Below the pieces are notes generated by a model. That model saw only the letters and a program-made list of their open reading frames with translations, made no database searches and was not told the origin of the DNA. DNA of 64,000 nucleotides from Cytophagia bacterium CHB2 (GTDB lineage Bacteria; Zhuqueibacterota; Zhuqueibacteria; Zhuqueibacterales; Zhuqueibacteraceae). A program made the translations under genes and the position numbers. Location: contig SZPB01000002.1 of the NCBI GenBank assembly GCA_030263535.1, positions 1-64,000 of the forward strand, written 5' to 3'. Shown here in pieces: positions 1 through 64,000 of the stretch; positions within the stretch are counted from its first letter, which is position 1, and the number at the start of each line of letters is the position of its first letter.

Positions 1-1517
1 CTGGCATACACGCCGTCCCACCACGCGCCATAACTCTCTGTGCGTTCTTTTGCGCCCGGGAAATAAACCATCGCCCCGTTGACGGAGGGGTGAAGATGAT
101 CGAGATGAATGCTGATCAAAATGATATTGGCCGGAGAAACCCCTTGCGCCAAAAGCCGTTCGTAGATCGCGTCGATCAAATTAATCCGCAAATTCAAGGC
201 GACGCGGCTGTCTTCAATAAGATAAGGCGGCGTGACCAGAACATATCTGTGGCGTTTATCGTTATAGCCGTTGCTCATCGCCGCGCGGCCCGGCCGGCTG
301 GACACAAGCGAATGTACAACAACGCCACGCTGTTCCAGCTCGCCTTGCAAGCGGCGCATCAAATCATAGGCAAGATCAGCCTCACGCCAGCCGCGCACCA
401 TGGTGCCGGGATCATTTCCGCCATGCCCGGCGTCTAAAATCACGTGCAGCTTTCCGGGGCCGCGCCGCACCTGCGCCAGCGGCGCTTCTTCCTCCTCCGC
501 CGTGAGCAGCGCTTCATCAATCAAACGCAGTGGAATTCGAATCGAGGTGCCCGCCGGTATGGCAGTCTCATCGCGAATGTTATTGATGCGCATAAGCTGC
601 CGCGCGATTTGATTGACCTCATCCGCGTCGACGCGGCCGGTGAATCTCACCACCACCGCGCTATAGAGCGCTTCTCCGCGCCGCAATTTATAAACCCCGA
701 ACCATTCTCCGCCAATCTTGCGGAACTTCAGGTCGGGATCGTGCGACACCGGCTTCTCCGCCGCACGCGCGATTGCTGCCGGCGCGCTCAGGGTATCTTG
801 CGGCAACTCCACAAATTCCGCCGAGGAAGGATCGCGCAAAGACTTCGACAACAAATTCGCCGGTATGCGAATTCGTTGTCCGCGGCTCAACGGCGAATGC
901 GAGGGCAGATTGTTCGCCCGTTCGATCTCGGGATACTTATTGCCCTCGCCAGTGAAAATCTCGGCAATCGCCCACATCGTCTCGCCTTTGTGCTGCACAA
1001 TGTGCACCCAGCCCTCATCGTGCTCGATATCTTGTGGAAATACCTGTTGCAGCGCTTTCTTCTTGGCTTCGTAGTTCAACCATGCAAACGGCGCATCGAG
1101 GTATTCTCCTGAATCGGTTTTTACGCTGGCGGCGGGCAATGCTTGCCAGGTGCTGGGATCATGCAAAATGCGTTCGCCCAACGCGCGGCGGCTTTCTTGC
1201 GGAACAATTGCCACTTGCACCGCGATACGGTTATCCTTGAATTGCGTCACAATTTTATCTTCGACTTTATCTTCTGTCGCAAGCGGCGCCGCAAAAGAAG
1301 TATCAATTTTGGAGATTACCTCGGGGACGATGGCCGGAAGAGATGTGGTATCGGGAATAACGGCAACCTGCGCGCTGTCCGCTTGCGGCGATTGCGTTAC
1401 CGGCGGGCGTTGATAAGGCTGCAAGCACCCGAGTAAAAAACCGGCGTACAATAGAACGAGGCGGGCGCGAAAATGTAAGCACATTACCTGAGACACGATG
1501 CTGCGGGGCTCATCCAT
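1..1517 (-). CDS. N-acetylmuramoyl-L-alanine amidase (Amidase_3), LysM-containing lipoprotein, partial
   Basis: Cell-wall hydrolase that would cut the bond between N-acetylmuramic acid and the peptide stem. Read on the minus strand, the start at 1517 gives a hydrophobic leader ending in the lipobox LLGC near residue 32. An alternative ATG is at 1484. An AAGGA lies about 10 nt ahead of 1517. A LysM-like segment (HIVQHKGETMWAIAEIF) follows at about 1020-930, and a second region with LysM-like spacing precedes the catalytic domain. The catalytic domain begins near 450 with VILDAGHGGNDPG, the zinc-binding His of Amidase_3. A conserved acidic position follows (GWREADLAYDL), then SIHLDHLHPSVNG, which carries the second His. 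The gene runs off the left edge, so the C-terminal catalytic Glu is not visible. Family assignment is firm; the substrate is inferred from the family. Confidence 0.9.
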   Translation of the reverse strand, partial: MDEPRSIVSQVMCLHFRARLVLLYAGFLLGCLQPYQRPPVTQSPQADSAQVAVIPDTTSLPAIVPEVISKIDTSFAAPLATEDKVEDKIVTQFKDNRIAVQVAIVPQESRRALGERILHDPSTWQALPAASVKTDSGEYLDAPFAWLNYEAKKKALQQVFPQDIEHDEGWVHIVQHKGETMWAIAEIFTGEGNKYPEIERANNLPSHSPLSRGQRIRIPANLLSKSLRDPSSAEFVELPQDTLSAPAAIARAAEKPVSHDPDLKFRKIGGEWFGVYKLRRGEALYSAVVVRFTGRVDADEVNQIARQLMRINNIRDETAIPAGTSIRIPLRLIDEALLTAEEEEAPLAQVRRGPGKLHVILDAGHGGNDPGTMVRGWREADLAYDLMRRLQGELEQRGVVVHSLVSSRPGRAAMSNGYNDKRHRYVLVTPPYLIEDSRVALNLRINLIDAIYERLLAQGVSPANIILISIHLDHLHPSVNGAMVYFPGAKERTESYGAWWDGVYA

Positions 1518-1573
1518 GATTTTGCCATCCTTGCGGTTTCGTTTTCATCCTTGAAAACGTTAAGGGCTACACT

Positions 1574-1712
1574 GATTTTCAGACAAGCTGAAAATCGAAG
1601 CTCTTCGAGCGGCTTTGAAAACTTCGCCCACAGTAGAAGTAGAACTGCCACAGAAAGAAAAGCCTTTTCAGTGGAATTTCAGTGGGCGAAACACTTTCAG
1701 AATTTTATTCTA
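1574..1712. repeat. Family B structured dispersed repeat, copy B1
   Basis: Spacer element made of hairpins. The first is GATTTTCAG-ACAAG-CTGAAAATC (1574-1596), then GCTC-TTC-GAGC (about 1600-1610). A 9-bp stem TTCGCCCAC/GTGGGCGAA follows (1623-1631 with 1682-1690), and the element ends with AATTTTATTCTA (1701-1712). The same order of hairpins and the same tail recur at 43460-43597. Partial copies are at 49780, 51212, 61601 and 63833. Confidence 0.65.
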
Positions 1713-1732
1713 TGTTTGAATAGGTAATCCGC

Positions 1733-2161
1733 CTAAGCCTTGTGCCGGAGTTGCTGAATAAAATCCGCGAGATAATTTTGCCACTCCGTCTCATTTTTGT
1801 AAAACTTGATGATTAAATAAGGGTCGGTGTTGCCGGTTAAAATGCGGGTGAGAAAAACGCCCTCTTCACATAAACACAAAACCGGCTTGGGCTGCCGCAG
1901 GGCCATCGCAATCTCATAGCCAACCCCCAGCGAGGGCGTGCTCACCTCCGCGATCAGACCATCACACAACGCAATCAAACTCATGTCACGCTTAAAAATT
2001 TCTTGCGCGTTCAAATTCGCTTCGCGATGCAACACTTGTGCATGCGCGACATGCTCGGTCAAAACCTCCAAGCCAGATTCCTTCAGAAAATTCACGATCT
2101 TGTAATAAAGCGGCTGGCGGTCACGCCCGCCGCTGATCGCTGCGGAGAAATAGATTTTCAT
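1733..2161 (-). CDS. 2'-deoxynucleoside 5'-phosphate N-hydrolase-like protein (DNPH1/Rcl family)
   Basis: Small enzyme of the nucleoside 2-deoxyribosyltransferase superfamily. DNPH1 relatives hydrolyse deoxynucleoside monophosphates to base and deoxyribose 5-phosphate, as nucleotide-pool cleaning. The N-terminus KIYFSAAISGGR is the nucleotide-binding start typical of the family. EVSTPSLGVGYEIAMAL matches the conserved block in Rcl proteins that holds the catalytic Glu. About 142 residues is the usual length. A GTG three codons upstream (2170) is an alternative start; ATG at 2161 is preferred because the family begins right at the first strand. It is flanked by repeat families B and A and stands alone. 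Deoxyribosyltransferase activity is the alternative. Confidence 0.75.
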   Translation of the reverse strand: MKIYFSAAISGGRDRQPLYYKIVNFLKESGLEVLTEHVAHAQVLHREANLNAQEIFKRDMSLIALCDGLIAEVSTPSLGVGYEIAMALRQPKPVLCLCEEGVFLTRILTGNTDPYLIIKFYKNETEWQNYLADFIQQLRHKA

Positions 2162-2190
2162 CACGATCACAGAATTGAGAATTTCCGCTT

Positions 2191-2302
2191 AAATAACTTG
2201 TCCAAATCTCAAACCGCGAAGGGACTCGAATAAACGCAAATTTTAAGATTGGCGACTATTCGCGTTTACTCGCGGTTTCAAGAATGAGCAAATTATTTAA
2301 AT
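2191..2302. repeat. Family A dispersed palindromic repeat, copy A1
   Basis: Imperfect palindrome of about 112 bp. The left arm starts AAATAACTTG and contains AAACCGCGAAGGGA. The right arm contains TCGCGGTTTC and ends CAAATTATTTAAAT, roughly the reverse complement of the left arm. Related copies are at 44608-44720 and 51345-51450, with a degraded one at 49801-49860. No ORF spans it convincingly, and all copies lie in spacers. Confidence 0.75.
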
Positions 2303-2339
2303 AGCGCTCCCTAGCACTACACCGTTAAGTGCACAATGT

Positions 2340-2600
2340 TTTCTCCCGAAGGCCAACTTGATGACCCCAACGGGGTCGCATGTAATAGCCCACGGGCAGC
2401 GCCCTGGGAACCGATAAAATCTATCGTATCTAGCCCTGAAGGGGCGGCATTCCTGACGTGGTTCTATGGCGCCCCGCTGGGGCTTGGTGATATCTCATGA
2501 TTACCGATTTCCCAGGGCGTTGCCCTTCGCTTTTACATTTCGCCCCTTTGTTGGGGCTATTCGTCTGTGCCATAGGATTCGACTTAACGTTGTAGTACCA
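2340..2600. repeat. GC-rich block of small palindromes
   Basis: A run of hairpins in the spacer downstream of the LeuA-like gene. It includes GACCCC-AAC-GGGGTC (2363-2377), a CCCACGGGCAGCGCCCTGGGA motif cut short here as CCCACGGGC...GCCCTGGG (about 2390-2409), AGCCCTGAAGGGGC, and GGCGCCCCGCTGGGGC. A further CCCAGGGCGTTGCCCT (about 2510-2526) is roughly inverted relative to the left one. The whole block can fold as a large imperfect palindrome. The short ORF across it is an artefact of the repeat. It resembles GC-rich dispersed palindromes of other large FCB and Planctomycetes genomes, but that is from memory. Confidence 0.5.
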
Positions 2601-2604
2601 GAAA

Positions 2605-3837
2605 TCACGGCAGCGCCTGCAAGACTTCATGAATTTCCGCGTCCGTCATGTTGCGGCTCATGGTTTTGGCCTTGTTGAAAATCGCGTCGATGCGTTCACG
2701 CGCCGGCGCGATGCCCTGGCTTTTGAGCCAGTAAATCACATTGGACTCGCCGCTCATGTGGCCGATTTCGATTTCCTGTTTGCGGCCGAACCAACCCGCC
2801 GGCACACCGGAATAAACCAAATCCGCAAGCCAATCCTGGCCTTTGTTGTGTGCTTTGATGATCGCCGCCGCATGCACGCCGGTGCCGGTGCGAAAGGCGT
2901 CGCGGCCAAACACAGGGTAATTCGGCGGAATCGGAACTTCACAGGCGCGCGACACGGTATCGCAATACTCTTGCAGCGCCGTCAAATCATTGTCAATCCA
3001 GCCCAGCAGCTTGCAATTCACCAGAATGTGATCGAGCGGCGCATTGCCCACCCGCTCGCCCACGCCGAGAATCGTGCCGTGCACGCGATCGGCACCCGCT
3101 TCAATTGCAGCCAGCGTGTTGATGATGGCCATGCCGCGATCGCGATGGCCATGCCAATCGACTTTCACCTCGGGATTAATCGCATGCACGGTCTCGCGCA
3201 CGAATTTTACCAAAGCCCTGACGCCGTTCGGCGTCGCGTGGCCCACGGTATCACACACAACCACGCGCGTTGCGCCGCAACGCACCGCCGTGGCATAAAG
3301 CAGCTTCACGTCTTCAGGATGCGAGCGAATGGTATCTTCGGTGACGAACATCGAGGGTAAACCATGCTTGACCACAAACGAAACGGCTTTCTCCACCGTG
3401 CGCTGTAGAAAAGCGATATCCCAATTCTCGGCAAATTGCCGGATCGGGCTGGAGCCTAGAAACGTGGCCGCTTCAATCGCCATGCCCACGCGCTGCGCGG
3501 TTTCAACGATCGGGATGATGTCGGCTTCCACCGTGCGTGCGGCGCAATTGGGAAAGATATTGAGTTTGTTGTTCACGATCTCTTGCGCCAGCGCCAGCAC
3601 ATCGGCGCGCGCCCGCGGCCCGGCGCCCGGCAAGCCAATGTTTGCCGCTTGAATGCCGAGCCGGTGCATGAGATGAAGCATGCCAAATTTTTCGGCAATA
3701 GGCGGATCGGTTACCGAAGGCGATTGCAAACCGTCGCGCAGCGTCTCGTCGTCAAACTCGACCGGCTTGCTCGGCTTGAAATGCCCCTCGTGCTTGTTCC
3801 AATCATAAATGAGATCGTGTTCATTTAAGCTGGTCAT
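2605..3837 (-). CDS. 2-isopropylmalate synthase/homocitrate synthase-like enzyme (DRE-TIM metallolyase)
   Basis: Acetyl-CoA-dependent Claisen-condensing enzyme of the LeuA/CimA/NifV superfamily. DDETLRDGLQSPSVTDP near residue 28 is the DRE-TIM signature, in which the Asp binds metal and the Arg is catalytic. DWHGHRDRGMAI near residue 228 is the HxH metal-binding motif. The barrel is complete, but at 410 residues it lacks the roughly 120-residue LeuA regulatory domain, so leucine feedback by that route is unlikely. The substrate cannot be read from sequence: isopropylmalate, citramalate and homocitrate synthases share these motifs. The start has GAGG 6 nt upstream. It lies downstream of bshA on the same strand with a 72-nt gap. 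Confidence 0.8.
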   Translation of the reverse strand: MTSLNEHDLIYDWNKHEGHFKPSKPVEFDDETLRDGLQSPSVTDPPIAEKFGMLHLMHRLGIQAANIGLPGAGPRARADVLALAQEIVNNKLNIFPNCAARTVEADIIPIVETAQRVGMAIEAATFLGSSPIRQFAENWDIAFLQRTVEKAVSFVVKHGLPSMFVTEDTIRSHPEDVKLLYATAVRCGATRVVVCDTVGHATPNGVRALVKFVRETVHAINPEVKVDWHGHRDRGMAIINTLAAIEAGADRVHGTILGVGERVGNAPLDHILVNCKLLGWIDNDLTALQEYCDTVSRACEVPIPPNYPVFGRDAFRTGTGVHAAAIIKAHNKGQDWLADLVYSGVPAGWFGRKQEIEIGHMSGESNVIYWLKSQGIAPARERIDAIFNKAKTMSRNMTDAEIHEVLQALP

Positions 3838-3909
3838 GATTTGCCTCGGGTTGCGAGCTCCTCTTTTCGAATTTCTCTGTCAATCCCGTTCTTCTGTTGC
3901 TGCAAGCCT

Positions 3910-5034
3910 TCATCGGGCAGACAATACCTCGTCATAATATCGTTCCCAATCCGGCATAATTCTTTCGATATCGAACAACTCGGCGCGGGCGCGCGCGTTT
4001 TTTGAAAATGCGATTTGCTTGGCCGAATCTGCCAGCAAATCCGAGGCGGCTTCGGCCATGGCTGCGATCTCGCCGACCGGCAACAAAAAGCCGTTCTTGC
4101 CGTGCTCGATTACTTCCGGCAGGCCGCCGGCATCGGTGCCAATGACCGGCACGCCGCAATTCATCGCTTCTAATGCAACCAGGCCGAAACTTTCCTGCTC
4201 GGTCGGCAGAAGAAAAAGATCGGCGCAATACAGAATTTCTTCGAGATAATCCACCGATCCCAAAAAACTCACGTCATCGCGCAGGCGCAATTCCTTGACC
4301 AATTGTTGCACAAACAGGCGTTCCGGGCCTTCGCCGACCAACAGTAATTTACACGGTATTTTTTCGCGCACGCGCGCGAAAATGCGCACCACATCGCTGA
4401 CGCGCTTGACCGGGCGGAAATTGGAGGCATGCACCACGAGGCTTTCCCCGTGCGGGGCAAACATTTCGCGCTTGCACGGTCCGGCTTTCGCCGGCCGGCC
4501 CTTTTTGATATCGATGAAATTATAAATGCGGCGAATGTCGCGCTTAATATTGAATTCGTCTTTGGTGCGCTTGACCAGATAATCGGATACGGCCGTCACG
4601 CCGTCGGATTGTTCAATACTAAATTTGATCACACTATAAAAAGATTTATCTGTGCCCAGCAACGTGATGTCCGTGCCGTGCAACGTCGTGATGACTTTCA
4701 GTTTTGCGGAGCCGACGATGTGTTTGGCCAGATACGCTGCCGTCGCATGCGGCACAGCATAATGCGCATGAATGATGTCCAGGTCATACTCTTGTGCCAC
4801 ATCAACGACTTTATTGGTCAGCCCGATGTCATAGGGCGGATATTTGAACAACGGATACGTGGCAACATCGACTTCGTGAAAAAAAATGCGCGGATGAAAC
4901 TCGCGCAGGCGAAACGGCATGGCGTGACTGATAAAATGCACTTCATGCCCGCGTTGCGCAAGCGCCATGCCCAGCTCAGAGGCCACCACGCCGGAGCCGC
5001 CGAGCGTGGGATAACTAATCATGCCTATTTTCAT
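3910..5034 (-). CDS. bshA: N-acetyl-alpha-D-glucosaminyl L-malate synthase BshA
   Basis: First enzyme of bacillithiol synthesis: GT4 glycosyltransferase joining GlcNAc from UDP-GlcNAc to L-malate. The N-terminus MKIGMISYPTLGGSGVVASELG is the BshA form of the glycine-rich loop. VHASNFRPVKRVSDVV marks the second Rossmann domain. EQESFGLVALEAMNCGVPVIGTDAGGLPE, abbreviated here as the E-x7-E region near residue 285, is the GT4 nucleotide-sugar site. 374 residues is normal. bshB1 lies 0.5 kb upstream on the same strand and bshC further upstream, which strongly supports BshA over a generic GT4 enzyme. Confidence 0.93.
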   Translation of the reverse strand: MKIGMISYPTLGGSGVVASELGMALAQRGHEVHFISHAMPFRLREFHPRIFFHEVDVATYPLFKYPPYDIGLTNKVVDVAQEYDLDIIHAHYAVPHATAAYLAKHIVGSAKLKVITTLHGTDITLLGTDKSFYSVIKFSIEQSDGVTAVSDYLVKRTKDEFNIKRDIRRIYNFIDIKKGRPAKAGPCKREMFAPHGESLVVHASNFRPVKRVSDVVRIFARVREKIPCKLLLVGEGPERLFVQQLVKELRLRDDVSFLGSVDYLEEILYCADLFLLPTEQESFGLVALEAMNCGVPVIGTDAGGLPEVIEHGKNGFLLPVGEIAAMAEAASDLLADSAKQIAFSKNARARAELFDIERIMPDWERYYDEVLSAR

Positions 5035-5121
5035 TGCTGTCGTCTCTTAGATGCGAATCTTCAGGCTGACTCTTGTCAACCCTCAACAAACCTTCTATCG
5101 TTCAGCTCATGCGATCTCATG

Positions 5122-5499
5122 TCATTGCGCGCGCAGCGAACGCGCCAGCAGACCAATGCCGCCAACCAGCAGGATCAACATCACCAGCGTGTTGAACAAA
5201 CTGGTGGGGCGAAAGTAAATATTGAGATGCGTAAGAATGCCGGCGAAAATAATGACCACGCCCGCAATCGTCAACAGCCAGCCGAGCATCGAGCTGCCAT
5301 TGAAGAACAGCAGGCCAACGCCGAACAAAAACGGTATCAGCGAAAGTCCGAAAGCGCTGACGCCGAAAAAATGCCAAAACCCGCTCGTCACCGTCACTTG
5401 GTTCGTCAACAAATAGCCGCCGGCAACCGCCATTACGAAGCCGAGAAAAAATTTGCCGACGCCGCCGGAGGTGCCGCCGGCGCCTTGAGGAAATTGCAT
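5122..5499 (-). CDS. Small four-helix membrane protein, unknown function
   Basis: About 125 residues with four hydrophobic stretches: GKFFLGFVMAVAGGYLL, FFGVSAFGLSLIPFLFGVGLLFF, MLGWLLTIAGVVIIFAGIL and LFNTLVMLILLVGGIGLLA. A glycine-rich N-terminus and a short basic tail (ARSLRAQ) sit at the ends. I do not recognise a family. The start at 5499 is chosen because GGAGAG lies 8 nt upstream; the longer reading from 5529 has no ribosome site. It sits between bshB1 and bshA on the same strand, so it is probably co-transcribed with the bacillithiol genes. A link to that pathway is only positional. Confidence 0.75.
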   Translation of the reverse strand: MQFPQGAGGTSGGVGKFFLGFVMAVAGGYLLTNQVTVTSGFWHFFGVSAFGLSLIPFLFGVGLLFFNGSSMLGWLLTIAGVVIIFAGILTHLNIYFRPTSLFNTLVMLILLVGGIGLLARSLRAQ

Positions 5500-5535
5500 G
5501 CTAGGACTCTCCGCTAAAAAACCGATCAAACTTAT

Positions 5536-6309
5536 TCAGGGAATTGCATCTTCGCACCAGGCGCCAAACGCGGCCACCGGATCATCGAGCCGCACGCTCT
5601 CGCGCACGATGAACGCTTCGCCGTATTTCACGCCAATCATCGCGCCCCAATTGCGGTTTTGCGCGGTGATGAATTCCAAAAACTCCGGGCGTGAAATAAT
5701 GGTGCGCTCGGCGCCGTATTTGTGCATGTTCTCGCCATGAAATTGCGATTCATGAGCCAACACCGCGCGCATTTTTTCTTCAAAGGTATCCGAAATATCC
5801 ACAATGAAACTCACGGAAATCTCGTAGCGCTCGGGCGTATACAACACGCGATAAGGCCGCCACGGCCGCTTGAGTTCATCCGGCGCTTCACTCGCTCCAA
5901 CCAGCGGGCTGAGATCGAGATTCTTCAAGCCGGCAATCATTGCGGCATCGCGCACCAAGTGCGAGGCATGAATGTGATCCGGATGGCGCGCCTGCCAATG
6001 CATCGTTGCCACCACGCGCGGCTGCAATTGCCGGATGATGCGCACAAGTTTGAGGCGGTTGATCTGAGTTTCTTCGATACCGGCATCGGGAATATCGAGC
6101 ATGCCGTGTTGCGACACGCGCATGATCTGCGCGGCGGCATCGTACTCGCGCTGGCGAATCTCGGGCGTGCCGCGCGTGCCGCTTTCGCCGCGCGTGAGCG
6201 TGAAGGCGGCCGTGCGATAACCCATTTTTGCGAGCTTGATCAACGTGCCCGCGCAGCCCAATTCAATGTCGTCGGGATGCGCGGCCAGGGCAAGAAAATC
6301 GATGGACAT
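5536..6309 (-). CDS. bshB1: N-acetyl-alpha-D-glucosaminyl L-malate deacetylase BshB1
   Basis: Zinc-dependent LmbE/PIG-L deacetylase that removes the acetyl group from GlcNAc-malate, the second step of bacillithiol synthesis. MSIDFLALAAHPDDIELGC carries the AHPDD metal/catalytic motif at residues 9-13. The third zinc ligand is in HPDHIHASHLV near residue 110. RGESGTRGTPEIRQRE is a BshB1-type block. The frame is open 24 codons upstream of 6309, but those overlap the previous gene and lack family similarity, so ATG 6309 is used. The gap to the upstream cyclase gene is 7 nt, so the two are probably co-transcribed. About 257 residues is slightly long for the family. Confidence 0.92.
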   Translation of the reverse strand: MSIDFLALAAHPDDIELGCAGTLIKLAKMGYRTAAFTLTRGESGTRGTPEIRQREYDAAAQIMRVSQHGMLDIPDAGIEETQINRLKLVRIIRQLQPRVVATMHWQARHPDHIHASHLVRDAAMIAGLKNLDLSPLVGASEAPDELKRPWRPYRVLYTPERYEISVSFIVDISDTFEEKMRAVLAHESQFHGENMHKYGAERTIISRPEFLEFITAQNRNWGAMIGVKYGEAFIVRESVRLDDPVAAFGAWCEDAIP

Positions 6310-6316
6310 GTTCTTT

Positions 6317-9300
6317 CTATGATTCAACCAAATGGAATTCGCCCAGCAATTGCTTTGCTTCCTGCAAATCCGCCGTGTCAAAGCCTTCCGTGAACCAATG
6401 GTAAATTTCCGATAAGAACGCGGTTGCTTCAGCGGCTTTGCCCTGTTTTTGCCACAAGCGGCTCAAGCTCATGGCGGCGCGCAATTCCCAGGATTTGGCG
6501 CGCTGCTGTTGCGCCACCGTGAGGGCTCGCCGAAAGCATTCTTCCGCTTGCTGCTGCTGCGCGGGCAACAAACCGTTGAATTTGCCGCTGTCAGATTGCA
6601 TCAACAAAAGCTCGCCTTTGATGCGCCATTGCTCGGCTTCAATGTGGCGCTCACCGCCGTTCTTCACCATCTCGATGGCCTCGTCAATGATTTGCAGGCC
6701 TTCTTCGACACGCCCCATTTTGCCATAAGCCAATGCGCGTTGCGCCAGGCCCGCAGCTTCTCCAATTTGCGCGCCGCCGGCGTGCAAATGCGCCACGGCT
6801 TGATCGATCAGGGCCAACGCTTCGTCATGCTGGCCGCGCTCAAAAAGCGCGCTGCCTTTCTGAATTTCTCCGCAAGCGCGCCAAAACGGAAAACCCTGCT
6901 CTTCCGCCAATGCGATCAATCGTTCTGCGCGCTCGAGCATCATGTGCTGTTCCCGGCGCAAATAATGCAAATCTCCATTGAAGTTGAGCGCGAGCGCCAG
7001 CGTGAATGGATGCGCGAGTTTTTCCGCCAATGCCAGCGCGTCATTGCTGCGTTGCAATGCTTGTTCGGGATAACCGAGCATCCACAAAGCGGCGGCAAGA
7101 TACGACAGGCAAACCACGCCCGGGTCTTCGCCATATTCAAAAGCGTCCGTGCGATGCTCCGAAGGCTGATAAAGCTCGAGCGCTTTCGTTAAGTGTTCTT
7201 GCGCCCGCGCCAGTTCGCCCCAACTGGCCAGCGTCACGCCCAGCGTCAGATGGCCGGTCAACAACAGCTCGGCGTTCTGCTTTTTTTGCGCCAGCCGCAT
7301 GCACTCCTGCGCCAAGGCCAGGGCTTTTTCAAAATCAGCGCGGACCAACGTGCCTTTCCACAACCCCAGCATGCTCGAAGATTGGCGCGGTGAATACTCG
7401 ACGCGTTCACAAAGCTCGCGCGCGCGATGGTAGATTCGTTCGATTTCCGGGGCGGTGTAACCCTTGGTCGCTGCAGTCGCAACGCCCAAATACGTCAACA
7501 ACTCAAGCTCGAGCTGATCGCGTTGCGCGTTTTCCGGCAGCGTGTTCAACAAGTCCAATCCCCGCGTCAAATGGCTGATGGCTTCGATATTCGCCGAGCG
7601 CTGGATCGCGTTTTCGCCGGCCCATTGCCAGTAGGCGATCGCGGTTTCGATCAGGCCGGCTTCGGTGTAATGATGGGCGAGCAGCTCGGGCTGGTCGGAG
7701 GCCGTGTCATAAAATTTTTCCACCAGCGTTTGCGCAATGCGTTGATGATAATACTGCCGCCGGCTTTTCAGCAAGGTTTGATACGCGGCTTCCTGAATCA
7801 GGGCATGCTTGAAAACATACGTGGCGCCGTGTCCGTTGGGATGAGGATTTTCATAAAGCAGTTCGGCCTTGACCAACTGCGCCAGACCCTGTTGCAGCGT
7901 GGTTTCCTCCACCAGAGCCACAGCACTCATCAATTCAAAGGAAAATTCGCGCCCGAGAGTGGCGGCCAATTGCGCCACTTCTTTAACCGGCGCCAGGCGG
8001 TCAAGCCGTGCCATCAACGAGTCCTGCAGCGTGGCCGGAATGGCAAGCGGCGGCAGCGCGCCGTTCAATTCGAAATGATTATTGTCTTCCCGCAGCATAC
8101 CGGATTCCAACACCATCTTGGTGAGTTCTTCCACGAACAAGGGGATGCCGTCGGTTTTGGTCACGATTTGCCGCAGCACGGGCGCGGGCAGCATTTTTGC
8201 GCCGGTCACCTGCGCCACCATCGTTTCAACTTGATCTTGTGTGAGGCGGTTGAGGTTGATTTGCACGACATCAGGACTTTCGCCCCACGGCGGCATAAAC
8301 TCCGGACGCGAGGTGAACAACGCCAGCAAACGCGCGGTTTGGGTGGATTGCAGCAGCAGGTTAAGCATATCGAGCGTGGAAGGATCGGCCCAATGCAAAT
8401 CTTCAACCACAAGAACCACGGGCTGCTGCTGCGCCATCTCCATCAAAATGGCCAGCCATGCTTCCAGGGTTTTCTGTTTCAGGCGATGAGGATTCAGTTT
8501 CGGCGGGTTGTAACAATCTCCCAGAGGCACGGAAAGCAGCCCCGCAAACAGTGGTAACGTTTCAGAAGCCGGTTGTTGATAATGGCTGAGCCAATTCTCG
8601 AGCTTTTTGGTTTTAACGTCACAGGCGTCCTCCCGGCGAAAATCAAGCACGCGCTGCAACCATTCGATCAAGGGATGCAATGCGCTGTTTTGAAAATAAG
8701 GCGAGCCGTGACACTCCAACCAGAGATGCGGCTCATGGGCAAGCTGTTGTTTGAACGCATGCAACAAACGCGATTTTCCAATACCGGCTTCGCCGTTGAG
8801 CAGCACGGCCTGCCGTTCGCCGCTTTTGACGCGCTGCCATGCCGCGACCAGTTCCTGCAATTCTTTATGCTTGCCCACCAGCGGCGTCAAGCCGGCATTC
8901 ATGGTCGCCTCAAGACGATTGTGCGCGCCGCTTTCGTTCAACACGCGAAAGATTTCAAGCGGCGGCACAATGCCTTTCAACACCCGCATGCCTTGCGACT
9001 GCTGCTTGAAAAAGCCTTGCACGAGATGATGCGTTGCCGAGCTGATCACCACGGTATTCGGCTCTGCAAAACCCTGCAACCGCGCAGCGATATTCGGCGC
9101 CGTGCCCAGCGCAAGCTGCTCGCGTTTTGCGCCGCCGCCCATTTCACCGATCACCACCAAACCGGTATGAATGCCGACGCGCACCGCCAGGCTTTCATGA
9201 AAATCCCGCTGCAAACGTTCATTGAGCTTTTGCGTCGCGTCGACGATTTCCAAACCGGCGCGCACAGCGCGGCGCGCATCATCTTCATGCGCGACCGGAT

Positions 9301-9715
9301 AGCCAAAATAAACCATAACGCCGTCGCCGAGGTATTGCGCGATATGGCCGTCAAAACGATTAACGGTGTCCGCACAGGCTTTTTGATACTGCTGCACCAC
9401 TTCGCGCAACTCTTCAGGATCGAGTTTCGTCGCGAGCGCCGTCGAGCCGACCAAATCACAAAACATCACGGTGAGCTGCCGGCGTTCGGCCTCCGGAACT
9501 TTGGCCGCAACACGATTCCTGGTCTCAACATTTTCACCTGGACCGGGGTGGGAAGAAACCGGCTCCGTCAGGCGAGTGCCGCATTGGCCACAAAATTTAA
9601 ATTGTGCAGGATTGACAAAGCTGCAATTGGGACAAAGCACGGGCAGAGGCGCGCCGCATTCGCCGCAATACTTCAGCTTATCCGAGTTCTCAAAACCACA
9701 ATTGGAACACTGCAT
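6317..9715 (-). CDS. Zinc-ribbon/class III nucleotidyl cyclase/AAA ATPase/TPR signalling protein
   Basis: Large cytoplasmic signalling protein of 1132 residues. Residues 1-50 hold two zinc ribbons (CSNCGFEN...CGECG and CPNCSFVN...CGQCG). Residues about 78-260 form a class III cyclase domain; TVMFCDLVGSTAL and YLGDGVMVYFGYP supply both metal-binding Asp residues, so it is probably active, making cAMP or cGMP. From about 275 an AAA-type ATPase follows, with Walker A GEAGIGKSRL and Walker B VVLVVEDLHWADPS. From about 650 to the end there are TPR-like helical repeats. No membrane segment or effector domain is present. The gene abuts bshB1 with a 7-nt gap. The signal sensed is unknown. Confidence 0.88.
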   Translation of the reverse strand: MQCSNCGFENSDKLKYCGECGAPLPVLCPNCSFVNPAQFKFCGQCGTRLTEPVSSHPGPGENVETRNRVAAKVPEAERRQLTVMFCDLVGSTALATKLDPEELREVVQQYQKACADTVNRFDGHIAQYLGDGVMVYFGYPVAHEDDARRAVRAGLEIVDATQKLNERLQRDFHESLAVRVGIHTGLVVIGEMGGGAKREQLALGTAPNIAARLQGFAEPNTVVISSATHHLVQGFFKQQSQGMRVLKGIVPPLEIFRVLNESGAHNRLEATMNAGLTPLVGKHKELQELVAAWQRVKSGERQAVLLNGEAGIGKSRLLHAFKQQLAHEPHLWLECHGSPYFQNSALHPLIEWLQRVLDFRREDACDVKTKKLENWLSHYQQPASETLPLFAGLLSVPLGDCYNPPKLNPHRLKQKTLEAWLAILMEMAQQQPVVLVVEDLHWADPSTLDMLNLLLQSTQTARLLALFTSRPEFMPPWGESPDVVQINLNRLTQDQVETMVAQVTGAKMLPAPVLRQIVTKTDGIPLFVEELTKMVLESGMLREDNNHFELNGALPPLAIPATLQDSLMARLDRLAPVKEVAQLAATLGREFSFELMSAVALVEETTLQQGLAQLVKAELLYENPHPNGHGATYVFKHALIQEAAYQTLLKSRRQYYHQRIAQTLVEKFYDTASDQPELLAHHYTEAGLIETAIAYWQWAGENAIQRSANIEAISHLTRGLDLLNTLPENAQRDQLELELLTYLGVATAATKGYTAPEIERIYHRARELCERVEYSPRQSSSMLGLWKGTLVRADFEKALALAQECMRLAQKKQNAELLLTGHLTLGVTLASWGELARAQEHLTKALELYQPSEHRTDAFEYGEDPGVVCLSYLAAALWMLGYPEQALQRSNDALALAEKLAHPFTLALALNFNGDLHYLRREQHMMLERAERLIALAEEQGFPFWRACGEIQKGSALFERGQHDEALALIDQAVAHLHAGGAQIGEAAGLAQRALAYGKMGRVEEGLQIIDEAIEMVKNGGERHIEAEQWRIKGELLLMQSDSGKFNGLLPAQQQQAEECFRRALTVAQQQRAKSWELRAAMSLSRLWQKQGKAAEATAFLSEIYHWFTEGFDTADLQEAKQLLGEFHLVES

Positions 9716-9764
9716 GCTTTGTCAACTCCCATCGTTCAGGCAATATATGGTTGGGTGAAAACTT

Positions 9765-9924
9765 AGGCTTCGACAGGCACAGGCTTCGACAGGCTCAGGC
9801 TTCGACAGGCTCAGGCTTCGACAGGCACAGGCTTCGACAGGCTCAGGCTTCGACAGGCTCAGGCTTCGACAAGCGCAGGCTTCGACAGGGGCAGGCTTCG
9901 ACAAGGGCAGGCTTCGACAAGCTC
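9765..9924. repeat. 16-bp tandem repeat, 10 units
   Basis: Ten contiguous copies of a 16-bp unit, AGGCTTCGACAGGCTC or a close variant. Bases 12-16 vary between copies (GGCAC, GGCTC, AGCGC, GGGGC, AGGGC, AGCTC). Units with AAGC can form the hairpin GCTT-CGAC-AAGC. The array stands in the promoter region of the cyclase gene, 50 nt ahead of its start. 16 bp is not a multiple of 3 and both strands stay open by chance, so I read it as noncoding. There are no unique spacers, so it is not a CRISPR. Confidence 0.9.
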
Positions 9925-9981
9925 AGCCCACGTCACCAGCTCAGCCCGCGTGGCGCCCAAAAGTTTTCACACGGCCGCTGA

Positions 9982-11394
9982 CTATTTTCGAATTTGCGCC
10001 TGACTGGCGGCAAGATAGCCTTGTTTGCCGTCAGGTAGCTTAACTTTAAACCAATCCTTCGAAGATTCGAGCAACTCCAGTTCGATGCCGCCCGGCACCT
10101 TGACCACGGTGGCGCTGGCAGCATTCGGTTCGGCCTTGATGTCAAGGCGGATCGAACCTGAGCCTTTGGTCACGACTTTCGTCACCGTGGCGGATTTCAA
10201 CTCCGCCTGCGTAGCGCTGAATTCATGCTCTTGCAAAACGATGCCCAGCGTGTTGAGTTGATCCCAAAAAGTTGTTTGCTTGGCAATGCGCTTCTGCGCG
10301 TCGCGATATTTGCCTTCGTCGCTTTTGAGGCTGAAGGCGAAATTGTATTTTTCCTGCGCCTTCTTAAAATTGCCCACTGCCTCGTGCAACACGCCGGCAT
10401 TGAAATTCGCCGCGTGATTGTAGGGATCCTGCTCGACGATCGCGGCAAACTGCAAATAGGCGGTGCTGAGATCGTAGTCTTTAATCGCCTGCTTGGCAAT
10501 GTCGGTGTGGCGCTTGTAATCTTTGCCCATGTCGTATTCAAATTTGAGCTTTTGCAAGGCGAATTCCGGCGCGAAATAGTCAACCAACTCATCGGCGACT
10601 TTTTCCAGACATTGATCAACCAGCGCCTCCGGCAAGGGCAAATCGCCGTAATCGCCTTCACATTTCTTCTTTTCCTGCTTCTCCTGGCCGTCTTTCGTGC
10701 CGATCACTTCGCCGGTTTCCACTTTGATGATGCGAATCGAGGCGCTGACATTGGCCTGGCGCTTTTCGCAATCAACCTGATACTTCTTCTTGTCCTTCTC
10801 GCGTTCTTCTTTCAGCCAGCGATCTTGAAAGGAAACATTGACATTGCCCATGACGATGGCATCGACGCCCAATACCCGGCCCACTTGCGCTGCGGAGGCT
10901 TCATCGACCACGCCGGTTTGCGAGAGCTGCAACTCATTCATCACTTGTTGAATTTGCGAGCGCTCGACTACACGGAAAATATTGGTAAACGCGCCGGACT
11001 GAAAGCTTTTACCCTCTTTCGAGCCAAGCCCCAGGAAGCCCGAGCTGACGTTGCCGACGCCGCGATCGCTTTTGATCAACGCACCGGTCATCAAGTCCGA
11101 CAATTTGCGGCCCGCATCGTTGAAGCGCGTTTTGTTGCGCTCGGCTGCGGCGCTTTTTTCGACTGCGCCCAGGATTTTGTCAAATGTGTTTTTTTTGCCG
11201 CTCGGCGCGTCGTCTTCCGCGTAGCTCGAAGTGACGCTGAAATCGGCGATGGCGATCTGCTTGACGCCGGCGAGGATTTGATCCGGCGGGGTCAGGACGA
11301 AACACTGCAAATCCTGGCTCGTGGCCGGCTTGACCGCCAATAAACAGACGAATAAGAACCACAGGAAATACCAACGGTTTGTTTGAGACAACAT
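9982..11394 (-). CDS. Secreted CsgG-like protein with TPR and SH3-like C-terminus
   Basis: 470 residues with a cleavable signal peptide (WYFLWFLFVCLLAVKPATSQ) and no lipobox. Residues about 40-230 resemble CsgG/curli-assembly domains: QIAIADFSV near the start, FRVVERSQIQQVMNELQLSQTGVVD in the middle (cited only by position, about 140-165), and GRVLGVDAIVMGNV after it. A TPR-like stretch (about 295-370) follows, and the last 60 residues look like a bacterial SH3 fold (WFKVKLPDGKQGYLAASQAQI). It probably acts in the periplasm or at the outer membrane. The start has GAAGGAGGAGG close upstream. It lies between bshC and the cyclase gene on the same strand. Confidence 0.72.
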   Translation of the reverse strand: MLSQTNRWYFLWFLFVCLLAVKPATSQDLQCFVLTPPDQILAGVKQIAIADFSVTSSYAEDDAPSGKKNTFDKILGAVEKSAAAERNKTRFNDAGRKLSDLMTGALIKSDRGVGNVSSGFLGLGSKEGKSFQSGAFTNIFRVVERSQIQQVMNELQLSQTGVVDEASAAQVGRVLGVDAIVMGNVNVSFQDRWLKEEREKDKKKYQVDCEKRQANVSASIRIIKVETGEVIGTKDGQEKQEKKKCEGDYGDLPLPEALVDQCLEKVADELVDYFAPEFALQKLKFEYDMGKDYKRHTDIAKQAIKDYDLSTAYLQFAAIVEQDPYNHAANFNAGVLHEAVGNFKKAQEKYNFAFSLKSDEGKYRDAQKRIAKQTTFWDQLNTLGIVLQEHEFSATQAELKSATVTKVVTKGSGSIRLDIKAEPNAASATVVKVPGGIELELLESSKDWFKVKLPDGKQGYLAASQAQIRK

Positions 11395-11481
11395 GGCCTC
11401 CTCCTTCTCAGGTTTACTTTAGAAATGATACCTGCACACAGCTCCACTTCTCGCCCCCATCGCGAAACCCGAACATTCATC

Positions 11482-13098
11482 TCACAACTCAATGACTTGA
11501 TGATCAAAATTCTGCAACTCCATTTCATCAAGAATCTGCCGCACGACATTTTTGCCGTATTTGCACAAAAAGGGAACAATATTGAACTCGCGTTCCTGCA
11601 AGCGCTGCTGTGGAAACAAGGCATGGGACGCTTTCATGATTTGCTGCTGCAATGTTTCGTTTTGGCGTTTGGAGGTTTGCAATAATTTGTTTTCGATGAT
11701 TTCCAGTTGATGGAAAATTTTGCCGCGTTCTTTATCAATGAAACCGGCAAGCGTCGGGTCAAGCGCAACAGCGCGTTGCTTCAACTCATCGAGTCTGCCG
11801 CCGAGCATATCTCGCGCTGCCGCCACCGGCTCAAATAAACCCTCCGGAGCTTCCTGGCGGGCGACGCGCGTCACTAAATCCTCCGGCCGGCTCCAGAATT
11901 CACGCAACGATAAATCATACTTTTCCATCACGCGTTTCACTTTCGCTTCGAGCAGCGTCAGCGACTTGCGCGGGAAGATGGCGGGCATCAACACACCGAA
12001 GCTTTCGTAAACGCCGCGTAATTGCGCAAAATAAGAAATTTCGCCCGGTCCGGCGATATAGGCGACATTCGGCAACAGAAAATCTTGCAGCACCGGACGC
12101 AAAATCACATTGGGAGAAAATTGCTGCGGCGTTTCTTGCACGCGCTGCTGCAACTCTTGCGAGGAAAACTCAAATTGCCCGTCGGTGCTGACGCAGCGGC
12201 CTTCTTTTTGTTCGAGAGCATGGCGCGCGCTATCGACATAAAACAAATTGAAACGCCCGGGCCGCAACGGCACCTGCACACTATATCCCGCCTGCTCCAA
12301 CCGCGCGCTGGTTTGCAACGCCGCTTTTGTCGACGGGCTGGCTTGCATGATTTCCGGCAGAAAGATGCGTCGGGCGAGCTGGCGCAATTCCGCATCCGCG
12401 GGATTGAGCATCACCAAGCCGAAATCGCCGAGCAAATAATTCAGCCACAGCGCGAAGGCATCCGGCAACGAACGTCCCGCAGCATAAGCTTGCGCGAGCG
12501 CAGCAAGGATCTCGGTTTTGAATTCGGAATCAACAATCGCATCCGCCAACGCTTGATGGCAGGCGGCAATATCCTCCGTAAGATGAACTTGCGCGGCCGG
12601 CCGGCGCTGTGCGGCATCACGCAGGCACGAAAAAGGCGTGAGATTGTTGTCGCGCGTCATCAAAAGCAGATGATCGATTTCCGTGAGATCATCGTCATCC
12701 GCGGCGAGCCAGAAAACCGGAACCACCTCGCGCTGCAAACGCGCTTGCAGGCTGGCGGCGAGCTTCAAGCACGTCAGCGCTTTATACAAGGTAAACAGCG
12801 GACCGCCAAACATGCCGACTTGCTGGCCGGTGACAACCGCAATACTTCCCGGTTGCGCCAGCGCGGCAATGTTGCTTCTCACCTGTTCACCCGCGCCCCA
12901 GCTTTGATTTTGACGCAGTAAAATTTCAGCAACCGCAGCCCGGGGATAATCACGGCGCGCCACTTGTTGCGCATGCGCTTGCAACGGCTCCAGAGCGCGA
13001 AAATCGACGTTAAAAAATTCGCGCACGCGCTCGAAATCGCTGAGATAGGTTGAATAAAGCTTACTCGTGCCCGGCAATTGGGCCGCGGGAATGTGCAT
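11482..13098 (-). CDS. bshC: Putative cysteine ligase BshC (bacillithiol synthesis)
   Basis: Adds cysteine to glucosaminyl-malate in the last step of bacillithiol synthesis. The protein is full length (538 residues; family about 530-545). VVTGQQVGMFGGPLFTLYKA near residue 90 is the nucleotide-binding core typical of BshC. VPVFWLAADDDDLTEIDHL follows near residue 125, and IAGPGEISYFAQLRGVYESFG near 345. A coiled region near 445-485 is family-typical. Together with bshA and bshB1 in the same 9-kb stretch it completes the pathway. An AAAGGA lies about 11 nt upstream of ATG 13098. Confidence 0.93.
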   Translation of the reverse strand: MHIPAAQLPGTSKLYSTYLSDFERVREFFNVDFRALEPLQAHAQQVARRDYPRAAVAEILLRQNQSWGAGEQVRSNIAALAQPGSIAVVTGQQVGMFGGPLFTLYKALTCLKLAASLQARLQREVVPVFWLAADDDDLTEIDHLLLMTRDNNLTPFSCLRDAAQRRPAAQVHLTEDIAACHQALADAIVDSEFKTEILAALAQAYAAGRSLPDAFALWLNYLLGDFGLVMLNPADAELRQLARRIFLPEIMQASPSTKAALQTSARLEQAGYSVQVPLRPGRFNLFYVDSARHALEQKEGRCVSTDGQFEFSSQELQQRVQETPQQFSPNVILRPVLQDFLLPNVAYIAGPGEISYFAQLRGVYESFGVLMPAIFPRKSLTLLEAKVKRVMEKYDLSLREFWSRPEDLVTRVARQEAPEGLFEPVAAARDMLGGRLDELKQRAVALDPTLAGFIDKERGKIFHQLEIIENKLLQTSKRQNETLQQQIMKASHALFPQQRLQEREFNIVPFLCKYGKNVVRQILDEMELQNFDHQVIEL

Positions 13099-13204
13099 GC
13101 CAATAGATCCTTTCGAAATTTGGTTTGATAAATAATGAAAATTTGCTTAGGATACAAATGAATTTTGGCGCGTGAGATTGACCTCAACCATTTTCCCTGC
13201 CATC

Positions 13205-14983
13205 ATGACCTTTGAGATAGCTTTTGTTCTTGTCCTTGTTATCCTTGCTGTCATCCTTTTTGCCACCGAGAAACTGCCGGTTGATCTGGTGGCGCTGCTG
13301 GTGATGGGTGTGTTGCTGGTGAGCGGCATCATTTCGCCGGAAGAAGGCATCGCCGGCTTCAGCAACACTGCCACCGTCACAGTCGGCGCCATGTTCGTGC
13401 TCAGCGCCGGCTTGTTCAAAACCGGCGCGGTAAATCATCTTGGCCGCGTCTTGAGCCGGCTCTTCAAACTCAATCTTTGGCTGGCGTTGTTTGTGACCAT
13501 GCTCATCGCCGGCGGCTTGTCGGCCTTCATCAACAACACGCCGGTGGTTGCGATTTTCTTGCCGCTGCTGCTGGGCGTCGCGCGCGATCTCGGTGTCAGC
13601 CCTTCGAAACTGTTGATGCCGCTGTCGTTCGCCTCGATGTTCGGCGGTGTGTGCACGCTGATCGGCACCTCCACGAATATTCTGGTCAGCGCCATTGCCG
13701 AACGCCACGGCCAGCCGACCTTCGGCATGTTTGAGTTCACGCGCATGGGCGCAATTTTCTTCGCCGCCGGCATACTGTACATGATCTTCATCGGCATCCG
13801 CTTGATTCCCGACCGCCGCGGCAAGGGTGATCTCATGCAAACCTTTGGCATGGGCGATTATTTGATCGACGTGGTGCTGCTGCCGGAGGCGGAATCGGTC
13901 GGCAAATCCGTGGCGGATTCGCCTTTGGTCAAAGATCTCGATCTCGATATTCTGGAAGTGCAGCGCGAGGACCGGCTGATTCCCCTTCCCACCGCGGCAA
14001 CTGTGCTGCAGGCCAACGACGTGTTGCGCGTGCGCTGCGAAATCGAAAAGATAAAACAACTGCAGGAACGCAAGGGCATTATTCTGAAGCCGGAAATCAA
14101 ATGGCGCGATGAGGAGCTGGAGTCTGAGGAAGCGATGTTAGTGGAAGCCGTGATCGCGCCCAATTCTGTGTTGGACGGCAAGACGTTAAAGGACATCCGC
14201 TTCCGCAATTATTTCGGCGGCACGGTGCTGGCCTTGCGCCATCGCGGCGCCACCGTGCATGAAAAGATGGAAAGCACCACCCTGCGCGCGGGCGACGTAT
14301 TGTTAGTGAAGATTCGGCGCGATCATCTCATTCACCTCGAGGAGCATGAAGCTTTCCTCGTCGTTTCCGAAGTCGGTCTGCCCACGTTTCGCAAGAGCAA
14401 GGCTATCCCTGCAATAGCGATCGTCGCGGGCGTTGTGCTCGCCGCCGCGTTCAACATTATACCGATTGTAAGCAGCGCCATTGCCGGCGCCATCTTGATG
14501 ATCCTCGTCGGCTGTCTTGATTTGGAGGAAGCTTACAAAGCCATTGAATGGAAAGTGATTTTTCTGCTGGCCGGTGTGCTGTCGTTAGGCGCGGCGTTGG
14601 AGAAAACCGGCGCGGCGCTGCTGGTTTCGGATGCCCTCATTGCCGGCATCGGGCCGTGGGGACCACTGGCTTTGCTCGCGGCGCTTTTTTTGTTGACCAC
14701 GGTTTTGACCAACGTCATGTCCAATAACGCCACTGCAGCGCTGTTAGCGCCCATCGCCCTCGCCGCTTCAGAATCGCTGGGATTGAGTCCGCGACCCTTG
14801 CTCATGGCCGTGACCTTTGCCGCATCGTTGAGCTTCATGACGCCGGTTGGCTATCAAACCAACACGCTGATCTATGGCCCGGGCCAGTATAAATTCGCGG
14901 ATTTTTTGCGCGCCGGTACGTTGCTGAATTTACTGTTCTGGATACTGGCCATTCTGTTGATTCCGAAGTTCTGGCCGTTCTAG
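13205..14983 (+). CDS. SLC13-type anion carrier with two TrkA-C domains
   Basis: Inner-membrane carrier of the DASS/ArsB-like ion transporter group. The N-terminal membrane half (residues 1-200) has [20 protein letters not shown] and [10 protein letters not shown], the paired asparagine/threonine hairpin of the fold. Residues about 205-390 hold two soluble RCK_C/TrkA-C domains (for example [17 protein letters not shown] and [18 protein letters not shown]). The second membrane half ends with [18 protein letters not shown] and [18 protein letters not shown]. The likely substrate is sulfate, a dicarboxylate or a similar anion; it cannot be decided from sequence. A GTG at 13172 is an alternative start, but ATG 13205 begins directly at the first helix. 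The gene is divergent from bshC. Confidence 0.85.
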
Positions 14984-15183
14984 TGCGCTGGTACCTTAAT
15001 TTGTAGAAGAGGTTCCTTCGAAATGTCCACCGGACGAATCTTGGGAAGGACTCGGCAATAGGCCTGCAACTTTACCAGATCCCTTTGGATGACATACAAG
15101 TATGAAAATATTTTTCAAAGTCACTTTGGAAAAAATCTTGCCAGGTTTGGGGGATTTATTTAAACGCAAAAACAGAGGCAACC

Positions 15184-16059
15184 ATGCCTTATCGTGAAGG
15201 TTTTGCATGCGCTGGCCCATGGGTGGTCGAGCATGTTCGAGAAGTTACACACTATCCGCCGGAAGGTAGCGTCGCAAAAATTGAGAACGAGCACCTTCGG
15301 CTCGGCGGCGCGTTCCGGCTAATGGCGGAACTGCGCGGCCTGGACGCGAATGCGCCGCTTTATGCGATTGGCAGCCTCGGCGAAGATGAGAACGGCCATC
15401 TCATCCTTGACGATTGCCATAAACTTGACATCGACACGTATCAACTCTGCGTTAAAGATGAAATTGCAACGGCGCATGCCGAGGTTATTCTAGCGCAGCG
15501 CAGCAATATGCGCACGAGTTTTTACAGCGGCGGCGCGAATGATCTTTTATCTGTCGAGCATTTCGATTTTCGCCATTGCCTCGCAAGCTGGTTTCATTTA
15601 CACGATCTCACCCGGCTGCCGGCGTTGTTGCACCCCGCGGATGAACATCGCACACACGCCGGCCGTGTCTTGCAAATGGCGCAAAACGCCGGTTTAATCA
15701 CTTCGCTTTATGTTGATCAGCTTCCAGATGCGCCGGTCAAGCTCAACCTTCTCTCAACTCTTGCCTTTGCCGATCATCTGATTATCTCTGAAAATACGCT
15801 GTCACAACTGATGGAATTTCCGGAAACAGATTTATCCCGCGAGTCAATCATGACAGCAGTCCAACAGATGATGGCCAAAAGCGCGCTTGCGAGCGTCGCG
15901 ATTGTTGATGCAACCGCCGGGGGTTTTGTTACGCGTACGGGAGAATTCCAGTGGCAGGAATTCGCAGCAGACCGATCAAGTCATTTTCCCCAGGAGAGGT
16001 TTTGCGCAAGAGTAATCTACGATGCGTATTGCAAAAACGTGAGGGCCACGACGACATAA
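15184..16059 (+). pseudogene. PfkB-like sugar kinase, C-terminus apparently broken
   Basis: Resembles ribokinase/PfkB enzymes: ENEHLRLGGAFRLMAELRGLDA near residue 36 (glycine-rich substrate site, positions 36-57) and LYAIGSLGEDENG. The family's catalytic GAGD motif should precede a FxAGxxYG block; here the block reads PQERFCARVIYDAY, so the catalytic Asp motif is missing. The frame stops 10 codons later, leaving 291 residues against about 310-330 in intact members. Bases after about 16035 in another frame continue with DDITIFKMCLSRVCAR, which could be the rest of the C-terminal helix region after a frameshift. Either a decaying gene or a non-catalytic relative. An AGAGGC lies upstream of ATG 15184. 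Confidence 0.55.
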
Positions 16060-16122
16060 CCATCTTCAAAATGTGCCTCTCTCGTGTTTGTGCGCGACCG
16101 CAGCATAAAGCGATCACTGCAA

Positions 16123-16156
16123 ATAAAAAAGGCCGCCGGCGAATGCCTGCGGCCTT
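16123..16156 (-). terminator. Rho-independent terminator
   Basis: Stem AAGGCCGC/GCGGCCTT (16129-16136 with 16149-16156). On the minus strand it is followed by an uninterrupted T run from the A-rich bases at 16124-16130. It lies 60 nt past the stop of the minus-strand gene ending at 16216 and would also face the plus-strand gene ending at 16059. Confidence 0.8.
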
Positions 16157-16215
16157 GCTAATTTTACAGAAGTTTTTTTGCTGCAGATTGCAGCACAGAC
16201 AAAATCACATGCGGC

Positions 16216-16611
16216 TCACGATGACACGCCTTGCGCGACGCCTTCAGTGGGCGTCAAAGCAATCACGCTCAGAATGCGGCTTTGCTCGTCAACCGAGAGT
16301 CCCTTTTCCAAAGCATCCCACACGCGATCCTGGCGGTCGGCGTCTTCCATGCCTTCAAAATCCTGTGCCACAATGAAGCCCGAGACATGCTGGCCTTCGT
16401 GATCTACGTCCAGTTTCAGTGTTTTGGCGTCCGGGAACTCATCGTACAAAACGGTGCGCACTTGCCGCACCAAACGTTCCCAATCGACGTTGTCATTATT
16501 CGTATGACGGGCGCTTTTTTCTTTTTGTAATGTATCGAAAATGTCCTGCCACGACGAGCCGTCGCTCATCTGCGTTATGATGTGCAAGGCCTTTTGTTTG
16601 GGCGTATCCAA
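16216..16611 (-). CDS. Small BolA/IbaG-like protein, uncertain
   Basis: 131 residues, soluble. The C-terminal half (VRTVLYDEFPDAKTLKLDVD, then SGFIVAQDFEGMEDADRQDRVWDAL) has the strand-helix pattern of BolA-fold proteins, including a phrase like DFEGxxxxxRxxxVxxAL. The conserved His of the BolA loop is absent. The N-terminal 45 residues are helical and unrecognised. Translation starts at TTG 16611, chosen because AGGAGG lies 5 nt ahead of it. It follows the MsrP gene by 32 nt on the same strand and precedes a terminator, so the two probably form an operon. Another possibility is a distinct uncharacterised family. Confidence 0.6.
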   Translation of the reverse strand: MDTPKQKALHIITQMSDGSSWQDIFDTLQKEKSARHTNNDNVDWERLVRQVRTVLYDEFPDAKTLKLDVDHEGQHVSGFIVAQDFEGMEDADRQDRVWDALEKGLSVDEQSRILSVIALTPTEGVAQGVSS

Positions 16612-16643
16612 TGAAACCTCCTCGATAATGCGATTTTTGATGT

Positions 16644-17600
16644 TTATGACTTTTTGTAGAGATAGGCAACAAATTCTTCGTAGCCGTTGTACTTCAACGT
16701 CGGGCGTTCTTCCATGCTCGGAATGATCCGCTCAATGGCTTGTGACCAGCGCGGATGCGGCACATCGGGATCAACATTCGAAAGAAAATCGTACTCGCCC
16801 GGCGCGATCTTGTTCCAAAACGTCGGCGGCTGCTTGTCGGTAAATTCGATTTCGACGATTGATTTGATGCTTTTGTACCCGTACTTCCACGGCGTCACAA
16901 GCCGCACCGGCGCGCCGTTTTGTTTCGGCATGGGTTTGCCATACATCCCGATGGCCATAAACGCCAGCTCGTTCATGGCCTCCTCAAGGCGCAAACCTTC
17001 AAAATAAGGCCAGGGATACCAGCTTTGTTCGGCCATGCCCGGCGCTTCATGAGGCCGGTTGAATGAAACCATGCGCACAAACTTCGCCTTGGCCGTGGGT
17101 GCAACAAGATCGATCAACGCCTTCAGCGGAAATCCCGTCCACGGCACCGCCATCGCCCAGGCTTCGACACAACGAAAACGGTACAAGCGTTCTTCCACCG
17201 GCATGAGTTTAATCAACTCATCGAGGTCGAACGTTTTGGGCTTGGCAACCAGGCCTTTGACAGCGATGGCCCACGGTTGTGTTTTGAACTCGCCCACCAA
17301 ATCGGCAACGCCGCGTTTGTCCGTGGTGAATTCGTAAAAATTATTGTAATGCGTCGCAGCAAATTCGTCGGTGAGCGGGCGATCCAACACATACGTGGCG
17401 TTGCGCTTGGCGGAATAAATGCTGGATTGCGGCATCGCTGCCGCGGCGTTCCTCCACGCTTCCAGAGAAGCAAGGCCGCCCATCAAACCCAAGCCGCTCC
17501 AACCAAGCTGCTGGAGAAAGCGGCGCCGGTTCAAAAAAATTTCTTCCGGCGTTGCCAGGCGCTCAGGAATTTCCCACCGCTTTTTCTTGCGAATGAACAT
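16644..17600 (-). CDS. msrP: MsrP/YedY-type molybdoenzyme, Tat-exported
   Basis: Periplasmic molybdopterin enzyme that repairs methionine sulfoxide in envelope proteins. The twin-arginine signal is at residues 24-45 (NRRRFLQQLGWSGLGLMGGL). RFRCVEAWAM places the Mo-ligating Cys at residue 144. WTGFPLKALIDLV and TPWKYGYKSIKSIVEIEF are further conserved blocks of the sulfite oxidase fold. 318 residues from ATG 17600, chosen for its CGGAG upstream; the longer reading from 17657 is unlike the family. The usual haem b partner MsrQ is not beside it in this window, so the electron donor must be elsewhere or different. Confidence 0.9.
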   Translation of the reverse strand: MFIRKKKRWEIPERLATPEEIFLNRRRFLQQLGWSGLGLMGGLASLEAWRNAAAAMPQSSIYSAKRNATYVLDRPLTDEFAATHYNNFYEFTTDKRGVADLVGEFKTQPWAIAVKGLVAKPKTFDLDELIKLMPVEERLYRFRCVEAWAMAVPWTGFPLKALIDLVAPTAKAKFVRMVSFNRPHEAPGMAEQSWYPWPYFEGLRLEEAMNELAFMAIGMYGKPMPKQNGAPVRLVTPWKYGYKSIKSIVEIEFTDKQPPTFWNKIAPGEYDFLSNVDPDVPHPRWSQAIERIIPSMEERPTLKYNGYEEFVAYLYKKS

Positions 17601-18059
17601 AATCACTCCGAATTCCAGCGCACTCTCATGACGCCCGCCCGTGTGTTGGGCTTTCATTCAAAACACAGGTGGAATTTAATCCTCTGCCGGACAAATGCAA
17701 GCGAAAATCCAGAGACAAGGCCAGCCCGTAAATTTACTCTAATTTTTTGTGTCAACACGTTGGAGGGCATGTTGCGCGCTCAAACACAAAAATCACGTGC
17801 CGCAGCCAAAATCTGCTCACGAGATTTTCGTTCAACTGAAAGCAAACCTGCAAATGGACTTTTGCCCGCACGATTCTGCTGGTTCTCAAACACGGATCAT
17901 TCTACCTTTTCATCTCTCACTCAAGCACGATCATCACCAAAGAAATCACATATCTTCAAAAGTTGCGCCCTGATGTTCTAGTCGCAACTGGTTCTCGATG
18001 CACAACAATTGCATGTCCAGCTCATCTTTCTTAAAACAAATACTCAAAAAATTATAGTA
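17601..18059. other. Spacer without a recognisable gene
   Basis: About 460 bases between the divergent MsrP and sigma-factor transcription units. Several frames are open by chance, but none has family similarity or a ribosome site. The right part (18035-18120) is AT-rich and holds the promoter described next. Confidence 0.5.
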
Positions 18060-18088
18060 TTGACATTTGATCAATTTACATGTATAAT
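18060..18088 (+). promoter_or_regulatory. Perfect consensus vegetative promoter
   Basis: TTGACA at 18060-18065 and TATAAT at 18083-18088 are separated by exactly 17 bp. It points towards the sigma-factor gene starting at 18463, giving a leader of about 370 nt. A match at all 12 positions is rare by chance and sits in an AT-rich spacer, as expected for a real promoter. Confidence 0.8.
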
Positions 18089-18462
18089 TTTTCAGTTTTT
18101 AAATGGCTGGCGCGCGCAACACACTTCATCCTGCCGTTGCAATTAGACCGTGTGAAAATTTAATGGTTTCATCGCGACCGGAGTATATTGAAGGTTAAGC
18201 TCTGACTTTTGTTGGTGCAGTGGCCCAAAAGCTTGACGCACGGTCTGCCCAAGTTTTCACACCGCCGCATTCTTCTGAAAGGACAAGCGCAGCGCCCCTC
18301 AGCAGCAGCCTGCAAAAGCTGCAATCGGCTTGCGACGAACAGTGATGGTGCACTCTGGGGCTTCGGGCGTGTTTGATCAATTAATCGACCTTCGATTTGC
18401 GACCGCCGGCAAGCGTCATCTGCTCTGCACGAGCGGAGAAATTTCTGACAACGAGCTGCCAC

Positions 18463-19179
18463 ATGTCTTACATTCTTCCCGGAAACGACTCCGAACAACG
18501 CTCATTTCAAAACAACAACCACAAAAATCTGACGCACAACGATCTCGTCAAGCAACTGGCACACGCACCAGATGATGAAAGGCTGTGGAGTGAATTCATT
18601 CAGCGTTATGACAAACATATTCAACGCACGATTTTCGTAATGTGCAAACGCATGCGTTATCGCGGCGTGGCGCAAGCAGAAGACCTGGCGCAGGAAGTCT
18701 ATCTGAAGTTAAAAGAAAAAAATGGGCACCGGCTGAAGGAATTCGAAGGACAGCACGCCAACTCGATTTTCACTTATCTTGAAACCATCGCGGCGAATGT
18801 CGTACGCAATGCCTGGCGCAATGACCACGCCCAAAAGCGCCCGCCGGCGGAAAAAGGCCTGGCGCTCGATCAGCAAGTCTTTCCCGCTAGCGAAGGCCGC
18901 GGCATCAATCTCGCCGAAATCCTGCCGGCGGAAAATTGGGATAATGAGGTGAAGCGCCTGGAATTGGAAGACGCGGTGGGTTACTGTTTGGGGAAAATTT
19001 TGGGCGATAAGCGTCACGCCCAACGCGACAGACTTCTCTTCAAACTGTATTTCTATCAAGATTTCTCCGCGGAGCAAATTGCACAGATTCGGCAAATCGG
19101 GCTTTCAGATAAGCGAATCTATGGCTTGCTCAAGACGCTGTCCGAAAAAGTGCGCGAATGCTTGCGCCGGCAAAATTAA
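18463..19179 (+). CDS. ECF-like RNA polymerase sigma factor
   Basis: About 238 residues. Region 2 has the sigma-70 helix with AEDLAQEVYLKLKEKNG (about residues 73-89), preceded by FIQRYDKHIQRTIFVMCKRM. The C-terminal third (KLYFYQDFSAEQIAQIRQIGLSDKRIYGLL, about 197-226, cited by position) looks like a diverged region 4 helix-turn-helix ending LSEKVRECLRRQN. There is no region 1 or 3, so it is ECF-type. The annotated start is ATG 18463; a TTG 22 codons upstream extends the frame but adds no family residues. It is the first gene after the strong promoter. A zinc-finger anti-sigma candidate follows 135 nt downstream, the classical arrangement. Confidence 0.85.
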   Translation: MSYILPGNDSEQRSFQNNNHKNLTHNDLVKQLAHAPDDERLWSEFIQRYDKHIQRTIFVMCKRMRYRGVAQAEDLAQEVYLKLKEKNGHRLKEFEGQHANSIFTYLETIAANVVRNAWRNDHAQKRPPAEKGLALDQQVFPASEGRGINLAEILPAENWDNEVKRLELEDAVGYCLGKILGDKRHAQRDRLLFKLYFYQDFSAEQIAQIRQIGLSDKRIYGLLKTLSEKVRECLRRQN

Positions 19180-19206
19180 TGTGACCAAAATTTTTTGGAG
19201 ACTTTT

Positions 19207-19290
19207 CAGGTGATTTCGTGTCCATAAGAACAGGATGATGGGCAAAACATTCTGGGTGTCCAGAACACGGATCAAATCACGAGTCACCTG
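19207..19290 (+). promoter_or_regulatory. Inverted repeat between sigma and anti-sigma genes
   Basis: CAGGTGA (19207-19213) and TCACCTG (19284-19290) can pair around a structured 70-nt loop that contains further short complements (TCGTG with CACGA). It ends 24 nt before the next start codon. It could act as an attenuator, an RNA processing site or a folded operator; none of these is shown by sequence alone. Confidence 0.4.
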
Positions 19291-19314
19291 TTTTATGAGG
19301 AAGGAAGTTTTATC

Positions 19315-20304
19315 ATGTCAACTGTTACGCCAGAAACCAAGCGCGAGAGCCGCGACTTCTCAGAAAGCCATCTTCGGGAGGCCCAAATTCTGAGATTTCT
19401 GGAAGGCACTCTCAGTGAAAACGAAGCGGAAAACGTGCAGGCTCATCTTGATTCCTGCCGCGAATGCTTTGATTTATTCTCCACCGCCGTGAAATACTCG
19501 CTCAATCCGCCCACCGCTGAAGAGGCGTCGGAGTTTGAAAAGTTATATAGACCAGCTCCGGAACGGCGATTGGAAAAACTGTTTGCCGTCCCCCCGGCCG
19601 GCCGAGTGCAGCCAAATTCACTCGCCGGGTTGCCAAAGCCTTTCCTGCCAAAAGCGCCAAAAATTCCATCATATTGGCGGCCAATTCTGGCGGCGGCGGC
19701 CGCGGTGTTGCTGGTGATATTCGCAGGCATGCCCCAATATGATAAATGGCGGAGCAATAATCTGGCGGAGCAAGCGTTTGTCGAACTTTCTTCCGATATT
19801 CATTTCGACAGTGCGGAGCAGCCGCGCCCGGCAGGCAGTTTCAAATACGATGAATTCAAAATCGTTCGTAATCAAGAGCGCGTTTCTCAAAGTCAACCGG
19901 CGCTCCAAAAGTTGCAGTCTGCTCTCGCAATTAAAAATGACAATCCCCGGGCGCATCAATATTTGGGGACTTATTATTTGCTCGTCGAGCAAGATTTGCA
20001 AAAAGCCGAGGAGCACTATAATAGGGCCAACACTCTGGCGCCTGGCGATGCCAGCATCCTGAATGATCTTGGTGTTTTGGCATGGCATAAATTGCAATAC
20101 GACGACGCGCTGGATAAATTCTCCGCGGCGTTGCAGCAGAGCCCGCGATTCGCAGAAGCGCAATACAATCTTGCGACACTTTATCAAAAACAGGGGAAGC
20201 TGACGCAAGCAGAGAATGTCTGGCAAAAATATTTGGAGATTGATTCGACGTCAACTTGGGCAAGCGTCGCGCGAGATCAGTTGACTGCCCTTCGAGGGCA
20301 ATGA
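19315..20304 (+). CDS. Membrane anti-sigma factor candidate with zinc finger and TPR repeats
   Basis: 329 residues. The N-terminal zinc-binding motif HLDSCRECFDLF (His44, Cys48, Cys51) is the anti-sigma zf-HC2 pattern and follows ILRFLEGTLSENEAENVQAH. One transmembrane helix lies at about 122-139 (WRPILAAAAAVLLVIFAGM). The C-terminal part, which would lie outside the membrane, has TPR units such as ALAIKNDNPRAHQYLGTYYL and ASILNDLGVLAWHKLQYDDALDKF. Expected role: hold the neighbouring sigma factor at the membrane until a signal reaches the TPR part. GAGGAAGGAAG precedes ATG 19315. Confidence 0.82.
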   Translation: MSTVTPETKRESRDFSESHLREAQILRFLEGTLSENEAENVQAHLDSCRECFDLFSTAVKYSLNPPTAEEASEFEKLYRPAPERRLEKLFAVPPAGRVQPNSLAGLPKPFLPKAPKIPSYWRPILAAAAAVLLVIFAGMPQYDKWRSNNLAEQAFVELSSDIHFDSAEQPRPAGSFKYDEFKIVRNQERVSQSQPALQKLQSALAIKNDNPRAHQYLGTYYLLVEQDLQKAEEHYNRANTLAPGDASILNDLGVLAWHKLQYDDALDKFSAALQQSPRFAEAQYNLATLYQKQGKLTQAENVWQKYLEIDSTSTWASVARDQLTALRGQ

Positions 20305-20378
20305 TGTCAACATTGGCTTGAAAGAGTGCAATCAAATAATTGCTCACCCCTAGAGGCGATTGACCGGGAGGATGATTC

Positions 20379-21623
20379 ATGAGAGCAACGGTTTCATCGA
20401 AAGTCAGCATTCTCCGTCCCAAACTGTTGGGCCTGGCATTGGGATGCTTTTGGGCATTCTCTGTATTTGTCAAAACACTGATTGCCATTCTCAGCAAAGA
20501 ACCGAGCAAGTTGGTCGATTTCTTTGATGCTGTATATCCTGGCTACCAACTTACGGCATTGGGCGTCATTTGGGGCGTATTGTGGGGATTTATTCATGGC
20601 TTCCTGCTCGGGTATCTGATTGGTTGGATATACACCCGGCTGACCAGAAAAAAAGTCAGCGCCGTTGAAGAGGGCGTTTTTAGTCTGCAACCAAATCATG
20701 TGATTCAGCCCGGGAGCGGATCCAATCCCTACACAATTGTTTTTGTTGCCAATCCTCGCATCTTGAAAGAAGACAAGACACTTGAGCGTGATCCCATCAT
20801 CGACAATCAGGAATTGTTTTTTAGAGTGGTCACACGCTGCCTCAGAAGTTTCGTCAACAACGAACTACTACGATTGCCGGAAATTATTTCACGATTGAGG
20901 TTGCTGGCGGTATTTCGAGATGAAGAAACGGCGCTTTGTGAGGAGGTTGCTGCCGGAATCGAAATTCTTGCGCCTTTGACCGAGGTTGCTGTGCTTAAGG
21001 AATTTGTGATGAGCACCGCGGAGCTGACGGACAAGCTTCCAGAGGTGGATATTATCTTCGTCATTTCTGCCTCCGATTATCTGACCCGTTCTTCGGCGCG
21101 CTTCACCAAGGATCGCTTCAATCGGGCTGACCGGAACTTTGAACTGACCTTCTCACCGGATCTCGCAACTTTCACAACCATGAAACATGCTGCGCTGGCC
21201 GAACTTCCCGGTGTTGCGGCAATTTCCGCGTGGGATGAACGGCTAAAGACGCCGGTGCATGAATTCGCGCATGCCATGTCTTCATTGGAAAATGGCGCCA
21301 TCGTCGATGAGTATGTCGACAAGTATCATCCAAAGTCCGAAGTTCTGTTGCGAGACAAGATGATCAATCGCAGGGATCGTGAGGTTGCCAACGCGGCCAT
21401 CGCTGATGTTTTCGCCAAATACCGATACAATAATGAATTGGTGGAGTATTATTCCGATCGCTATCGCAGCGACAAGGATTCAAGCTGGACTTCCTATGTG
21501 CCGGAACGCATCGACATCGGTTGCTCGTGTGTCATGGACATCGCCTACTACGAGTTTCGCTGGGACAAATTAATCTTCGATTTTATGTATGATCGCTTAT
21601 TGGCGAAATTGAACAGATCGTAG
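20379..21623 (+). CDS. Membrane-anchored HExxH metallopeptidase, M64-like, unknown role
   Basis: 414 residues. Residues about 14-88 form two transmembrane helices with the phrase DAVYPGY between them, similar to the small protein at 25014. A soluble domain of about 300 residues follows. It contains HEFAHAM (His294, Glu295, His298), a zinc-metallopeptidase motif, and IVDEY at 309-312 in the position of the third ligand region of M64-type (IgA peptidase-like) enzymes. Two Cys (IGCSC) lie near the end. There is no signal for export of the catalytic part; topology with both termini inside puts it in the cytoplasm, but this is a guess. GGGAGG lies 8 nt upstream of ATG 20379. Third gene of the sigma-factor operon. 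Confidence 0.65.
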   Translation: MRATVSSKVSILRPKLLGLALGCFWAFSVFVKTLIAILSKEPSKLVDFFDAVYPGYQLTALGVIWGVLWGFIHGFLLGYLIGWIYTRLTRKKVSAVEEGVFSLQPNHVIQPGSGSNPYTIVFVANPRILKEDKTLERDPIIDNQELFFRVVTRCLRSFVNNELLRLPEIISRLRLLAVFRDEETALCEEVAAGIEILAPLTEVAVLKEFVMSTAELTDKLPEVDIIFVISASDYLTRSSARFTKDRFNRADRNFELTFSPDLATFTTMKHAALAELPGVAAISAWDERLKTPVHEFAHAMSSLENGAIVDEYVDKYHPKSEVLLRDKMINRRDREVANAAIADVFAKYRYNNELVEYYSDRYRSDKDSSWTSYVPERIDIGCSCVMDIAYYEFRWDKLIFDFMYDRLLAKLNRS

Positions 21624-21660
21624 CGCTGGCACTCTGGTTCAAATTTCTGTGGAGAACTTT

Positions 21661-22050
21661 ATGACGCCCCTACACCCGAAATTGCGAAGAGCCCTTTTGC
21701 GGGATCCCCTGCATCGTGATAGAGGATTAACCCCCAAGAAGTTGATTGAATATGAAGGCTTGTTGACGCAATTGTATTATCTCGTGTATTATTCTCGAGG
21801 CTTTGAAACCACCGATAAAGACCTCCTGGTTCGGCAGATTTTTGCGTTTCGCGATTCCAAGTCTCCGACATCTTTTATGCCCAACTATGACAGAATCTAT
21901 CGCGCTTGGATAGAGGGACAGAAGAAGGCGCTTACGAGACATTATCATGGCCCCTCCTTTAATGGTGTTTGGGAGCTAATTCAGAACTGGATTGCGAAGG
22001 TATTTCGGACACCTTTGAGAAAAGACCGGAAAGATGCGAAGCTTCGCTAA
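21661..22050 (+). CDS. Small basic protein of unknown function
   Basis: 129 residues, rich in Lys/Arg and aromatic residues, with no signal peptide or membrane helix. The central part (LIEYEGLLTQLYYLVYYSRG) is probably helical and the tail (FRTPLRKDRKDAKLR) is strongly basic. No family is recognised. The start is set at ATG 21661 because GGAG lies 6 nt ahead of it; the GTG at 21649 would overlap that site. Its end overlaps the start of the CHAT gene by 17 nt, so translation of the two is probably coupled. It may be a dedicated partner or substrate of one of the neighbouring proteases. Confidence 0.7.
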   Translation: MTPLHPKLRRALLRDPLHRDRGLTPKKLIEYEGLLTQLYYLVYYSRGFETTDKDLLVRQIFAFRDSKSPTSFMPNYDRIYRAWIEGQKKALTRHYHGPSFNGVWELIQNWIAKVFRTPLRKDRKDAKLR

Positions 22051-24979
22051 ATTCGTTTACCCCGGCATAGCCATTTGGGGGCTCATCGCTGTCCTGGCAT
22101 GGTTCTTTTCCTTCATCGCATCTGACCCTGTGCCAATGGATCAGCTTGAGAAAGAGTTGGGCCAGCGTACGCTCACTGCTCAGGAAGAAGAACTGCTGAA
22201 CGAATTTTCTTTGCATTGCGAAAAAAGCAAGCATCAACAGGCCGTCGCCGTGATTTTGAATCAGCCGTTTCGCTTTCGCAACCTTTTTCAAAAAGTGTTG
22301 CAGCACGCGCTTTTTTCCAAGCTCACGCAAGATCTCGTGAACGCGAACGAAAGTTTCGAGATTGCTGCCGCAATTGCCCGGGTTTATCAGGATAGTCTCG
22401 CCGATAATTTCTTGATGAACGAACTCCATTTCAGCAAACTGCTCACAACCGCGCAACTGCAGCGCAAACTCGAAGCCGACTATTTTTTTAACAAAGGAAT
22501 CGCCAGTCTTTCACAGAACGATTCCGCGATGTACTTCTTTAAAAAGTCGCTGCACTTGAGTCGCAAGATCGGCGATGAGAAGCGAAAAGCAGACAATCTT
22601 TTGATGTGGCAGTATGTTTTGTATCAAAAAGGGGCTTATGAAGACGCACTAAAAATTGGGGAAGAGTTGTTGGAAATCGTTCGCCGAACGGGGTATCTCC
22701 ATCGCGAAGCCGGCGCACTGTATAATATCGGGCAAATCTACATTGAGTCGGGCGAGGTGCGCAAAGCGCTGGAATGTTTTAACCGTGCGTGGGAAATTCA
22801 TCGCACGATCGGCAATCAAGCTGGCGAATTGCAGCTTCTGGGACGATTGGGGGTGGCCAATAATCAGATGGGAGATTTTCCCCGGGCGCTGGATTTTCTT
22901 GATCAAGCGATCACACTGTGCCAAGCATCCGGGAATAAATGGGAGGAGCTAAAAAATTTGAATGATAGAGGCCTTGTATTCAAAAATATTGGAGACTATG
23001 AAAAGGCCAAACGCGAGTATACTAACGCCTTCGAGAGAGCCGAAGAAGAGAAAGATTATCCCAATCAGGCAGTGATACTGAATAATCTTGGAATTCTCTA
23101 CCGTCTTCTGGGTGATAGCGAGCAATCCTTCAGTTACCTTTCACATGCTCTGGCCATTAATGACAGCCTTGGGAATCCCTACGACATTGCGCTTACCCTA
23201 AAAAACCTTGGCGACGTTTACAAGGATCAGGATAGCCTGAAGCTTGCATTAGCGTACCTCGAACAAGCGCGCAGCATAATCAAGAAAAATGCGGCAACCG
23301 AGACGTTTAAGCCTCGAATCTTGGAATCTGATATATTAATCAACATGGGAGACATTGAAGCAGGGCAAAACAACCACAGCACGGCATTAGGGTATTATGA
23401 AACCGCGCTAACCACGTTCAAAACGATAGGTTTTAAAACGGGGATCGCCTCCGCCCTCATCCGGATTGGCAACACGCTAGCAGGGATGGGGCAGCACGAA
23501 AATGCCCTGGAAAACCTCAACGAAGCGCTGGCAATTGCCAATGCGATTGAAACGCCATTACACCAAGTACATGCGCTGTATGGCATCGGGCTCGTTTACC
23601 AGCGCACCACGGATTTCGACCTGGCTGAAAAATATTTTGAGCAGGCCATTGCACAAGTGGAAGCGGCGAGAGTCCACATTCAACGTGAAGATCGCATCAG
23701 TTACTTTTCCACCATACAAAATCTTTTTGATCAAATGATTATTCTGCAATGGATGCGAGGAAATGGCCATGCCGCGTTTGCGTACTCGGAAAGAGCGAGG
23801 GCAAGGGGGTTTCTTGACATTCTTCGCGAACGCTCAAACGATGCTTATAAGGTCTCATCCAATAGCGATCATCCTGCCAGCTTGGAAGGCATTCAAAACA
23901 GTCTGAATCAGGGTGTTGTTTTGCTAGAATACCGCGTCACACAAGATCGTCTCATTATATTCGCCGTTGACCATAAGAATCTTCTGATTAAGGATGTTGC
24001 TATCTCCCGCGCTGATTTGAGCCGACTGGTCGATGCTTTTCGAGGCACGGTTGAAAAAACCGACCCCGATTCCTATGCGCGCTATCTGGAATTAGCGCAG
24101 CGACTATATGAGATCGTGATTGCGCCAATCAAACAGGGCATTTCTCCTGAGAAGAATGTTTATGTTATCCCGGATGGCGTACTGTATCAGGTGCCTTTTG
24201 CCGCGCTGGTATTCACACAGGACGGCCAGCAAAAATTTTTGATGCAGGACTATAATCTTGCTTACGCTCCCAGCGCCACAATACTGAAGCTCTGTCTTGA
24301 CAATCGCCGGCCCGCCATTCCTGCGAATCAGATGAAGTTGTTTGCGCTTGGAAATCCCACCGGCGATTTGAGACATTCTGCGACGGAGGTGAGAGATATC
24401 GCAAGGATGTTTTTCAATCCCGATACGCTGATCGGGAAAAATATTCCGGAGGGCAAAATCTCAGGGATGCTGCAAGAGAACATTAATATACTGCATTTTG
24501 CCACGCATGCTTCGATTAATGGCAAAAGCCCTTTGGCCTCCTATCTTGTCGTTGGCGCCGAAAACGGCAAAGCCCCTCACCATCAGTCAAGAACAAATCA
24601 TGACGATGATGGCCGATTGAGCGCATACGAAGTGTACGATCTCAATCTCGCCGAGACGCAACTGGTTACGCTCTCGGCATGCAGCACGGCGAATGGACGT
24701 TTTTTTCAAGGGGAGGGCGTTGTCGGCCTGACGCACGCTTTTATGAAGGCAGGAACCAATGCGATTATTGCAACGCAATGGAATATTCCCGATAAATATA
24801 CTATGGAACTCATGAAATCATTTTATCACAACTGGATCACAAAGAAAATGACGAAAACGGAGGCGCTGCGAGAAGCGCAACAAAAAATAATTATTGAGAT
24901 GTCACGGAAGAGCGCAACACAAAATCTTCCATATCCCAAAGCGTGGGCCGCCATCACATTGACCGGTGATTACCGTTGA
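22034..24979 (+). CDS. Membrane TPR-CHAT protein (caspase-like protease)
   Basis: 981 residues. A single N-terminal membrane helix (about 9-29, GIAIWGLIAVLAWFFSF) is followed by at least eight TPR units (about 150-560), for example GALYNIGQIYIESGEVRKAL and VILNNLGILYRLLGDSEQSF. The C-terminal CHAT domain spans about 640-981. The catalytic pair is intact: His825 in LHFATHASI and Cys883 in LSACSTANGRF, followed by GEGVVGLTHAFMKAGTNAI and ATQWNI. CHAT proteins are caspase/separase relatives; some act as proteases in bacterial immunity, others are uncharacterised. The TPR part would sense or bind a partner. It overlaps the preceding small gene. Confidence 0.9.
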   Translation: MRSFAKFVYPGIAIWGLIAVLAWFFSFIASDPVPMDQLEKELGQRTLTAQEEELLNEFSLHCEKSKHQQAVAVILNQPFRFRNLFQKVLQHALFSKLTQDLVNANESFEIAAAIARVYQDSLADNFLMNELHFSKLLTTAQLQRKLEADYFFNKGIASLSQNDSAMYFFKKSLHLSRKIGDEKRKADNLLMWQYVLYQKGAYEDALKIGEELLEIVRRTGYLHREAGALYNIGQIYIESGEVRKALECFNRAWEIHRTIGNQAGELQLLGRLGVANNQMGDFPRALDFLDQAITLCQASGNKWEELKNLNDRGLVFKNIGDYEKAKREYTNAFERAEEEKDYPNQAVILNNLGILYRLLGDSEQSFSYLSHALAINDSLGNPYDIALTLKNLGDVYKDQDSLKLALAYLEQARSIIKKNAATETFKPRILESDILINMGDIEAGQNNHSTALGYYETALTTFKTIGFKTGIASALIRIGNTLAGMGQHENALENLNEALAIANAIETPLHQVHALYGIGLVYQRTTDFDLAEKYFEQAIAQVEAARVHIQREDRISYFSTIQNLFDQMIILQWMRGNGHAAFAYSERARARGFLDILRERSNDAYKVSSNSDHPASLEGIQNSLNQGVVLLEYRVTQDRLIIFAVDHKNLLIKDVAISRADLSRLVDAFRGTVEKTDPDSYARYLELAQRLYEIVIAPIKQGISPEKNVYVIPDGVLYQVPFAALVFTQDGQQKFLMQDYNLAYAPSATILKLCLDNRRPAIPANQMKLFALGNPTGDLRHSATEVRDIARMFFNPDTLIGKNIPEGKISGMLQENINILHFATHASINGKSPLASYLVVGAENGKAPHHQSRTNHDDDGRLSAYEVYDLNLAETQLVTLSACSTANGRFFQGEGVVGLTHAFMKAGTNAIIATQWNIPDKYTMELMKSFYHNWITKKMTKTEALREAQQKIIIEMSRKSATQNLPYPKAWAAITLTGDYR

Positions 24980-25013
24980 AACGTTCACGTTATCTCAACA
25001 TGAGGAGTAGCAA

Positions 25014-25409
25014 ATGAATGGTTCAAACCAAGAGAATCTTTTGCTTTTGACGGATGCCACCTCCAAAGGCGGGCCGCCGGCAACTGACACATTTTATTCT
25101 GAAAGGGCATTGCTGCGCGCCGGACTCTTCGACAGCGTCAAACTTGGCGTGGCCATCGGGCTGGCGTGGGCGCTGATGTTTCTGCTCGTGTCACTTATCG
25201 TGCTCTTCTCCGGACAGAGCGCGGTCTTGGAGCTGTTCGAGCTGATCTACCCCGGGATGGATTTGCAGAATTCCTTTACAGTCGTTTCCCTGGGGATAGT
25301 CTTCAGTTTTGTTTACGGTTTTGTTTTCGGACTCATTACCGGCGTGATTTACAATAGCTTTGTTCGCAGGAGCGTGCTTGAAAGTGAAAGTTTTGAAACA
25401 TTCGTATAG
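25014..25409 (+). CDS. Small two-helix membrane protein, holin-like
   Basis: 131 residues. It has two long hydrophobic segments (KLGVAIGLAWALMFLLVSLI and FTVVSLGIVFSFVYGFVFGL) joined by a loop with LFELIYPGMDL, and short polar ends. The order of hydrophobic blocks and the xYPGx loop match the N-terminal part of the metallopeptidase at 20379, so the two are likely paralogous. Short proteins of this type are often labelled phage holin in databases, without proof. AGGAG lies 6 nt upstream of ATG 25014. It is the last gene of the operon and converges with the VWA gene, the two stops being 6 nt apart. Confidence 0.75.
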   Translation: MNGSNQENLLLLTDATSKGGPPATDTFYSERALLRAGLFDSVKLGVAIGLAWALMFLLVSLIVLFSGQSAVLELFELIYPGMDLQNSFTVVSLGIVFSFVYGFVFGLITGVIYNSFVRRSVLESESFETFV

Positions 25410-25415
25410 TTTCAA

Positions 25416-27602
25416 TCACAGCATCCCCTGCCGTCTGCGGATAAACCATTCCAGCCCCAGGGTGAGCAGCAAAATCACCAACACCGAGGGCCGGCCCCAG
25501 AGCGCGAGATGGTATGATTCGACTTTTGTGGTGGGCTGCAACGGCAGGCGTGAGAGATAGTCGCCCAAACTATCCGAAGCAACATAAGCGCCGCCGGTGA
25601 GTTGCGCCATTTGCCGCAACACCGGTTCGTTGTAGCGTGTGTCGAGAAATTCCAGACTAAACGGCTCGACCGAGAAGCGGCCGCTGTCTTCGCCGAGTGT
25701 TCGATCACCCGCTACGGCAGTTCCTTTGTAAAGGTATTCCCCGCCGCCAAGAACTTGCAAGCGCGCGCGATAAAGCCCGCTGCCGGCATCTTGCAGAATG
25801 ATTTCTTGATTAAATTGCGGCCCGGTCAACTGCGCCTTCACTTGCGCGCCTTCGTAGGGACGATAATCTTCGTGATACACTTGCGCCATTAATTCAATTT
25901 GCTCGCCGCCGCGATAGATCTCCTTGTTGCTTTCAAACCGCACGAGTTTGGCATCTTCTTTTGTCACCAGCCAACGCACCAGGCCGGTCATCATACTTTC
26001 ATAGGTTTCAGTGTTTTTCCCCACGGCCTCCAATAGACTTTTCCAGCGCCAAATTCCATAGGTGAAAATCGCAATGGTTTTGCGATTGGCGTTTTTCTGC
26101 GCGAGCCAAAGCGATTCCATGCGACTTCCTGCGCCGGCAAGAGTCTCCGCATTCGGCGAGGGCTTTAGGCTATAGACATTCGAAAATAACGGCGGCAGTT
26201 CATCGGTGCTGAGTGCTGTCGCCCGCCCGTTAGCTGATTTTGCCAAACGATCGGTTATTGCGCGCGTCACGGGATGCGACAGGCCAGCCGGAGTAAATTG
26301 TACGGATATGATTTGCTCGCTCATCGCATTCGGCAGCGCCGCGAGTGGCAAAACGCCGCGCAATTGCCCGAGCATATTCAAATCAACGCCGGGGCCGTGC
26401 AAGTAGAACAGCGGTTTGGCATTTTCTCCCAACTGCTTGACCAGCATGTCAAGCAGGCTGCGGTCACTATCGCGCCGCGGAAAATCAACCAGCAGAACCG
26501 CGTCAACCGGCTGCCATTCATCCGGCCGGCGAAATGCCGGCAACGCCTGTGTCGCATCGGCGTAAAAACTTCCGCCCGAGCGCTGCACAAACCCGCGTAC
26601 TTGAAAATTGGGGTCGTGCGCTATCGTGCGCTGCAGAAATGCAAAGTCTGCGGAGGGCGCACCGGCAAAAATCCAGATGGTCAGCTTGCTTTTCAAAACT
26701 TTGACATAAAACGCGCGGCGATTGTTTTCCGTGGTCAACTCGCCTTCAAAATGATCCAGGCTTACGGTGTATCGTGTCAATCCAACCTGTTGCGGCAATA
26801 ATGAAACCGAAGCCGTGACTTGGGTGTTGTCGGAAGGCAGCACAAGGGTCTGCGTTGCCACCTCGTTCTCGCCCTCATAAACACGTAAGCGCGCCTGCCG
26901 CCCTGCCAAACCTGAAGCTGAAACGGAAATCGCAACCGGCAGCTTGGTGTCGGCATAGGCAACTTCATTTGTAACCACTTCGCTGATCAGCGCATCACGC
27001 GCATCGCGGCGCGCGCCGATTTGTGTGGTGATGATGGGCAGGCCGTAACTTTCTGCCACCCGGCCCGGGTTGCTGCCGATATTATATGCGCCGTCGCTGA
27101 ATACAATTGCGCCCCGATATTCGCGATGAGCAAGCTGTTGTTTCGCCGCCGTCAAGGCGTTAGCCAGATTGCTGCCGTCGCCGTCAAACTTCAGCGCAGC
27201 AATCGAATCCAACGCCAGCGCTTGCAAGGTATCGCCGAACGAATACAAAAACACCTCGGCTTGCTCACGCAACTGCGCCAGCCACGGGCGTGACAGCGCC
27301 TGTTTCGCGAGGTCAGCGCGGCTTTGCGTAGAATCCGACAACGTCATGCTGGCAGAACGATCAACGAGAATTGCGACCGCCGGTTTTTGCGATTGTTTCA
27401 CGGCCAGACTCAGTGTTGGCTCAAATAAGAGCAACAACGCAGCGGCCAGCGCAACGGTTCGCAGAATCGCCAACACGCGACGCAGCAGGTTCGATACGCG
27501 CGGGGTGGTGGTGCGATAGACGAAAAGCGTGAACGCAACTCCCAGCGCCAGAAGGATCAGAGGGTAAAAAGCCGGTGCGGCAAATTTCAAATCGAAAGTC
27601 AT
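25416..27602 (-). CDS. Membrane VWA-domain protein
   Basis: 728 residues. Two N-terminal helices (FYPLILLALGVAFTLFVY and LRTVALAAALLLLFEPTL) precede a von Willebrand A domain whose MIDAS begins VDRSASMTLSDS near residue 81. Ig-like and glutamine amidotransferase-like regions follow (VDAVLLVDFPRRDSD, then PLFYLHGPGVDLNML). A C-terminal helix near 705 (WGRPSVLVILLLTLGLEWFI) precedes a basic tail. The layout resembles the large membrane proteins found beside BatA/BatB-like and MoxR genes, although no MoxR gene is present here. Its start overlaps tsaD by 4 nt, indicating translational coupling. Confidence 0.78.
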   Translation of the reverse strand: MTFDLKFAAPAFYPLILLALGVAFTLFVYRTTTPRVSNLLRRVLAILRTVALAAALLLLFEPTLSLAVKQSQKPAVAILVDRSASMTLSDSTQSRADLAKQALSRPWLAQLREQAEVFLYSFGDTLQALALDSIAALKFDGDGSNLANALTAAKQQLAHREYRGAIVFSDGAYNIGSNPGRVAESYGLPIITTQIGARRDARDALISEVVTNEVAYADTKLPVAISVSASGLAGRQARLRVYEGENEVATQTLVLPSDNTQVTASVSLLPQQVGLTRYTVSLDHFEGELTTENNRRAFYVKVLKSKLTIWIFAGAPSADFAFLQRTIAHDPNFQVRGFVQRSGGSFYADATQALPAFRRPDEWQPVDAVLLVDFPRRDSDRSLLDMLVKQLGENAKPLFYLHGPGVDLNMLGQLRGVLPLAALPNAMSEQIISVQFTPAGLSHPVTRAITDRLAKSANGRATALSTDELPPLFSNVYSLKPSPNAETLAGAGSRMESLWLAQKNANRKTIAIFTYGIWRWKSLLEAVGKNTETYESMMTGLVRWLVTKEDAKLVRFESNKEIYRGGEQIELMAQVYHEDYRPYEGAQVKAQLTGPQFNQEIILQDAGSGLYRARLQVLGGGEYLYKGTAVAGDRTLGEDSGRFSVEPFSLEFLDTRYNEPVLRQMAQLTGGAYVASDSLGDYLSRLPLQPTTKVESYHLALWGRPSVLVILLLTLGLEWFIRRRQGML

Positions 27603-28621
27603 GAGGTCGAAGTCAATTTCAGACCCGGGTCCGGGGAAAGATCATTCTTGAAATCCGCGAGCGCGGATGGGAGATTGGCAAAATAGAACATGGCTGCGCG
27701 TGCGATCATGGCGGCATTGTCCGTGCAGTAAATTGGCGGAGGATAAAACACACGAAAGCCGCGCTGCTGGCCTAGTTCAGTCATCGCCGCACGCAACGCT
27801 TTATTGCAAGCAACGCCGCCGGCTAATGCGACCGCTTTTACGGGAAAATGTTCAACGCCGCGGGCTGTGGTTTCGACCAACGCCGTGAGCAACGCCTGCT
27901 GGAACGACGCAGCAATATCCGCTTGACCGGCAGTCGGTGCGCCGTTGCCGCTCAATTTCTGCACGTGATACAAAACAGCGGTTTTAAGTCCACTAAAGCT
28001 GAAATCAAACGGCGCGTCTTTCAGGCGGGCGACGGGAAAATCAATTGCGCGGGGATTGCCGTTGAGCGCAAGTTTTTCGATTTGCGGTCCGCCGGGATAA
28101 GGCAGGCCAAGAATACGCGCGACTTTATCAAAAGCCTCGCCGGCAGCGTCATCCTGGGTTTCGCCCAAAATGCGATAGCTCGCCCAATTTTCCACCAGCG
28201 CCAGAATACTGTGCCCGCCGGAGACAATCAACACGAGAAACGGCGGCTCCGGCCCATCCGCTGAAATATTATTTGAAACGAGATGGCCTTCTAGATGATT
28301 GATGCCCAACAGCGGAATGCCGAGATCGAGCGCCAGCCCCTTGGCGAAATTGATTCCCACCAACAGCGAGCCTACCAAACCGGGGCCGCGGGTTACGGCG
28401 ATGGCTTCCAACTGCTGCGGCACCACTTGTGCGCGGGCAAGCGCCATGTGTACAACCGGTGCGATTTGTTCGAGATGCGCGCGCGAGGCCAGCTCCGGCA
28501 CGACGCCGCCATAACGATGATGAATCTCCTGTGAGGACACGACATTCGACAGCAAGCGATCGTCTTCCATCACCGCGGCGGAGGTTTCATCACATGAAGT
28601 TTCAATTGCGAGCAGACGCAT
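27599..28621 (-). CDS. tsaD: tRNA N6-adenosine threonylcarbamoyltransferase TsaD
   Basis: Transfers the threonylcarbamoyl group to A37 of ANN-decoding tRNAs, forming t6A, with TsaB and TsaE. LLAIETSCDETSAAV is the nucleotide-binding start. ELASRAHLEQI and GINHLEGHLVSN carry the metal-binding His residues. LIVSGGHSILAL, YPGGPQIEKLA and ALAGGVACNKALR are family blocks. 340 residues is normal. It overlaps the ybbR-like gene by 20 nt upstream and the VWA gene by 4 nt downstream, forming a compact operon. Confidence 0.97.
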   Translation of the reverse strand: MRLLAIETSCDETSAAVMEDDRLLSNVVSSQEIHHRYGGVVPELASRAHLEQIAPVVHMALARAQVVPQQLEAIAVTRGPGLVGSLLVGINFAKGLALDLGIPLLGINHLEGHLVSNNISADGPEPPFLVLIVSGGHSILALVENWASYRILGETQDDAAGEAFDKVARILGLPYPGGPQIEKLALNGNPRAIDFPVARLKDAPFDFSFSGLKTAVLYHVQKLSGNGAPTAGQADIAASFQQALLTALVETTARGVEHFPVKAVALAGGVACNKALRAAMTELGQQRGFRVFYPPPIYCTDNAAMIARAAMFYFANLPSALADFKNDLSPDPGLKLTSTS

Positions 28622-29576
28622 GATTGCCGCGCTCCATCATAAGTTTAAACGTGGCCGGCTTGACGTTGCGATAGCTCACGCCTTCCGGCACGGTGATGAT
28701 CGGGACATAACCGTCGTTATCGAGCAAGCCTTTCACCTGTTGAAAATCAATGATTGCGGTTATGTCTTCGCGTTTCAAACCGAGCAGCAACTGTTCGCCG
28801 CCTTCCAGTGTGAGAGAAAGAGTTGAAGGCAGAGGCGTCACGATGAGATGGCGCGGCGCATTGTGCACGCGCACCGGAATTTCGGGCAGGGTTATTTCAA
28901 TAAGTTTTTGCACATCGACAGCAACCGTTGCCATCTTGCTCGACAAATGGATGTTTAACGAATCGGGAAAATCCTGCAACGGCACTTCCTGCTCAAAATG
29001 TGCGCGCAAATTCCGCCCCTGCACCAATGCTGTTGAAATTTCGCGAATCGGCCGCACCGCCGCCTCCGGTCCGGAAATTTTTGTGGAATCCGGAGAGACT
29101 TGAATTTTACCGACAACCGCATAGCCCGGTGTTGTGGCGAGGTCGGCAACCGGCACAATTGCCACCTCTTTGGTCAACAGATTGGTCAATTGAACTTTGA
29201 GTTCGTGCGGGGCTAAAATTTGCTTGGCGATAACCGGCAATCCCCAGCGCCCGATTTGAACATGCTCGCGCTGAACCTGAAACGTTTTGGATGAGCCGCT
29301 TTCGGTGAGATCGATGACGAGGCGCGCCTCGCGCTGAAACAACAGCGCAAACAGGGCTTTGCCCCGCCCTTCAAAGCGCACGCGCGCCTGCCGCGGCAGA
29401 TTGCCGATCACTGTTTTGCCCGGCGGTATGTTGACAATCGCAATCGGAACATCCATATCATATTCATAAATATTTTCCGTAACGACGGCAAACCAAAACA
29501 CCGTCGCAATCGTGATCACAATGATCTTGATCCGGTAATTTTCCAGGAAATTGCTTTTTAGAACTCTTAACCGCAT
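28602..29576 (-). CDS. YbbR/CdaR-like domain membrane protein
   Basis: About 324 residues. One N-terminal membrane helix (IKIIVITIATVFWFAVVTE) is followed by several YbbR repeats, each of beta structure with phrases such as DVPIAIVNIPPG and EVPLQDFPDSLNIHLS. In Firmicutes YbbR (CdaR) proteins control the diadenylate cyclase CdaA; no cdaA is beside it in this window, so a c-di-AMP role is only a family-based guess. ATG 29576 is used because the longer frame from 29609 adds residues unlike the family. It is the first gene of the ybbR-tsaD-VWA operon. Confidence 0.8.
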   Translation of the reverse strand: MRLRVLKSNFLENYRIKIIVITIATVFWFAVVTENIYEYDMDVPIAIVNIPPGKTVIGNLPRQARVRFEGRGKALFALLFQREARLVIDLTESGSSKTFQVQREHVQIGRWGLPVIAKQILAPHELKVQLTNLLTKEVAIVPVADLATTPGYAVVGKIQVSPDSTKISGPEAAVRPIREISTALVQGRNLRAHFEQEVPLQDFPDSLNIHLSSKMATVAVDVQKLIEITLPEIPVRVHNAPRHLIVTPLPSTLSLTLEGGEQLLLGLKREDITAIIDFQQVKGLLDNDGYVPIITVPEGVSYRNVKPATFKLMMERGNHASARN

Positions 29577-30093
29577 TTTTTCTGTCCGGCAACAAAAATA
29601 GGGCATCAACTGTCCATCATGCTTTCGCTCAGCCAGGCGCGTGAAAGCTGCGGGGCGGTCAATACCCTAGTCGTGAAGTACGCGCCCGGATTGGCGCGCA
29701 CAGCAAATTACTGGTGTTCCTTAATTCATTTGATGGGGGAGCGAGAGAAATCTCGGGGAATTTCACCAGTTGTTTGCCAAGTGAACTGGCGCAGGCCAGT
29801 GGCATTCTCTCAGAACGATGGCATCGGCTCCAATCGCATTGATTTACGCAGCGTGACCACCGGGCGTCAATTCACCGTCAGAGTTATCGTGAAACAACGG
29901 TTTTTGATTGCGCTGGTTGAAACATTTCTGCTCGCCGAATTCCTCGTGCATCAAGTGAGGTTTCATGGAACGCGGAACGACACGAGTAGGGTGGCAGCCG
30001 GCGCGCGCCGCACGCCGTGCGAGACGATTTAACGCGAGCAAGTTAACGCGACTGCACTTAAAAGTCAACCTTGAAAACGCCTGGCGCACAAAC
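29577..30093. other. Spacer without a recognisable gene
   Basis: About 520 bases between rplI and the ybbR-like gene. Short open frames exist on both strands but lack ribosome sites and similarity. The only structure noted is a hairpin ACTGGC-GCAG-GCCAGT (29785-29800). The ybbR operon promoter should lie here. Confidence 0.5.
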
Positions 30094-30121
30094 AAAAAAA
30101 GTGGAGCATGCTCCACTTTTT
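30094..30121. terminator. Bidirectional Rho-independent terminator after rplI
   Basis: AAAAAGTGGAGCATGCTCCACTTTTT (26 nt, perfect palindrome with A and T runs; given here only as 30094-30121 with core GTGGAGCATGCTCCAC). It is 22 nt past the rplI stop, so it ends the rpsF-ssb-rpsR-rplI transcript. The T run works on either strand. Confidence 0.9.
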
Positions 30122-30142
30122 GATCTGCACATTTGCGCTCGC

Positions 30143-30586
30143 TTATTGCTTGACTACCCACAACTTGATTTTGCAATCGACTTCGCTGTGCAACTTAACG
30201 GGTATCTCGTAGATGCCCAGCGCGCGAATCGGCTCTTCCAGGGTGATTTTGCGTTTGTCGACTTCATAGCCCTTGGCCGCAAGCAAATCTGCAATATCTT
30301 GACTGGTGACCGAACCGAAGATGCGATCGTCTTCGCCGACGGGCATGGCGGCGGTGATGGAGACGCCGTCCATCTTGGCGCGCAACACTTCCGCGGATTT
30401 TTTCTCTCTCAGCTTCAGGGCGGCGCCGCGTTTCTTCTCTTCTGCAAAAACGTTCAGCTTGCCGGGCGTGGCTTCAAACGCAATGCCGCGCGGAATCAAA
30501 AAATTGCGCGCATAGCCGTCTTTGACCGAAACGACTTTGCCGGCTTCCCCGAGCGTGGGAAAATCCTGCCGCAATAACACTTTCAT
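30143..30586 (-). CDS. rplI: 50S ribosomal protein bL9
   Basis: MKVLLRQDFPTLGEAGKVV and DGYARNFLIPRGIA are the conserved N-terminal rRNA-binding domain. A long connecting helix follows (about 45-75), then the C-terminal domain with IFGSVTSQDIADLL. 147 residues matches the family. It is the last gene of the rpsF-ssb-rpsR-rplI operon, followed by a strong terminator. Confidence 0.98.
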   Translation of the reverse strand: MKVLLRQDFPTLGEAGKVVSVKDGYARNFLIPRGIAFEATPGKLNVFAEEKKRGAALKLREKKSAEVLRAKMDGVSITAAMPVGEDDRIFGSVTSQDIADLLAAKGYEVDKRKITLEEPIRALGIYEIPVKLHSEVDCKIKLWVVKQ

Positions 30587-30628
30587 GATTTTGTATCCTC
30601 GCCTAAAAAATGGATTGCACGAAGCGGA

Positions 30629-30865
30629 TTAACGAACCTGATCATAAACAAAAGGCATGAGCGCCAAAATGCGGGCGCGTTTGATCGCGGTCACCAGCAT
30701 GCGCTGGTGCGTCGCACAGGTGCCGGAGGTTCGCCGTGGAATAATTTTGCCTTGCTCGGTGACAAACCGCATCAGGCGCTTTTCGTCTTTATAATCGATG
30801 TAGATTTCGCGTTCTTCGCAGAAGCGACAAATACGACGTTTTTTCAACATAGGATATTCACTCAC
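30629..30865 (-). CDS. rpsR: 30S ribosomal protein bS18
   Basis: [20 protein letters not shown] and [21 protein letters not shown] are conserved. The protein keeps CxxC and a third Cys, so it may bind zinc as in some bS18 forms. Two starts are possible: GTG 30865, which overlaps the ssb stop by 4 nt, or ATG 30850. The ATG gives a more typical N-terminus; the GTG would couple it to ssb. bS18 pairs with bS6, encoded two genes upstream. Confidence 0.97.
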
Positions 30866-31377
30866 AATTTGAGGTTATCGTAACCAAAATTGAATTCACT
30901 TTTTTGCGCCGGAGCCGCCGGAGGAGGCGCCTGTTCGACAATTTCGGTGTGGCTGCGAACGGGCTCTTCATGATCGTCCATCGCCACGTTATCGAATTCC
31001 TCGTCTGAGGCCGTGGCTTCCGCTGCTTCGCTGCGGCGATTGAGAAATTGAATTCGCCGCGCTTTGATCTCCACGACGTTGCGGGTGGTGCCGTCTTCAT
31101 TCTTCCAGATGCGGCTCTGCAACTCGCCATCCACCAAAACCGCGCTGCTTTTGTGAAGATTCTCCGCGCAGCTTTCCGCGAGTTTGTACCACGCGACAAC
31201 GCCGACGTAGCAAACATTTTCGCGCCATTGGCCGGTATTGTCTTTGAACCGGCGATTGGATGCGATATAAAAATTTGCCACGGGTGTTCCATTCGTCGTT
31301 CTGCGGAACGAAGGATCACTTGTGAGATTGCCTGCGATCATTACCGAATTGATATCCGGCATTTTTAATTCTGCCAT
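30862..31377 (-). CDS. ssb: Single-stranded DNA-binding protein with atypical C-terminus
   Basis: The OB-fold (about residues 5-115) has the family blocks [30 protein letters not shown] and [12 protein letters not shown]. After it comes an acidic linker. The end reads [13 protein letters not shown] instead of the usual DDDIPF-type acidic tip that recruits partner proteins. ATG 31377 is used because GGGAGTGAG lies just upstream; the frame is open 10 codons further. It lies between rpsF and rpsR, the standard place for replication ssb. Confidence 0.95.
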
Positions 31378-31419
31378 AGAACTCACTCCCGGCATCAAGA
31401 GGGGCAAATCGTTTGAGGA

Positions 31420-31842
31420 TTAAGCGACCTCGTTCAACTCTTCCGGCAATGGCTCTCCCGGGAAATCATTGTCGGCGAGGGCGGAGGGCGGATGATCTGC
31501 TGCTGCTACGGCTACTGCTTTTTCCTGGCTATCGCGTTCTTCTTTTTTGAGGGCGCGGGGATCGATTTTAATGGTCAGATAGCGTAAGACAGACTCGTTC
31601 AGGCGATATTCTTTTTCCAGCAGCGCAACCATCGCCGCCGGCGCCGTAAAGCGGACATGCAGATAATGGCCGTACTGTTTCTTTTTGATCTCGAAGGCCA
31701 AACGGCGCTTGCCCCACTCTTCAATTTTGACCACTTCGCCGCCGTTATTTGAAATGAAACTGGCGACGCGGTCGCTGAAGCCCTTGAGATCTTCGGCGCG
31801 CAGCGCCGAATCGACCACAACGGTGGTTTCGTAGAGATGCAA
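31420..31842 (-). CDS. rpsF: 30S ribosomal protein bS6 with C-terminal extension
   Basis: The core (LYETTVVVD at the start, then WGKRRLAFEIKKKQYGHYLHV) is bS6, about 95 residues. An acidic tail of about 40 residues follows (ADNDFPGEPLPEELNEVA), longer than the usual short Glu tail. The start is placed at TTG 31842, because GGAG is 8 nt ahead of it; the TTG at 31848 would leave only 2 nt. First gene of the operon with ssb, rpsR and rplI. Confidence 0.96.
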   Translation of the reverse strand: MHLYETTVVVDSALRAEDLKGFSDRVASFISNNGGEVVKIEEWGKRRLAFEIKKKQYGHYLHVRFTAPAAMVALLEKEYRLNESVLRYLTIKIDPRALKKEERDSQEKAVAVAAADHPPSALADNDFPGEPLPEELNEVA

Positions 31843-31917
31843 CGTCAATTCTCCATTTACTTGTTCAACGTTTACTCATAAATCTCGTGACAGAAGCGGA
31901 AAGGATTCCCTGTGAAG

Positions 31918-31993
31918 GGGATCATTGCTCACACCGATTGGCCGTTTTAGTGACGTTGGTGCAACGGCCATATCATGACCGGCCAAACGGCCG
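31918..31993 (-). promoter_or_regulatory. Structured leader of the rpsF operon
   Basis: On the minus strand a stem GGCCGTT/AACGGCC (31940-31946 with 31963-31969) and a hairpin near 31981-31992 (GGCC-AAAC-GGCC) lie about 100 nt upstream of rpsF, followed by a smaller CCCCTTCACAGGG hairpin. The GGCC arms could also pair with each other, so alternative folds are possible. bS6:bS18 is known to regulate its own operon through a leader structure; I cannot confirm the consensus here. Confidence 0.35.
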
Positions 31994-32058
31994 TGAGCTC
32001 CTGCCCGAGAGGGGATTACAACTGTGCAGACACGTTACTCTTGATATGCTTACGCGAA

Positions 32059-32649
32059 TCAAAGATCGCCGCTTTTGACATTATAATGATTCATCGCATA
32101 TGAAGCCCCGTGCGCGCAAAAGTCAAGCGCAGCATTGGCGGCTTTTTCCACCAAGCCGGGCAAAGCTTGACGCTCGGCCTTGGAAAAATGTGAGAGCACG
32201 AAATGCGTTGCGTTTTGATTCAACTCATTGCCGATGCCCAAGCGTAATCGAGCAAATTCATTGGTGCCGAGATGCTGAATAATCGAACGCAAGCCTTTTT
32301 GCCCGCCATCACTCCCCTTGGCGCGGATCCTGAGCGTGCCAAACGGCAATTGAAAGTCATCCAGTATGATCAACATGTGGCGCAATTCAAACTTGAAGTA
32401 TTGCGCCACTTCTCGCACCGCCACGCCGCTGTTGTTCATGTACGTCAGCGGCTTGAGCAAAACAACTTCCCGTGTACCCCTCGCGATTGGAGCGGGGTCG
32501 GACAGCCGATATTCGCCTTTGCCGGCATGCAGTGAAACGTGCAGACGCTCGGCGAGGTGATCAATCACCATGAAACCGACGTTGTGTCGCGTGCTTCCAT
32601 ATTCTTTGCCGGGGTTGCCGAGGCCGGCGATCAAGTATCTATCCGACAT
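32059..32649 (-). CDS. pth: Peptidyl-tRNA hydrolase
   Basis: Releases tRNA from stalled peptidyl-tRNA. YLIAGLGNPGKEYGSTRHNVGF has the catalytic His in RHNVGF and substrate-binding Asn residues. LLKPLTYMNNSGVAV and DDFQLPFGTLRIRAKGSDGGQKG are the other signature blocks. 196 residues is normal. It directly follows rplY on the same strand, as in Bacillus-type gene order. Confidence 0.98.
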   Translation of the reverse strand: MSDRYLIAGLGNPGKEYGSTRHNVGFMVIDHLAERLHVSLHAGKGEYRLSDPAPIARGTREVVLLKPLTYMNNSGVAVREVAQYFKFELRHMLIILDDFQLPFGTLRIRAKGSDGGQKGLRSIIQHLGTNEFARLRLGIGNELNQNATHFVLSHFSKAERQALPGLVEKAANAALDFCAHGASYAMNHYNVKSGDL

Positions 32650-32675
32650 AGGAGCATCGCTGGCAAAACGGAAAT

Positions 32676-33320
32676 TTATTTCTTCGCGGCTTCTTCTTTT
32701 TCTTCTTCAGGCTTCTTACCGCGCTCAATGACTTCCGGCTCAGCCGTTTCAGCCGCGGGCGCCGGGGCTGCCGCTTCTTCCAGGCGCGGCGCCAGCACGG
32801 AGACTACGATTTGCTCAAGATCATTTAAAATTTCGATCTTCTCGTATTTCAAATCCCGCACATAAATGGCATCATGAATGTTCAGGTTACTGACATCCAC
32901 ATTGATGGTTTCTGGAATATCGAGCGGCAAGCATTTGATTTCAAGCGTGCGCAAAATCTGCTGCAAGGTTCCGCCGTCTTTGGCGCCCGCAGCCGAACCA
33001 ACGAGAACAATCGGGACTTCGACCGTAACTTCTTCCGTCAATCGAACGCCCATCAAGTCGACGTGCAAGGGCACACCGCTTACCGGATGCCACTGCACTT
33101 CACGAATAATGCATTTGGCCGGCTCGGCCTGGCCCAGGTTCACATCCAGGATGCTCGATTTGTGCGTCAGCGCGGTGCGCAGTTCTTTGGCGTCCACACT
33201 GAAGGAAATGGGATTTTCGCCATGAATGTAGTAAATCCCCGGCACTTTGCCGTCGCGACGGATGCGCTTGGCAATTTGTTTGCCGGTTTCATTGCGAACT
33301 TCAACGTTTAAGGCGCTCAT
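32676..33320 (-). CDS. rplY: 50S ribosomal protein bL25/general stress protein Ctc
   Basis: 214 residues, the long form with two domains. The 5S rRNA-binding L25 domain is at residues 1-95 (VPGIYYIHGENPISFSVDAK) and the beta-rich TL5 domain at 96-180. A low-complexity Ala/Glu/Lys tail (EEKEEAAKK) closes the protein. It lies between prs and pth, the conserved Ctc position. Confidence 0.96.
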   Translation of the reverse strand: MSALNVEVRNETGKQIAKRIRRDGKVPGIYYIHGENPISFSVDAKELRTALTHKSSILDVNLGQAEPAKCIIREVQWHPVSGVPLHVDLMGVRLTEEVTVEVPIVLVGSAAGAKDGGTLQQILRTLEIKCLPLDIPETINVDVSNLNIHDAIYVRDLKYEKIEILNDLEQIVVSVLAPRLEEAAAPAPAAETAEPEVIERGKKPEEEKEEAAKK

Positions 33321-33367
33321 GATCCAACTTTCAATTTTGGGTAGTAAGGATTTTTTCGGTTTATGAT

Positions 33368-34312
33368 CTAATCGAATAACGAGCTAATCGATTCTTCATT
33401 GTGTATGCGCATGATCGCGCGGCCGAAAAGCTCGGCCACCGTGAGAACTTTGATCTTGTCGATCATCTTATTGGGATGAATTTGCACCGTATCCGTGACG
33501 ATCATCTGATCAATGGGTGATTTCATTATGCGTGTAACGGCCGGGCCGGAGAGAATTGCGTGCGTGCAAGCCACGAAAATTTGCTGCGCGCCCATATCCT
33601 TCAGCCGGGCTGCGGCGTTGGTCAACGTTCCCGCCGTATCGCAAATATCATCAATAATCAAAACGTTCATGCCCTCGACATGTCCGATCACGTTCATCAC
33701 CTCAACCATGTTGGGGCCGGAACGCCGCTTGTCTACAATCGCGATGGGCGCTTGCAAGCGCTTGGCGTAAGCGCGCGCCATGTGTGTGCCGCCCAAATCC
33801 GGGGCGACGACGACGAGATTCGGAATTTTGATTTTCTGCAAGTATTCAACAAACACCGTTGCCGAATAAAGATGATCGACGGGAATATCAAAGAACCCCT
33901 GCAACTGCGGCGCGTGCAAATCCATGGTCAGAATGCGATCCGCGCCTGCCGTTGTCAACAGATTGGCGACCAGCTTCGCCGTGATTGAGACGCGCGGCTG
34001 ATCTTTGCGATCCTGGCGCGCATAGCCAAAATACGGAATCACGGCGGTGATCCGTCGCGCCGAAGCGCGGCGCGCGGCATCGAGCATGATCAACAGCTCC
34101 AACAGATTGCGCGCCGGTGAATTCGTCGGCTGGATGATGAAGGTATCCTGACCGCGAATATTTTCCGTAAACTTAACCCAGGTCTCGCCGTCGCTAAACT
34201 CGCGGAATTCGCTTTTGCCGAGCTCCAGATTCAAGTAATTGGCGATTTTTTGCGCCAACTCGGGATGCGCCCGACCAGAAAACATGCGTGGATGTTGAAG
34301 CAGAGCATTCAT
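33368..34312 (-). CDS. prs: Ribose-phosphate pyrophosphokinase
   Basis: Makes PRPP from ribose 5-phosphate and ATP. FSDGETWVKFTENIRG and YFGYARQDRKDQPR form the ATP site. DLHAPQLQGFFDIPVDHL is the signature around the metal site. VLIIDDICDTAGT is the PRPP loop. ATG 34312 gives 314 residues, the usual length, beginning MNALLQHPRMFSGRAHPELA. A TTG at 34369 would add 19 residues not seen in the family, and neither start has a clear ribosome site. tRNA-Gln lies 120 nt upstream. Confidence 0.97.
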   Translation of the reverse strand: MNALLQHPRMFSGRAHPELAQKIANYLNLELGKSEFREFSDGETWVKFTENIRGQDTFIIQPTNSPARNLLELLIMLDAARRASARRITAVIPYFGYARQDRKDQPRVSITAKLVANLLTTAGADRILTMDLHAPQLQGFFDIPVDHLYSATVFVEYLQKIKIPNLVVVAPDLGGTHMARAYAKRLQAPIAIVDKRRSGPNMVEVMNVIGHVEGMNVLIIDDICDTAGTLTNAAARLKDMGAQQIFVACTHAILSGPAVTRIMKSPIDQMIVTDTVQIHPNKMIDKIKVLTVAELFGRAIMRIHNEESISSLFD

Positions 34313-34431
34313 AAACGGCAAAAAAAATGACGATTCTTCCGCTTCTCCGGTTACGGGTACGACGAGCAACTGAGCGGAACACTCGCCATTCGAACTTTAT
34401 CTCAGCAGCTTCGATCTGAATTAAAACTGTG

Positions 34432-34504
34432 CTGGGGCGGAAGGACTCGAACCTTCGTATGCAGGAACCAAAGTCCTGTGCCTTGCCAACTTGGCGACGC
34501 CCCA
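34432..34504 (-). tRNA. tRNA-Gln (anticodon TTG)
   Basis: The cloverleaf folds completely. The acceptor stem TGGGGCG pairs with CGCCCCA and begins with U1-A72, as in other bacterial tRNA-Gln. The anticodon loop CTTTGGT is held by CAGGA/TCCTG and the T arm GAAGG-TTCGAGT-CCTTC is intact. The discriminator is G73, and CCA is not encoded. It lies between spoVG and prs, 25 nt after spoVG, and is probably processed from their shared transcript. Confidence 0.97.
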
Positions 34505-34529
34505 AAAGCAAGAAGTGTCCCACACCTTC

Positions 34530-34826
34530 TTAGAAGAATTCGTCATCGTTCTTGCTCGGCCGGCGACCGTCGCGACGAGATTCCTGTTTATATTTTTCTA
34601 AAACCGCTTTTTCTAATTTTTCGCGAAATTCATTCGTGATGGGATGCGCGATGTCGCGAAACGTGCCGTCATTCATTTTACGGCTCGGCATGCTTACAAA
34701 ATAACCCGTCACGCCTTTGATCACTTTCATCCCGCGCACAACAAAACAATCATCAAACGTTACATTTACAAACGCTTTTAACTTATCTTCATCACGGACA
34801 CTGACCGTGATTTCAGTTATTTCCAT
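34530..34826 (-). CDS. spoVG: SpoVG-family regulator
   Basis: 98 residues. MEITEITVSVRDEDKLKAFV is the conserved start of the family, followed by GYFVSMPSRKMNDGTFRDIAHP, which is a hallmark (cited by position, about 43-64). SpoVG proteins bind RNA/DNA and regulate envelope and developmental genes in Bacillus and Borrelia; the role here is unknown. ATG 34826 is preceded by AAGGAGGGAGGA, an unusually strong ribosome site. Confidence 0.96.
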   Translation of the reverse strand: MEITEITVSVRDEDKLKAFVNVTFDDCFVVRGMKVIKGVTGYFVSMPSRKMNDGTFRDIAHPITNEFREKLEKAVLEKYKQESRRDGRRPSKNDDEFF

Positions 34827-34877
34827 TCCTCCCTCCTTAAGCATTGAATTTGACAGGACACCCCCCGAGTATCTGAC

Positions 34878-35783
34878 CTACACACCAGAAACGCTCTGCA
34901 GAACATAATCGTCAACTTCCTTTTTCCCCCATTTCAGTGGTCGCGCTAAAAAGGATTTATAGTTGAACTGAAACCGCTGTTGATTCTGTTGAGCTAGCTC
35001 GAATGAACGAAATAAACCGTAAATCGTCGATCCGCTTCCTGTCATATTGGCAGCGAAAGCCCCGCCCTTTAACAATTCTTCTTTAATCTTAGCTAATTCG
35101 TCATACTTATCGAAAACAATTCCCTCAAAATCATTCTCTCCCCACCATTTAGCGTTGCCTACCTCAGGCATTTCTTTTTTGAAAACGCTGAATGTACTAC
35201 TCTTTTGTTCGTTTGTCAAGCCGAATTTAAGATTTTGATAAGCCCAAGCGGTTGAAATGGATACATTCGGTGAGACAAGTACGACCCAGAATTGCGGCAA
35301 CTTGTCAATCGGTGCGAGAATTTCTCCGCGACCGCGGCCTTCGCAGAACCCTCCGCGAAGAAAAAAGGGAACATCGGAGCCAATTCTTTGCCCTAGACTC
35401 TCCAAAACTTGCAGATCTAAATCAAGATTAAACAAATTATTCAAGGTTATCAGCGTTACCGCCGCGTCGCTGCTTCCACCGCCCAGCCCCGCTCCGGTGG
35501 GAATTTTTTTTTCAATGTGAAGCTTGATGCCCATACGGCAATCAACCAGTAACCTCAAAAGCTGGTAAGCGCGGCTGCACAGATTCGACCGGTCGCAGGG
35601 AATCTCGGGCCAGTTGCAGCTTAGCTCCATTTCATCGGTATCATTCGCTTCAAAGAACAAAGAATCCGCCAGGCTGACCTGCAAAAATCGTGTTTCGATA
35701 TCATGATAGCCATCGGCGCGCCGCCCGACGATGCGGAGGCCTAAATTGATTTTGGCGTACGCGTCAACTCTCACGCTCTTCAT
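34878..35783 (-). CDS. ispE: 4-diphosphocytidyl-2-C-methyl-D-erythritol kinase IspE
   Basis: GHMP kinase of the MEP isoprenoid pathway. VDAYAKINLGLRIVGRRADGYHDI has the catalytic Lys-containing start. KIPTGAGLGGGSSDAAVTL is the ATP-binding GHMP loop. FAANMTGSGSTIYGLF is motif 3. 301 residues is normal. ATG 35783 overlaps the stop of a small upstream ORF in an ATGA arrangement. Base use looks slightly more AT-rich than in its neighbours. Confidence 0.96.
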   Translation of the reverse strand: MKSVRVDAYAKINLGLRIVGRRADGYHDIETRFLQVSLADSLFFEANDTDEMELSCNWPEIPCDRSNLCSRAYQLLRLLVDCRMGIKLHIEKKIPTGAGLGGGSSDAAVTLITLNNLFNLDLDLQVLESLGQRIGSDVPFFLRGGFCEGRGRGEILAPIDKLPQFWVVLVSPNVSISTAWAYQNLKFGLTNEQKSSTFSVFKKEMPEVGNAKWWGENDFEGIVFDKYDELAKIKEELLKGGAFAANMTGSGSTIYGLFRSFELAQQNQQRFQFNYKSFLARPLKWGKKEVDDYVLQSVSGV

Positions 35784-35980
35784 GCGGGGGCTGCGCCTTC
35801 TTTCCAAAAAATGCCTGAGACTTTTAGCTTATGCGCGCGGTTTGCCTGCATTTCGAACAGCGGGGATAAAATAAAGGCGTCATCGGTGACGCCGGTAAGT
35901 TTCCACGAGGAGTTGGAGTTGCTTGGCGGGTAATGCAACTTCGGTTGCACCAGTTTATCTATCCGTGTCTTCTCAGGCAT
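35780..35980 (-). CDS. Possible small protein coupled to ispE
   Basis: About 66 residues, MPEKTRIDKLVQPKLHYPPS at the start and VSGIFWKEGAAPA at the end. No family is recognised, and there is no membrane helix. The main support is its stop codon, which overlaps the ispE start as ATGA, the usual sign of translational coupling. There is no clear ribosome site at its own start, so it may be a leader peptide, a gene remnant or chance. Confidence 0.35.
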   Translation of the reverse strand: MPEKTRIDKLVQPKLHYPPSNSNSSWKLTGVTDDAFILSPLFEMQANRAHKLKVSGIFWKEGAAPA

Positions 35981-36047
35981 CACACGAATTCAATCTACAT
36001 AAAAACCCGAAAGGGCGCGGCCCCAAATTGTCACACGGCCCAATCAC

Positions 36048-36347
36048 TCACGTACGCAATTTCGCACGCTCTTCTTTGGAATACAAATTTGCTTCCACTT
36101 CCTGATGCGGATTGGGGATGATATGCGTCGCCACCACTTCGCCGATTTTCGCAGCCGCTTTGACACCCGCTTCCACCGCCGCTTTGACGGCGCCGACCTC
36201 GCCTGCGACTTTAATGGTCACCAATGCCGCATCTGTGATCTCTTTGCCGAGCAACACCACGTCTGCCGCTTTACTCATGGCATCTGCCACTTCGAGCGCA
36301 GCCACCAAGCCGCGAGTCTCGACCATTCCCAGCGCGCGTTCAGCCAT
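36048..36347 (-). CDS. Bacterial microcompartment shell protein, BMC-H
   Basis: 99 residues, single BMC domain forming hexameric shell tiles. ALGMVETRGLVAALEVADAM is the signature. VTIKVAGEVGAVKAAVEAG continues into the pore loop, and HIIPNPHQEVEANL closes the domain. Second gene of a two-gene unit, 5 nt after its paralogue. Confidence 0.96.
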   Translation of the reverse strand: MAERALGMVETRGLVAALEVADAMSKAADVVLLGKEITDAALVTIKVAGEVGAVKAAVEAGVKAAAKIGEVVATHIIPNPHQEVEANLYSKEERAKLRT

Positions 36348-36352
36348 GACGG

Positions 36353-36649
36353 TTAAGATTCACTGACCAGCTCGGTCCGTTTCGGAAGAATCAACTCGAC
36401 ATCGGCATGCGGCCGCGGAATGACGTGCACCGAAATCAATTCGCCGACTTTCTCCGCCGCTGCTGCGCCCGCGTCCGTCGCGGCCTTGACCGCGCCCACG
36501 TCGCCGCGCACCATCACCGTCACGTAGCCGCCGCCGATTTTTTCTTTGCCGATCAACGTCACCTTCGCCGCTTTCACCATGGCGTCAGCAGCTTCGATAG
36601 CGCCTACGAGTCCACGCGTTTCGATCATTCCCAGCGCATCAAGGCTCAT
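36353..36649 (-). CDS. Bacterial microcompartment shell protein, BMC-H
   Basis: 98 residues. [20 protein letters not shown] and [20 protein letters not shown] are the BMC signature and pore region; the GGGY differs from the paralogue, so the pore differs. [16 protein letters not shown] closes the fold. GAGGAG lies 9 nt upstream of ATG 36649, and a TTGACA-17-TAGATT promoter is 70-100 nt upstream. No BMC-P, BMC-T or enzyme gene is near. Confidence 0.96.
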
Positions 36650-36719
36650 GTTTTCAAGCTCCTCTGCGGATTAAAACTTCATATGCATTCAGCGCGAATT
36701 AAAACAACAAAGTGCGGCG

Positions 36720-36748
36720 AATCTACTAAAAAAATTTTTCGTTGTCAA
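36720..36748 (-). promoter_or_regulatory. Promoter of the BMC shell genes
   Basis: On the minus strand TTGACA (36748-36743) and TAGATT (36725-36720) are 17 bp apart. It lies 71 nt upstream of the first BMC start, within an A/T-rich spacer. -35 is perfect and -10 matches at 4 of 6 positions. Confidence 0.65.
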
Positions 36749-36992
36749 TTCATTTTTGTCTCGGCGCTGGCACTAAACCTTGAAAAACCTTGAAGAAACG
36801 CCGTTACAATTTCGCCGCCACCAGGTAGACGATTTGCATGGAGATAGTTGCATGTTGGAGGGAGAATATGTAAATTGCCCGGCCTAAATGAGGATATCCG
36901 GCGCCACTGCAAGATCAAAGGCAGATACTCGTGAATATTGCCGGGAAGCGTGATACCTATGCTGTCAAATCATTCCAACATCAATCGAGGAG

Positions 36993-37760
36993 ATGCCGCA
37001 ATATTTTCTTTTTTCGGACGCCCACTTGGGAGCGCCCGGTCGCCCAGATGATCATCAGCGAGAACAAAGAATCATTGACTTTTTGCACCATGTCAAGCAA
37101 ACGGGCGACGGATTGTTCATTGTCGGTGATTTGTTTGATTTTTGGTTTGAATACCGGCATGCCATTCCCAACCGCCATTTTGCAGTTCTGGCAAAGTTAT
37201 ATGAGCTGCGGCAAGCCGGCATGCCGATTGATTATCTTGCGGGCAATCACGATTTGTGGGTGGGCGATTATTTCCGCACACAAATCGGCCTCACCCTTCA
37301 CGCCGAAGGTATTACGCGCGAGTTGTGCGGGTATCGCTGTTTTATTACGCACGGCGACGGCGCGGCCAAACGCGATTCCGGTTACCGGCTGCTGAAACGA
37401 ATCATGAAACATCCGGTCAATATTTTTTTGTATCGTTTGCTGACGCCGGATCTCGGTGTGCCGCTCGCGAAAAGCATGTCGCACACCAGCCGCACGCTGG
37501 TGCGGAGCGATGCGCGCTGGGAGCGTGACTACCGCGCGTATGCCACGAACAAGCTGGCGGAAGGCTACGATGTTGTGATGATGGGGCACACGCATCAACC
37601 GAAAGTCGAGCAAATCAACGGCAAAACATTCATCAATCTCGGGGATTGGATGACCCACTTTACCTACTGCAAAATCGATGAGCACGGGCCGCAATTGCTG
37701 AAATGGAATGAAACGATTGCTTCACCGGCGCAAGCCGCGCGGCGTCGCGTGCAAGCATGA
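36993..37760 (+). CDS. lpxH: UDP-2,3-diacylglucosamine diphosphatase, LpxH-like
   Basis: Calcineurin-like phosphoesterase of lipid A synthesis, cleaving UDP-2,3-diacylglucosamine to lipid X. Metal ligands appear in order: SDAHLG (residues 8-13), GDLFDFWFE, AGNHDLWVGDYF, FITHGDGAAKRDSGYR and MMGHTHQPK. 255 residues fits. A GAGG is only 2 nt before ATG, closer than normal, but no later start keeps the first metal site. UDP-diacylglucosamine as substrate is inferred; some relatives of this form act on other phosphoesters. It precedes the PBP gene by 54 nt. Confidence 0.85.
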   Translation: MPQYFLFSDAHLGAPGRPDDHQREQRIIDFLHHVKQTGDGLFIVGDLFDFWFEYRHAIPNRHFAVLAKLYELRQAGMPIDYLAGNHDLWVGDYFRTQIGLTLHAEGITRELCGYRCFITHGDGAAKRDSGYRLLKRIMKHPVNIFLYRLLTPDLGVPLAKSMSHTSRTLVRSDARWERDYRAYATNKLAEGYDVVMMGHTHQPKVEQINGKTFINLGDWMTHFTYCKIDEHGPQLLKWNETIASPAQAARRRVQA

Positions 37761-37814
37761 CGCAAATCTCCGTTCGAATCGTTTTATCAAGCCAAGTAAA
37801 CGAAGGTGCCAACG

Positions 37815-39986
37815 ATGACTGATTCTTCCCGCACACTCGCTTCCAAAACAACGTGGATGATTTTGGGTGCGCTTGTTTTTCTCATCGGCCTGCCGACCGC
37901 CATATACCTATACGATCTCAGCCAGGATTTACCGAACCCGAGCCAGTTCGAAAGCTACAAACCCAAACTGGGCTCCGAAGTTTACTCCAGCGACGGCAAG
38001 CTGATCAAAGAATTTTTTGAAGAGCGCCGCTCGTTCACACCGCTCGATCAGATGCCGGCACACCTCAAACGCGCGCTGTTGGCCACCGAAGATCGCAATT
38101 TCTACAATCATTGGGGCGTGAACACCATGCGCATCGCGCAAGCTCTGGCAATCGACTTGATTTATCTCGAGAAGCGCCAGGGCGCCAGCACGCTGGCGCA
38201 GCAGCTTGCGCGTATGATGTATTTGACGCCGGAAAAAACCGTGTCGCGCAAGATCAAAGAAGCGTTGACCGCGATTCAACTCGAGCGAACTTACACCAAA
38301 GACGAAATTCTCGAGATGTATCTCAATCACGTTTACCTCGGGCACGGAACCTACGGCGTGCAAATGGCGGCACAACGCTACTTTGGCAAGAATGTGCAAG
38401 ACGTCGATATCCACGAGGGCGCTACATTAGTGGCATTGGCGCAACGGCCCGAACCGCTGTCCCCGATCCGCAACCCCACGGGATGTCAAGCGCGCCGCAA
38501 TCTAGTGTTGCGCAACATGTACACCACCGGCGCCCTGTCCGCCGCAGATTTGCAGCGCTATCAAGACATGCCGCTGGGCGTGCATTCGACAATGTCAAAT
38601 GAATACTATGGCACGGCGCGATATTTCACCGAACATGTGCGGCAATTGTTATGGCAAAAATATGGCCGCGATATTCTCACCGAGGGTTTCAAGATTTACA
38701 CCACGCTCGACTCGCGCGTACAACATCTTGCGGATCAACTCATTCAAAAACAGTTGCACGAAGTGCAGAGCCAGGTCAACAAGAATTTGATTCGCAAACG
38801 TGAACACTTGAAAATGATCAACCCGGCCATGTTAGATAGCCTGGGCTTAACGATGCAGCAGTTCGTCGCAGATTCCACCGCGATCAATAGTTTTCTCAGC
38901 AGCAAACGGCCGGTGCAAGTGGCGTTTGTGTGCATCGAAACCAAAACCGGCTATGTCCGCGCCATGATCGGTGGCCGCGATTTCGATGAGAGCAAGTATA
39001 ATCGCGTGATTCAAGCGCAGCGCCAACCCGGCTCCGCGTTCAAGCCTTTCGTTTATGCCACGGTCATCGACAATGGTTATCTGCCGACCTACGAGGTGCT
39101 GAATCAACCCATCGTTGTCAAGCAAGCCGACGGCTCAGAATGGCGGCCGCAAAATTTCGACGGTTCCATTGGCGGTTTTGTAACCTTGCGCGAGGCCCTG
39201 GCGCGCTCGCTGAATTTGCCGACCGTGCGGCTGGTGCAGCAAATCGCAAATCCCGCAACCGTGGTCAAATACGCCCAAAAAATGGGATTGACCACCAACA
39301 TTCCGGCCTATGAATCAATCGCGCTCGGCGCCGGCGAAGTGATTCCGATTGAAATCACCTCGGCTTATTCGGCCTTTCCCAATCAAGGGGTGCGCATGGA
39401 GCCGCTGTTCATCACTCGCGTCGAGGATAAAGACGGCAACGTTATCGAAGACAATCGCCCGCACGGCAATGAAGTTTTGAGCAAGGAAACCGCGACCATC
39501 ATGACCGACATGATGCGTTCGGTGCTGGATTATCATGCCGGCCCCGGCCGCTTTGGCACCGGCGTCGGCGCGCGCAGCCGATACGGTTTCACCCGCCCGG
39601 CCGGCGGCAAATCCGGAACCACCAATGATTATCGCGATACCTGGTTTATCGGTTATACGCCGCAATTGACTACCGGCGTATGGGTGGGATTTGATCGGCA
39701 GGATATGTCGTTCGAAAAGGGTACGGGGTCGTCCATCTGTCTGCCGATTTGGGCGCCGTTCATGAAAGCTGCGCACGACACCCTCGGGCTTCCTGTGGTG
39801 GATTTCAATCAACCCCCAACCGTTTTGCGGCTGGAAATCTGCACCATTTCAAAAGAATTGGCCAACGAAGAGTGCCCGAGCACAACGTTTGCTGTTTTCA
39901 AAGCCGGCACGGAACCCAAGACGCGCTGCCATATTCATCAAGGCCGGGAACGGACCCCGCGGCGGCGCTCGGCACATCGCACGTAA
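37815..39986 (+). CDS. Class A penicillin-binding protein (PBP1A-like)
   Basis: Bifunctional peptidoglycan glycosyltransferase/transpeptidase, 723 residues. The signal anchor is near residues 15-35 (MILGALVFLIGLPTAIYLY). The GT51 domain has the catalytic Glu in LLATEDRNFYNHWG and QGASTLAQQLARM. The transpeptidase has SxxK in QPGSAFKPFVYA, SxN in ARSLNLPTVRL, and KSGTTNDY, which replaces the more common KTGT. A short C-terminal tail with two Cys and a basic end (RERTPRRRSAHRT) follows. ATG 37815 is preferred to GTG 37806 because AAGG lies 8 nt ahead. Confidence 0.94.
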   Translation: MTDSSRTLASKTTWMILGALVFLIGLPTAIYLYDLSQDLPNPSQFESYKPKLGSEVYSSDGKLIKEFFEERRSFTPLDQMPAHLKRALLATEDRNFYNHWGVNTMRIAQALAIDLIYLEKRQGASTLAQQLARMMYLTPEKTVSRKIKEALTAIQLERTYTKDEILEMYLNHVYLGHGTYGVQMAAQRYFGKNVQDVDIHEGATLVALAQRPEPLSPIRNPTGCQARRNLVLRNMYTTGALSAADLQRYQDMPLGVHSTMSNEYYGTARYFTEHVRQLLWQKYGRDILTEGFKIYTTLDSRVQHLADQLIQKQLHEVQSQVNKNLIRKREHLKMINPAMLDSLGLTMQQFVADSTAINSFLSSKRPVQVAFVCIETKTGYVRAMIGGRDFDESKYNRVIQAQRQPGSAFKPFVYATVIDNGYLPTYEVLNQPIVVKQADGSEWRPQNFDGSIGGFVTLREALARSLNLPTVRLVQQIANPATVVKYAQKMGLTTNIPAYESIALGAGEVIPIEITSAYSAFPNQGVRMEPLFITRVEDKDGNVIEDNRPHGNEVLSKETATIMTDMMRSVLDYHAGPGRFGTGVGARSRYGFTRPAGGKSGTTNDYRDTWFIGYTPQLTTGVWVGFDRQDMSFEKGTGSSICLPIWAPFMKAAHDTLGLPVVDFNQPPTVLRLEICTISKELANEECPSTTFAVFKAGTEPKTRCHIHQGRERTPRRRSAHRT

Positions 39987-39994
39987 GCAAAAAA

Positions 39995-40031
39995 AGATGC
40001 CCGCTTTTGAGGTGATCAGAAGCGGGCATCT
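39995..40031. terminator. Rho-independent terminator between convergent genes
   Basis: AGATGCCCGCTT (39995-40006) pairs with AAGCGGGCATCT (40020-40031), a perfect 12-bp stem with a 13-nt loop. A-rich bases before it give a T run for the minus-strand gene ending at 40050. On the plus strand it follows the PBP stop by 8 nt, though its T run there is weak. Confidence 0.85.
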
Positions 40032-40049
40032 CTGAAAAATCAACGTTTT

Positions 40050-40535
40050 TCAATTCTCGCTCATGTGTTCATGCACGAGTTTCCAGCCATTTTCATAAAC
40101 CCAGACGCGTGTAACTTTGCCTGAGCCTTCCACGAATTTCTCGCCGAGCTTGCCTTCCGTCATGTAATTGTAGGTCACCAGCAACACTTCTTTATAAACC
40201 TCCCCGCTCGAGTGAATCACACTGGTGGCGCCGATGGTTTGCTCCATCTGACTTTTGACGCGTTTCATCACCTCTCCTGAGCCATCGATACGGAACGGCA
40301 GTTTGGGCTGAAAACGTGAGGTTTTAGGATGAAGAAATTCGCCATAACTTTTGTCGTCTTTCTTTGCTAGAAATTCGTCCAATTTCTTGTTGTGGCTCAT
40401 GGCGTTCTTCTTCCATGTTTCCCGATCCTCCTTCGACACTTTGGCGTTCTGAAAGTAAGCCTTGGCAAGCAGCGCACTGCCGATCAAAATAATGAGGAAG
40501 ATGAGAATCTGCAGTAACAAACTGATCGAAACGAT
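40050..40535 (-). CDS. Membrane-anchored SnoaL/DUF4440-like protein, possible ATC start
   Basis: About 161 residues. One N-terminal helix (LLLQILIFLIILIGSALLA) is followed by a hydrophilic domain whose last 50 residues (YNYMTEGKLGEKFVEGS, then TRVWVYENGWKLVHEHMS) have the strand pattern and final Trp/His block of SnoaL-like or DUF4440 proteins. A strong GGGAGGTG (40540-40547) lies 4 nt ahead of ATC 40535, where the helix begins. No ATG, GTG or TTG fits that ribosome site. The frame is open upstream but reads as noncoding. The start is therefore a rare ATC, or a base error. Function unknown. Confidence 0.6.
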   Translation of the reverse strand: MVSISLLLQILIFLIILIGSALLAKAYFQNAKVSKEDRETWKKNAMSHNKKLDEFLAKKDDKSYGEFLHPKTSRFQPKLPFRIDGSGEVMKRVKSQMEQTIGATSVIHSSGEVYKEVLLVTYNYMTEGKLGEKFVEGSGKVTRVWVYENGWKLVHEHMSEN

Positions 40536-40656
40536 AGGACACCTCCCGGTCTCAATTGAAGATAAACTGCTCCTCCGTCGCGGAGTGCTGCAAAAAACAC
40601 GGGGAAATATTAAACATCTTGGAGAAATTTGCAAGGAAGAAAGCATGGAAAGCCGG

Positions 40657-40683
40657 GGCGGTTATGCGCTTCTCATAACCGCC
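40657..40683. other. Strong hairpin in spacer
   Basis: GGCGGTTATG (40657-40666) pairs perfectly with CATAACCGCC (40674-40683), loop of 7. It sits 70 nt past the stop of the minus-strand FecR-like gene, where it might slow or end transcription, though no T run follows. Confidence 0.5.
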
Positions 40684-40754
40684 TGTGAGTGGGGCACGTG
40701 CAAGGCAGGTGTATGGAATTTATTTTCATGCGGCGCAGCCATCAGCGATTGCGC

Positions 40755-41489
40755 TCACTTTTGCAAGCTTTTCTTCTTCTGCTGAGCCGCTTGCAAGCGC
40801 TGCATGGCTACGGCATCATCACAGTTCGCGGCGCGACTTTGTTCAATCACGGTTTGATACGCGTCCAGCGCCTGGCCGGGACGGTTGATCGCTTCAAGGG
40901 CCTGGCCGAGATAGAACTGGATCTCGCCGCAATCATTTACGTTGGGATATTTGGCAAGAATCTGGTAAAGTTTGAGAATGGCATTGGGATGATATTGCTG
41001 CGCCAATAAAGCCTTTGCGCCGTTTGTCTCTTGCTGCCGGCGCTCGCCGGAATCCGAGCCCGGGCCGCGGCTGGTTTTCTTTTGCTCGCCGTGCACCGAG
41101 CTGACATTGCCGATGCGCAATCGCGTTTTCTCATCCGCCGGCGGGATTTTACTGATCTTTTGCGACATGAGATGCAAAAACAATTCGCGTTCGGTAATCT
41201 TGCGCAAATCCAGCATCTCCAGAAGTGTGTTGCCGCTCAGACGAAACGTTGCCCCCTCGTTCAACTCCAAAACCGCGACGGCGTTTTCAAAGGTCAATAT
41301 CGTATCAACACTTTCCAGCAACATGCCCACGGCCGCCGGTTGCCAGTTTTCTTCCACGCCTCGCCGGATTTTCACCTCGCCGTTGAGAGAAATAATTTTT
41401 GCGGTCGGCGCAGCCCTTCCCACCTCCCACCCGCCTGCCAGAATAAAAAGGGCTACCAGCAGCCGTTTCACAAGGTTTGCAGATTTCAT
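40755..41489 (-). CDS. Secreted FecR-like protein with TPR tail
   Basis: About 244 residues. A signal peptide (RLLVALFILAGGWEVGRA) is followed by a FecR-type beta domain: AKIISLNGEVKIRRG, LLESVDTILTFENAVAVLEL and GATFRLSGNTLLEM. A linker and a TPR-like region (LLAQQYHPNAILKLYQILAK, then AINRPGQALDAYQTVIEQS) follow. It would act in the periplasm. FecR domains sense or bind cell-surface partners, but without a neighbouring sigma factor a signalling role is not indicated. ATG 41489 is chosen over GTG 41498. Confidence 0.75.
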   Translation of the reverse strand: MKSANLVKRLLVALFILAGGWEVGRAAPTAKIISLNGEVKIRRGVEENWQPAAVGMLLESVDTILTFENAVAVLELNEGATFRLSGNTLLEMLDLRKITERELFLHLMSQKISKIPPADEKTRLRIGNVSSVHGEQKKTSRGPGSDSGERRQQETNGAKALLAQQYHPNAILKLYQILAKYPNVNDCGEIQFYLGQALEAINRPGQALDAYQTVIEQSRAANCDDAVAMQRLQAAQQKKKSLQK

Positions 41490-41648
41490 ATGCCTCACAC
41501 TGAATTTAATGTCCGGTTTAGCCGGAAATCAAAAATCACTTCCACAGGACATTTTAAAAGTTCATACGTAAAGAAAACCGACCGGTGCGTTTCAAACACG
41601 CTCTCACAGAGGGCGCTATCAAGATATTCGATACCAGCTCGCGCCTCT

Positions 41649-43268
41649 TTATTTGACCTCGACAATTTTTACCCAGCCGTCCGCCAGGCCGTTTCGCAAA
41701 ATGCCCTCTTCCAAATATTGCAATGCCCCGCTTTTCCAGGCTTCTTCAAAACCGCTTGCCACCAGCGTTGTTTCCAATGGGATCCAAGCGGTGGCCGGAC
41801 CGGCAGATTTTTCCCGCATGACATAACGTTTTTCATTGCTGCTGAGGGCGGCAGTCCGGGAGGCCGGCAACCCGCTGTCGAACAGCAAATACAGATGCGC
41901 GATTTCTTTTTCAGGATCGCGCACCTCGACAAAAGCCGTGCGGATACCCGCGCTCTCGAACAATGAGGCGCACAAGATCACAAGATCATCGCAATCTCCG
42001 GCTCGCAAATCAAGCGTCTCGGCGGCAAATTGTACGCGATCATCCTGGTAATACGGAATATTGGGATCGCTTTGATAACGCAACCCAGCCTCGCTCAGCG
42101 CGGCAAAAAGAGCTTTGGCTTTGTCAAAAACGCTGACATTCGCGGCGTCCTGCTCCGCCATTTCACGCAAAACGCGGCGGTTCAAATTCAAAATGCGTTC
42201 ATCCTCAGGCGTGATAAAAAAACTCAGCTTGTCAACCTCACCGTTCCAGGCGTTACGCGAATGCACCATGATTTGCGCGCTGGTTTCCTTCCGGACATTG
42301 CCGCCGGCGCGCGCCTCGGCCCTGATATCAAGAATCGCAGGCTCGCGCCGTGCGACGGCCTGCAGCCTCGGGCTCAGAATCGCGGTAACGGGAATGTCCT
42401 TCGTTTGATTTTTTTCCAAGCGAATAAAACCGCTGTCTTTCGGGCGTTCGGAATAGCCGCGAATATTGCTCTGCACGTTGACTTCAATCGGAAAACCCGC
42501 CGTGTTCTTGATCGTCACCAATGCCAGAGGATAGGTACTGTAAAAATTATAATACGCTGGGTATAAGTCGCGCACGACGAGTTTTGTTTCTTTGATTTGA
42601 AACAACTCGCGTTTGCTGCCCCACATGAAACATAAACCCAGGCCGAATTCAAGTCCGCTATACTCGCGGCTGTGATGCAGTCCCGCCAACCCGTGAGAAG
42701 ATTTGAGATCGACAAAATGATAGCGGAGGTCGAAATTGAACGCTGCCCAGCTTCGCATGACGAGATTCAATCCGCCGCCGGCATAAGCGCCAAACAGATT
42801 GCGGCCGCCGCCGGTAACCGTTTCGCCTGTGCCTTGATCGCGCACTTCGAATGAAGTCGTCAAATACGGCCCCAACCCGGCGGACAAATAGGGCTGGGCC
42901 GCGCTGTTGTTTTGCACCGGCAGCAAGTCGTACCGCACACCGGCAAGAATCGGCGCAACCACGGAAACGTCCACTTCTGTGCCGCTGACAAGATTCTCTT
43001 CCCCGCGCACACGCACAAACCCGCCGATCTCGAAATCCAGCGACCAATTATTGTTCAGCCGCGAAAAGTAATACAACCATCCACCCACGCCGCTCACATC
43101 AAATGTGCTCTTCGTTTCAGAAATGTTGAAGCGCGTGGCTTGCTCACCGAGATTCCAATAACTCGCGCGCACGCCGATGCCGTTTGCGCGCGACGGCCGT
43201 TGCGCGTGCAACGCCGTTTGCGCCAGCAGAACCGACATCATCGTAATCATTTGCAGGAAATAACGCAT
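41649..43268 (-). CDS. Beta-barrel/transglutaminase-like fusion protein
   Basis: 539 residues. A signal peptide (MITMMSVLLAQTALHA) precedes an outer-membrane beta-barrel-like domain (about 30-220), including GIGVRASYWNLGEQ and LRYHFVDLKSSHG. Residues 230-345 look Ig-like. The rest is a transglutaminase-like domain with Cys426 in RAGDCDDLVIL and His458 in IAHLYLLFDSG, catalytic in protease and transglutaminase relatives. The barrel part is paralogous to the protein at 44730. The order (barrel first, then enzyme) is odd, since the catalytic part must lie in the periplasm or outside. 385 nt separate it from the DUF4097 gene. Confidence 0.7.
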   Translation of the reverse strand: MRYFLQMITMMSVLLAQTALHAQRPSRANGIGVRASYWNLGEQATRFNISETKSTFDVSGVGGWLYYFSRLNNNWSLDFEIGGFVRVRGEENLVSGTEVDVSVVAPILAGVRYDLLPVQNNSAAQPYLSAGLGPYLTTSFEVRDQGTGETVTGGGRNLFGAYAGGGLNLVMRSWAAFNFDLRYHFVDLKSSHGLAGLHHSREYSGLEFGLGLCFMWGSKRELFQIKETKLVVRDLYPAYYNFYSTYPLALVTIKNTAGFPIEVNVQSNIRGYSERPKDSGFIRLEKNQTKDIPVTAILSPRLQAVARREPAILDIRAEARAGGNVRKETSAQIMVHSRNAWNGEVDKLSFFITPEDERILNLNRRVLREMAEQDAANVSVFDKAKALFAALSEAGLRYQSDPNIPYYQDDRVQFAAETLDLRAGDCDDLVILCASLFESAGIRTAFVEVRDPEKEIAHLYLLFDSGLPASRTAALSSNEKRYVMREKSAGPATAWIPLETTLVASGFEEAWKSGALQYLEEGILRNGLADGWVKIVEVK

Positions 43269-43459
43269 CACAGCCCTCGCGTATGCCTTGTCTTAATCGT
43301 TTAGCGTTCGCCGCAAGATACCGAAATTTGAAGTTTCAACCAAGTGGGAATAATCCGTGAAAATCAGTGTTCCTCCGAGGCTAAAGCAAAGGCGCCCTGT
43401 AGTAAATGGCTTTAAAACGCCTATTCTTTTCCAAACTCTGCCGGCAAGAATCTACGCCA

Positions 43460-43597
43460 GATTTCAGACAAGCTGAAATCCGAAGCCCTGCGGGCGGCTC
43501 CACCGGATAGATTAACGCCAGCGGATAAAGCTTTTTGTCTTTTTCTCCGTTGGCCTTAATCTATCCGTTGGTGATAAAAAGTTAGAATTTTATTCTA
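43460..43597. repeat. Family B structured dispersed repeat, copy B2
   Basis: Hairpin GATTTCAG-ACAAG-CTGAAATC (43460-43480), then GCCC-TGC-GGGC (about 43484-43494), then a perfect 12-bp stem CGGATAGATTAA/TTAATCTATCCG (43504-43515 with 43556-43567), then AATTTTATTCTA (43586-43597). Order and tail equal copy B1, while the long stem has a different sequence. The rest of the 43272-43626 spacer shows nothing else. Confidence 0.65.
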
Positions 43598-43626
43598 GCT
43601 TTGATTTACGAATCCACATAATGGCC

Positions 43627-44490
43627 TCAATATCCCGCGACCTGAATATTGCCATTCACCGTGTTCAACTTAATGCTGCCTTCACCGCTGCCGAGACGGC
43701 CGTGCAGGGCTTTCGGCGAACTCGTTGTTGCCTGCAACGTCAATCCCACCAAATTGATCGTGCCATTCGAGACTTCCGCATCAAACTCTGCTGAAGTGAC
43801 TTTGGGAATTTGCAAACCGAGCGTGCCGTTCACGGTTTTCAACTCGCAGGCGCCGTTCTTCGGCAAAATCGTTTCGACAAAAACATTGCCGTTGATCAAT
43901 TCCGCACGCACACTGCCGCGCACGCCGGTCAGCGCCATGTTGCCGTTGGTCAATTCCGCCTTGACTGCGCCGGCAATTTCATGCAATTCCACATTGCCAT
44001 TGGCGATGGCGACCGTCGCCTGGTTTTGCAGCGAATCCACCAGAACATTGCCGTTGGCGTTTTTGATGATCGCCCGCCAGTTGCCGGGCATGCGCACGTG
44101 ATAAACCACTTCGAGGCTGCGGCCGTGCGTGTTTTGCGGTTGAACCGTTTGCACGAAAATCTCGTCATTACTGTCGCTCACCCGCACTTCGAGATTGCGC
44201 AAATAAGCCCGGGCATCTTCTTCGCTTTCGGAAGTGACGCGGCGCTTGCCCCAGATTTCCACTGTGGTTGCGCCCGGCGCGCCCACCAGATCAATCGGGC
44301 CGTTGACGCCTTCCAAACGCAACTGGCTTTGGCTCGCCACATTCACTTGAAAGGAGAACGATTCGGTTACCGTGGCGTCACCGCCGGCATCGATGCCATG
44401 ATGAATATCGCAAGCGTTAATTGAAAACAGAACGGCGGCGGCAAGCGCCGCGGCGCGCAGCGCGCGTTTTATATTGAATGATTTCTTCAT
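43627..44490 (-). CDS. DUF4097-family lipoprotein
   Basis: 287 residues. The N-terminus ends in FSINAC, a lipobox, so it is a lipoprotein. The rest is a DUF4097 beta-helix-like fold with repeating units of about 20 residues containing GN: NANGNVLVDSL, IANGNVELHEI, LTNGNMALTGV, LINGNVFVETI, TVNGTLGLQI, VSNGTINLVGL and TVNGNIQVAGY. Members are common in FCB and Firmicutes, with unclear function. Seven repeats can be read. It stands alone between two spacer repeats. Confidence 0.85.
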   Translation of the reverse strand: MKKSFNIKRALRAAALAAAVLFSINACDIHHGIDAGGDATVTESFSFQVNVASQSQLRLEGVNGPIDLVGAPGATTVEIWGKRRVTSESEEDARAYLRNLEVRVSDSNDEIFVQTVQPQNTHGRSLEVVYHVRMPGNWRAIIKNANGNVLVDSLQNQATVAIANGNVELHEIAGAVKAELTNGNMALTGVRGSVRAELINGNVFVETILPKNGACELKTVNGTLGLQIPKVTSAEFDAEVSNGTINLVGLTLQATTSSPKALHGRLGSGEGSIKLNTVNGNIQVAGY

Positions 44491-44512
44491 GATGATTCCT
44501 CCGATTGTTCAG

Positions 44513-44563
44513 CCACGGCTTGACCGTGGCTTTAGCACAGTAGATGCCACGGCCAAGCCGTGG
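44513..44563. repeat. Paired CCACGG hairpins
   Basis: Two short hairpins, CCACGG-CTTGA-CCGTGG (44513-44529) and CCACGG-CCAAG-CCGTGG (44547-44563), are near inverted copies of one another (loops CTTGA and CCAAG). They lie 23 nt upstream of the DUF4097 start, in its promoter or leader region. Confidence 0.6.
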
Positions 44564-44607
44564 TGAACATTGCTGAACTTTCCGATTGCTGCTTGGGATC
44601 GTCATTT

Positions 44608-44720
44608 AAACAACTTGCTCATTTTCTTCAAACCGCTACTCAACGCGAATGGCCGCTAATGTTTTTAATTCGCGATGATTCGCGTCTATTCGCGGTTGGA
44701 GATTGGGCAAGTTATTTAAT
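44608..44720. repeat. Family A dispersed palindromic repeat, copy A2
   Basis: Starts AAACAACTTGCTCA, contains AAACCGCTACTCAACGCG and TATTCGCGGTTGG, ends CAAGTTATTTAA. Its two arms are inverted copies, as in A1 and A3. It sits directly downstream of the barrel gene ending at 44730. Confidence 0.75.
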
Positions 44721-44729
44721 CGTCGCTCC

Positions 44730-45395
44730 TTAATTCCGCCGTCCCGGACGATATTTGCCCCACATGAATTGCAATCCCAAACCATATTCATAGCCGCTGA
44801 AATCCGAGTTCGAATTGAAATCGACGAAATGATATTTCACATCCAAATTCAGGCCGAACCAACTGGTCAGCATGAAATCCAGGCCGCCGCCGGCATAGCC
44901 TCCGGCTTTCAGCTTCGAGTTGATGGTAACTTCCTCTTTGTCCCAATATTCTTCATGCACAAAAATATCGGCGAACCAATACGGCCCGGCGCCGAACGCG
45001 GCATACGGCCGGAGATTGCTGCGGTTTTGCGGTGAAAACAAATGATAACGCACGCCCAGCAGCACCGGCACCACCGTCATCACGCGCGTGTCCTGGCCGT
45101 CAAAACGCGACACGCTTTCGATCTCGCGGCTGATCGCGCCAAGGTTGAATTCCATGAACCAATTTTCACTGGTGCGAGAGAAGAAACTGATCCAGCCGCC
45201 TGCGCCGCCGCCTTCCACCGCGTGATAGCGTTGATAATCCGTGATGACAATGCGATCCGGCGCGCTATTCATGTCCCAATACGAGCCGCGCAAACCAATG
45301 CCAGTGGCTCTCGGCTCGATTTGCGCCTGGGCATACGAGGCAAATAACGCGAACGTTGCGACGGCAACGAAAATGGCGTTGCATTTACTTCTCAT
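44730..45395 (-). CDS. Small outer-membrane beta-barrel protein
   Basis: About 221 residues. Signal peptide AVATFALFASYAQA. The mature protein has alternating beta strands: GIGLRGSYWDMNS, GGWISFFSRTSENWFMEFNL, VPVLLGVRYHLFS, YAAFGAGPYWFAD and LNLDVKYHFVDFN. It ends with FMWGKYRPGRRN. The order of blocks matches the first 220 residues of the protein at 41649 (GIGVRASYWN..., GLCFMWGSK), so the two are paralogues. ATG 45395 has GAGG 7 nt upstream. Function unknown. Confidence 0.75.
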   Translation of the reverse strand: MRSKCNAIFVAVATFALFASYAQAQIEPRATGIGLRGSYWDMNSAPDRIVITDYQRYHAVEGGGAGGWISFFSRTSENWFMEFNLGAISREIESVSRFDGQDTRVMTVVPVLLGVRYHLFSPQNRSNLRPYAAFGAGPYWFADIFVHEEYWDKEEVTINSKLKAGGYAGGGLDFMLTSWFGLNLDVKYHFVDFNSNSDFSGYEYGLGLQFMWGKYRPGRRN

Positions 45396-45565
45396 GACAA
45401 ACCTCACTTTCCAATATGTTATTGTTAGACATTTCACGAGTACATCAACTCGTCATTCAGGAAGAACCCTGTGAGGCTTAGCATCGGAGCAGAATTATTC
45501 ACAAGATTTCTGCGGAATGACAAACGAATTGACTTACACGAACCGCGATAACAGATCATTAGCGC

Positions 45566-47920
45566 TCAAAACTCCCAGCTCACCCCGATCGACGGCAGGC
45601 GCGGCAGCCACAAATCCGCGCCCTGTTCGAACGTGAGGTCGCCGTTGGGCAGACGAAAATCTTCGAAAAAATAGTTCTTCACATTGGCACGATTATAAAA
45701 ATTAATGAACTCCACGAACACGGTCACGCGCCCCTGCCCGGCGTCAAAGTCACGGCTCACTTTCACATCCATGCTGTGAAAGGCGGGATAGCGTTCGGAA
45801 TTCAATTCGCCATAAACTGTGCGATAATACCTCGTGCCATCAGGATATTGCGCCGGCTCAACCGTCGCCGGCGTGTACGGCCATCCGGTATGATATTGCC
45901 AGGCCAAATTCACCCGCCAGCGCGGCGCCGGCCGGTATGTTGCATCGAGATAAATCGTGTGGCGCTGATCGAAATTGCGCAAAACCTTCTGTCCCAAGAT
46001 TTCATCTTCAGCGATGGCATAGGCATAACTGGCCCACCAGGCCAGCTTGCCGCCGGCATCGCGCTTCGCAAAAACTTCCACGCCGCGCGCATCGCCGCGC
46101 TCCGGCTCCAGGCGCACGCGATCATCATCCACCTCCGGAAAAAATTCCAGCGAATTCGAAAGGTTGTGATAACGTGGCCGCAACTGCGACAGCCGTTTTT
46201 GATAAGCTTCGACGCGCAGATTGACGCCATTTTCAAACTGATGCTCCACGCCCAACACGCGATGCTCGGCCAGTTCTGCCGGATAAAAATCAGCGTCGCC
46301 ATCCTGCGCCTGCAATTCCTGCAAGCCCTGGGCCTGATAAAAACGACCCCAGCCCAGACGCAACACCGTTGCTTTGCCGAGCGCAAACGCGGCATGCAAA
46401 CGCGGACTGAAATTTGCATCATCCGTGTGTGAAACGCGATCGTAACGCATGCCCACTTCCACCGTCAACGGCGCGAAGAGGCGCATGCGATCGGCGAAAT
46501 AAAAACCCATTTCGTTGCCGTTCGGTTCGAGTTGCACGGCAGTGGTGTCATATTCAAAAAGCAAATCATTCGATCCGCGTCCGACGGCATAGGGATCGCT
46601 ATTGAAGTAATCGTATGCTGCGGCAAAACGCTTCAGGTTGAATCCCCATTTCAAAAAATGGCGTTCCGCCAAGCCCAGGCTCCAATCCTGCTTGATCGCA
46701 TAGAGGTTGAGACGGCGTTCTTCGAACGCATCCATGTAGACGTTGCGCCGGCCGCTGATGTAATAAATCGCGCGCCGATCCTGGCTCACGCGCCCAACAG
46801 ACGCCACCGTGCGCGAATAAAGCTGCGGCGACCAAAACGATTGCAAGCCCAGCCAGCCGTAAGAATTGCCATAGCCGGTGTCGGTCACGTCGCCGTCTTC
46901 TTCGAGATCGAGATTATCGCCGGCGTGCAACACGTTGGCAGAGAACGTGTGCCGGTTGCTCAAGCGATATTGCCACTTGCCCAGCACGTCGTAATACGTC
47001 GGCCGGAATTTGCTTTCAGGTTCGACGACTTGCATCACGAGATCGAAATAACCGCGCCGCGCCGAAGCCAGCCAATGGCCCTTGCCGTTGCCAAACGTGC
47101 CCTCGCTCATGACGCGCGCATGCAGCAGACTCAGGCCCAGCGAGGTACGATGGCGCTCCGTTTCCGGCTTGATGGTGTTGATGTCGAACACGCCGCTCAA
47201 CTTGTTGCCATATTCTGCCGTGAAACCGCCGGTCATGAGATTGATGCCGCCAATCGCCTGCACATCGATGATGCTGAGCGCGCCGCCGTTAATATCTTTG
47301 AGATGAAACGGCTCGTACAACTCCAGGCCATCGAGCAGCACCAGCACTTCGTTGTTTTCGCCGCCGCGCACGGTGAATTTTGCGGAGTAATCGCTGGCAG
47401 ACACGCCCGGCAAGCGCCGCACCGCGCGGTAAATGTCCTCGCCGAAATGTGGAATGTTTTGAATATCCTCGGCAGTCAACGTTTGCTGCGTCACCGGCTC
47501 TTCTTGCATAATGGCAAAATGCCCGGGCGTTACCACGACATCCGCCAGGCGCACCGGCGCTTCGCTCAGCTCGAATTTAACTTCGATGGCGGCATTTTCT
47601 TTGATGACTAAATTTTCCAGGCGCTGCGACTCGTAACCCACGGCAGTGGCCAGCAGCGTATACGTTCCCACCGGCACGCGGGCAATCGCGAAACGGCCTT
47701 CGGCGTCTGTGGCTGCGCCCAGGCGCGAACCCAGCACGCGCACGTTTGCGCCGATGAACGGTTCGCCGGTTTCCGCTGCGATGACGCGGCCTTTGATCTC
47801 GCCGTTTTTGATATTGTTGGCGTCGTCTGCGCGCGCGGTAGACATCACAAAAAAACTGCATACCAACAACGCCTTCTGGCACATACGCGACTTGGCAGAA
47901 TATTTAACCAGAAATCCCAC
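45566..47920 (-). CDS. TonB-dependent receptor with carboxypeptidase-like N-domain
   Basis: 784 residues. Signal peptide near 1-31. Residues about 38-118 form a CarboxypepD_reg domain (IKGRVIAAETGEPFIGANV, then GTYTLLATAVGYES). The plug has DIQNIPHFGEDIYRAVRRLP and VLLDGLELYEPFHL, and the barrel runs to the final Phe (LPSIGVSWEF). It imports an unknown ligand at the outer membrane; no TonB-box or substrate marker is clear. It starts at GTG 47920 with AAGGAGG close ahead. No SusD-like gene is beside it. Confidence 0.93.
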   Translation of the reverse strand: MGFLVKYSAKSRMCQKALLVCSFFVMSTARADDANNIKNGEIKGRVIAAETGEPFIGANVRVLGSRLGAATDAEGRFAIARVPVGTYTLLATAVGYESQRLENLVIKENAAIEVKFELSEAPVRLADVVVTPGHFAIMQEEPVTQQTLTAEDIQNIPHFGEDIYRAVRRLPGVSASDYSAKFTVRGGENNEVLVLLDGLELYEPFHLKDINGGALSIIDVQAIGGINLMTGGFTAEYGNKLSGVFDINTIKPETERHRTSLGLSLLHARVMSEGTFGNGKGHWLASARRGYFDLVMQVVEPESKFRPTYYDVLGKWQYRLSNRHTFSANVLHAGDNLDLEEDGDVTDTGYGNSYGWLGLQSFWSPQLYSRTVASVGRVSQDRRAIYYISGRRNVYMDAFEERRLNLYAIKQDWSLGLAERHFLKWGFNLKRFAAAYDYFNSDPYAVGRGSNDLLFEYDTTAVQLEPNGNEMGFYFADRMRLFAPLTVEVGMRYDRVSHTDDANFSPRLHAAFALGKATVLRLGWGRFYQAQGLQELQAQDGDADFYPAELAEHRVLGVEHQFENGVNLRVEAYQKRLSQLRPRYHNLSNSLEFFPEVDDDRVRLEPERGDARGVEVFAKRDAGGKLAWWASYAYAIAEDEILGQKVLRNFDQRHTIYLDATYRPAPRWRVNLAWQYHTGWPYTPATVEPAQYPDGTRYYRTVYGELNSERYPAFHSMDVKVSRDFDAGQGRVTVFVEFINFYNRANVKNYFFEDFRLPNGDLTFEQGADLWLPRLPSIGVSWEF

Positions 47921-48345
47921 ACCGCCTCCTTGTGATTTTTTGCTGATCTTTAGTCACCATCCGGACGCTTTTTAGTTATGGTGATTGCCGTTCATAAACA
48001 TAATTGCGCGTCATAGGGCAACACCCGGACAGCAACTGTTCGCAGGCTGACTCAAGCAAGGCCAGTGCCAATTTTCGATGGCGAGACAATTCTTTTGTTT
48101 ACAGAAGATTGTGGTGAGGTTGAAATATCGAGGTTTTGCGGAGGGAATGGGGAAATGCGGAATTTTTCCGCGAAGCGATGCAAAGAGAGAGTGAGAAATT
48201 TGTTTCAATTGTGAGCACCGAAATCGAAGTGAACAAAAATCGCTTGATTCTCAAAGCAACACGCCTTAAAATTGCGCCCACCATAAACATTTCACTCCTT
48301 GTAGTTGCCAGCAAACTCTCATACAATTTTTTGTGCATCACCCAA
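47921..48345. other. Spacer without a recognisable gene
   Basis: About 425 bases upstream of the TonB receptor. It is expected to hold its promoter, but no good match was found. Open frames reading both ways have no ribosome site or similarity. Confidence 0.45.
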
Positions 48346-48534
48346 TTGGTAGAGTGGCATTTTGATCAAACCCGCACTCATCGCGGATTAGGTCAGCCTT
48401 TGTGCAAAATTCAGGTACGAAAAATAAATGAACGGCAAAACAACGGCATGCCGAGCAATCTCTCAGAAAAGCTTCATGATCGCATTGTCGCGATTTTTGG
48501 GCGTGGTCCGCTAGTTCTACAAAGAACCAAATGA
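48346..48534 (+). pseudogene. Possible transposase/integrase C-terminal remnant
   Basis: Translates to QLVEWHFDQTRTHRGLGQPL and then NERQNNGMPSNLSEKLHD and VAIFGRGPLVLQR. The phrase WHFDQTRTHRGLGQPL resembles the C-terminal region of DDE integrases and IS481/IS3-type transposases (compare YYNxxRxHxxLGxxTP). The catalytic core is missing and there is no proper start. The stop overlaps the start of the nuclease gene by 4 nt. A chance resemblance cannot be excluded. Confidence 0.4.
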
Positions 48535-49178
48535 AAATTTCATTCGAAAAAAACTATACCGAGTCTGATGGTATTGATTACCCAGGTATTTTGTCGCAGA
48601 TCGGTGATCAGCCCATCGAAGCAATCATCTCCTCCCTCCTCGAAGAACTTCCCCACCTCTGGTATGACGCCTATCTCCAAATGACGCAGCGTCCAACCAA
48701 TGTCTGCCGCTTTACGCACGGCACGTTCGAATACATTTTCGATGATTACGGATCGCTGGAAGCTGCGGGAAAAGCCGCATACGATCGTGCTTCCGAATCC
48801 AGGCTTGTGGCGGTTTTAGGTCGGTCAAATCCCATAAAACGCAGCCGCGACGACTATCGCCTGCGCGGCTGGGTTGGCCGCACGGAAGAAAATTTTGGTA
48901 AAGAGTGGGACAAGGGGCATTTCATGGCACATTCCCTCGGCGGGGCGGTAGACGGCATCGAAGCCAACGTCTTCGTGCAGCGCCGCGATCTGAATCGCGG
49001 TTGGTCCGCCCGCGGCAAGCTTTTCCGCGAGATGGAGAAATACTGCGCCGTGCATCCCGGCACATTCTGCTTCAATCGCCCGCTCTATTGCGATCATTCC
49101 GCGCGTCCGGCATTTTTAGAGTTCGGCGTGCTCAAAAGCAACAAACAACTCTGGGTCGAGCGCTTCGACAACCGTTAG
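48531..49178 (+). CDS. DNA/RNA non-specific endonuclease-like protein (NucA type)
   Basis: 215 residues. The catalytic phrase WDKGHFMAH (Asp127-Lys-Gly-His130) matches the DRGH motif of beta-beta-alpha metal nucleases. EANVFVQRRDLNRGW supplies the metal-binding Asn146 and following conserved Gln/Arg positions. The N-terminal half is unrecognised and there is no signal peptide, so it would act inside the cell or be carried out by another system. No immunity gene is obvious. Toxin effector or ordinary nuclease both remain possible. Confidence 0.65.
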   Translation: MKISFEKNYTESDGIDYPGILSQIGDQPIEAIISSLLEELPHLWYDAYLQMTQRPTNVCRFTHGTFEYIFDDYGSLEAAGKAAYDRASESRLVAVLGRSNPIKRSRDDYRLRGWVGRTEENFGKEWDKGHFMAHSLGGAVDGIEANVFVQRRDLNRGWSARGKLFREMEKYCAVHPGTFCFNRPLYCDHSARPAFLEFGVLKSNKQLWVERFDNR

Positions 49179-49343
49179 AGCCTCGCCGCCCACCTGCCTT
49201 CCAGCCTGCCAACAGAACCATCCCGCAGCCGGCAAAAAATCTTTGCGATTGAAATTGTATTACCGAAGTATTATCATGCGGCCTGAATTTCACCGGTCAA
49301 AACCACTTTGCTCAAAAATCACTGCATGCCAAAGGATTTCATT

Positions 49344-49766
49344 ATGCCGATCTTCTACCGCAAATTGAGAAAGTATAAATATCAGGTTATGGAAGATTAC
49401 ACGGTTACGATCGCTCTCAAGCCCAAGCAAGACATCGATCATCCGTACATCTCGCTTTCTGCCGGCGGGCAGCTCACGGTGCGCAAGCGTTACGCCTGGG
49501 ATGGTCCGAGCGGGCCGACCTTCGACACCAAAAGCTTCATGCGCGGCTCGTTGGTACACGATGCCTTATATCAATTGATGCGCCTCAGCCTGCTGGATCA
49601 CAAAGCCGACCGCAGGCGCGCGGACGAAATTTTGCGGGATATGTGCAAAGCAGACGGCATGTTCTTGCCGCGTACATGGTGGGTGTATTATGGCGTCCGC
49701 TGGTTTGGCAAGAGCAGCGCAGCGCCCACGGAAGACAAGGGGGTCGAAATCATTACGGCGCCGTAG
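49344..49766 (+). CDS. DUF1353-family protein
   Basis: About 140 residues. LTVRKRYAWDGPSGPTFDTK and FMRGSLVHDALYQLMR are the DUF1353 signature; the family is often found in phages and mobile regions, and its function is unknown. The start is set at ATG 49344 because AAGGA lies 8 nt upstream; ATG 49326 is also possible. It follows the nuclease by 165 nt on the same strand. Confidence 0.75.
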   Translation: MPIFYRKLRKYKYQVMEDYTVTIALKPKQDIDHPYISLSAGGQLTVRKRYAWDGPSGPTFDTKSFMRGSLVHDALYQLMRLSLLDHKADRRRADEILRDMCKADGMFLPRTWWVYYGVRWFGKSSAAPTEDKGVEIITAP

Positions 49767-49779
49767 CCGGCCAACTTCG

Positions 49780-49860
49780 AATTTTATTCTTCTCCGATTT
49801 GAAACCGTCAATAAACGCGAATCAAAAATTGGCAGATATTCGCGCTTATTGGCGGTTTCA
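49780..49860. repeat. Degraded family B tail and family A copy A4
   Basis: AATTTTATTCT (49780-49790) equals the family B tail. Next to it GAAACCGTCAATAAACGCGAA (arm 1, from 49801) and TATTCGCGCTTATTGGCGGTTTC (arm 2, to 49859) form the inner palindrome of family A. The outer arms are worn or missing. The two families touch here. Confidence 0.55.
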
Positions 49861-49912
49861 GAGATATGCGAAAATTGTCTGAGTGAAGTGTCCCGCCCAG
49901 GTTTCCCCAATT

Positions 49913-51175
49913 TTATCGCAACAAAAGCATTCGCTTCGTTTGCATAAAATCGCCCGCGTGCAAACGATAGAAATAATACCCGCTGGCAAGTTTTTCCGCG
50001 TTGAACCAAACGATGTTGCTGCCGGCGGCTTTCTTCTCATGATCAAAAATCGTCGCGACTTCCTTGCCCAGAACATTATAAACTTTTAACGTGACAAATT
50101 CTGCTTGGGGCAGCGTGAATGAAATTTGCGTGCCAGGATTGAAGGGGTTGGGATAATTTTGTTCGAGCACAGCCGTATGCGGCACATTTTCAGGCTCTTC
50201 GACGCCGGTGACGGGCAACGGCCTGCTCCAAACGCCGCGCGCCGCCGAGAGTCCGGCAAATAATTTTCCGTCATGGCCGAACAGCGCGCTAACAAAGTCG
50301 TTGTCAATCGGTAGATTGCCGGTGATGGTACTCCACGTTGCTCCGCCATCGGTGGAGTACATGACGCCCACCTGATCAACTGCTGCGAACAGCGTGCGGT
50401 TGACAATCAAAATATCATCGATAAACGTGTTTTGCAGTTGCGCGCTGAGCGGTTGCCAGCTTACGCCGAAATCTTTCGTCACATAAATGCCGTTTGAGGT
50501 TCCGGCATAAACCGTATCGGCAACAGCTTCAAGCGTATAAACATCCCCGACGTTTGCAATGCGGCGATTGAGCCAGCTGTTTCCGTGATCTACACTCACT
50601 TGCACGTTTCCTCGCGCGCCCGCAAGCGCTGCACCCGCCAGCATGGCCCCGCTTTGGGTTACGGCAAAGGACGTTACACCCCTCAGGTCTGGGGGAAAAC
50701 CGGCGCCGGCGCGCTTCCAATTCGCCTGCTTGATAGAAGTCTTGTAAACTCCGCTCGGTTGCAAGCCATCCCAATAGTCGATTGCCGCATAAACCGTGTC
50801 GCCAAATTGCTTGACTCCGATAGCGAACGCCTGTGTTTCAAATCCCTCGTTAAAAGCGTGCCACGTTGTTCCAGCATTTGTGCTGCGGCAAATACCGCCG
50901 CCCACGAGGGCCACCCACACTGTGTCCTGGCGAACCTCGAAGCCGCGTATGTCGAAATTCATTTCGTCCAGACCGGTTTGATAAACCGCGAAGCTGGCGC
51001 CGCCATTGGCGCTGAACCAAAGTCCGGAGTTCTCACTGCCGGCAAAAATGCGCGCGCCGCTTTGCACGAAAGCAAAAACGCGATCTGCCGGCGAGGGCAC
51101 GGCCTGCCATTGCGCATGAGCCACGCTGGTCCACAATCCCAACAACACCAGAAATTTTGAGATCCCTCCTGCCAT
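49913..51175 (-). CDS. Secreted beta-propeller-like protein with type IX-style sorting tail
   Basis: 420 residues. Signal peptide (FLVLLGLWTSVAHA). The body has repeated BNR/photosystem-like units: GLWFSANGGASF, GICRSTNAGTTWHAF, GVYKTS, VQVSVDHGNSWLN, GIYVTKDFGVSW and VMYSTDGGATWS. The last 80 residues carry NYPNPFNPGTQISFTLPQ and VTLKVYNVLGKEVATI, a C-terminal sorting domain typical of FCB bacteria, ending ASGYYFYRLHAGDF and KRMLLLR. It is expected to be secreted by a type IX-like system and surface-attached or released. The target is unknown. Confidence 0.9.
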   Translation of the reverse strand: MAGGISKFLVLLGLWTSVAHAQWQAVPSPADRVFAFVQSGARIFAGSENSGLWFSANGGASFAVYQTGLDEMNFDIRGFEVRQDTVWVALVGGGICRSTNAGTTWHAFNEGFETQAFAIGVKQFGDTVYAAIDYWDGLQPSGVYKTSIKQANWKRAGAGFPPDLRGVTSFAVTQSGAMLAGAALAGARGNVQVSVDHGNSWLNRRIANVGDVYTLEAVADTVYAGTSNGIYVTKDFGVSWQPLSAQLQNTFIDDILIVNRTLFAAVDQVGVMYSTDGGATWSTITGNLPIDNDFVSALFGHDGKLFAGLSAARGVWSRPLPVTGVEEPENVPHTAVLEQNYPNPFNPGTQISFTLPQAEFVTLKVYNVLGKEVATIFDHEKKAAGSNIVWFNAEKLASGYYFYRLHAGDFMQTKRMLLLR

Positions 51176-51211
51176 TTGTGTTTACTCCCTGTTGTTCGCG
51201 TTTAATTTTTT

Positions 51212-51290
51212 AAACTCGCATAAAATTCTGAAAGTTTATTATCGACAACATTGAAATCCCACCAAAACCCTTTTTACTTTTGTAGGCAGA
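51212..51290. repeat. Family B dispersed repeat, copy B4
   Basis: AAACTCGCATAAAATTCTGAAAG (cited by position from 51212; core ATAAAATTCTGAAAG) and then TTGAAATCCCACC. It is the reverse orientation of B1/B2 and matches 61601 and 63833. It lies 55 bp before family A copy A3. Confidence 0.55.
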
Positions 51291-51344
51291 GTCTAAAGCT
51301 GCTCAAAAATCTGCGATTTTAAGTTTGTCGAAAATCCGCTGGAG

Positions 51345-51450
51345 ATAACTTGCTCACTTTTGAAACCGCGAATGAATGCGACTATTCGCTAATTTTAAGA
51401 TTCGCGTTTATTCGCGTCCCTTCGCGGTTTGTGAAATGGGCAAGTTATTT
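51345..51450. repeat. Family A dispersed palindromic repeat, copy A3
   Basis: Starts ATAACTTGCTCAC and ends GGGCAAGTTATTT. The arms carry GAAACCGCGAATGAATGCGA and CGTCCCTTCGCGGTTTGTG. The outer ends are nearly perfect inverted repeats. It lies 12 bp from the end of the gene stopping at 51463. Confidence 0.8.
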
Positions 51451-51462
51451 GAGTGACAATCC

Positions 51463-52359
51463 TTACTTAACCACCCATTCCGGTTGCGCCAGCAATTGCG
51501 CCACGAGATTGCGCAGCGCCACCTGCCACTTCAGCGGCTTGCCTGCTAGGTCTTCCCGGCGTTCTTCATGCAACAACGTTTGCAATGCTTCGTTGCTCAT
51601 GGCCTCCTGCGCTTCCAGAACCTGCACCCAAAACGGCGAGTCTTTGGCGGCAATGCCTTCCGCGCCGGCGCGCACAATGTTGCCCTCGCGATCCAACAAC
51701 ATGCCGGTGACTTGCAGAACTTCCACGGGCTTGTCTTCCGCGCTCAAAAATCGGATGCCTTCTTCGTATCCCGTTCCCAACACAACTTTTTTCCCAAACA
51801 TCCCTTTATTGGCTTTAGGATATTCGCTGAAGCCGAGCTTGAGCAGCAACACATACTCAACTTGTTGGGCTTGCATCGCTGCGCCGAGCGCGGCGCGCCA
51901 GGCTTTCGAGGGGTTCAGGATATGAATGACCATCGGCGGATATTTGTCATGTTCGAGGCGTTGCATGGCTGCTTCGGGCGGCGCGCCTTCACCCTCGGCG
52001 CTGCCGACGTAAACATAAGGCGCGCCCTTTTCCGCCAGCGCTTCGCCGGCCAAATGCTTGCCCCAACCGAGGCTATCCCAATAAGCATTCATCGCCTCGG
52101 CCAATGGCTGCAACGCTTTTTCGCGCCCGGCATAAGAAAATTCAGATTTGGTTAATTCGTCAAAGCTGAGGGCGACAAACCCGGCGGCGGCTTTATTGAC
52201 AACAGCTTTCTTGTTGTATGTTTTTAGGAACGGCGCGCCTTTCAAACGATCGGTTCGACCAGAGACAAACGCATGCAACTCCGCGCCATTCCAAACAAAA
52301 ACGGCAAACGCAACCAGCCAAATCATCATAACACATTTGGGCAACACAGGCTTGGACAT
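51463..52359 (-). CDS. Secreted protein of unknown function
   Basis: 298 residues. N-terminal hydrophobic stretch MMIWLVAFAVFVWNGAELHA, probably a signal peptide. The mature part is soluble, with GAPYVYVGSAEGEGAPPEA and EYVLLLKLGFSEYPKANKG as its most distinctive phrases. No family is recognised. Its spacing suggests its own promoter; two GC palindromes stand 50-130 bp upstream. A family-A repeat follows its stop. Confidence 0.7.
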   Translation of the reverse strand: MSKPVLPKCVMMIWLVAFAVFVWNGAELHAFVSGRTDRLKGAPFLKTYNKKAVVNKAAAGFVALSFDELTKSEFSYAGREKALQPLAEAMNAYWDSLGWGKHLAGEALAEKGAPYVYVGSAEGEGAPPEAAMQRLEHDKYPPMVIHILNPSKAWRAALGAAMQAQQVEYVLLLKLGFSEYPKANKGMFGKKVVLGTGYEEGIRFLSAEDKPVEVLQVTGMLLDREGNIVRAGAEGIAAKDSPFWVQVLEAQEAMSNEALQTLLHEERREDLAGKPLKWQVALRNLVAQLLAQPEWVVK

Positions 52360-52408
52360 AGATTTCTTCTTTTTTGTATGTGAGATACTGTTCCGTTCGT
52401 CAGAAATT

Positions 52409-52490
52409 ACCGCCCGGGCGGTGTAAATTTTCCAAGCGCTGAATCAATACTTGGCTCCAACAATCAAAAAACAAAAGCGCCCGGGCGGTG
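52409..52490. promoter_or_regulatory. Two CGCCCGGGCG palindromes upstream of the 52359 gene
   Basis: ACCGCCCGGGCGGT (52409-52422) is a perfect 14-bp palindrome. CGCCCGGGCG recurs at 52478-52487, embedded in GCGCCCGGGCGGTG, giving two copies of CGCCCGGGCGGTG 69 bp apart in the same orientation. They could be operators for a dimeric regulator of the gene starting at 52359. The rest of the 52360-52744 spacer holds nothing I recognise. Confidence 0.4.
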
Positions 52491-52744
52491 ATCTGAATAG
52501 TTACGCATGATCAAATGAAAAACTGCACCGGATACGGCAGGTCCCGGCGGGAGTTGCTAGTCCAAATGGACTATTTTTGTCAAATTCGTCGCGGTCTCCG
52601 GGATAATCTTGTCTCGCGAATTCGGTGCACGCTCAAGCACGCAACCTGGTTTCTAAGCTCTCGTTTGTATCGACGGTTTCAAACCGGCATGCGCGATGCC
52701 GCGATGTTGCCGTCATGATTGACAATCATATGATGCAGCTATTT

Positions 52745-54100
52745 TTAGCTCGACTTCGCATTCTGTTGTTTCAACTTTTCGCGCAGGGTTTTGCGGTCAA
52801 TGCCAAGAATTTCCGCAGCGCGCGTCTTATTGCCGTCCACGCTGGCCAGCACGTTGCAAATATGCTCGATTTCCACCTCCGCGAGCGTGCGCCGGAGGCC
52901 ATGGCCTCGCTCGGTCGAGAAATGCATGTGCGTGGGCAGATCAGCGACTTCGATCACCTCTTCGTCAGTCATAACGGCCAGCCGTTGCATCAAGTTCTCC
53001 AGCTCGCGGATATTGCCTGGCCAATAATAATTTCTTAACGTTTGCAGCGCCTCGTCTGAAAAGCGCAGCGGCACACGCCCCGTTTCTTCAGCAAACTTGC
53101 CCGCAAAATAATTGATCAATTGCAACACGTCATCGCCTCTTTCGCGCAACGGCGGAATCTCAATGGCGATCACATTGAGACGATAGAAGAGATCTTCGCG
53201 AAAGACTTCTTTTTGAACCAAAGCCGGCAAATCCTTGTTGGTTGCGGCAAGGATTCGTACATCCACCTTTTGCGGAACCGTGCTGCCAACTTTGCGGACT
53301 TCTTTATCCTGCAAAACGCGCAACAGCTTCACTTGCATCGCGAGACTGGTCTCACTAACCTCGTCCAGGAAAAGCGAGCCGGCATCCGCTGCTTGAAAAA
53401 AGCCGTTGCGGGTTTCGGTGGCGCCGGTGAATGCGCCTTTGACATAGCCAAACAACTCACTCTCTTGCAGCGTTTCCGGAATGGCCCCGCAATTCACCGG
53501 TACGAATGCCGCCGAAGCACGCGCGCTGCTGTAATGAATTGCGCGCGCCACCAGTTCCTTGCCGGTGCCGCTCTCGCCGGTGATTAACACCGTCGCCGAG
53601 CTGGTGGCGGCTTTGGCAATGACATTGAGCAGCTTCTGCATGGCTTCCGATTTGCCAATCAGGCCCTGCGGCGAGTGCGGCGTTTGAAAGTTGACGGCCT
53701 GCACGGCGCGGCGCCGGTGCAATTTCTCGAAAGCGCGTTGCACGGCAGCATGCAGCTCATCATCCGTGAACGGTTTGGCAAGAAAATCCTCCGCGCCGCT
53801 TTTGACCGCGGTGACCGCGCCTTCAATGGTCGGGTAACCCGTGATCATCATCACTTCGATATCTTTGAAGTTTTCCCGGATATGGCGAATAAGGGTCATG
53901 CCGCTGGCGCCGGGCATTTTCAAATCGGTGATCACCAAGTCTGCCGGCGCAGACTCCAGCATGCGAATGGCTTCCGTCACATTGGGCGCCGTGAAAACTT
54001 GATACCCTTGCGAGGTCAAATTGCGTTGCAGCAATTCCAACGTACTCGGCGTGTCATCGACTGCGAGGATGCGGCCTTTATTATCGGAAGCGGTTGTCAT
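52745..54100 (-). CDS. Sigma-54-dependent response regulator, NtrC type
   Basis: 451 residues. Receiver domain with Asp59 in DLVITDLKMPG. The AAA+ domain has Walker A GESGTGKELVARA, the sigma-54 loop GAFTGATE, and LFLDEVSE. A Fis-type helix-turn-helix closes it (GNKTRAAEILGIDRKTLRE). It activates sigma-54 promoters after phosphorylation. The histidine kinase encoded 136 nt upstream is the likely partner. No rpoN is in the window, and I found no convincing sigma-54 promoter here. Confidence 0.95.
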   Translation of the reverse strand: MTTASDNKGRILAVDDTPSTLELLQRNLTSQGYQVFTAPNVTEAIRMLESAPADLVITDLKMPGASGMTLIRHIRENFKDIEVMMITGYPTIEGAVTAVKSGAEDFLAKPFTDDELHAAVQRAFEKLHRRRAVQAVNFQTPHSPQGLIGKSEAMQKLLNVIAKAATSSATVLITGESGTGKELVARAIHYSSARASAAFVPVNCGAIPETLQESELFGYVKGAFTGATETRNGFFQAADAGSLFLDEVSETSLAMQVKLLRVLQDKEVRKVGSTVPQKVDVRILAATNKDLPALVQKEVFREDLFYRLNVIAIEIPPLRERGDDVLQLINYFAGKFAEETGRVPLRFSDEALQTLRNYYWPGNIRELENLMQRLAVMTDEEVIEVADLPTHMHFSTERGHGLRRTLAEVEIEHICNVLASVDGNKTRAAEILGIDRKTLREKLKQQNAKSS

Positions 54101-54235
54101 TTTTCATTCTCTCAAACAAGGTCGGAGCAAGTGGGCATGACATTCACGAAATCAGCATGAGGAATGCCTTTCCTTGCACTGATTCTGCGGCAAAGCGTCT
54201 GAATGCAACGCCTGCGCTGCTTCCGGCGCAGAACA

Positions 54236-55399
54236 TCAGCTTTCCGGAGGTTCCACGATCGGCAAATTGATTTCGAAGCGCGTGCCGTGCCCGACTTTGC
54301 TTTCGACGTGGATCGAGCCTCCGTGTGAGGTGACGATGCCATGAACTACTGCCAGGCCCAAACCCGTTCCCTGTCCCACATCCTTCGTTGTAAAAAACGG
54401 AGTGAACAATCTGGCTTTCACATCGTCCGTCATGCCTGTTCCGGTATCTTCGACGACAAGCGAAACCTGGCTGTCATCGGCAAAAGTCGCAACAGTCAAA
54501 CTTCCTCCGTTCGGAGTGGCTTGCAAAGAATTGACGGCCAAATTAACCAACACCTGCTGCAGTTGCGTGGCATCGGCCGTGATATGGGGCAGATCCGGCG
54601 CCAATTCGAGAATCAACCGGATACCCTGCTTGGCAAAGCGTGACTCGAGAAAAAAAAGGCTTTCCTGCACAATCTCATTCAAATTGACGCGCGCTTTGGT
54701 AGGCGGCATTTGCCGGGCAAACATCAACAATTTCTTGATCACCTCGCGCGCGTGCAGCGCAGATGAAACGATTTTTTCAATATCCTGTTCCGTTTGCGCG
54801 GGCAGCCCGGGAGATTTTCGGGCAAGCTGTGCAAAACCCAAAATATTTGCCAGCGGCTCATTCAACTCGTGCGCGACACCCGCGGCAAGCTGGCCGATGG
54901 TGGCTAATCGATCAGCGTGCTGCAGTTGATATTGCAGACGCGCTTTGTCGCTTTCAGCCTGACGGCGCTCGACAATAAGTTCGACGTGATTGGCAACCGC
55001 CTCGATCAGGCTGCGTTCTTCGTTGAGAAATAATCCCAGTTCTGAAGGGGGAGTGTTTTCCAAGTAAGCAATTTCCACGGCGCCGCGGCGCTTGCCATTT
55101 ACGACGATGTCAGCAGACAGCTTGCGCGGGCTTTCGTGAAAATTTGTTGTGGTGTAGGGGCGATGATCGAGAATGATTCGGCCAACGGCAAATTCCGGGT
55201 GCTGCATGGCGAGAGGCAGCAAATTCACGATGTTCTGCAGAAGCTCTTCCAGGGAGAGGTTCGGGCGAACGGCAATTTGCATGATGCCGTACAGGCAGGT
55301 CAGTTCCTTGACGCGTTCGCGCAAATCCCGTTTTGCGCGCTGTGCGGAGTCCGTCACATCTGCTGCGTGTGCGTCATGTTCATAACGATCCTGATTCAT
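54236..55399 (-). CDS. Soluble histidine kinase with GAF-like sensor domain
   Basis: 387 residues, no membrane helix. Residues 28-145 look like a GAF domain. The HisKA phosphoacceptor is His177 in AAGVAHELNEPL. The ATPase domain has QVLVNLAVNSLQA (N box), VVEDTGTGMTDD (G1) and GTGLGLAVVHGI (G2). It would sense a cytoplasmic or small-molecule signal. It lies directly upstream of the NtrC-type regulator on the same strand, so the two form a two-component system. Confidence 0.93.
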   Translation of the reverse strand: MNQDRYEHDAHAADVTDSAQRAKRDLRERVKELTCLYGIMQIAVRPNLSLEELLQNIVNLLPLAMQHPEFAVGRIILDHRPYTTTNFHESPRKLSADIVVNGKRRGAVEIAYLENTPPSELGLFLNEERSLIEAVANHVELIVERRQAESDKARLQYQLQHADRLATIGQLAAGVAHELNEPLANILGFAQLARKSPGLPAQTEQDIEKIVSSALHAREVIKKLLMFARQMPPTKARVNLNEIVQESLFFLESRFAKQGIRLILELAPDLPHITADATQLQQVLVNLAVNSLQATPNGGSLTVATFADDSQVSLVVEDTGTGMTDDVKARLFTPFFTTKDVGQGTGLGLAVVHGIVTSHGGSIHVESKVGHGTRFEINLPIVEPPES

Positions 55400-55546
55400 A
55401 GCGTCGACATCAATTGAAATTCGCGAAGAAGATACCCTCCTTGCAGGTGAAAGTCAAGTGCCCCCGCCCGGGGAATCCCAATGAAACCAATCGGCAGGCA
55501 GGCATTTCACCGATTCATGCAGGAGTAAATCTTATTTGCTGCGCTC

Positions 55547-56005
55547 TCAAGAGAAATGGTTGGGGACGATCGCTTCATGCGCCGTTCTTGCCAAATAGAC
55601 GCGTGCTTGGTTTGATTGGCGCACACTCAATTTGCTGAAAGCCCTTTGAACCGCGGTAAAAAGCTCTTCTTCAGTAAAGGGTTTCACCAAATACTCGGCC
55701 CCTCCGGCTTTGGCAGCCACTAAAGTCTCTCGAATTGCAGCAGAACCGGTGACGATCATGACTTCCGTGTGCTTGAAATTTCTTCGAATGTGCCTGATCA
55801 AATCATGCCCGCTGCCTTCCGGCATCTTCAACGCGGTAATGACCAGATCAACCGGCCTTGCCGCCAGGATTTGAGTCGCCTCGCTGACGCCGGTGGCCGA
55901 GACAACCTCATATCCTTTCGCACTCAGATGTCTCCGGAGCAATTCCAACATGTTCGGATCTTCATCCACGATCAGAATACATTCTTTGTCGGTTACAGGC
56001 GCCAT
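55547..56005 (-). CDS. Single-domain receiver lacking the phosphoacceptor Asp
   Basis: 152 residues. The receiver fold is clear: CILIVDEDPNMLELLRRHL holds the acidic pocket (Asp14, Glu15), EVMIVTGS the Thr, and EYLVKPFTEEE the Lys. The phosphoacceptor position reads DLVITALKMPE with Ala58 instead of Asp; the codon is GCG. The sequence is otherwise close to the receiver of the NtrC-type regulator (DLVITDLKMPG). It cannot be phosphorylated in the normal way and may act as a decoy or constitutive partner. ATG 56005 is preferred; a GTG at 56038 would overlap the rnk stop. Confidence 0.82.
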   Translation of the reverse strand: MAPVTDKECILIVDEDPNMLELLRRHLSAKGYEVVSATGVSEATQILAARPVDLVITALKMPEGSGHDLIRHIRRNFKHTEVMIVTGSAAIRETLVAAKAGGAEYLVKPFTEEELFTAVQRAFSKLSVRQSNQARVYLARTAHEAIVPNHFS

Positions 56006-56037
56006 GAGGAATCTGTTTGGTGATTGATGGTCATGCA

Positions 56038-56454
56038 CTACAAATGATAATCGCCGGAAGCTTCCGGCTGATACAAAATGGACAAAATCTTTATCCGGCG
56101 TATGCCTGCCGGCACCTGCCAGCTAAAGGTGTCTCCTGCGCGATAGCCGAGCATCGCCGTTCCAATCGGAGCAAGCACGGAGATTTTGCCCTCAGCGAAA
56201 TCAGCCTCATCGGGGAACACCAGGGTATACGTCATCTCTTCCTTGGTTTCAAGATCGAGCAACCGCACCTTCGAGTTCATGGTGATGACATCGCGCGGAA
56301 CATCCTTTGATGCCACCACGATGGCGCGATTCAATTCCGCGCCCAGTTTTTGCAGTTCGTCGCTGCCGTAATATTGCGATTGTTTTGCAACCTCAAGCAG
56401 AGCCTGCAATCGTTTCACGTCATTCTCCGTAACGTATATGTTTTTTTCCTGCAT
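56038..56454 (-). CDS. rnk: Rnk/GreA-like transcription or nucleotide metabolism regulator
   Basis: 138 residues. The C-terminal GreA/GreB-type domain (VRLLDLETKEEMTYTLVFPD, then ISVLAPIGTAMLGYRAGD and FSWQVPAGIRRIKIL) follows a short coiled-coil (VKRLQALLEVAKQSQYYGSD). This is Rnk rather than full GreA, which has a longer coil. Rnk binds RNA polymerase and affects nucleoside diphosphate kinase. The stop touches the following receiver gene, so co-transcription is likely. Confidence 0.88.
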   Translation of the reverse strand: MQEKNIYVTENDVKRLQALLEVAKQSQYYGSDELQKLGAELNRAIVVASKDVPRDVITMNSKVRLLDLETKEEMTYTLVFPDEADFAEGKISVLAPIGTAMLGYRAGDTFSWQVPAGIRRIKILSILYQPEASGDYHL

Positions 56455-56604
56455 GGTTTCCGGCTCCTTTATTCAGAAATCTCTTTAAACTCACTCACGA
56501 GGTGTTGCGCTTTGGTGAGGACAAGAATCACGGCAGTCAACCTCATTCTGGCGCTTCGCGCTTGGCGGCAAAAACAAAACCGTAAAACAATCCGGGACAT
56601 ACCC

Positions 56605-57318
56605 CTAGGCCGCAAGACTGCGCGGCGCCTCCCACATATCGTCTTCCCACTCAAACGCAGCTTTACGCGCGGAGGTGTCCCAATTGCCGGTTTTCCAAAC
56701 CAGCAACGGCATGGCGGTTGTCTGAATCGTTTGCTTGATCACCGTTGCCAGGAGGGCCGCATGGCTTGGCTTCCGCGCGTCAATGACCAACAGGTCGGCG
56801 CGCCGTTCTCGCGCCATTTTCTGCAATGTTGCTGCCGGATCCCTTGCTGGAACGTTTGAGTTCGCCGTGACCACGAAAGTTTTGCTCAATTTCGGTTGCA
56901 CGCCTTCCGGGACAATCAAAACCGAACACGTTGCATCCAGCGCAAGCCGCTCTGGAAGCGCGCCGCTCTTTCGCTGCTCTCTCCGGTTTCCCACCAAAAT
57001 CAAATCACTGGCATGAGCTGCTGCCTGGTAGATCAACTCCGTCAGCGGCGTTCCTTCAACAACCTCGTACGCAAACGCCGCTCCTTTCCCGGCTTCCCAA
57101 TGCCGCTCAAGAATACGTTCCATTTGATTCAACACCGTGCGGAACATGTTGGGATATTTGAGCCGGATGCTCATCGGGATGTTGATCCGGGGAACGATAT
57201 GCACGAAATGCATGGCTTCCGGCTTCACCCGGCGACAAAACATTGCGGCATATTGAATAATCGTTTCATCCTGCTCGCTCAGATTGAGCCCGGCGATGAG
57301 GCGTTTATATCGGTGCAT
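56605..57318 (-). CDS. Universal stress protein (UspA family)
   Basis: 237 residues, tandem Usp-like arrangement. The first domain (about 1-145) has YKRLIAGLNLSEQDETIIQY and LILVGNRREQRKSGALPE, with the ATP-binding GxxxxxxxG region changed. The second (about 146-230) is shorter (LLVIDARKPSHAALLATV, MPLLVWK) and lacks the nucleotide motif. ATG 57318 has GGAGG 7 nt upstream. Expected to respond to stress or starvation. Neighbours are rnk and receiver genes. Confidence 0.85.
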   Translation of the reverse strand: MHRYKRLIAGLNLSEQDETIIQYAAMFCRRVKPEAMHFVHIVPRINIPMSIRLKYPNMFRTVLNQMERILERHWEAGKGAAFAYEVVEGTPLTELIYQAAAHASDLILVGNRREQRKSGALPERLALDATCSVLIVPEGVQPKLSKTFVVTANSNVPARDPAATLQKMARERRADLLVIDARKPSHAALLATVIKQTIQTTAMPLLVWKTGNWDTSARKAAFEWEDDMWEAPRSLAA

Positions 57319-57382
57319 GTTGGCCTCCGTCACTCAACTACGAATATGATCTGGGGTGGCGCGTTGCGGCGGTGAATCTCAC

Positions 57383-57895
57383 TCATCGCAATGACTGCCG
57401 CACGCCGGTTGTGCCGCGTTCCTGGCGAACGATCTTGCGTGCTTGCGGCCGGGGCTCATCCACCAGCCGCCAGGTTTCACCCTCGTCAAGCAAGCGCTTG
57501 CGGCGCTTGGCCTCATGGCCCAACATACGCTTGTGGGAATAAGCGCAGCGGTCAATTTCGAGGCCGCGATAATCGAACAGCAGCGCCACATCGTTTCGGT
57601 TGCTCCACATCTGCTCGTCCGTCCAGAAGAGATGATCGGGCGGATTATTCAATGCGTTCTGTCCGCTGTGGATGAACACCTTCATCCCCGGCCTCAAGAT
57701 CAAATCGTCCGGGAAAGCATAGCGCCGGTTGCCGCGCTCGGCGATCAGGCTCCAACCGACCAGCGGCTGCGCCACGGTGCCCTGGTTGACGATTGCGATG
57801 TGTTCTTGCAGACCTTGATTATAAACACCAACAATCTTGATTTTTGCGCCGGCCAACTGGCCGGTGCGGGTTGGTTGAGGGGCTCGCTTTGACAT
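57383..57895 (-). CDS. Lamin-tail-domain protein
   Basis: 170 residues. The core (KIVGVYNQGLQEHIAIVNQG, PLVGWSLIAERGNRRYAFPDD and PGMKVFIHSGQNALNNPPDH, each about 20 long) is the Ig-like lamin tail domain, often found in secreted nucleases and cell-surface proteins. No signal peptide is visible from this start. A basic C-terminus (GHEAKRRKRLLDEG and RKIVRQERG) suggests nucleic acid or membrane contact. ATG 57895 has GGAGAG 6 nt ahead; the 26 codons upstream are unlikely to be used. Confidence 0.8.
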   Translation of the reverse strand: MSKRAPQPTRTGQLAGAKIKIVGVYNQGLQEHIAIVNQGTVAQPLVGWSLIAERGNRRYAFPDDLILRPGMKVFIHSGQNALNNPPDHLFWTDEQMWSNRNDVALLFDYRGLEIDRCAYSHKRMLGHEAKRRKRLLDEGETWRLVDEPRPQARKIVRQERGTTGVRQSLR

Positions 57896-57995
57896 ATAAA
57901 TCTCTCCTGCACTGGTTTGATCAATCAACACGGATGTCTGCTGGTTATCCTTTGAAGCGGGCAAATCCAACAATCACGTTGTCCGCGTATCCCAT

Positions 57996-58226
57996 TCAAA
58001 CAGAACTTTCCGCTGCCCCAACATGACCCCCTCTTTCTTCACAGAATATCACAACATTTCCGCCATTCGAATCGTGCGCGCGCTCCCGGTGCGGTTCTGC
58101 GTTGCGTGAAGGCGGAGAGAACAATCCGGGCAACCAGGTAAACCGCAGCCAAAATGCCAGCGCCATGGCGGCCAACATGAAGCCAAGCAAAAGATAAGCG
58201 GCAAAATCCGGAGGGATGTTCATCAT
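57996..58226 (-). CDS. Small single-helix membrane protein
   Basis: 76 residues. One helix AAYLLLGFMLAAMALAFWLRF near the N-terminus and a hydrophilic tail. No family is recognised. GGAGGAG lies 6 nt before ATG 58226, a strong signal that it is translated. Confidence 0.65.
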   Translation of the reverse strand: MMNIPPDFAAYLLLGFMLAAMALAFWLRFTWLPGLFSPPSRNAEPHRERAHDSNGGNVVIFCEERGGHVGAAESSV

Positions 58227-58284
58227 GATATTCTCCTCCAATTCCTGGTTCACAGAATAACACGTTATTTGAACGTCGAATCAT

Positions 58285-58641
58285 CTACGCTTCCAAAAGA
58301 CGGCCAACCGCGCCTTTCAGGCTGGCGGCATCGGATGATTTCATCAAAAACGCATCCGCCGCCCAGGTGCGGAAATCCATGCAAAACGCCGGATTGGCAG
58401 CATGAATCATGACTTTGGCCTCGCGATTGTCATTCACCAAATTTTGCAGGCATTCCAATTCCGCTTCATCCGAAAAAGCCAGATCGAAAATCACAACATG
58501 CACCGGCGCTTCCCGCAATTTTACCAAAGCATCATTGCCGTTCGCGGCTGTCCTCACCTCGTATCCTTCTGCTTCCAGCTCCACTTTGTAGAATTGGCGC
58601 AGGCGGCGTTCATTTTCTACAATTAAAATTTTGGGAGACAT
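58285..58641 (-). CDS. Single-domain response regulator receiver, diverged
   Basis: 118 residues. ILIVENERRLRQFYKVELEA begins the fold and Asp53 in VVIFDLAFSD is the phosphoacceptor. The acidic pocket is ENE instead of DD, and the usual Thr/Ser position reads IHAANPA. Lys is kept in FLMKSSD. Phosphorylation is possible but weakened. No output domain is attached. ATG 58641 has AAGGG 6 nt upstream; the extended frame to 58776 overlaps the zinc-ribbon gene. Confidence 0.8.
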   Translation of the reverse strand: MSPKILIVENERRLRQFYKVELEAEGYEVRTAANGNDALVKLREAPVHVVIFDLAFSDEAELECLQNLVNDNREAKVMIHAANPAFCMDFRTWAADAFLMKSSDAASLKGAVGRLLEA

Positions 58642-58667
58642 GCTTACCCTTATCGGCTTGAACTGGA

Positions 58668-58859
58668 TTATCCTGCGTGGCTGGCCAGCGCCGGCATGAC
58701 AGTCACGCTTTTCCGGCTTGCGCGCTTCTTCATTTCTTCGAGAGCATTTTGGTACTCGCGCCGGCAAACGGCGCAAATATAACTGTCATCCTCCGGAAAG
58801 AATTGTCCCGGGTTGTTCGCTGTGATTAATTCATCGCAAAGGCTGCATCGTGCCGCCAT
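58668..58859 (-). CDS. Small zinc-ribbon protein
   Basis: 63 residues. Two CxxC pairs, CSLCDELITANN and YICAVCRREYQN, form a four-Cys zinc site, followed by a basic helix (EEMKKRASRKS). No DNA-binding or enzyme motif is seen. ATG 58859 is preferred (AAGGA 9 nt upstream); its first 34 nt overlap the end of the preceding gene. Confidence 0.65.
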   Translation of the reverse strand: MAARCSLCDELITANNPGQFFPEDDSYICAVCRREYQNALEEMKKRASRKSVTVMPALASHAG

Positions 58860-59425
58860 GATTCGTCTTCCTTGTTTGTCGCTAAAGGTTCTGTGTGATT
58901 TGTTTCTGCCATGGTCATTCGGGGAGTTGCGCCCTCGGGCCAAACCGTTGCGCCCTGGTACTCCGCATTCAACGCCAGCCAAAGGCCTTCATCATGCAGG
59001 GCATCTGCACATAACTCACAAAAGGAGATTCTGGCACTCTCACCACTCTTTGCGTCGCGGGGTTGCGCCGCAGCGCCCTCGGCAATTTGGCGAGGCAAAT
59101 CTCTGCTCAATGACGCAATCAGCAACTGCCGGCCTTCCTGCTCGGCAATCCAAAAAAGGTTTACTACTTTGTTTCCGGTAGTTTCTTCGCAAATGTTCCT
59201 GATCATCTGCAAATCGATCCGGCTGAGCACGCCAAGAGTCATGCGCGAAAGCTGCCTTTTCTTCGCCTCATCCGGCAAAGCATAAGGTATGACAAATATC
59301 GCCAACAGATTGCCGTACGAAAAAGTTTTGACGGTTGCGGTTTCCGCCCCGGCTTGTTCGTGCAAAAAATCAGCAATGTGACGGCTGATCTCTTTCGGCT
59401 TGTCGATTTCTACTTTCCAGTTCAT
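58826..59425 (-). CDS. DUF2294-like protein, tentative
   Basis: 199 residues. The first 110 residues (KEISRHIADFLHEQAGAETA, VLSRIDLQMIRNICEETTGN) follow the pattern of DUF2294 proteins, including a late EETTGNKVV phrase, but similarity is judged by eye only. The C-terminal 70 residues contain a CxxC (ISFCELCADAL) and a Pro/Thr-rich tail. AAAGGAG lies 8 nt ahead of ATG 59425. It follows gdhA by 103 nt. Confidence 0.55.
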   Translation of the reverse strand: MNWKVEIDKPKEISRHIADFLHEQAGAETATVKTFSYGNLLAIFVIPYALPDEAKKRQLSRMTLGVLSRIDLQMIRNICEETTGNKVVNLFWIAEQEGRQLLIASLSRDLPRQIAEGAAAQPRDAKSGESARISFCELCADALHDEGLWLALNAEYQGATVWPEGATPRMTMAETNHTEPLATNKEDESWRHDAAFAMN

Positions 59426-59450
59426 CTGTCATACTCCTTTCGCGAGTAAG

Positions 59451-59482
59451 AGGGCCGCCTGCCGGTCAAGCCAGACGGCCCT
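59451..59482 (-). terminator. Hairpin after glutamate dehydrogenase gene
   Basis: AGGGCCG (59451-59457) pairs with CGGCCCT (59476-59482), with more partial pairing inside. It lies 45 nt past the gdhA stop on the minus strand. There is no strong T run, so termination may be partial and the downstream gene could be co-transcribed. Confidence 0.45.
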
Positions 59483-59528
59483 TATATGAATCGCGAGGGC
59501 GCCATCCACAGCAACACCACAGGCAGCC

Positions 59529-60899
59529 TCACGGGAAGATGCCGCGCTCTTTGTACACAGTTTCCAGGCGCGAGAGCGCAGCGATATAAGCCGCGGTGCG
59601 CCAATCCGTTTGATATTTCTTCGCCGTTTCGCGCACGCGTTTGTAAGCATTGACGATTTTTTTGTGCAGTTTGCGATCGACTTCTTCAATATCCCAGAAT
59701 TCACTGCGCTTGTTCTGCAGCCACTCAAAGTAGCTCACGATAACGCCGCCGGAATTGCAGAGGATGTCGGGCAGCAGTTCGATTCCGCGCTTTTGCAAGA
59801 TCAGGTCGCCGTCGGGATTGGTTGGGCCGTTGGCACCTTCGGCGACGAGCCGGACGTTCAACCATTGCGCGGTTGTTTCGGTAATCTGATTCTCCATGGC
59901 GGCTGGAATGAAAATATCGGCCTGGGTGCGCATGAAGGTTTCGTGATCAATCGCTTTTGCCATACCGTAACCGAAAACGCCGCCGTGCTCTTTGACATAA
60001 GCCGCCAGCGCTTCGGCGTCAATGCCGTCCGGATTGGAGATGGCGCCGGTGATGTCTTCCACCGCAATGAGCCGGGCGCCATGCGGTTGCATCAGTCGCG
60101 CTGACCACGAACCCACGTTACCGAATCCCTGCACGATATACCTCGAGCCTTTTAAATCGAAGCCGCGATCCTTTGCCCATTCTTCAATCATAAAGACCAC
60201 GCCTTGCCCGGTAGCTTTATCGCGCCCGATACTGCCGCCGGATTCGACCGGCTTGCCGGTCACGACGTGCGTGTAGCTCTGCCGTTCGTGCGGCGGCATG
60301 GTTTGCAAATACGTGTCCAAGAACCACGCCATGATTTGCGCGTTGGTGTTCACATCCGGCGCGGGAATGTCGTATTCCGGCCCGATGTTGTTGCCCAAGG
60401 CAAACGTAAAACGCCGCGTGATGCGCTCCAACTCCGCCTTGCTATATTCGGCAGGATCGATTTGTATGCCGCCTTTTGCGCCGCCAAACGGAATGTCCGT
60501 TAACGCCGTTTTCCACGTCATCCAGGCGGCCAGCGCCCGCACTTCGTCGATTTCGACGGAGGGATGATACCGCAAACCGCCTTTGAAAGGGCCGAGCACA
60601 TTGTTGTGCTGCACGCGGTAGCCGGTAAAAATTTTGACTCGCCCGTCATCCATTTTTACCGGAAAGTTGATGGTGATCTCGTTCGCGGTATTCGCCAGAA
60701 TGATGCGAATGTTTGGATCCAAATTCATCAGGTCGGCGGCTTTTTGAAATTGCCGCGCCACATCCGCATAAAGATTCCTTTTCTGCCCTTCATACGTTTC
60801 TTCACCACGATTTCTCCCGCGCTCGGCCGGCGCGCCATTTCGCCGGTCGCGAGATTTTGCTGTGAACGTTTCCTCGGGTGAACTCATCTCTCGCTTCAT
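59529..60899 (-). CDS. gdhA: Glutamate dehydrogenase
   Basis: Interconverts glutamate and 2-oxoglutarate plus ammonia. GPFKGGLRYHPSVEIDEVRA and FGGAKGGIQIDP carry the substrate and catalytic Lys motifs. The nucleotide-binding domain has YIVQGFGNVGSWSARLM; the acidic residue after it is unclear, so NAD or NADP use cannot be decided. 456 residues, with a charged N-terminal stretch of about 35 residues not usual in bacterial forms. The start ATG 60899 is preceded by GCGAGG. Confidence 0.96.
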   Translation of the reverse strand: MKREMSSPEETFTAKSRDRRNGAPAERGRNRGEETYEGQKRNLYADVARQFQKAADLMNLDPNIRIILANTANEITINFPVKMDDGRVKIFTGYRVQHNNVLGPFKGGLRYHPSVEIDEVRALAAWMTWKTALTDIPFGGAKGGIQIDPAEYSKAELERITRRFTFALGNNIGPEYDIPAPDVNTNAQIMAWFLDTYLQTMPPHERQSYTHVVTGKPVESGGSIGRDKATGQGVVFMIEEWAKDRGFDLKGSRYIVQGFGNVGSWSARLMQPHGARLIAVEDITGAISNPDGIDAEALAAYVKEHGGVFGYGMAKAIDHETFMRTQADIFIPAAMENQITETTAQWLNVRLVAEGANGPTNPDGDLILQKRGIELLPDILCNSGGVIVSYFEWLQNKRSEFWDIEEVDRKLHKKIVNAYKRVRETAKKYQTDWRTAAYIAALSRLETVYKERGIFP

Positions 60900-61762
60900 A
60901 AAAAACCTCGCCTTTTAAATTTCGCAAACCATGCAACTCGCGTTGACGGTTTTGCTCTTGACATCGAAAAATTCATCAACTTCCCACGCAGCACACTCGA
61001 TTACGCACGCGGGGATCGTTTCTGGCGTCTTTGGTCTTGCAACGTCTTGTGTGTCTTATTGGGGACAGAAGGAGAAAATCAAACAAATGAGAAAATAAAA
61101 TGATTTCAGATACGGTGAATGTTGATACGATGACTCGCGTCGTTTCTCTTGCATGAAACAGATTTCTACTCTGCACTTTGGCAAAAGTCATTCCATGCAC
61201 CAGGAGCGAAATCTATCTATCAGAATGACTGGGGCGGGCGGGGCAAAAAGCCCAATTCCTCAAGAAAACCAATAGAAAAAGCCCCAAAATGTCCTTAATA
61301 AATTACGTTAGTCGATAAAATCTACTTGGTGAACATTTACTCTCGCCGGGGAAATCTGAACCAGCGGAGAAAAATGTCTCACAAAATTTTATTGACTTGC
61401 GCGCGTTTTTCCGGAGAATTCGAACACTTGTTGTCACAGCCTAGCTAAGTCCTGTGATTACGAACCGTCGGAACCAAGCCAATCGAAAGTCGAAAAAAAT
61501 TGGTACGGTTTTAGTAACAGCGTAGATTAAGCGCCGGCAAAGTTGTGGCGATTTTGGATTGATGATGGCGGTGTGCGAAAGTTACGATGCAAGAACAAGC
61601 GATTAGTTTTTCAAACTCGAATAAAGTTCTGAAAATTTGTGGCAGAGGATTATAAATAATTCTGTCGATAAATCATCTTGCCAAAGTTTTTCGCAGAAGC
61701 TTTGATTTACAGCTTGACTGCAAGTTGAGGTAGCCACTAATCTAAACAAAGTGAGCGGGATC
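60900..61762. other. Long spacer between divergent genes
   Basis: About 860 bases upstream of gdhA and of the small membrane protein. No gene can be supported; one 74-residue open frame on the minus strand lacks a ribosome site. A partial family B copy is at 61601-61640. A weak promoter candidate is TTGACT-18-TAATCT at about 61713-61742, upstream of 61763. Confidence 0.5.
61601..61640. repeat. Partial family B repeat, copy B5
   Basis: GATTAGTTTTTCAAACTCGA (from 61601), then ATAAAGTTCTGAAAATTTG. It aligns base for base with the start of B6 at 63833 (GATTAGTTGTCCAAACTTAA) except for a few changes. The stem part is absent. Confidence 0.5.
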
Positions 61763-62023
61763 ATGCCAAAGATCAGTATTGTTGGAAACCTGATGATCAT
61801 GCTGGGATTCCTGATAACAGCGGCGGCAATGTTCGTTTTCGTTTGGCCGTTGGGCGCCGGACTGGCGGCTTTGTTGTTGGCTTCCGGCCTTTTCAGATTT
61901 TTTAACAATGCGCGAGAAGCATTGACAAAGCCAAGGACGCCTGCGCGCGCCAGCATTCTTGGGCAACCGCAGTTCGCAAGCGGCAAACTGGCCGGCGCGT
62001 CCGAATCCACTACGGCGGGATAA
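61763..62023 (+). CDS. Small two-helix membrane protein
   Basis: 86 residues. Two helices (IVGNLMIMLGFLITAAAMFV and WPLGAGLAALLLASGLFRFF) then a basic tail with AREALTKPRTPARAS. No family is recognised. It ends 4 nt before the RsbW-like gene, so they are probably one transcript. Confidence 0.65.
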   Translation: MPKISIVGNLMIMLGFLITAAAMFVFVWPLGAGLAALLLASGLFRFFNNAREALTKPRTPARASILGQPQFASGKLAGASESTTAG

Positions 62024-62027
62024 CATC

Positions 62028-62582
62028 ATGACTCATTTCATTCATCGGGCTTCTGCGGTGGAAGCGAGAAGCTCATCGACAGCATTTTTGTTGAATATGC
62101 CCAGACGTCGCGCCCACACAAAAAAGCTTCTTCCCGAAGCGGCAGAAGTTTACGAGTTGACCACACCGAGCCATACGGAAAATCTGGAGGTGATTCGGAA
62201 TTTTACTTTTCACCTCGGCCGCAAAGCGGGTTTGGACGAAATGGCGTTGATGGACCTCGCCGTGGCAGTCGAGGCGGCCTGTGTCAATGCCATTAAACAC
62301 GGCCATCACAATGACGAAAGCAAGCCGCTTCGCCTTCAGATAAAAATCGATAAGCAAAAACTGACAGTGCTGGTGAAAGATCGAGGCCTCGGCTTTGATC
62401 CCGAACAACGCGACGGGCAAAAAGCTCAAGACCTTCTCATCACGCCGCGAAGCAATGGTCGCGGCATTCTCATGATGAAAATGCTCATGGACGAAGTCCA
62501 TTTTGAAACCGGAAACGGCAAGGGAACGCGTGTCCGGCTGGTTAAATACGTCACACCGCCGCAACAAAAAAATTTTCATTAA
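62028..62582 (+). CDS. RsbW/anti-sigma-factor-like ATP-binding protein
   Basis: 184 residues. GHKL ATPase fold: AVEAACVNAIKHGHHND (N box), VLVKDRGLGFDPEQ (G1) and NGRGILMMKMLMDEV (G2). The family includes RsbW and SpoIIAB, which hold sigma factors and phosphorylate antagonists. The window has no STAS antagonist or sigma-B-like gene beside it, so its partner is unknown. ATG 62028 is chosen because it follows the previous stop by 4 nt and precedes the domain. Confidence 0.82.
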   Translation: MTHFIHRASAVEARSSSTAFLLNMPRRRAHTKKLLPEAAEVYELTTPSHTENLEVIRNFTFHLGRKAGLDEMALMDLAVAVEAACVNAIKHGHHNDESKPLRLQIKIDKQKLTVLVKDRGLGFDPEQRDGQKAQDLLITPRSNGRGILMMKMLMDEVHFETGNGKGTRVRLVKYVTPPQQKNFH

Positions 62583-62828
62583 ACCGCCGCTCTCCCCGCG
62601 CCGATAAGAATCATTCTCTTCGCAAACAACCTCCCCGATTTGCCCTCACCTCCCGCAGCCATCGCGGCAACATGCACACGCGATGAAATTCGCCTGCAAT
62701 TATTCGCGCCAAGTTACCCGGATTTCAACTACAATTGAAGCGTGTGAGTTCTTAATTCGAACGGTGTGAAAAATTCAGGCAAGCATGACAGCGAGGGCGT
62801 GCTGGCAGCCAGTGGGATTGCGGCAGCA
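62583..62828. other. Spacer between convergent genes
   Basis: About 245 bases downstream of the RsbW-like gene and of the RluD-like gene. No gene, repeat or strong terminator is visible. Confidence 0.5.
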
Positions 62829-63812
62829 TCACGCCTGTTGGGCATGCTGACGCAGCGCCTGCAACAACGCTTGCATATCAGCGGGCAATTCACTCTGTAA
62901 AAAAAGCGACTCACCGGTTACGGGATGAATAAAACCGAGGGTGTGTGCGTGCAAAGCCTGACGGTGAAACTGCGCCAGCAAACCGGCGGCAAAGCGCATA
63001 TCCGCTTGATTCAAGCCGCTGAGCCGGCTGTTGCGTCCGTGGTAGGTGGGATCGCCAAACACGGGATGGCCGAGATGGCTAAGATGGACGCGAATTTGAT
63101 GCGTGCGCCCGGTTTCAAGGCGCAACCGCAGCAAGCTGTGCAGAGGAAAGCGTTCGCTCACGTCATAATGCGTGACCGCCCATTTGCCTTTATCCGAACT
63201 CACCGCGACCTTGCGCCGGTCTTTGCTGCTGCGCGCCAAAAAGCTTTCGATTTTGCCGCGGGCGGGCTTGGGCGCGCCCCACACCACGGCGAGATATTCG
63301 CGCTGCGTTGATTTTGCTTTAAATTGCGCGGCCAGCGCTGCATGCGTGCGCTCATCGCGCGCCACCACAAGCAAGCCGGAGGTATCTTTATCCAACCGAT
63401 GCACGATTCCGGGCCGTTCACTTCCGCCAATTTTGGAAACCTCTTTAAAGTGAAATAACACGGCATTGGCCAACGTGCCCTCGGCATGGCCATAAGCGGG
63501 ATGCACCACCAGGCCTGCGGGCTTATCAACAACGATGAGATAAGCGTCTTCATAAACCACGCGCAATGGAATATCTTGCGGAATCAATTCGCTCGGCAGC
63601 TTGGGCGGAATGTTGATTTGAATCACTTCGCCCGGGGAAACGAGATGGCTGGCCTTACTGGATTGGCCATTGACCGTAATCTCTCCCGCGGCGATGAGTT
63701 GCTGCAATTGCGAACGTGTGATCACGGCGAGATGGTTGGCGAGATACTTGTCTAAACGAACGCGGCTTTGGCCGGGATCGACCGTGATGGTTTGAAATTC
63801 CGAAGATGGCAA
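62829..63812 (-). CDS. rluD: RluD-like pseudouridine synthase
   Basis: 327 residues. An S4 RNA-binding domain (RVRLDKYLANHL) precedes the catalytic domain, with the catalytic Asp in IVHRLDKDTSGLLVVAR. LETGRTHQIRVHLSHLGHPVFGD is the family signature (positions about 229-251). RluD modifies 23S rRNA helix 69; the precise site here is inferred. It starts at TTG 63812; no ATG or ribosome site fits better. Confidence 0.93.
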   Translation of the reverse strand: MPSSEFQTITVDPGQSRVRLDKYLANHLAVITRSQLQQLIAAGEITVNGQSSKASHLVSPGEVIQINIPPKLPSELIPQDIPLRVVYEDAYLIVVDKPAGLVVHPAYGHAEGTLANAVLFHFKEVSKIGGSERPGIVHRLDKDTSGLLVVARDERTHAALAAQFKAKSTQREYLAVVWGAPKPARGKIESFLARSSKDRRKVAVSSDKGKWAVTHYDVSERFPLHSLLRLRLETGRTHQIRVHLSHLGHPVFGDPTYHGRNSRLSGLNQADMRFAAGLLAQFHRQALHAHTLGFIHPVTGESLFLQSELPADMQALLQALRQHAQQA

Positions 63813-63832
63813 CTTGGGTAACGATGATAGTC

Positions 63833-63930
63833 GATTAGTTGTCCAAACTTAAAACGAAATTCTGAAAGATTTTTGCCCACAAAATCGAAATCCCACAGAA
63901 AAAGCTTTTTAAAACTTTTGCGGGCGAGGT
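63833..63930. repeat. Family B dispersed repeat, copy B6
   Basis: GATTAGTTGTCCAAACTTAA (from 63833), then AATTCTGAAAG. A stem GCCCACAAAA/TTTTGCGGGC (63875-63884 with 63916-63925, one mismatch) follows, with GAAATCCCAC inside. It is related to B4 and B5. The last 70 bases of the window contain nothing else recognised. Confidence 0.6.
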
Positions 63931-64000
63931 TATCATGACGATGCTAAGTTCGAGATGTCCTCCTACTCTTGTCAATGTCATTAAGCAGGAATATTTTGAG

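Follow-up and report, generated by a model that had tools for sequence, protein, structure and literature searches.

A conserved operon encoding an ECF-like sigma factor, a putative TPR anti-sigma factor, and two predicted membrane-anchored peptidases as a candidate for transmembrane signaling by proteolysis

Regulated proteolysis of membrane anti-sigma factors is exemplified by Escherichia coli RseA, which is cut by DegS and RseP, and by Bacillus subtilis RsiW (PMC10028731). A sigma inhibitor is also the substrate of Csx29, the TPR-CHAT protease of the Csx29/Csx30/CASP-sigma system (PMC10028731), and for ECF54 sigma factors proteolytic control has been proposed from the neighboring CHAT, subtilase, and carboxypeptidase genes (reviewed in PMC8999054). 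In this study, we analyzed a window of 64,000 nucleotides (positions 1-64000 of contig C2 in a 7.0 Mb, 681-contig assembly, G000), which carries an operon comparable with all of these systems. Similarly to the RseA and RsiW systems, it comprises an ECF sigma factor and a membrane-spanning protein of zinc-finger type, with a protease predicted on each membrane face, here encoded in the same operon. It differs from the DegS/RseP systems in that the outer protease would be a CHAT cysteine peptidase and the inner one an M64-fold peptidase rather than an RseP-type site-2 protease, and in its extra partners, namely a small protein of no known family (UNK) and a two-helix membrane protein (2-TM); no genes for DegS-type site-1 or RseP-type site-2 proteases are found in the operon. 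As in Craspase (PMC10028731), a TPR-CHAT protease is genetically linked to an ECF sigma factor and a putative sigma inhibitor; in contrast to Craspase, the CHAT domain is predicted to lie outside the cytoplasm and a metallopeptidase is additionally present. Neither Cas7-11/gRAMP nor CRISPR genes were found beside it, nor was Csx30 found, and PADLOC applied to the six proteins and to 69 proteins flanking homologous modules returned no type III-E component. The ECF54 contexts also place an ECF sigma factor near CHAT and other peptidase genes, but ECF54 is described as having no anti-sigma factor (PMC8999054), whereas the window encodes a zf-HC2/TPR protein, and the likeness is one of gene context only. 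Among open-licence papers, none was found that treats CHAT and zf-HC2 together, and of those joining CHAT with sigma or anti-sigma factors the relevant ones were the Craspase papers and the ECF review, which leave this gene set undescribed, in agreement with a first-pass annotation of the window that knew of no system with exactly these genes.

The operon occupies positions 18463-25409 of the + strand and is flanked by a divergent molybdopterin-oxidoreductase gene on one side and by a convergent vWA gene on the other. All six open reading frames were recovered in the order first reported for them, with TIGR02937, zf-HC2, TPR, and CHAT matches: an ECF-like sigma factor (238 aa, 18463..19179, +; TIGR02937, 59.4 bits against a cut-off of 42.9), a putative anti-sigma factor (329 aa, 19315..20304, +), a membrane-anchored M64-fold HExxH metallopeptidase (414 aa, 20379..21623, +), UNK (21661..22050, +), a TPR-CHAT caspase-like protease with an N-terminal signal anchor (981 aa, 22034..24979, +), and the 2-TM protein (131 aa, 25014..25409, +). 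The 17 nt overlap between the UNK and CHAT genes was likewise found (22034-22050). Upstream stands a consensus sigma-70 promoter (TTGACA-17-TATAAT, 18060..18088, +), correctly described before as perfect (12/12 positions), of which the whole 7.0 Mb genome holds four perfect copies. Gene starts are mechanical calls and the assemblies are fragmented; with ATG 18463 as the probable start of the sigma factor, the 5' leader measures ~370 nt. An Rfam scan of the operon and leader gave nothing. At the orthologous locus, the promoter block TTGACATTTGA...ACATGTATAATTTTTCA is conserved within the species and in two further genomes of the genus, whereas the flanking sequence has diverged. The block is of a strong housekeeping type, and the leaders behind it, ~200-370 nt long, are diverged within the genus. 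The consensus promoter suggests that the proteolytic machine is made in advance, and control would thus be mainly post-translational.

The second protein fits the architecture of class I membrane anti-sigma factors (zf-HC2), and its binding and inhibition of the sigma factor are putative. Pfam recognizes zf-HC2 (30.3 bits, cut-off 22.2) as well as TPR, and the zinc motif HLDSCREC at residue 44 (Hx3Cx2C) lies N-terminal to the single TM helix, with the ECF sigma factor encoded beside it. The topologies given here are charge-rule predictions around TM helices; for this protein they indicate a membrane-spanning chain that has its sigma-binding finger on the inner side and its TPR domain on the outer side. 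The anti-sigma function of the TPR protein may not be universal, because the zf-HC2 motif is unrecognizable in the homologs of four loci (L077, L081, L089, and L090).

The third protein has two TM helices (residues 14-96) followed by a catalytic domain with HEFAH at residues 294-298. H294, E295, H298, D310, and Y312 are invariant across 20 homologs, and E311 and D314 are almost invariant. From the positive charges that flank the helices on both cytosolic sides, the peptidase domain is predicted to be cytosolic. Single-sequence scans of Pfam, NCBIfam, and PADLOC named neither this domain nor UNK, and a search of the PDB with a sequence profile of the aligned peptidases returned chance TM matches only, so that a fold comparison was needed. 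The AF2 model, built from the window protein and 19 homologs (pLDDT 87.6), had M64 peptidases as its best Foldseek matches in the PDB (E-values from 6.7e-7 to 1.6e-4, probability 1.00, TM-score ~0.4 over the whole chain), and the predicted structure shows the M64 fold. It resembles BACOVA_00663 (3p1v), BF3526 (9qdi), and the T. ramosa IgA protease (9ekk) in predicted fold and in an HExxH motif followed by G and D-E-Y, but shares 10-12% identity with them, is 2-TM-anchored and predicted to be cytosolic whereas they are secreted, and has another zinc-motif spacing (HExxH-X7-G-X3-D versus HExxH-X3-G-X2-D). The M64 hallmark is HEXXHXXXGXXD (PMC12402451), and canonical M64 enzymes of the same phylum retain HEFGHSFAGLGDEYY or close variants; the module motif, HEFAHAMSSLENGAIVDEY, is 5 residues longer, and the X7/X3 spacing occurs in the module peptidases and two lone homologs alike. 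No Pfam match to PF09471 was obtained for any of the 20 members, and hhalign against canonical M64 gave a probability of 53 over an alignment of just 26 columns. On the model, the peptidase is M64-like in fold, and we do not file it as an M64 member. The longer spacing is shared by lone relatives in Bradyrhizobium and Thermoanaerobaculia. Lone relatives that lack the 2-TM anchor come from a Thermoanaerobaculia MAG and from plasmids of rhizobia (L088:9611-11020, L149:7791-8747, and plasmid CP140857.1); the first two have the HExxH-X7-G-X3-D spacing, but with Leu at the E311 position.

The CHAT domain of the fifth protein scores 209 bits (PF12770, cut-off 24) and is accompanied by TPR. H825 and C883, noted earlier as intact, are invariant in 15 homologs, and because the catalytic residues of the two enzymes, peptidases of unrelated type, are invariant, both are probably active. 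The membrane anchoring first proposed for this protein held, but its CHAT domain is probably extracytoplasmic, at the outer face of the inner membrane, as a lipoprotein or by a signal anchor, and not inside. This placement follows the charge pattern, with positive charges N-terminal to one TM in nearly all homologs, the lipoboxes of six module CHATs, and the LLCGC of both CHATs of the three-gene variant described below. In the fusions of UNK to the CHAT N-terminus (L086 and L085), a TM sits between the two parts, and a post-TM stretch of the L089 UNK, by its sequence a Pfam Ig-domain match, was also counted for CHAT export. In the CHAT-domain tree, the CHATs of six-gene modules cluster together (96/95), apart from those of the three-gene loci and from the other CHATs that this genome encodes. 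It has at least five additional strong CHAT proteins (contigs C174, C113, C238, C74, and C183), and the stretches read around them held no gene related to the window sigma factor.

UNK comprises 129 aa, as first annotated, when read from ATG 21661, the start common to its homologs; the open frame itself, beginning at GTG 21649, spans 133 aa. Its profile, run over 82 genomes of the phylum, matched 16 loci in 15 genomes (E <=1.1e-13), all of them module loci, with two marginal matches beyond these. The AF2 model is all-helical (pLDDT 83), and a fold search against the PDB gave nothing significant. UNK is predicted to lie on the inner face, coupled to CHAT through the membrane. The sixth protein is homologous to the peptidase anchor (in the same-species copy, 32% identical to residues 4-93 of the peptidase, E 2e-12), and the two 2-TM units probably pair with each other. 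The peptidase N-terminus scores 74.6 against NF037947, 'bacteriophage holin' (holin_4; cut-off 70), and the 2-TM protein 37.3, below the cut-off.

The same operon, with proteins 98-100% identical, is present in 'candidate division KSB1 bacterium isolate KSB J3'. Gene 3 was matched in 21 out of 82 genomes from the phylum, with the match confined to the 2-TM part in G009, G040, and G045; E-values of the related-locus search are relative to the candidates. In the loci read out, some of which are cut by contig ends, the peptidase is accompanied by other genes of the module, arranged as SIG-ZF/TPR-HExxH-UNK-CHAT-2TM, mostly with short gaps or overlaps, and a relative of the window sigma factor is the first gene of nearly all intact modules. 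The distribution outside the home phylum comes from one pattern-based scan of 84,980 species genomes, which added Calditrichota loci (L074, L086, L089, and L090), a locus on a Brocadia MAG contig that may be mis-binned (L076), and lone or partial peptidases in Thermoanaerobaculia (L088) and Cytophagaceae (L092). Of 12 modules compared, 11 share this order; one of the 11 has UNK fused to CHAT, and another contains a UNK gene that the gene caller missed and the profile found; in the rearranged twelfth (L090), the TPR gene is relocated beside CHAT. The gene set and order recur in many KSB1 genera and in Calditrichota with proteins only ~20-50% identical, and because they do so across genera and phyla despite this divergence, the module is more than a chance arrangement. 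The conservation of linkage and of both catalytic sites expected for a true module was thus found.

Pairwise-distance correlations among 10-12 modules, which partly reflect shared genome ancestry and are informative in their contrast with the sigma factor, were highest between the peptidase and CHAT (0.80), followed by CHAT-UNK (0.72), CHAT-2TM (0.70), peptidase-UNK (0.69), and peptidase-2TM (0.66); the ZF/TPR protein correlated with CHAT at 0.61 and with the peptidase at 0.51. For the sigma factor, r ranged from -0.08 to 0.24 against every other module gene, with 0.24 against its presumed anti-sigma factor. Saturation alone does not explain these low values, because the sigma factors are no more diverged than the CHATs (median identity 25% versus 21%). 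The distances point to co-evolution of the peptidase, CHAT, UNK, and the 2-TM protein, which the sigma factor, as the least tied component, does not track. The tight peptidase-CHAT pair would also fit a membrane protease cascade in which CHAT has the M64-like peptidase or the 2-TM protein as its zymogen substrate and the sigma factor is a regulator at promoter level only. The conserved Gly/Pro/Asp-rich tail of the 2-TM protein, duplicated in two loci (L071 and L075), and the cutting of IgA by the M64 enzyme ThomasA at P221-V222, immediately ahead of the hinge (PMC12402451), are compatible with such processing; however, the predictions place the two catalytic domains on different sides of the membrane, and we regard this cascade as the least probable of the explanations considered.

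We hypothesize, at a rough probability of 0.4, that the operon performs transmembrane signaling by proteolysis, similar to RIP, in which the TPR anti-sigma factor is cut from two sides. The outer TPR domains would sense a signal and CHAT would be activated; active CHAT would cut the outer part of the anti-sigma factor; the change would be relayed inward through UNK and the 2-TM proteins to the M64-like peptidase, which would remove the inner anti-sigma part and free the sigma factor. Two-sided proteolysis is the best fit because it explains why a TPR protein spans the membrane, why each face has a protease, why there is a coupling protein, and why the TPR protein and the proteases co-vary. Of the three outcomes offered by the first-pass annotation (cell death, defence, and proteolysis of the anti-sigma factor), the last appears the best. 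The conserved order in distant genomes, the invariant catalytic residues, the predicted topology, the fusions, and the distance correlations count for a proteolytic relay, as do the Csx29 precedent and the proposal made for ECF54. Against it count the sigma factor, which does not co-vary with the peptidases and does so only weakly with the presumed anti-sigma factor, the loss of a recognizable zf-HC2 in several homologs, and L085, which has the peptidase and CHAT with no sigma or anti-sigma factor detected nearby.

A clean empty site was expected in same-genus genomes that have no six-gene module (G076 and G077), yet a three-gene variant was found there. At the six-gene site, next to the vWA gene, these loci (L113:6159-11159 and L114:7178-12287) encode a sigma factor, a zf-HC2-TPR protein, and a lipoprotein TPR-CHAT, which are 51-55%, ~41%, and ~27% identical to those of the window, respectively. 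They stand behind the same promoter block; compared with the window, the CHAT is of another lineage and the M64-like peptidase, UNK, and 2-TM genes are missing. The simplest reading of these sequences would be a swap of the effector part, in either direction, behind a retained promoter, sigma factor, and anti-sigma factor, and the effector part appears exchangeable. The six-gene set stands as a conserved unit, but as one configuration of a wider arrangement: the three-gene version weakens the claim that exactly these six genes define the system and supports a more general logic of sigma factor, TPR anti-sigma factor, and exported CHAT. Since it has no inner peptidase, CHAT and the anti-sigma factor alone may be enough.

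Membrane peptidases behind an ECF sigma factor are typical outputs of stress regulons. The peptidases and 2-TM proteins may accordingly be envelope-stress output, raised in level by a sigma/anti-sigma pair that senses damage, which processes or degrades envelope proteins and exerts no control over the sigma factor, a reading nearly as good as two-sided proteolysis and, in our estimate, somewhat unlikely. The absence of co-variation between sigma factor and cassette suits it, as does the apparent swapping of the cassette at a single site where promoter, sigma factor, and anti-sigma factor are conserved, which is how an output would behave. The upstream promoter, however, is of housekeeping consensus and not of ECF type, the TPR anti-sigma protein co-varies with the peptidases (0.51-0.61), and its gene lies beside CHAT in L090. 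Two-sided proteolysis, taken to its most specific form, would be a relay not described before, passing from an exported TPR-CHAT through a coupling protein and paired 2-TM units to cytosolic M64-fold peptidases, with the anti-sigma factor cut from both sides and the cassette exchangeable behind a fixed promoter, sigma factor, and anti-sigma factor; as a whole, this is rather unlikely. The operon would carry the proteolytic control of sigma factors over to a caspase-like protease that is exported and acts outside CRISPR. In poorly known phyla, it adds a new family of proteins, the 129-aa CHAT partner, and a new line of zinc peptidases with the M64 fold. The conserved residues, the fusions, and the natural three-gene comparison make the idea of CHAT as a common anti-sigma protease directly testable.

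Defence or programmed death, in which infection or damage would activate CHAT and, through it, a 2-TM 'holin-like' protein or the peptidase to kill the cell, had also been put forward, and we consider it improbable. CRISPR immunity does make use of a TPR-CHAT protease (Craspase, PMC10028731), the 2-TM domain is similar to NF037947, and the distribution is patchy, as seen in the 21 of 82 genomes with a peptidase match, three of them limited to the 2-TM part. However, no PADLOC system model fits the six proteins, which gave just generic TPR models and weak matches; the 69 proteins encoded around 14 of the loci belong mostly to ordinary metabolism, with no defence island or enrichment of defence systems by PADLOC and Pfam; a search of phages and viral contigs found no module copies; and the predicted site of CHAT, outside the cytoplasm, would separate it from phage nucleic acids. 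The holin name reflects a 2-TM match only, and with stand-alone copies occurring outside the module we did not accept this reading on the name alone; the family name may be misleading. Stand-alone 2-TM proteins of 88-93 aa are present in the same phylum (L055:9276-9548, L060:4407-4673, and L059:434-715); they are related to NF037947, and the two that were scanned both exceed the cut-off. An origin as a mobile element was also considered and rejected: phages and viral contigs carried no copies, and plasmids gave lone rhizobial peptidase relatives and a 2-TM 'holin' match in Haladaptatus.

The conserved N-terminal tail of the 2-TM protein reads SGPPPTDxFY or GGGGPEDDPR (window 25014-25140) and is duplicated in L071:14704-14900 and L075:5726-5870; it is a candidate docking or cleavage site. 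A helical insert of ~60 residues is seemingly common to some UNK proteins and one peptidase (L053:6571-8916, L073:1492-2121, L074:11739-12770, and L076:969-1646), with two copies in L053. It is possibly an interaction domain; the sharing is suggestive only, because these sequences also went into the model. Two module copies occur in each of two genomes, MAG PMV_1 (L080 and L082) and MAG IP29b_bin.38 (L074 and L089), and those of IP29b_bin.38 fall in the two deep CHAT lineages.
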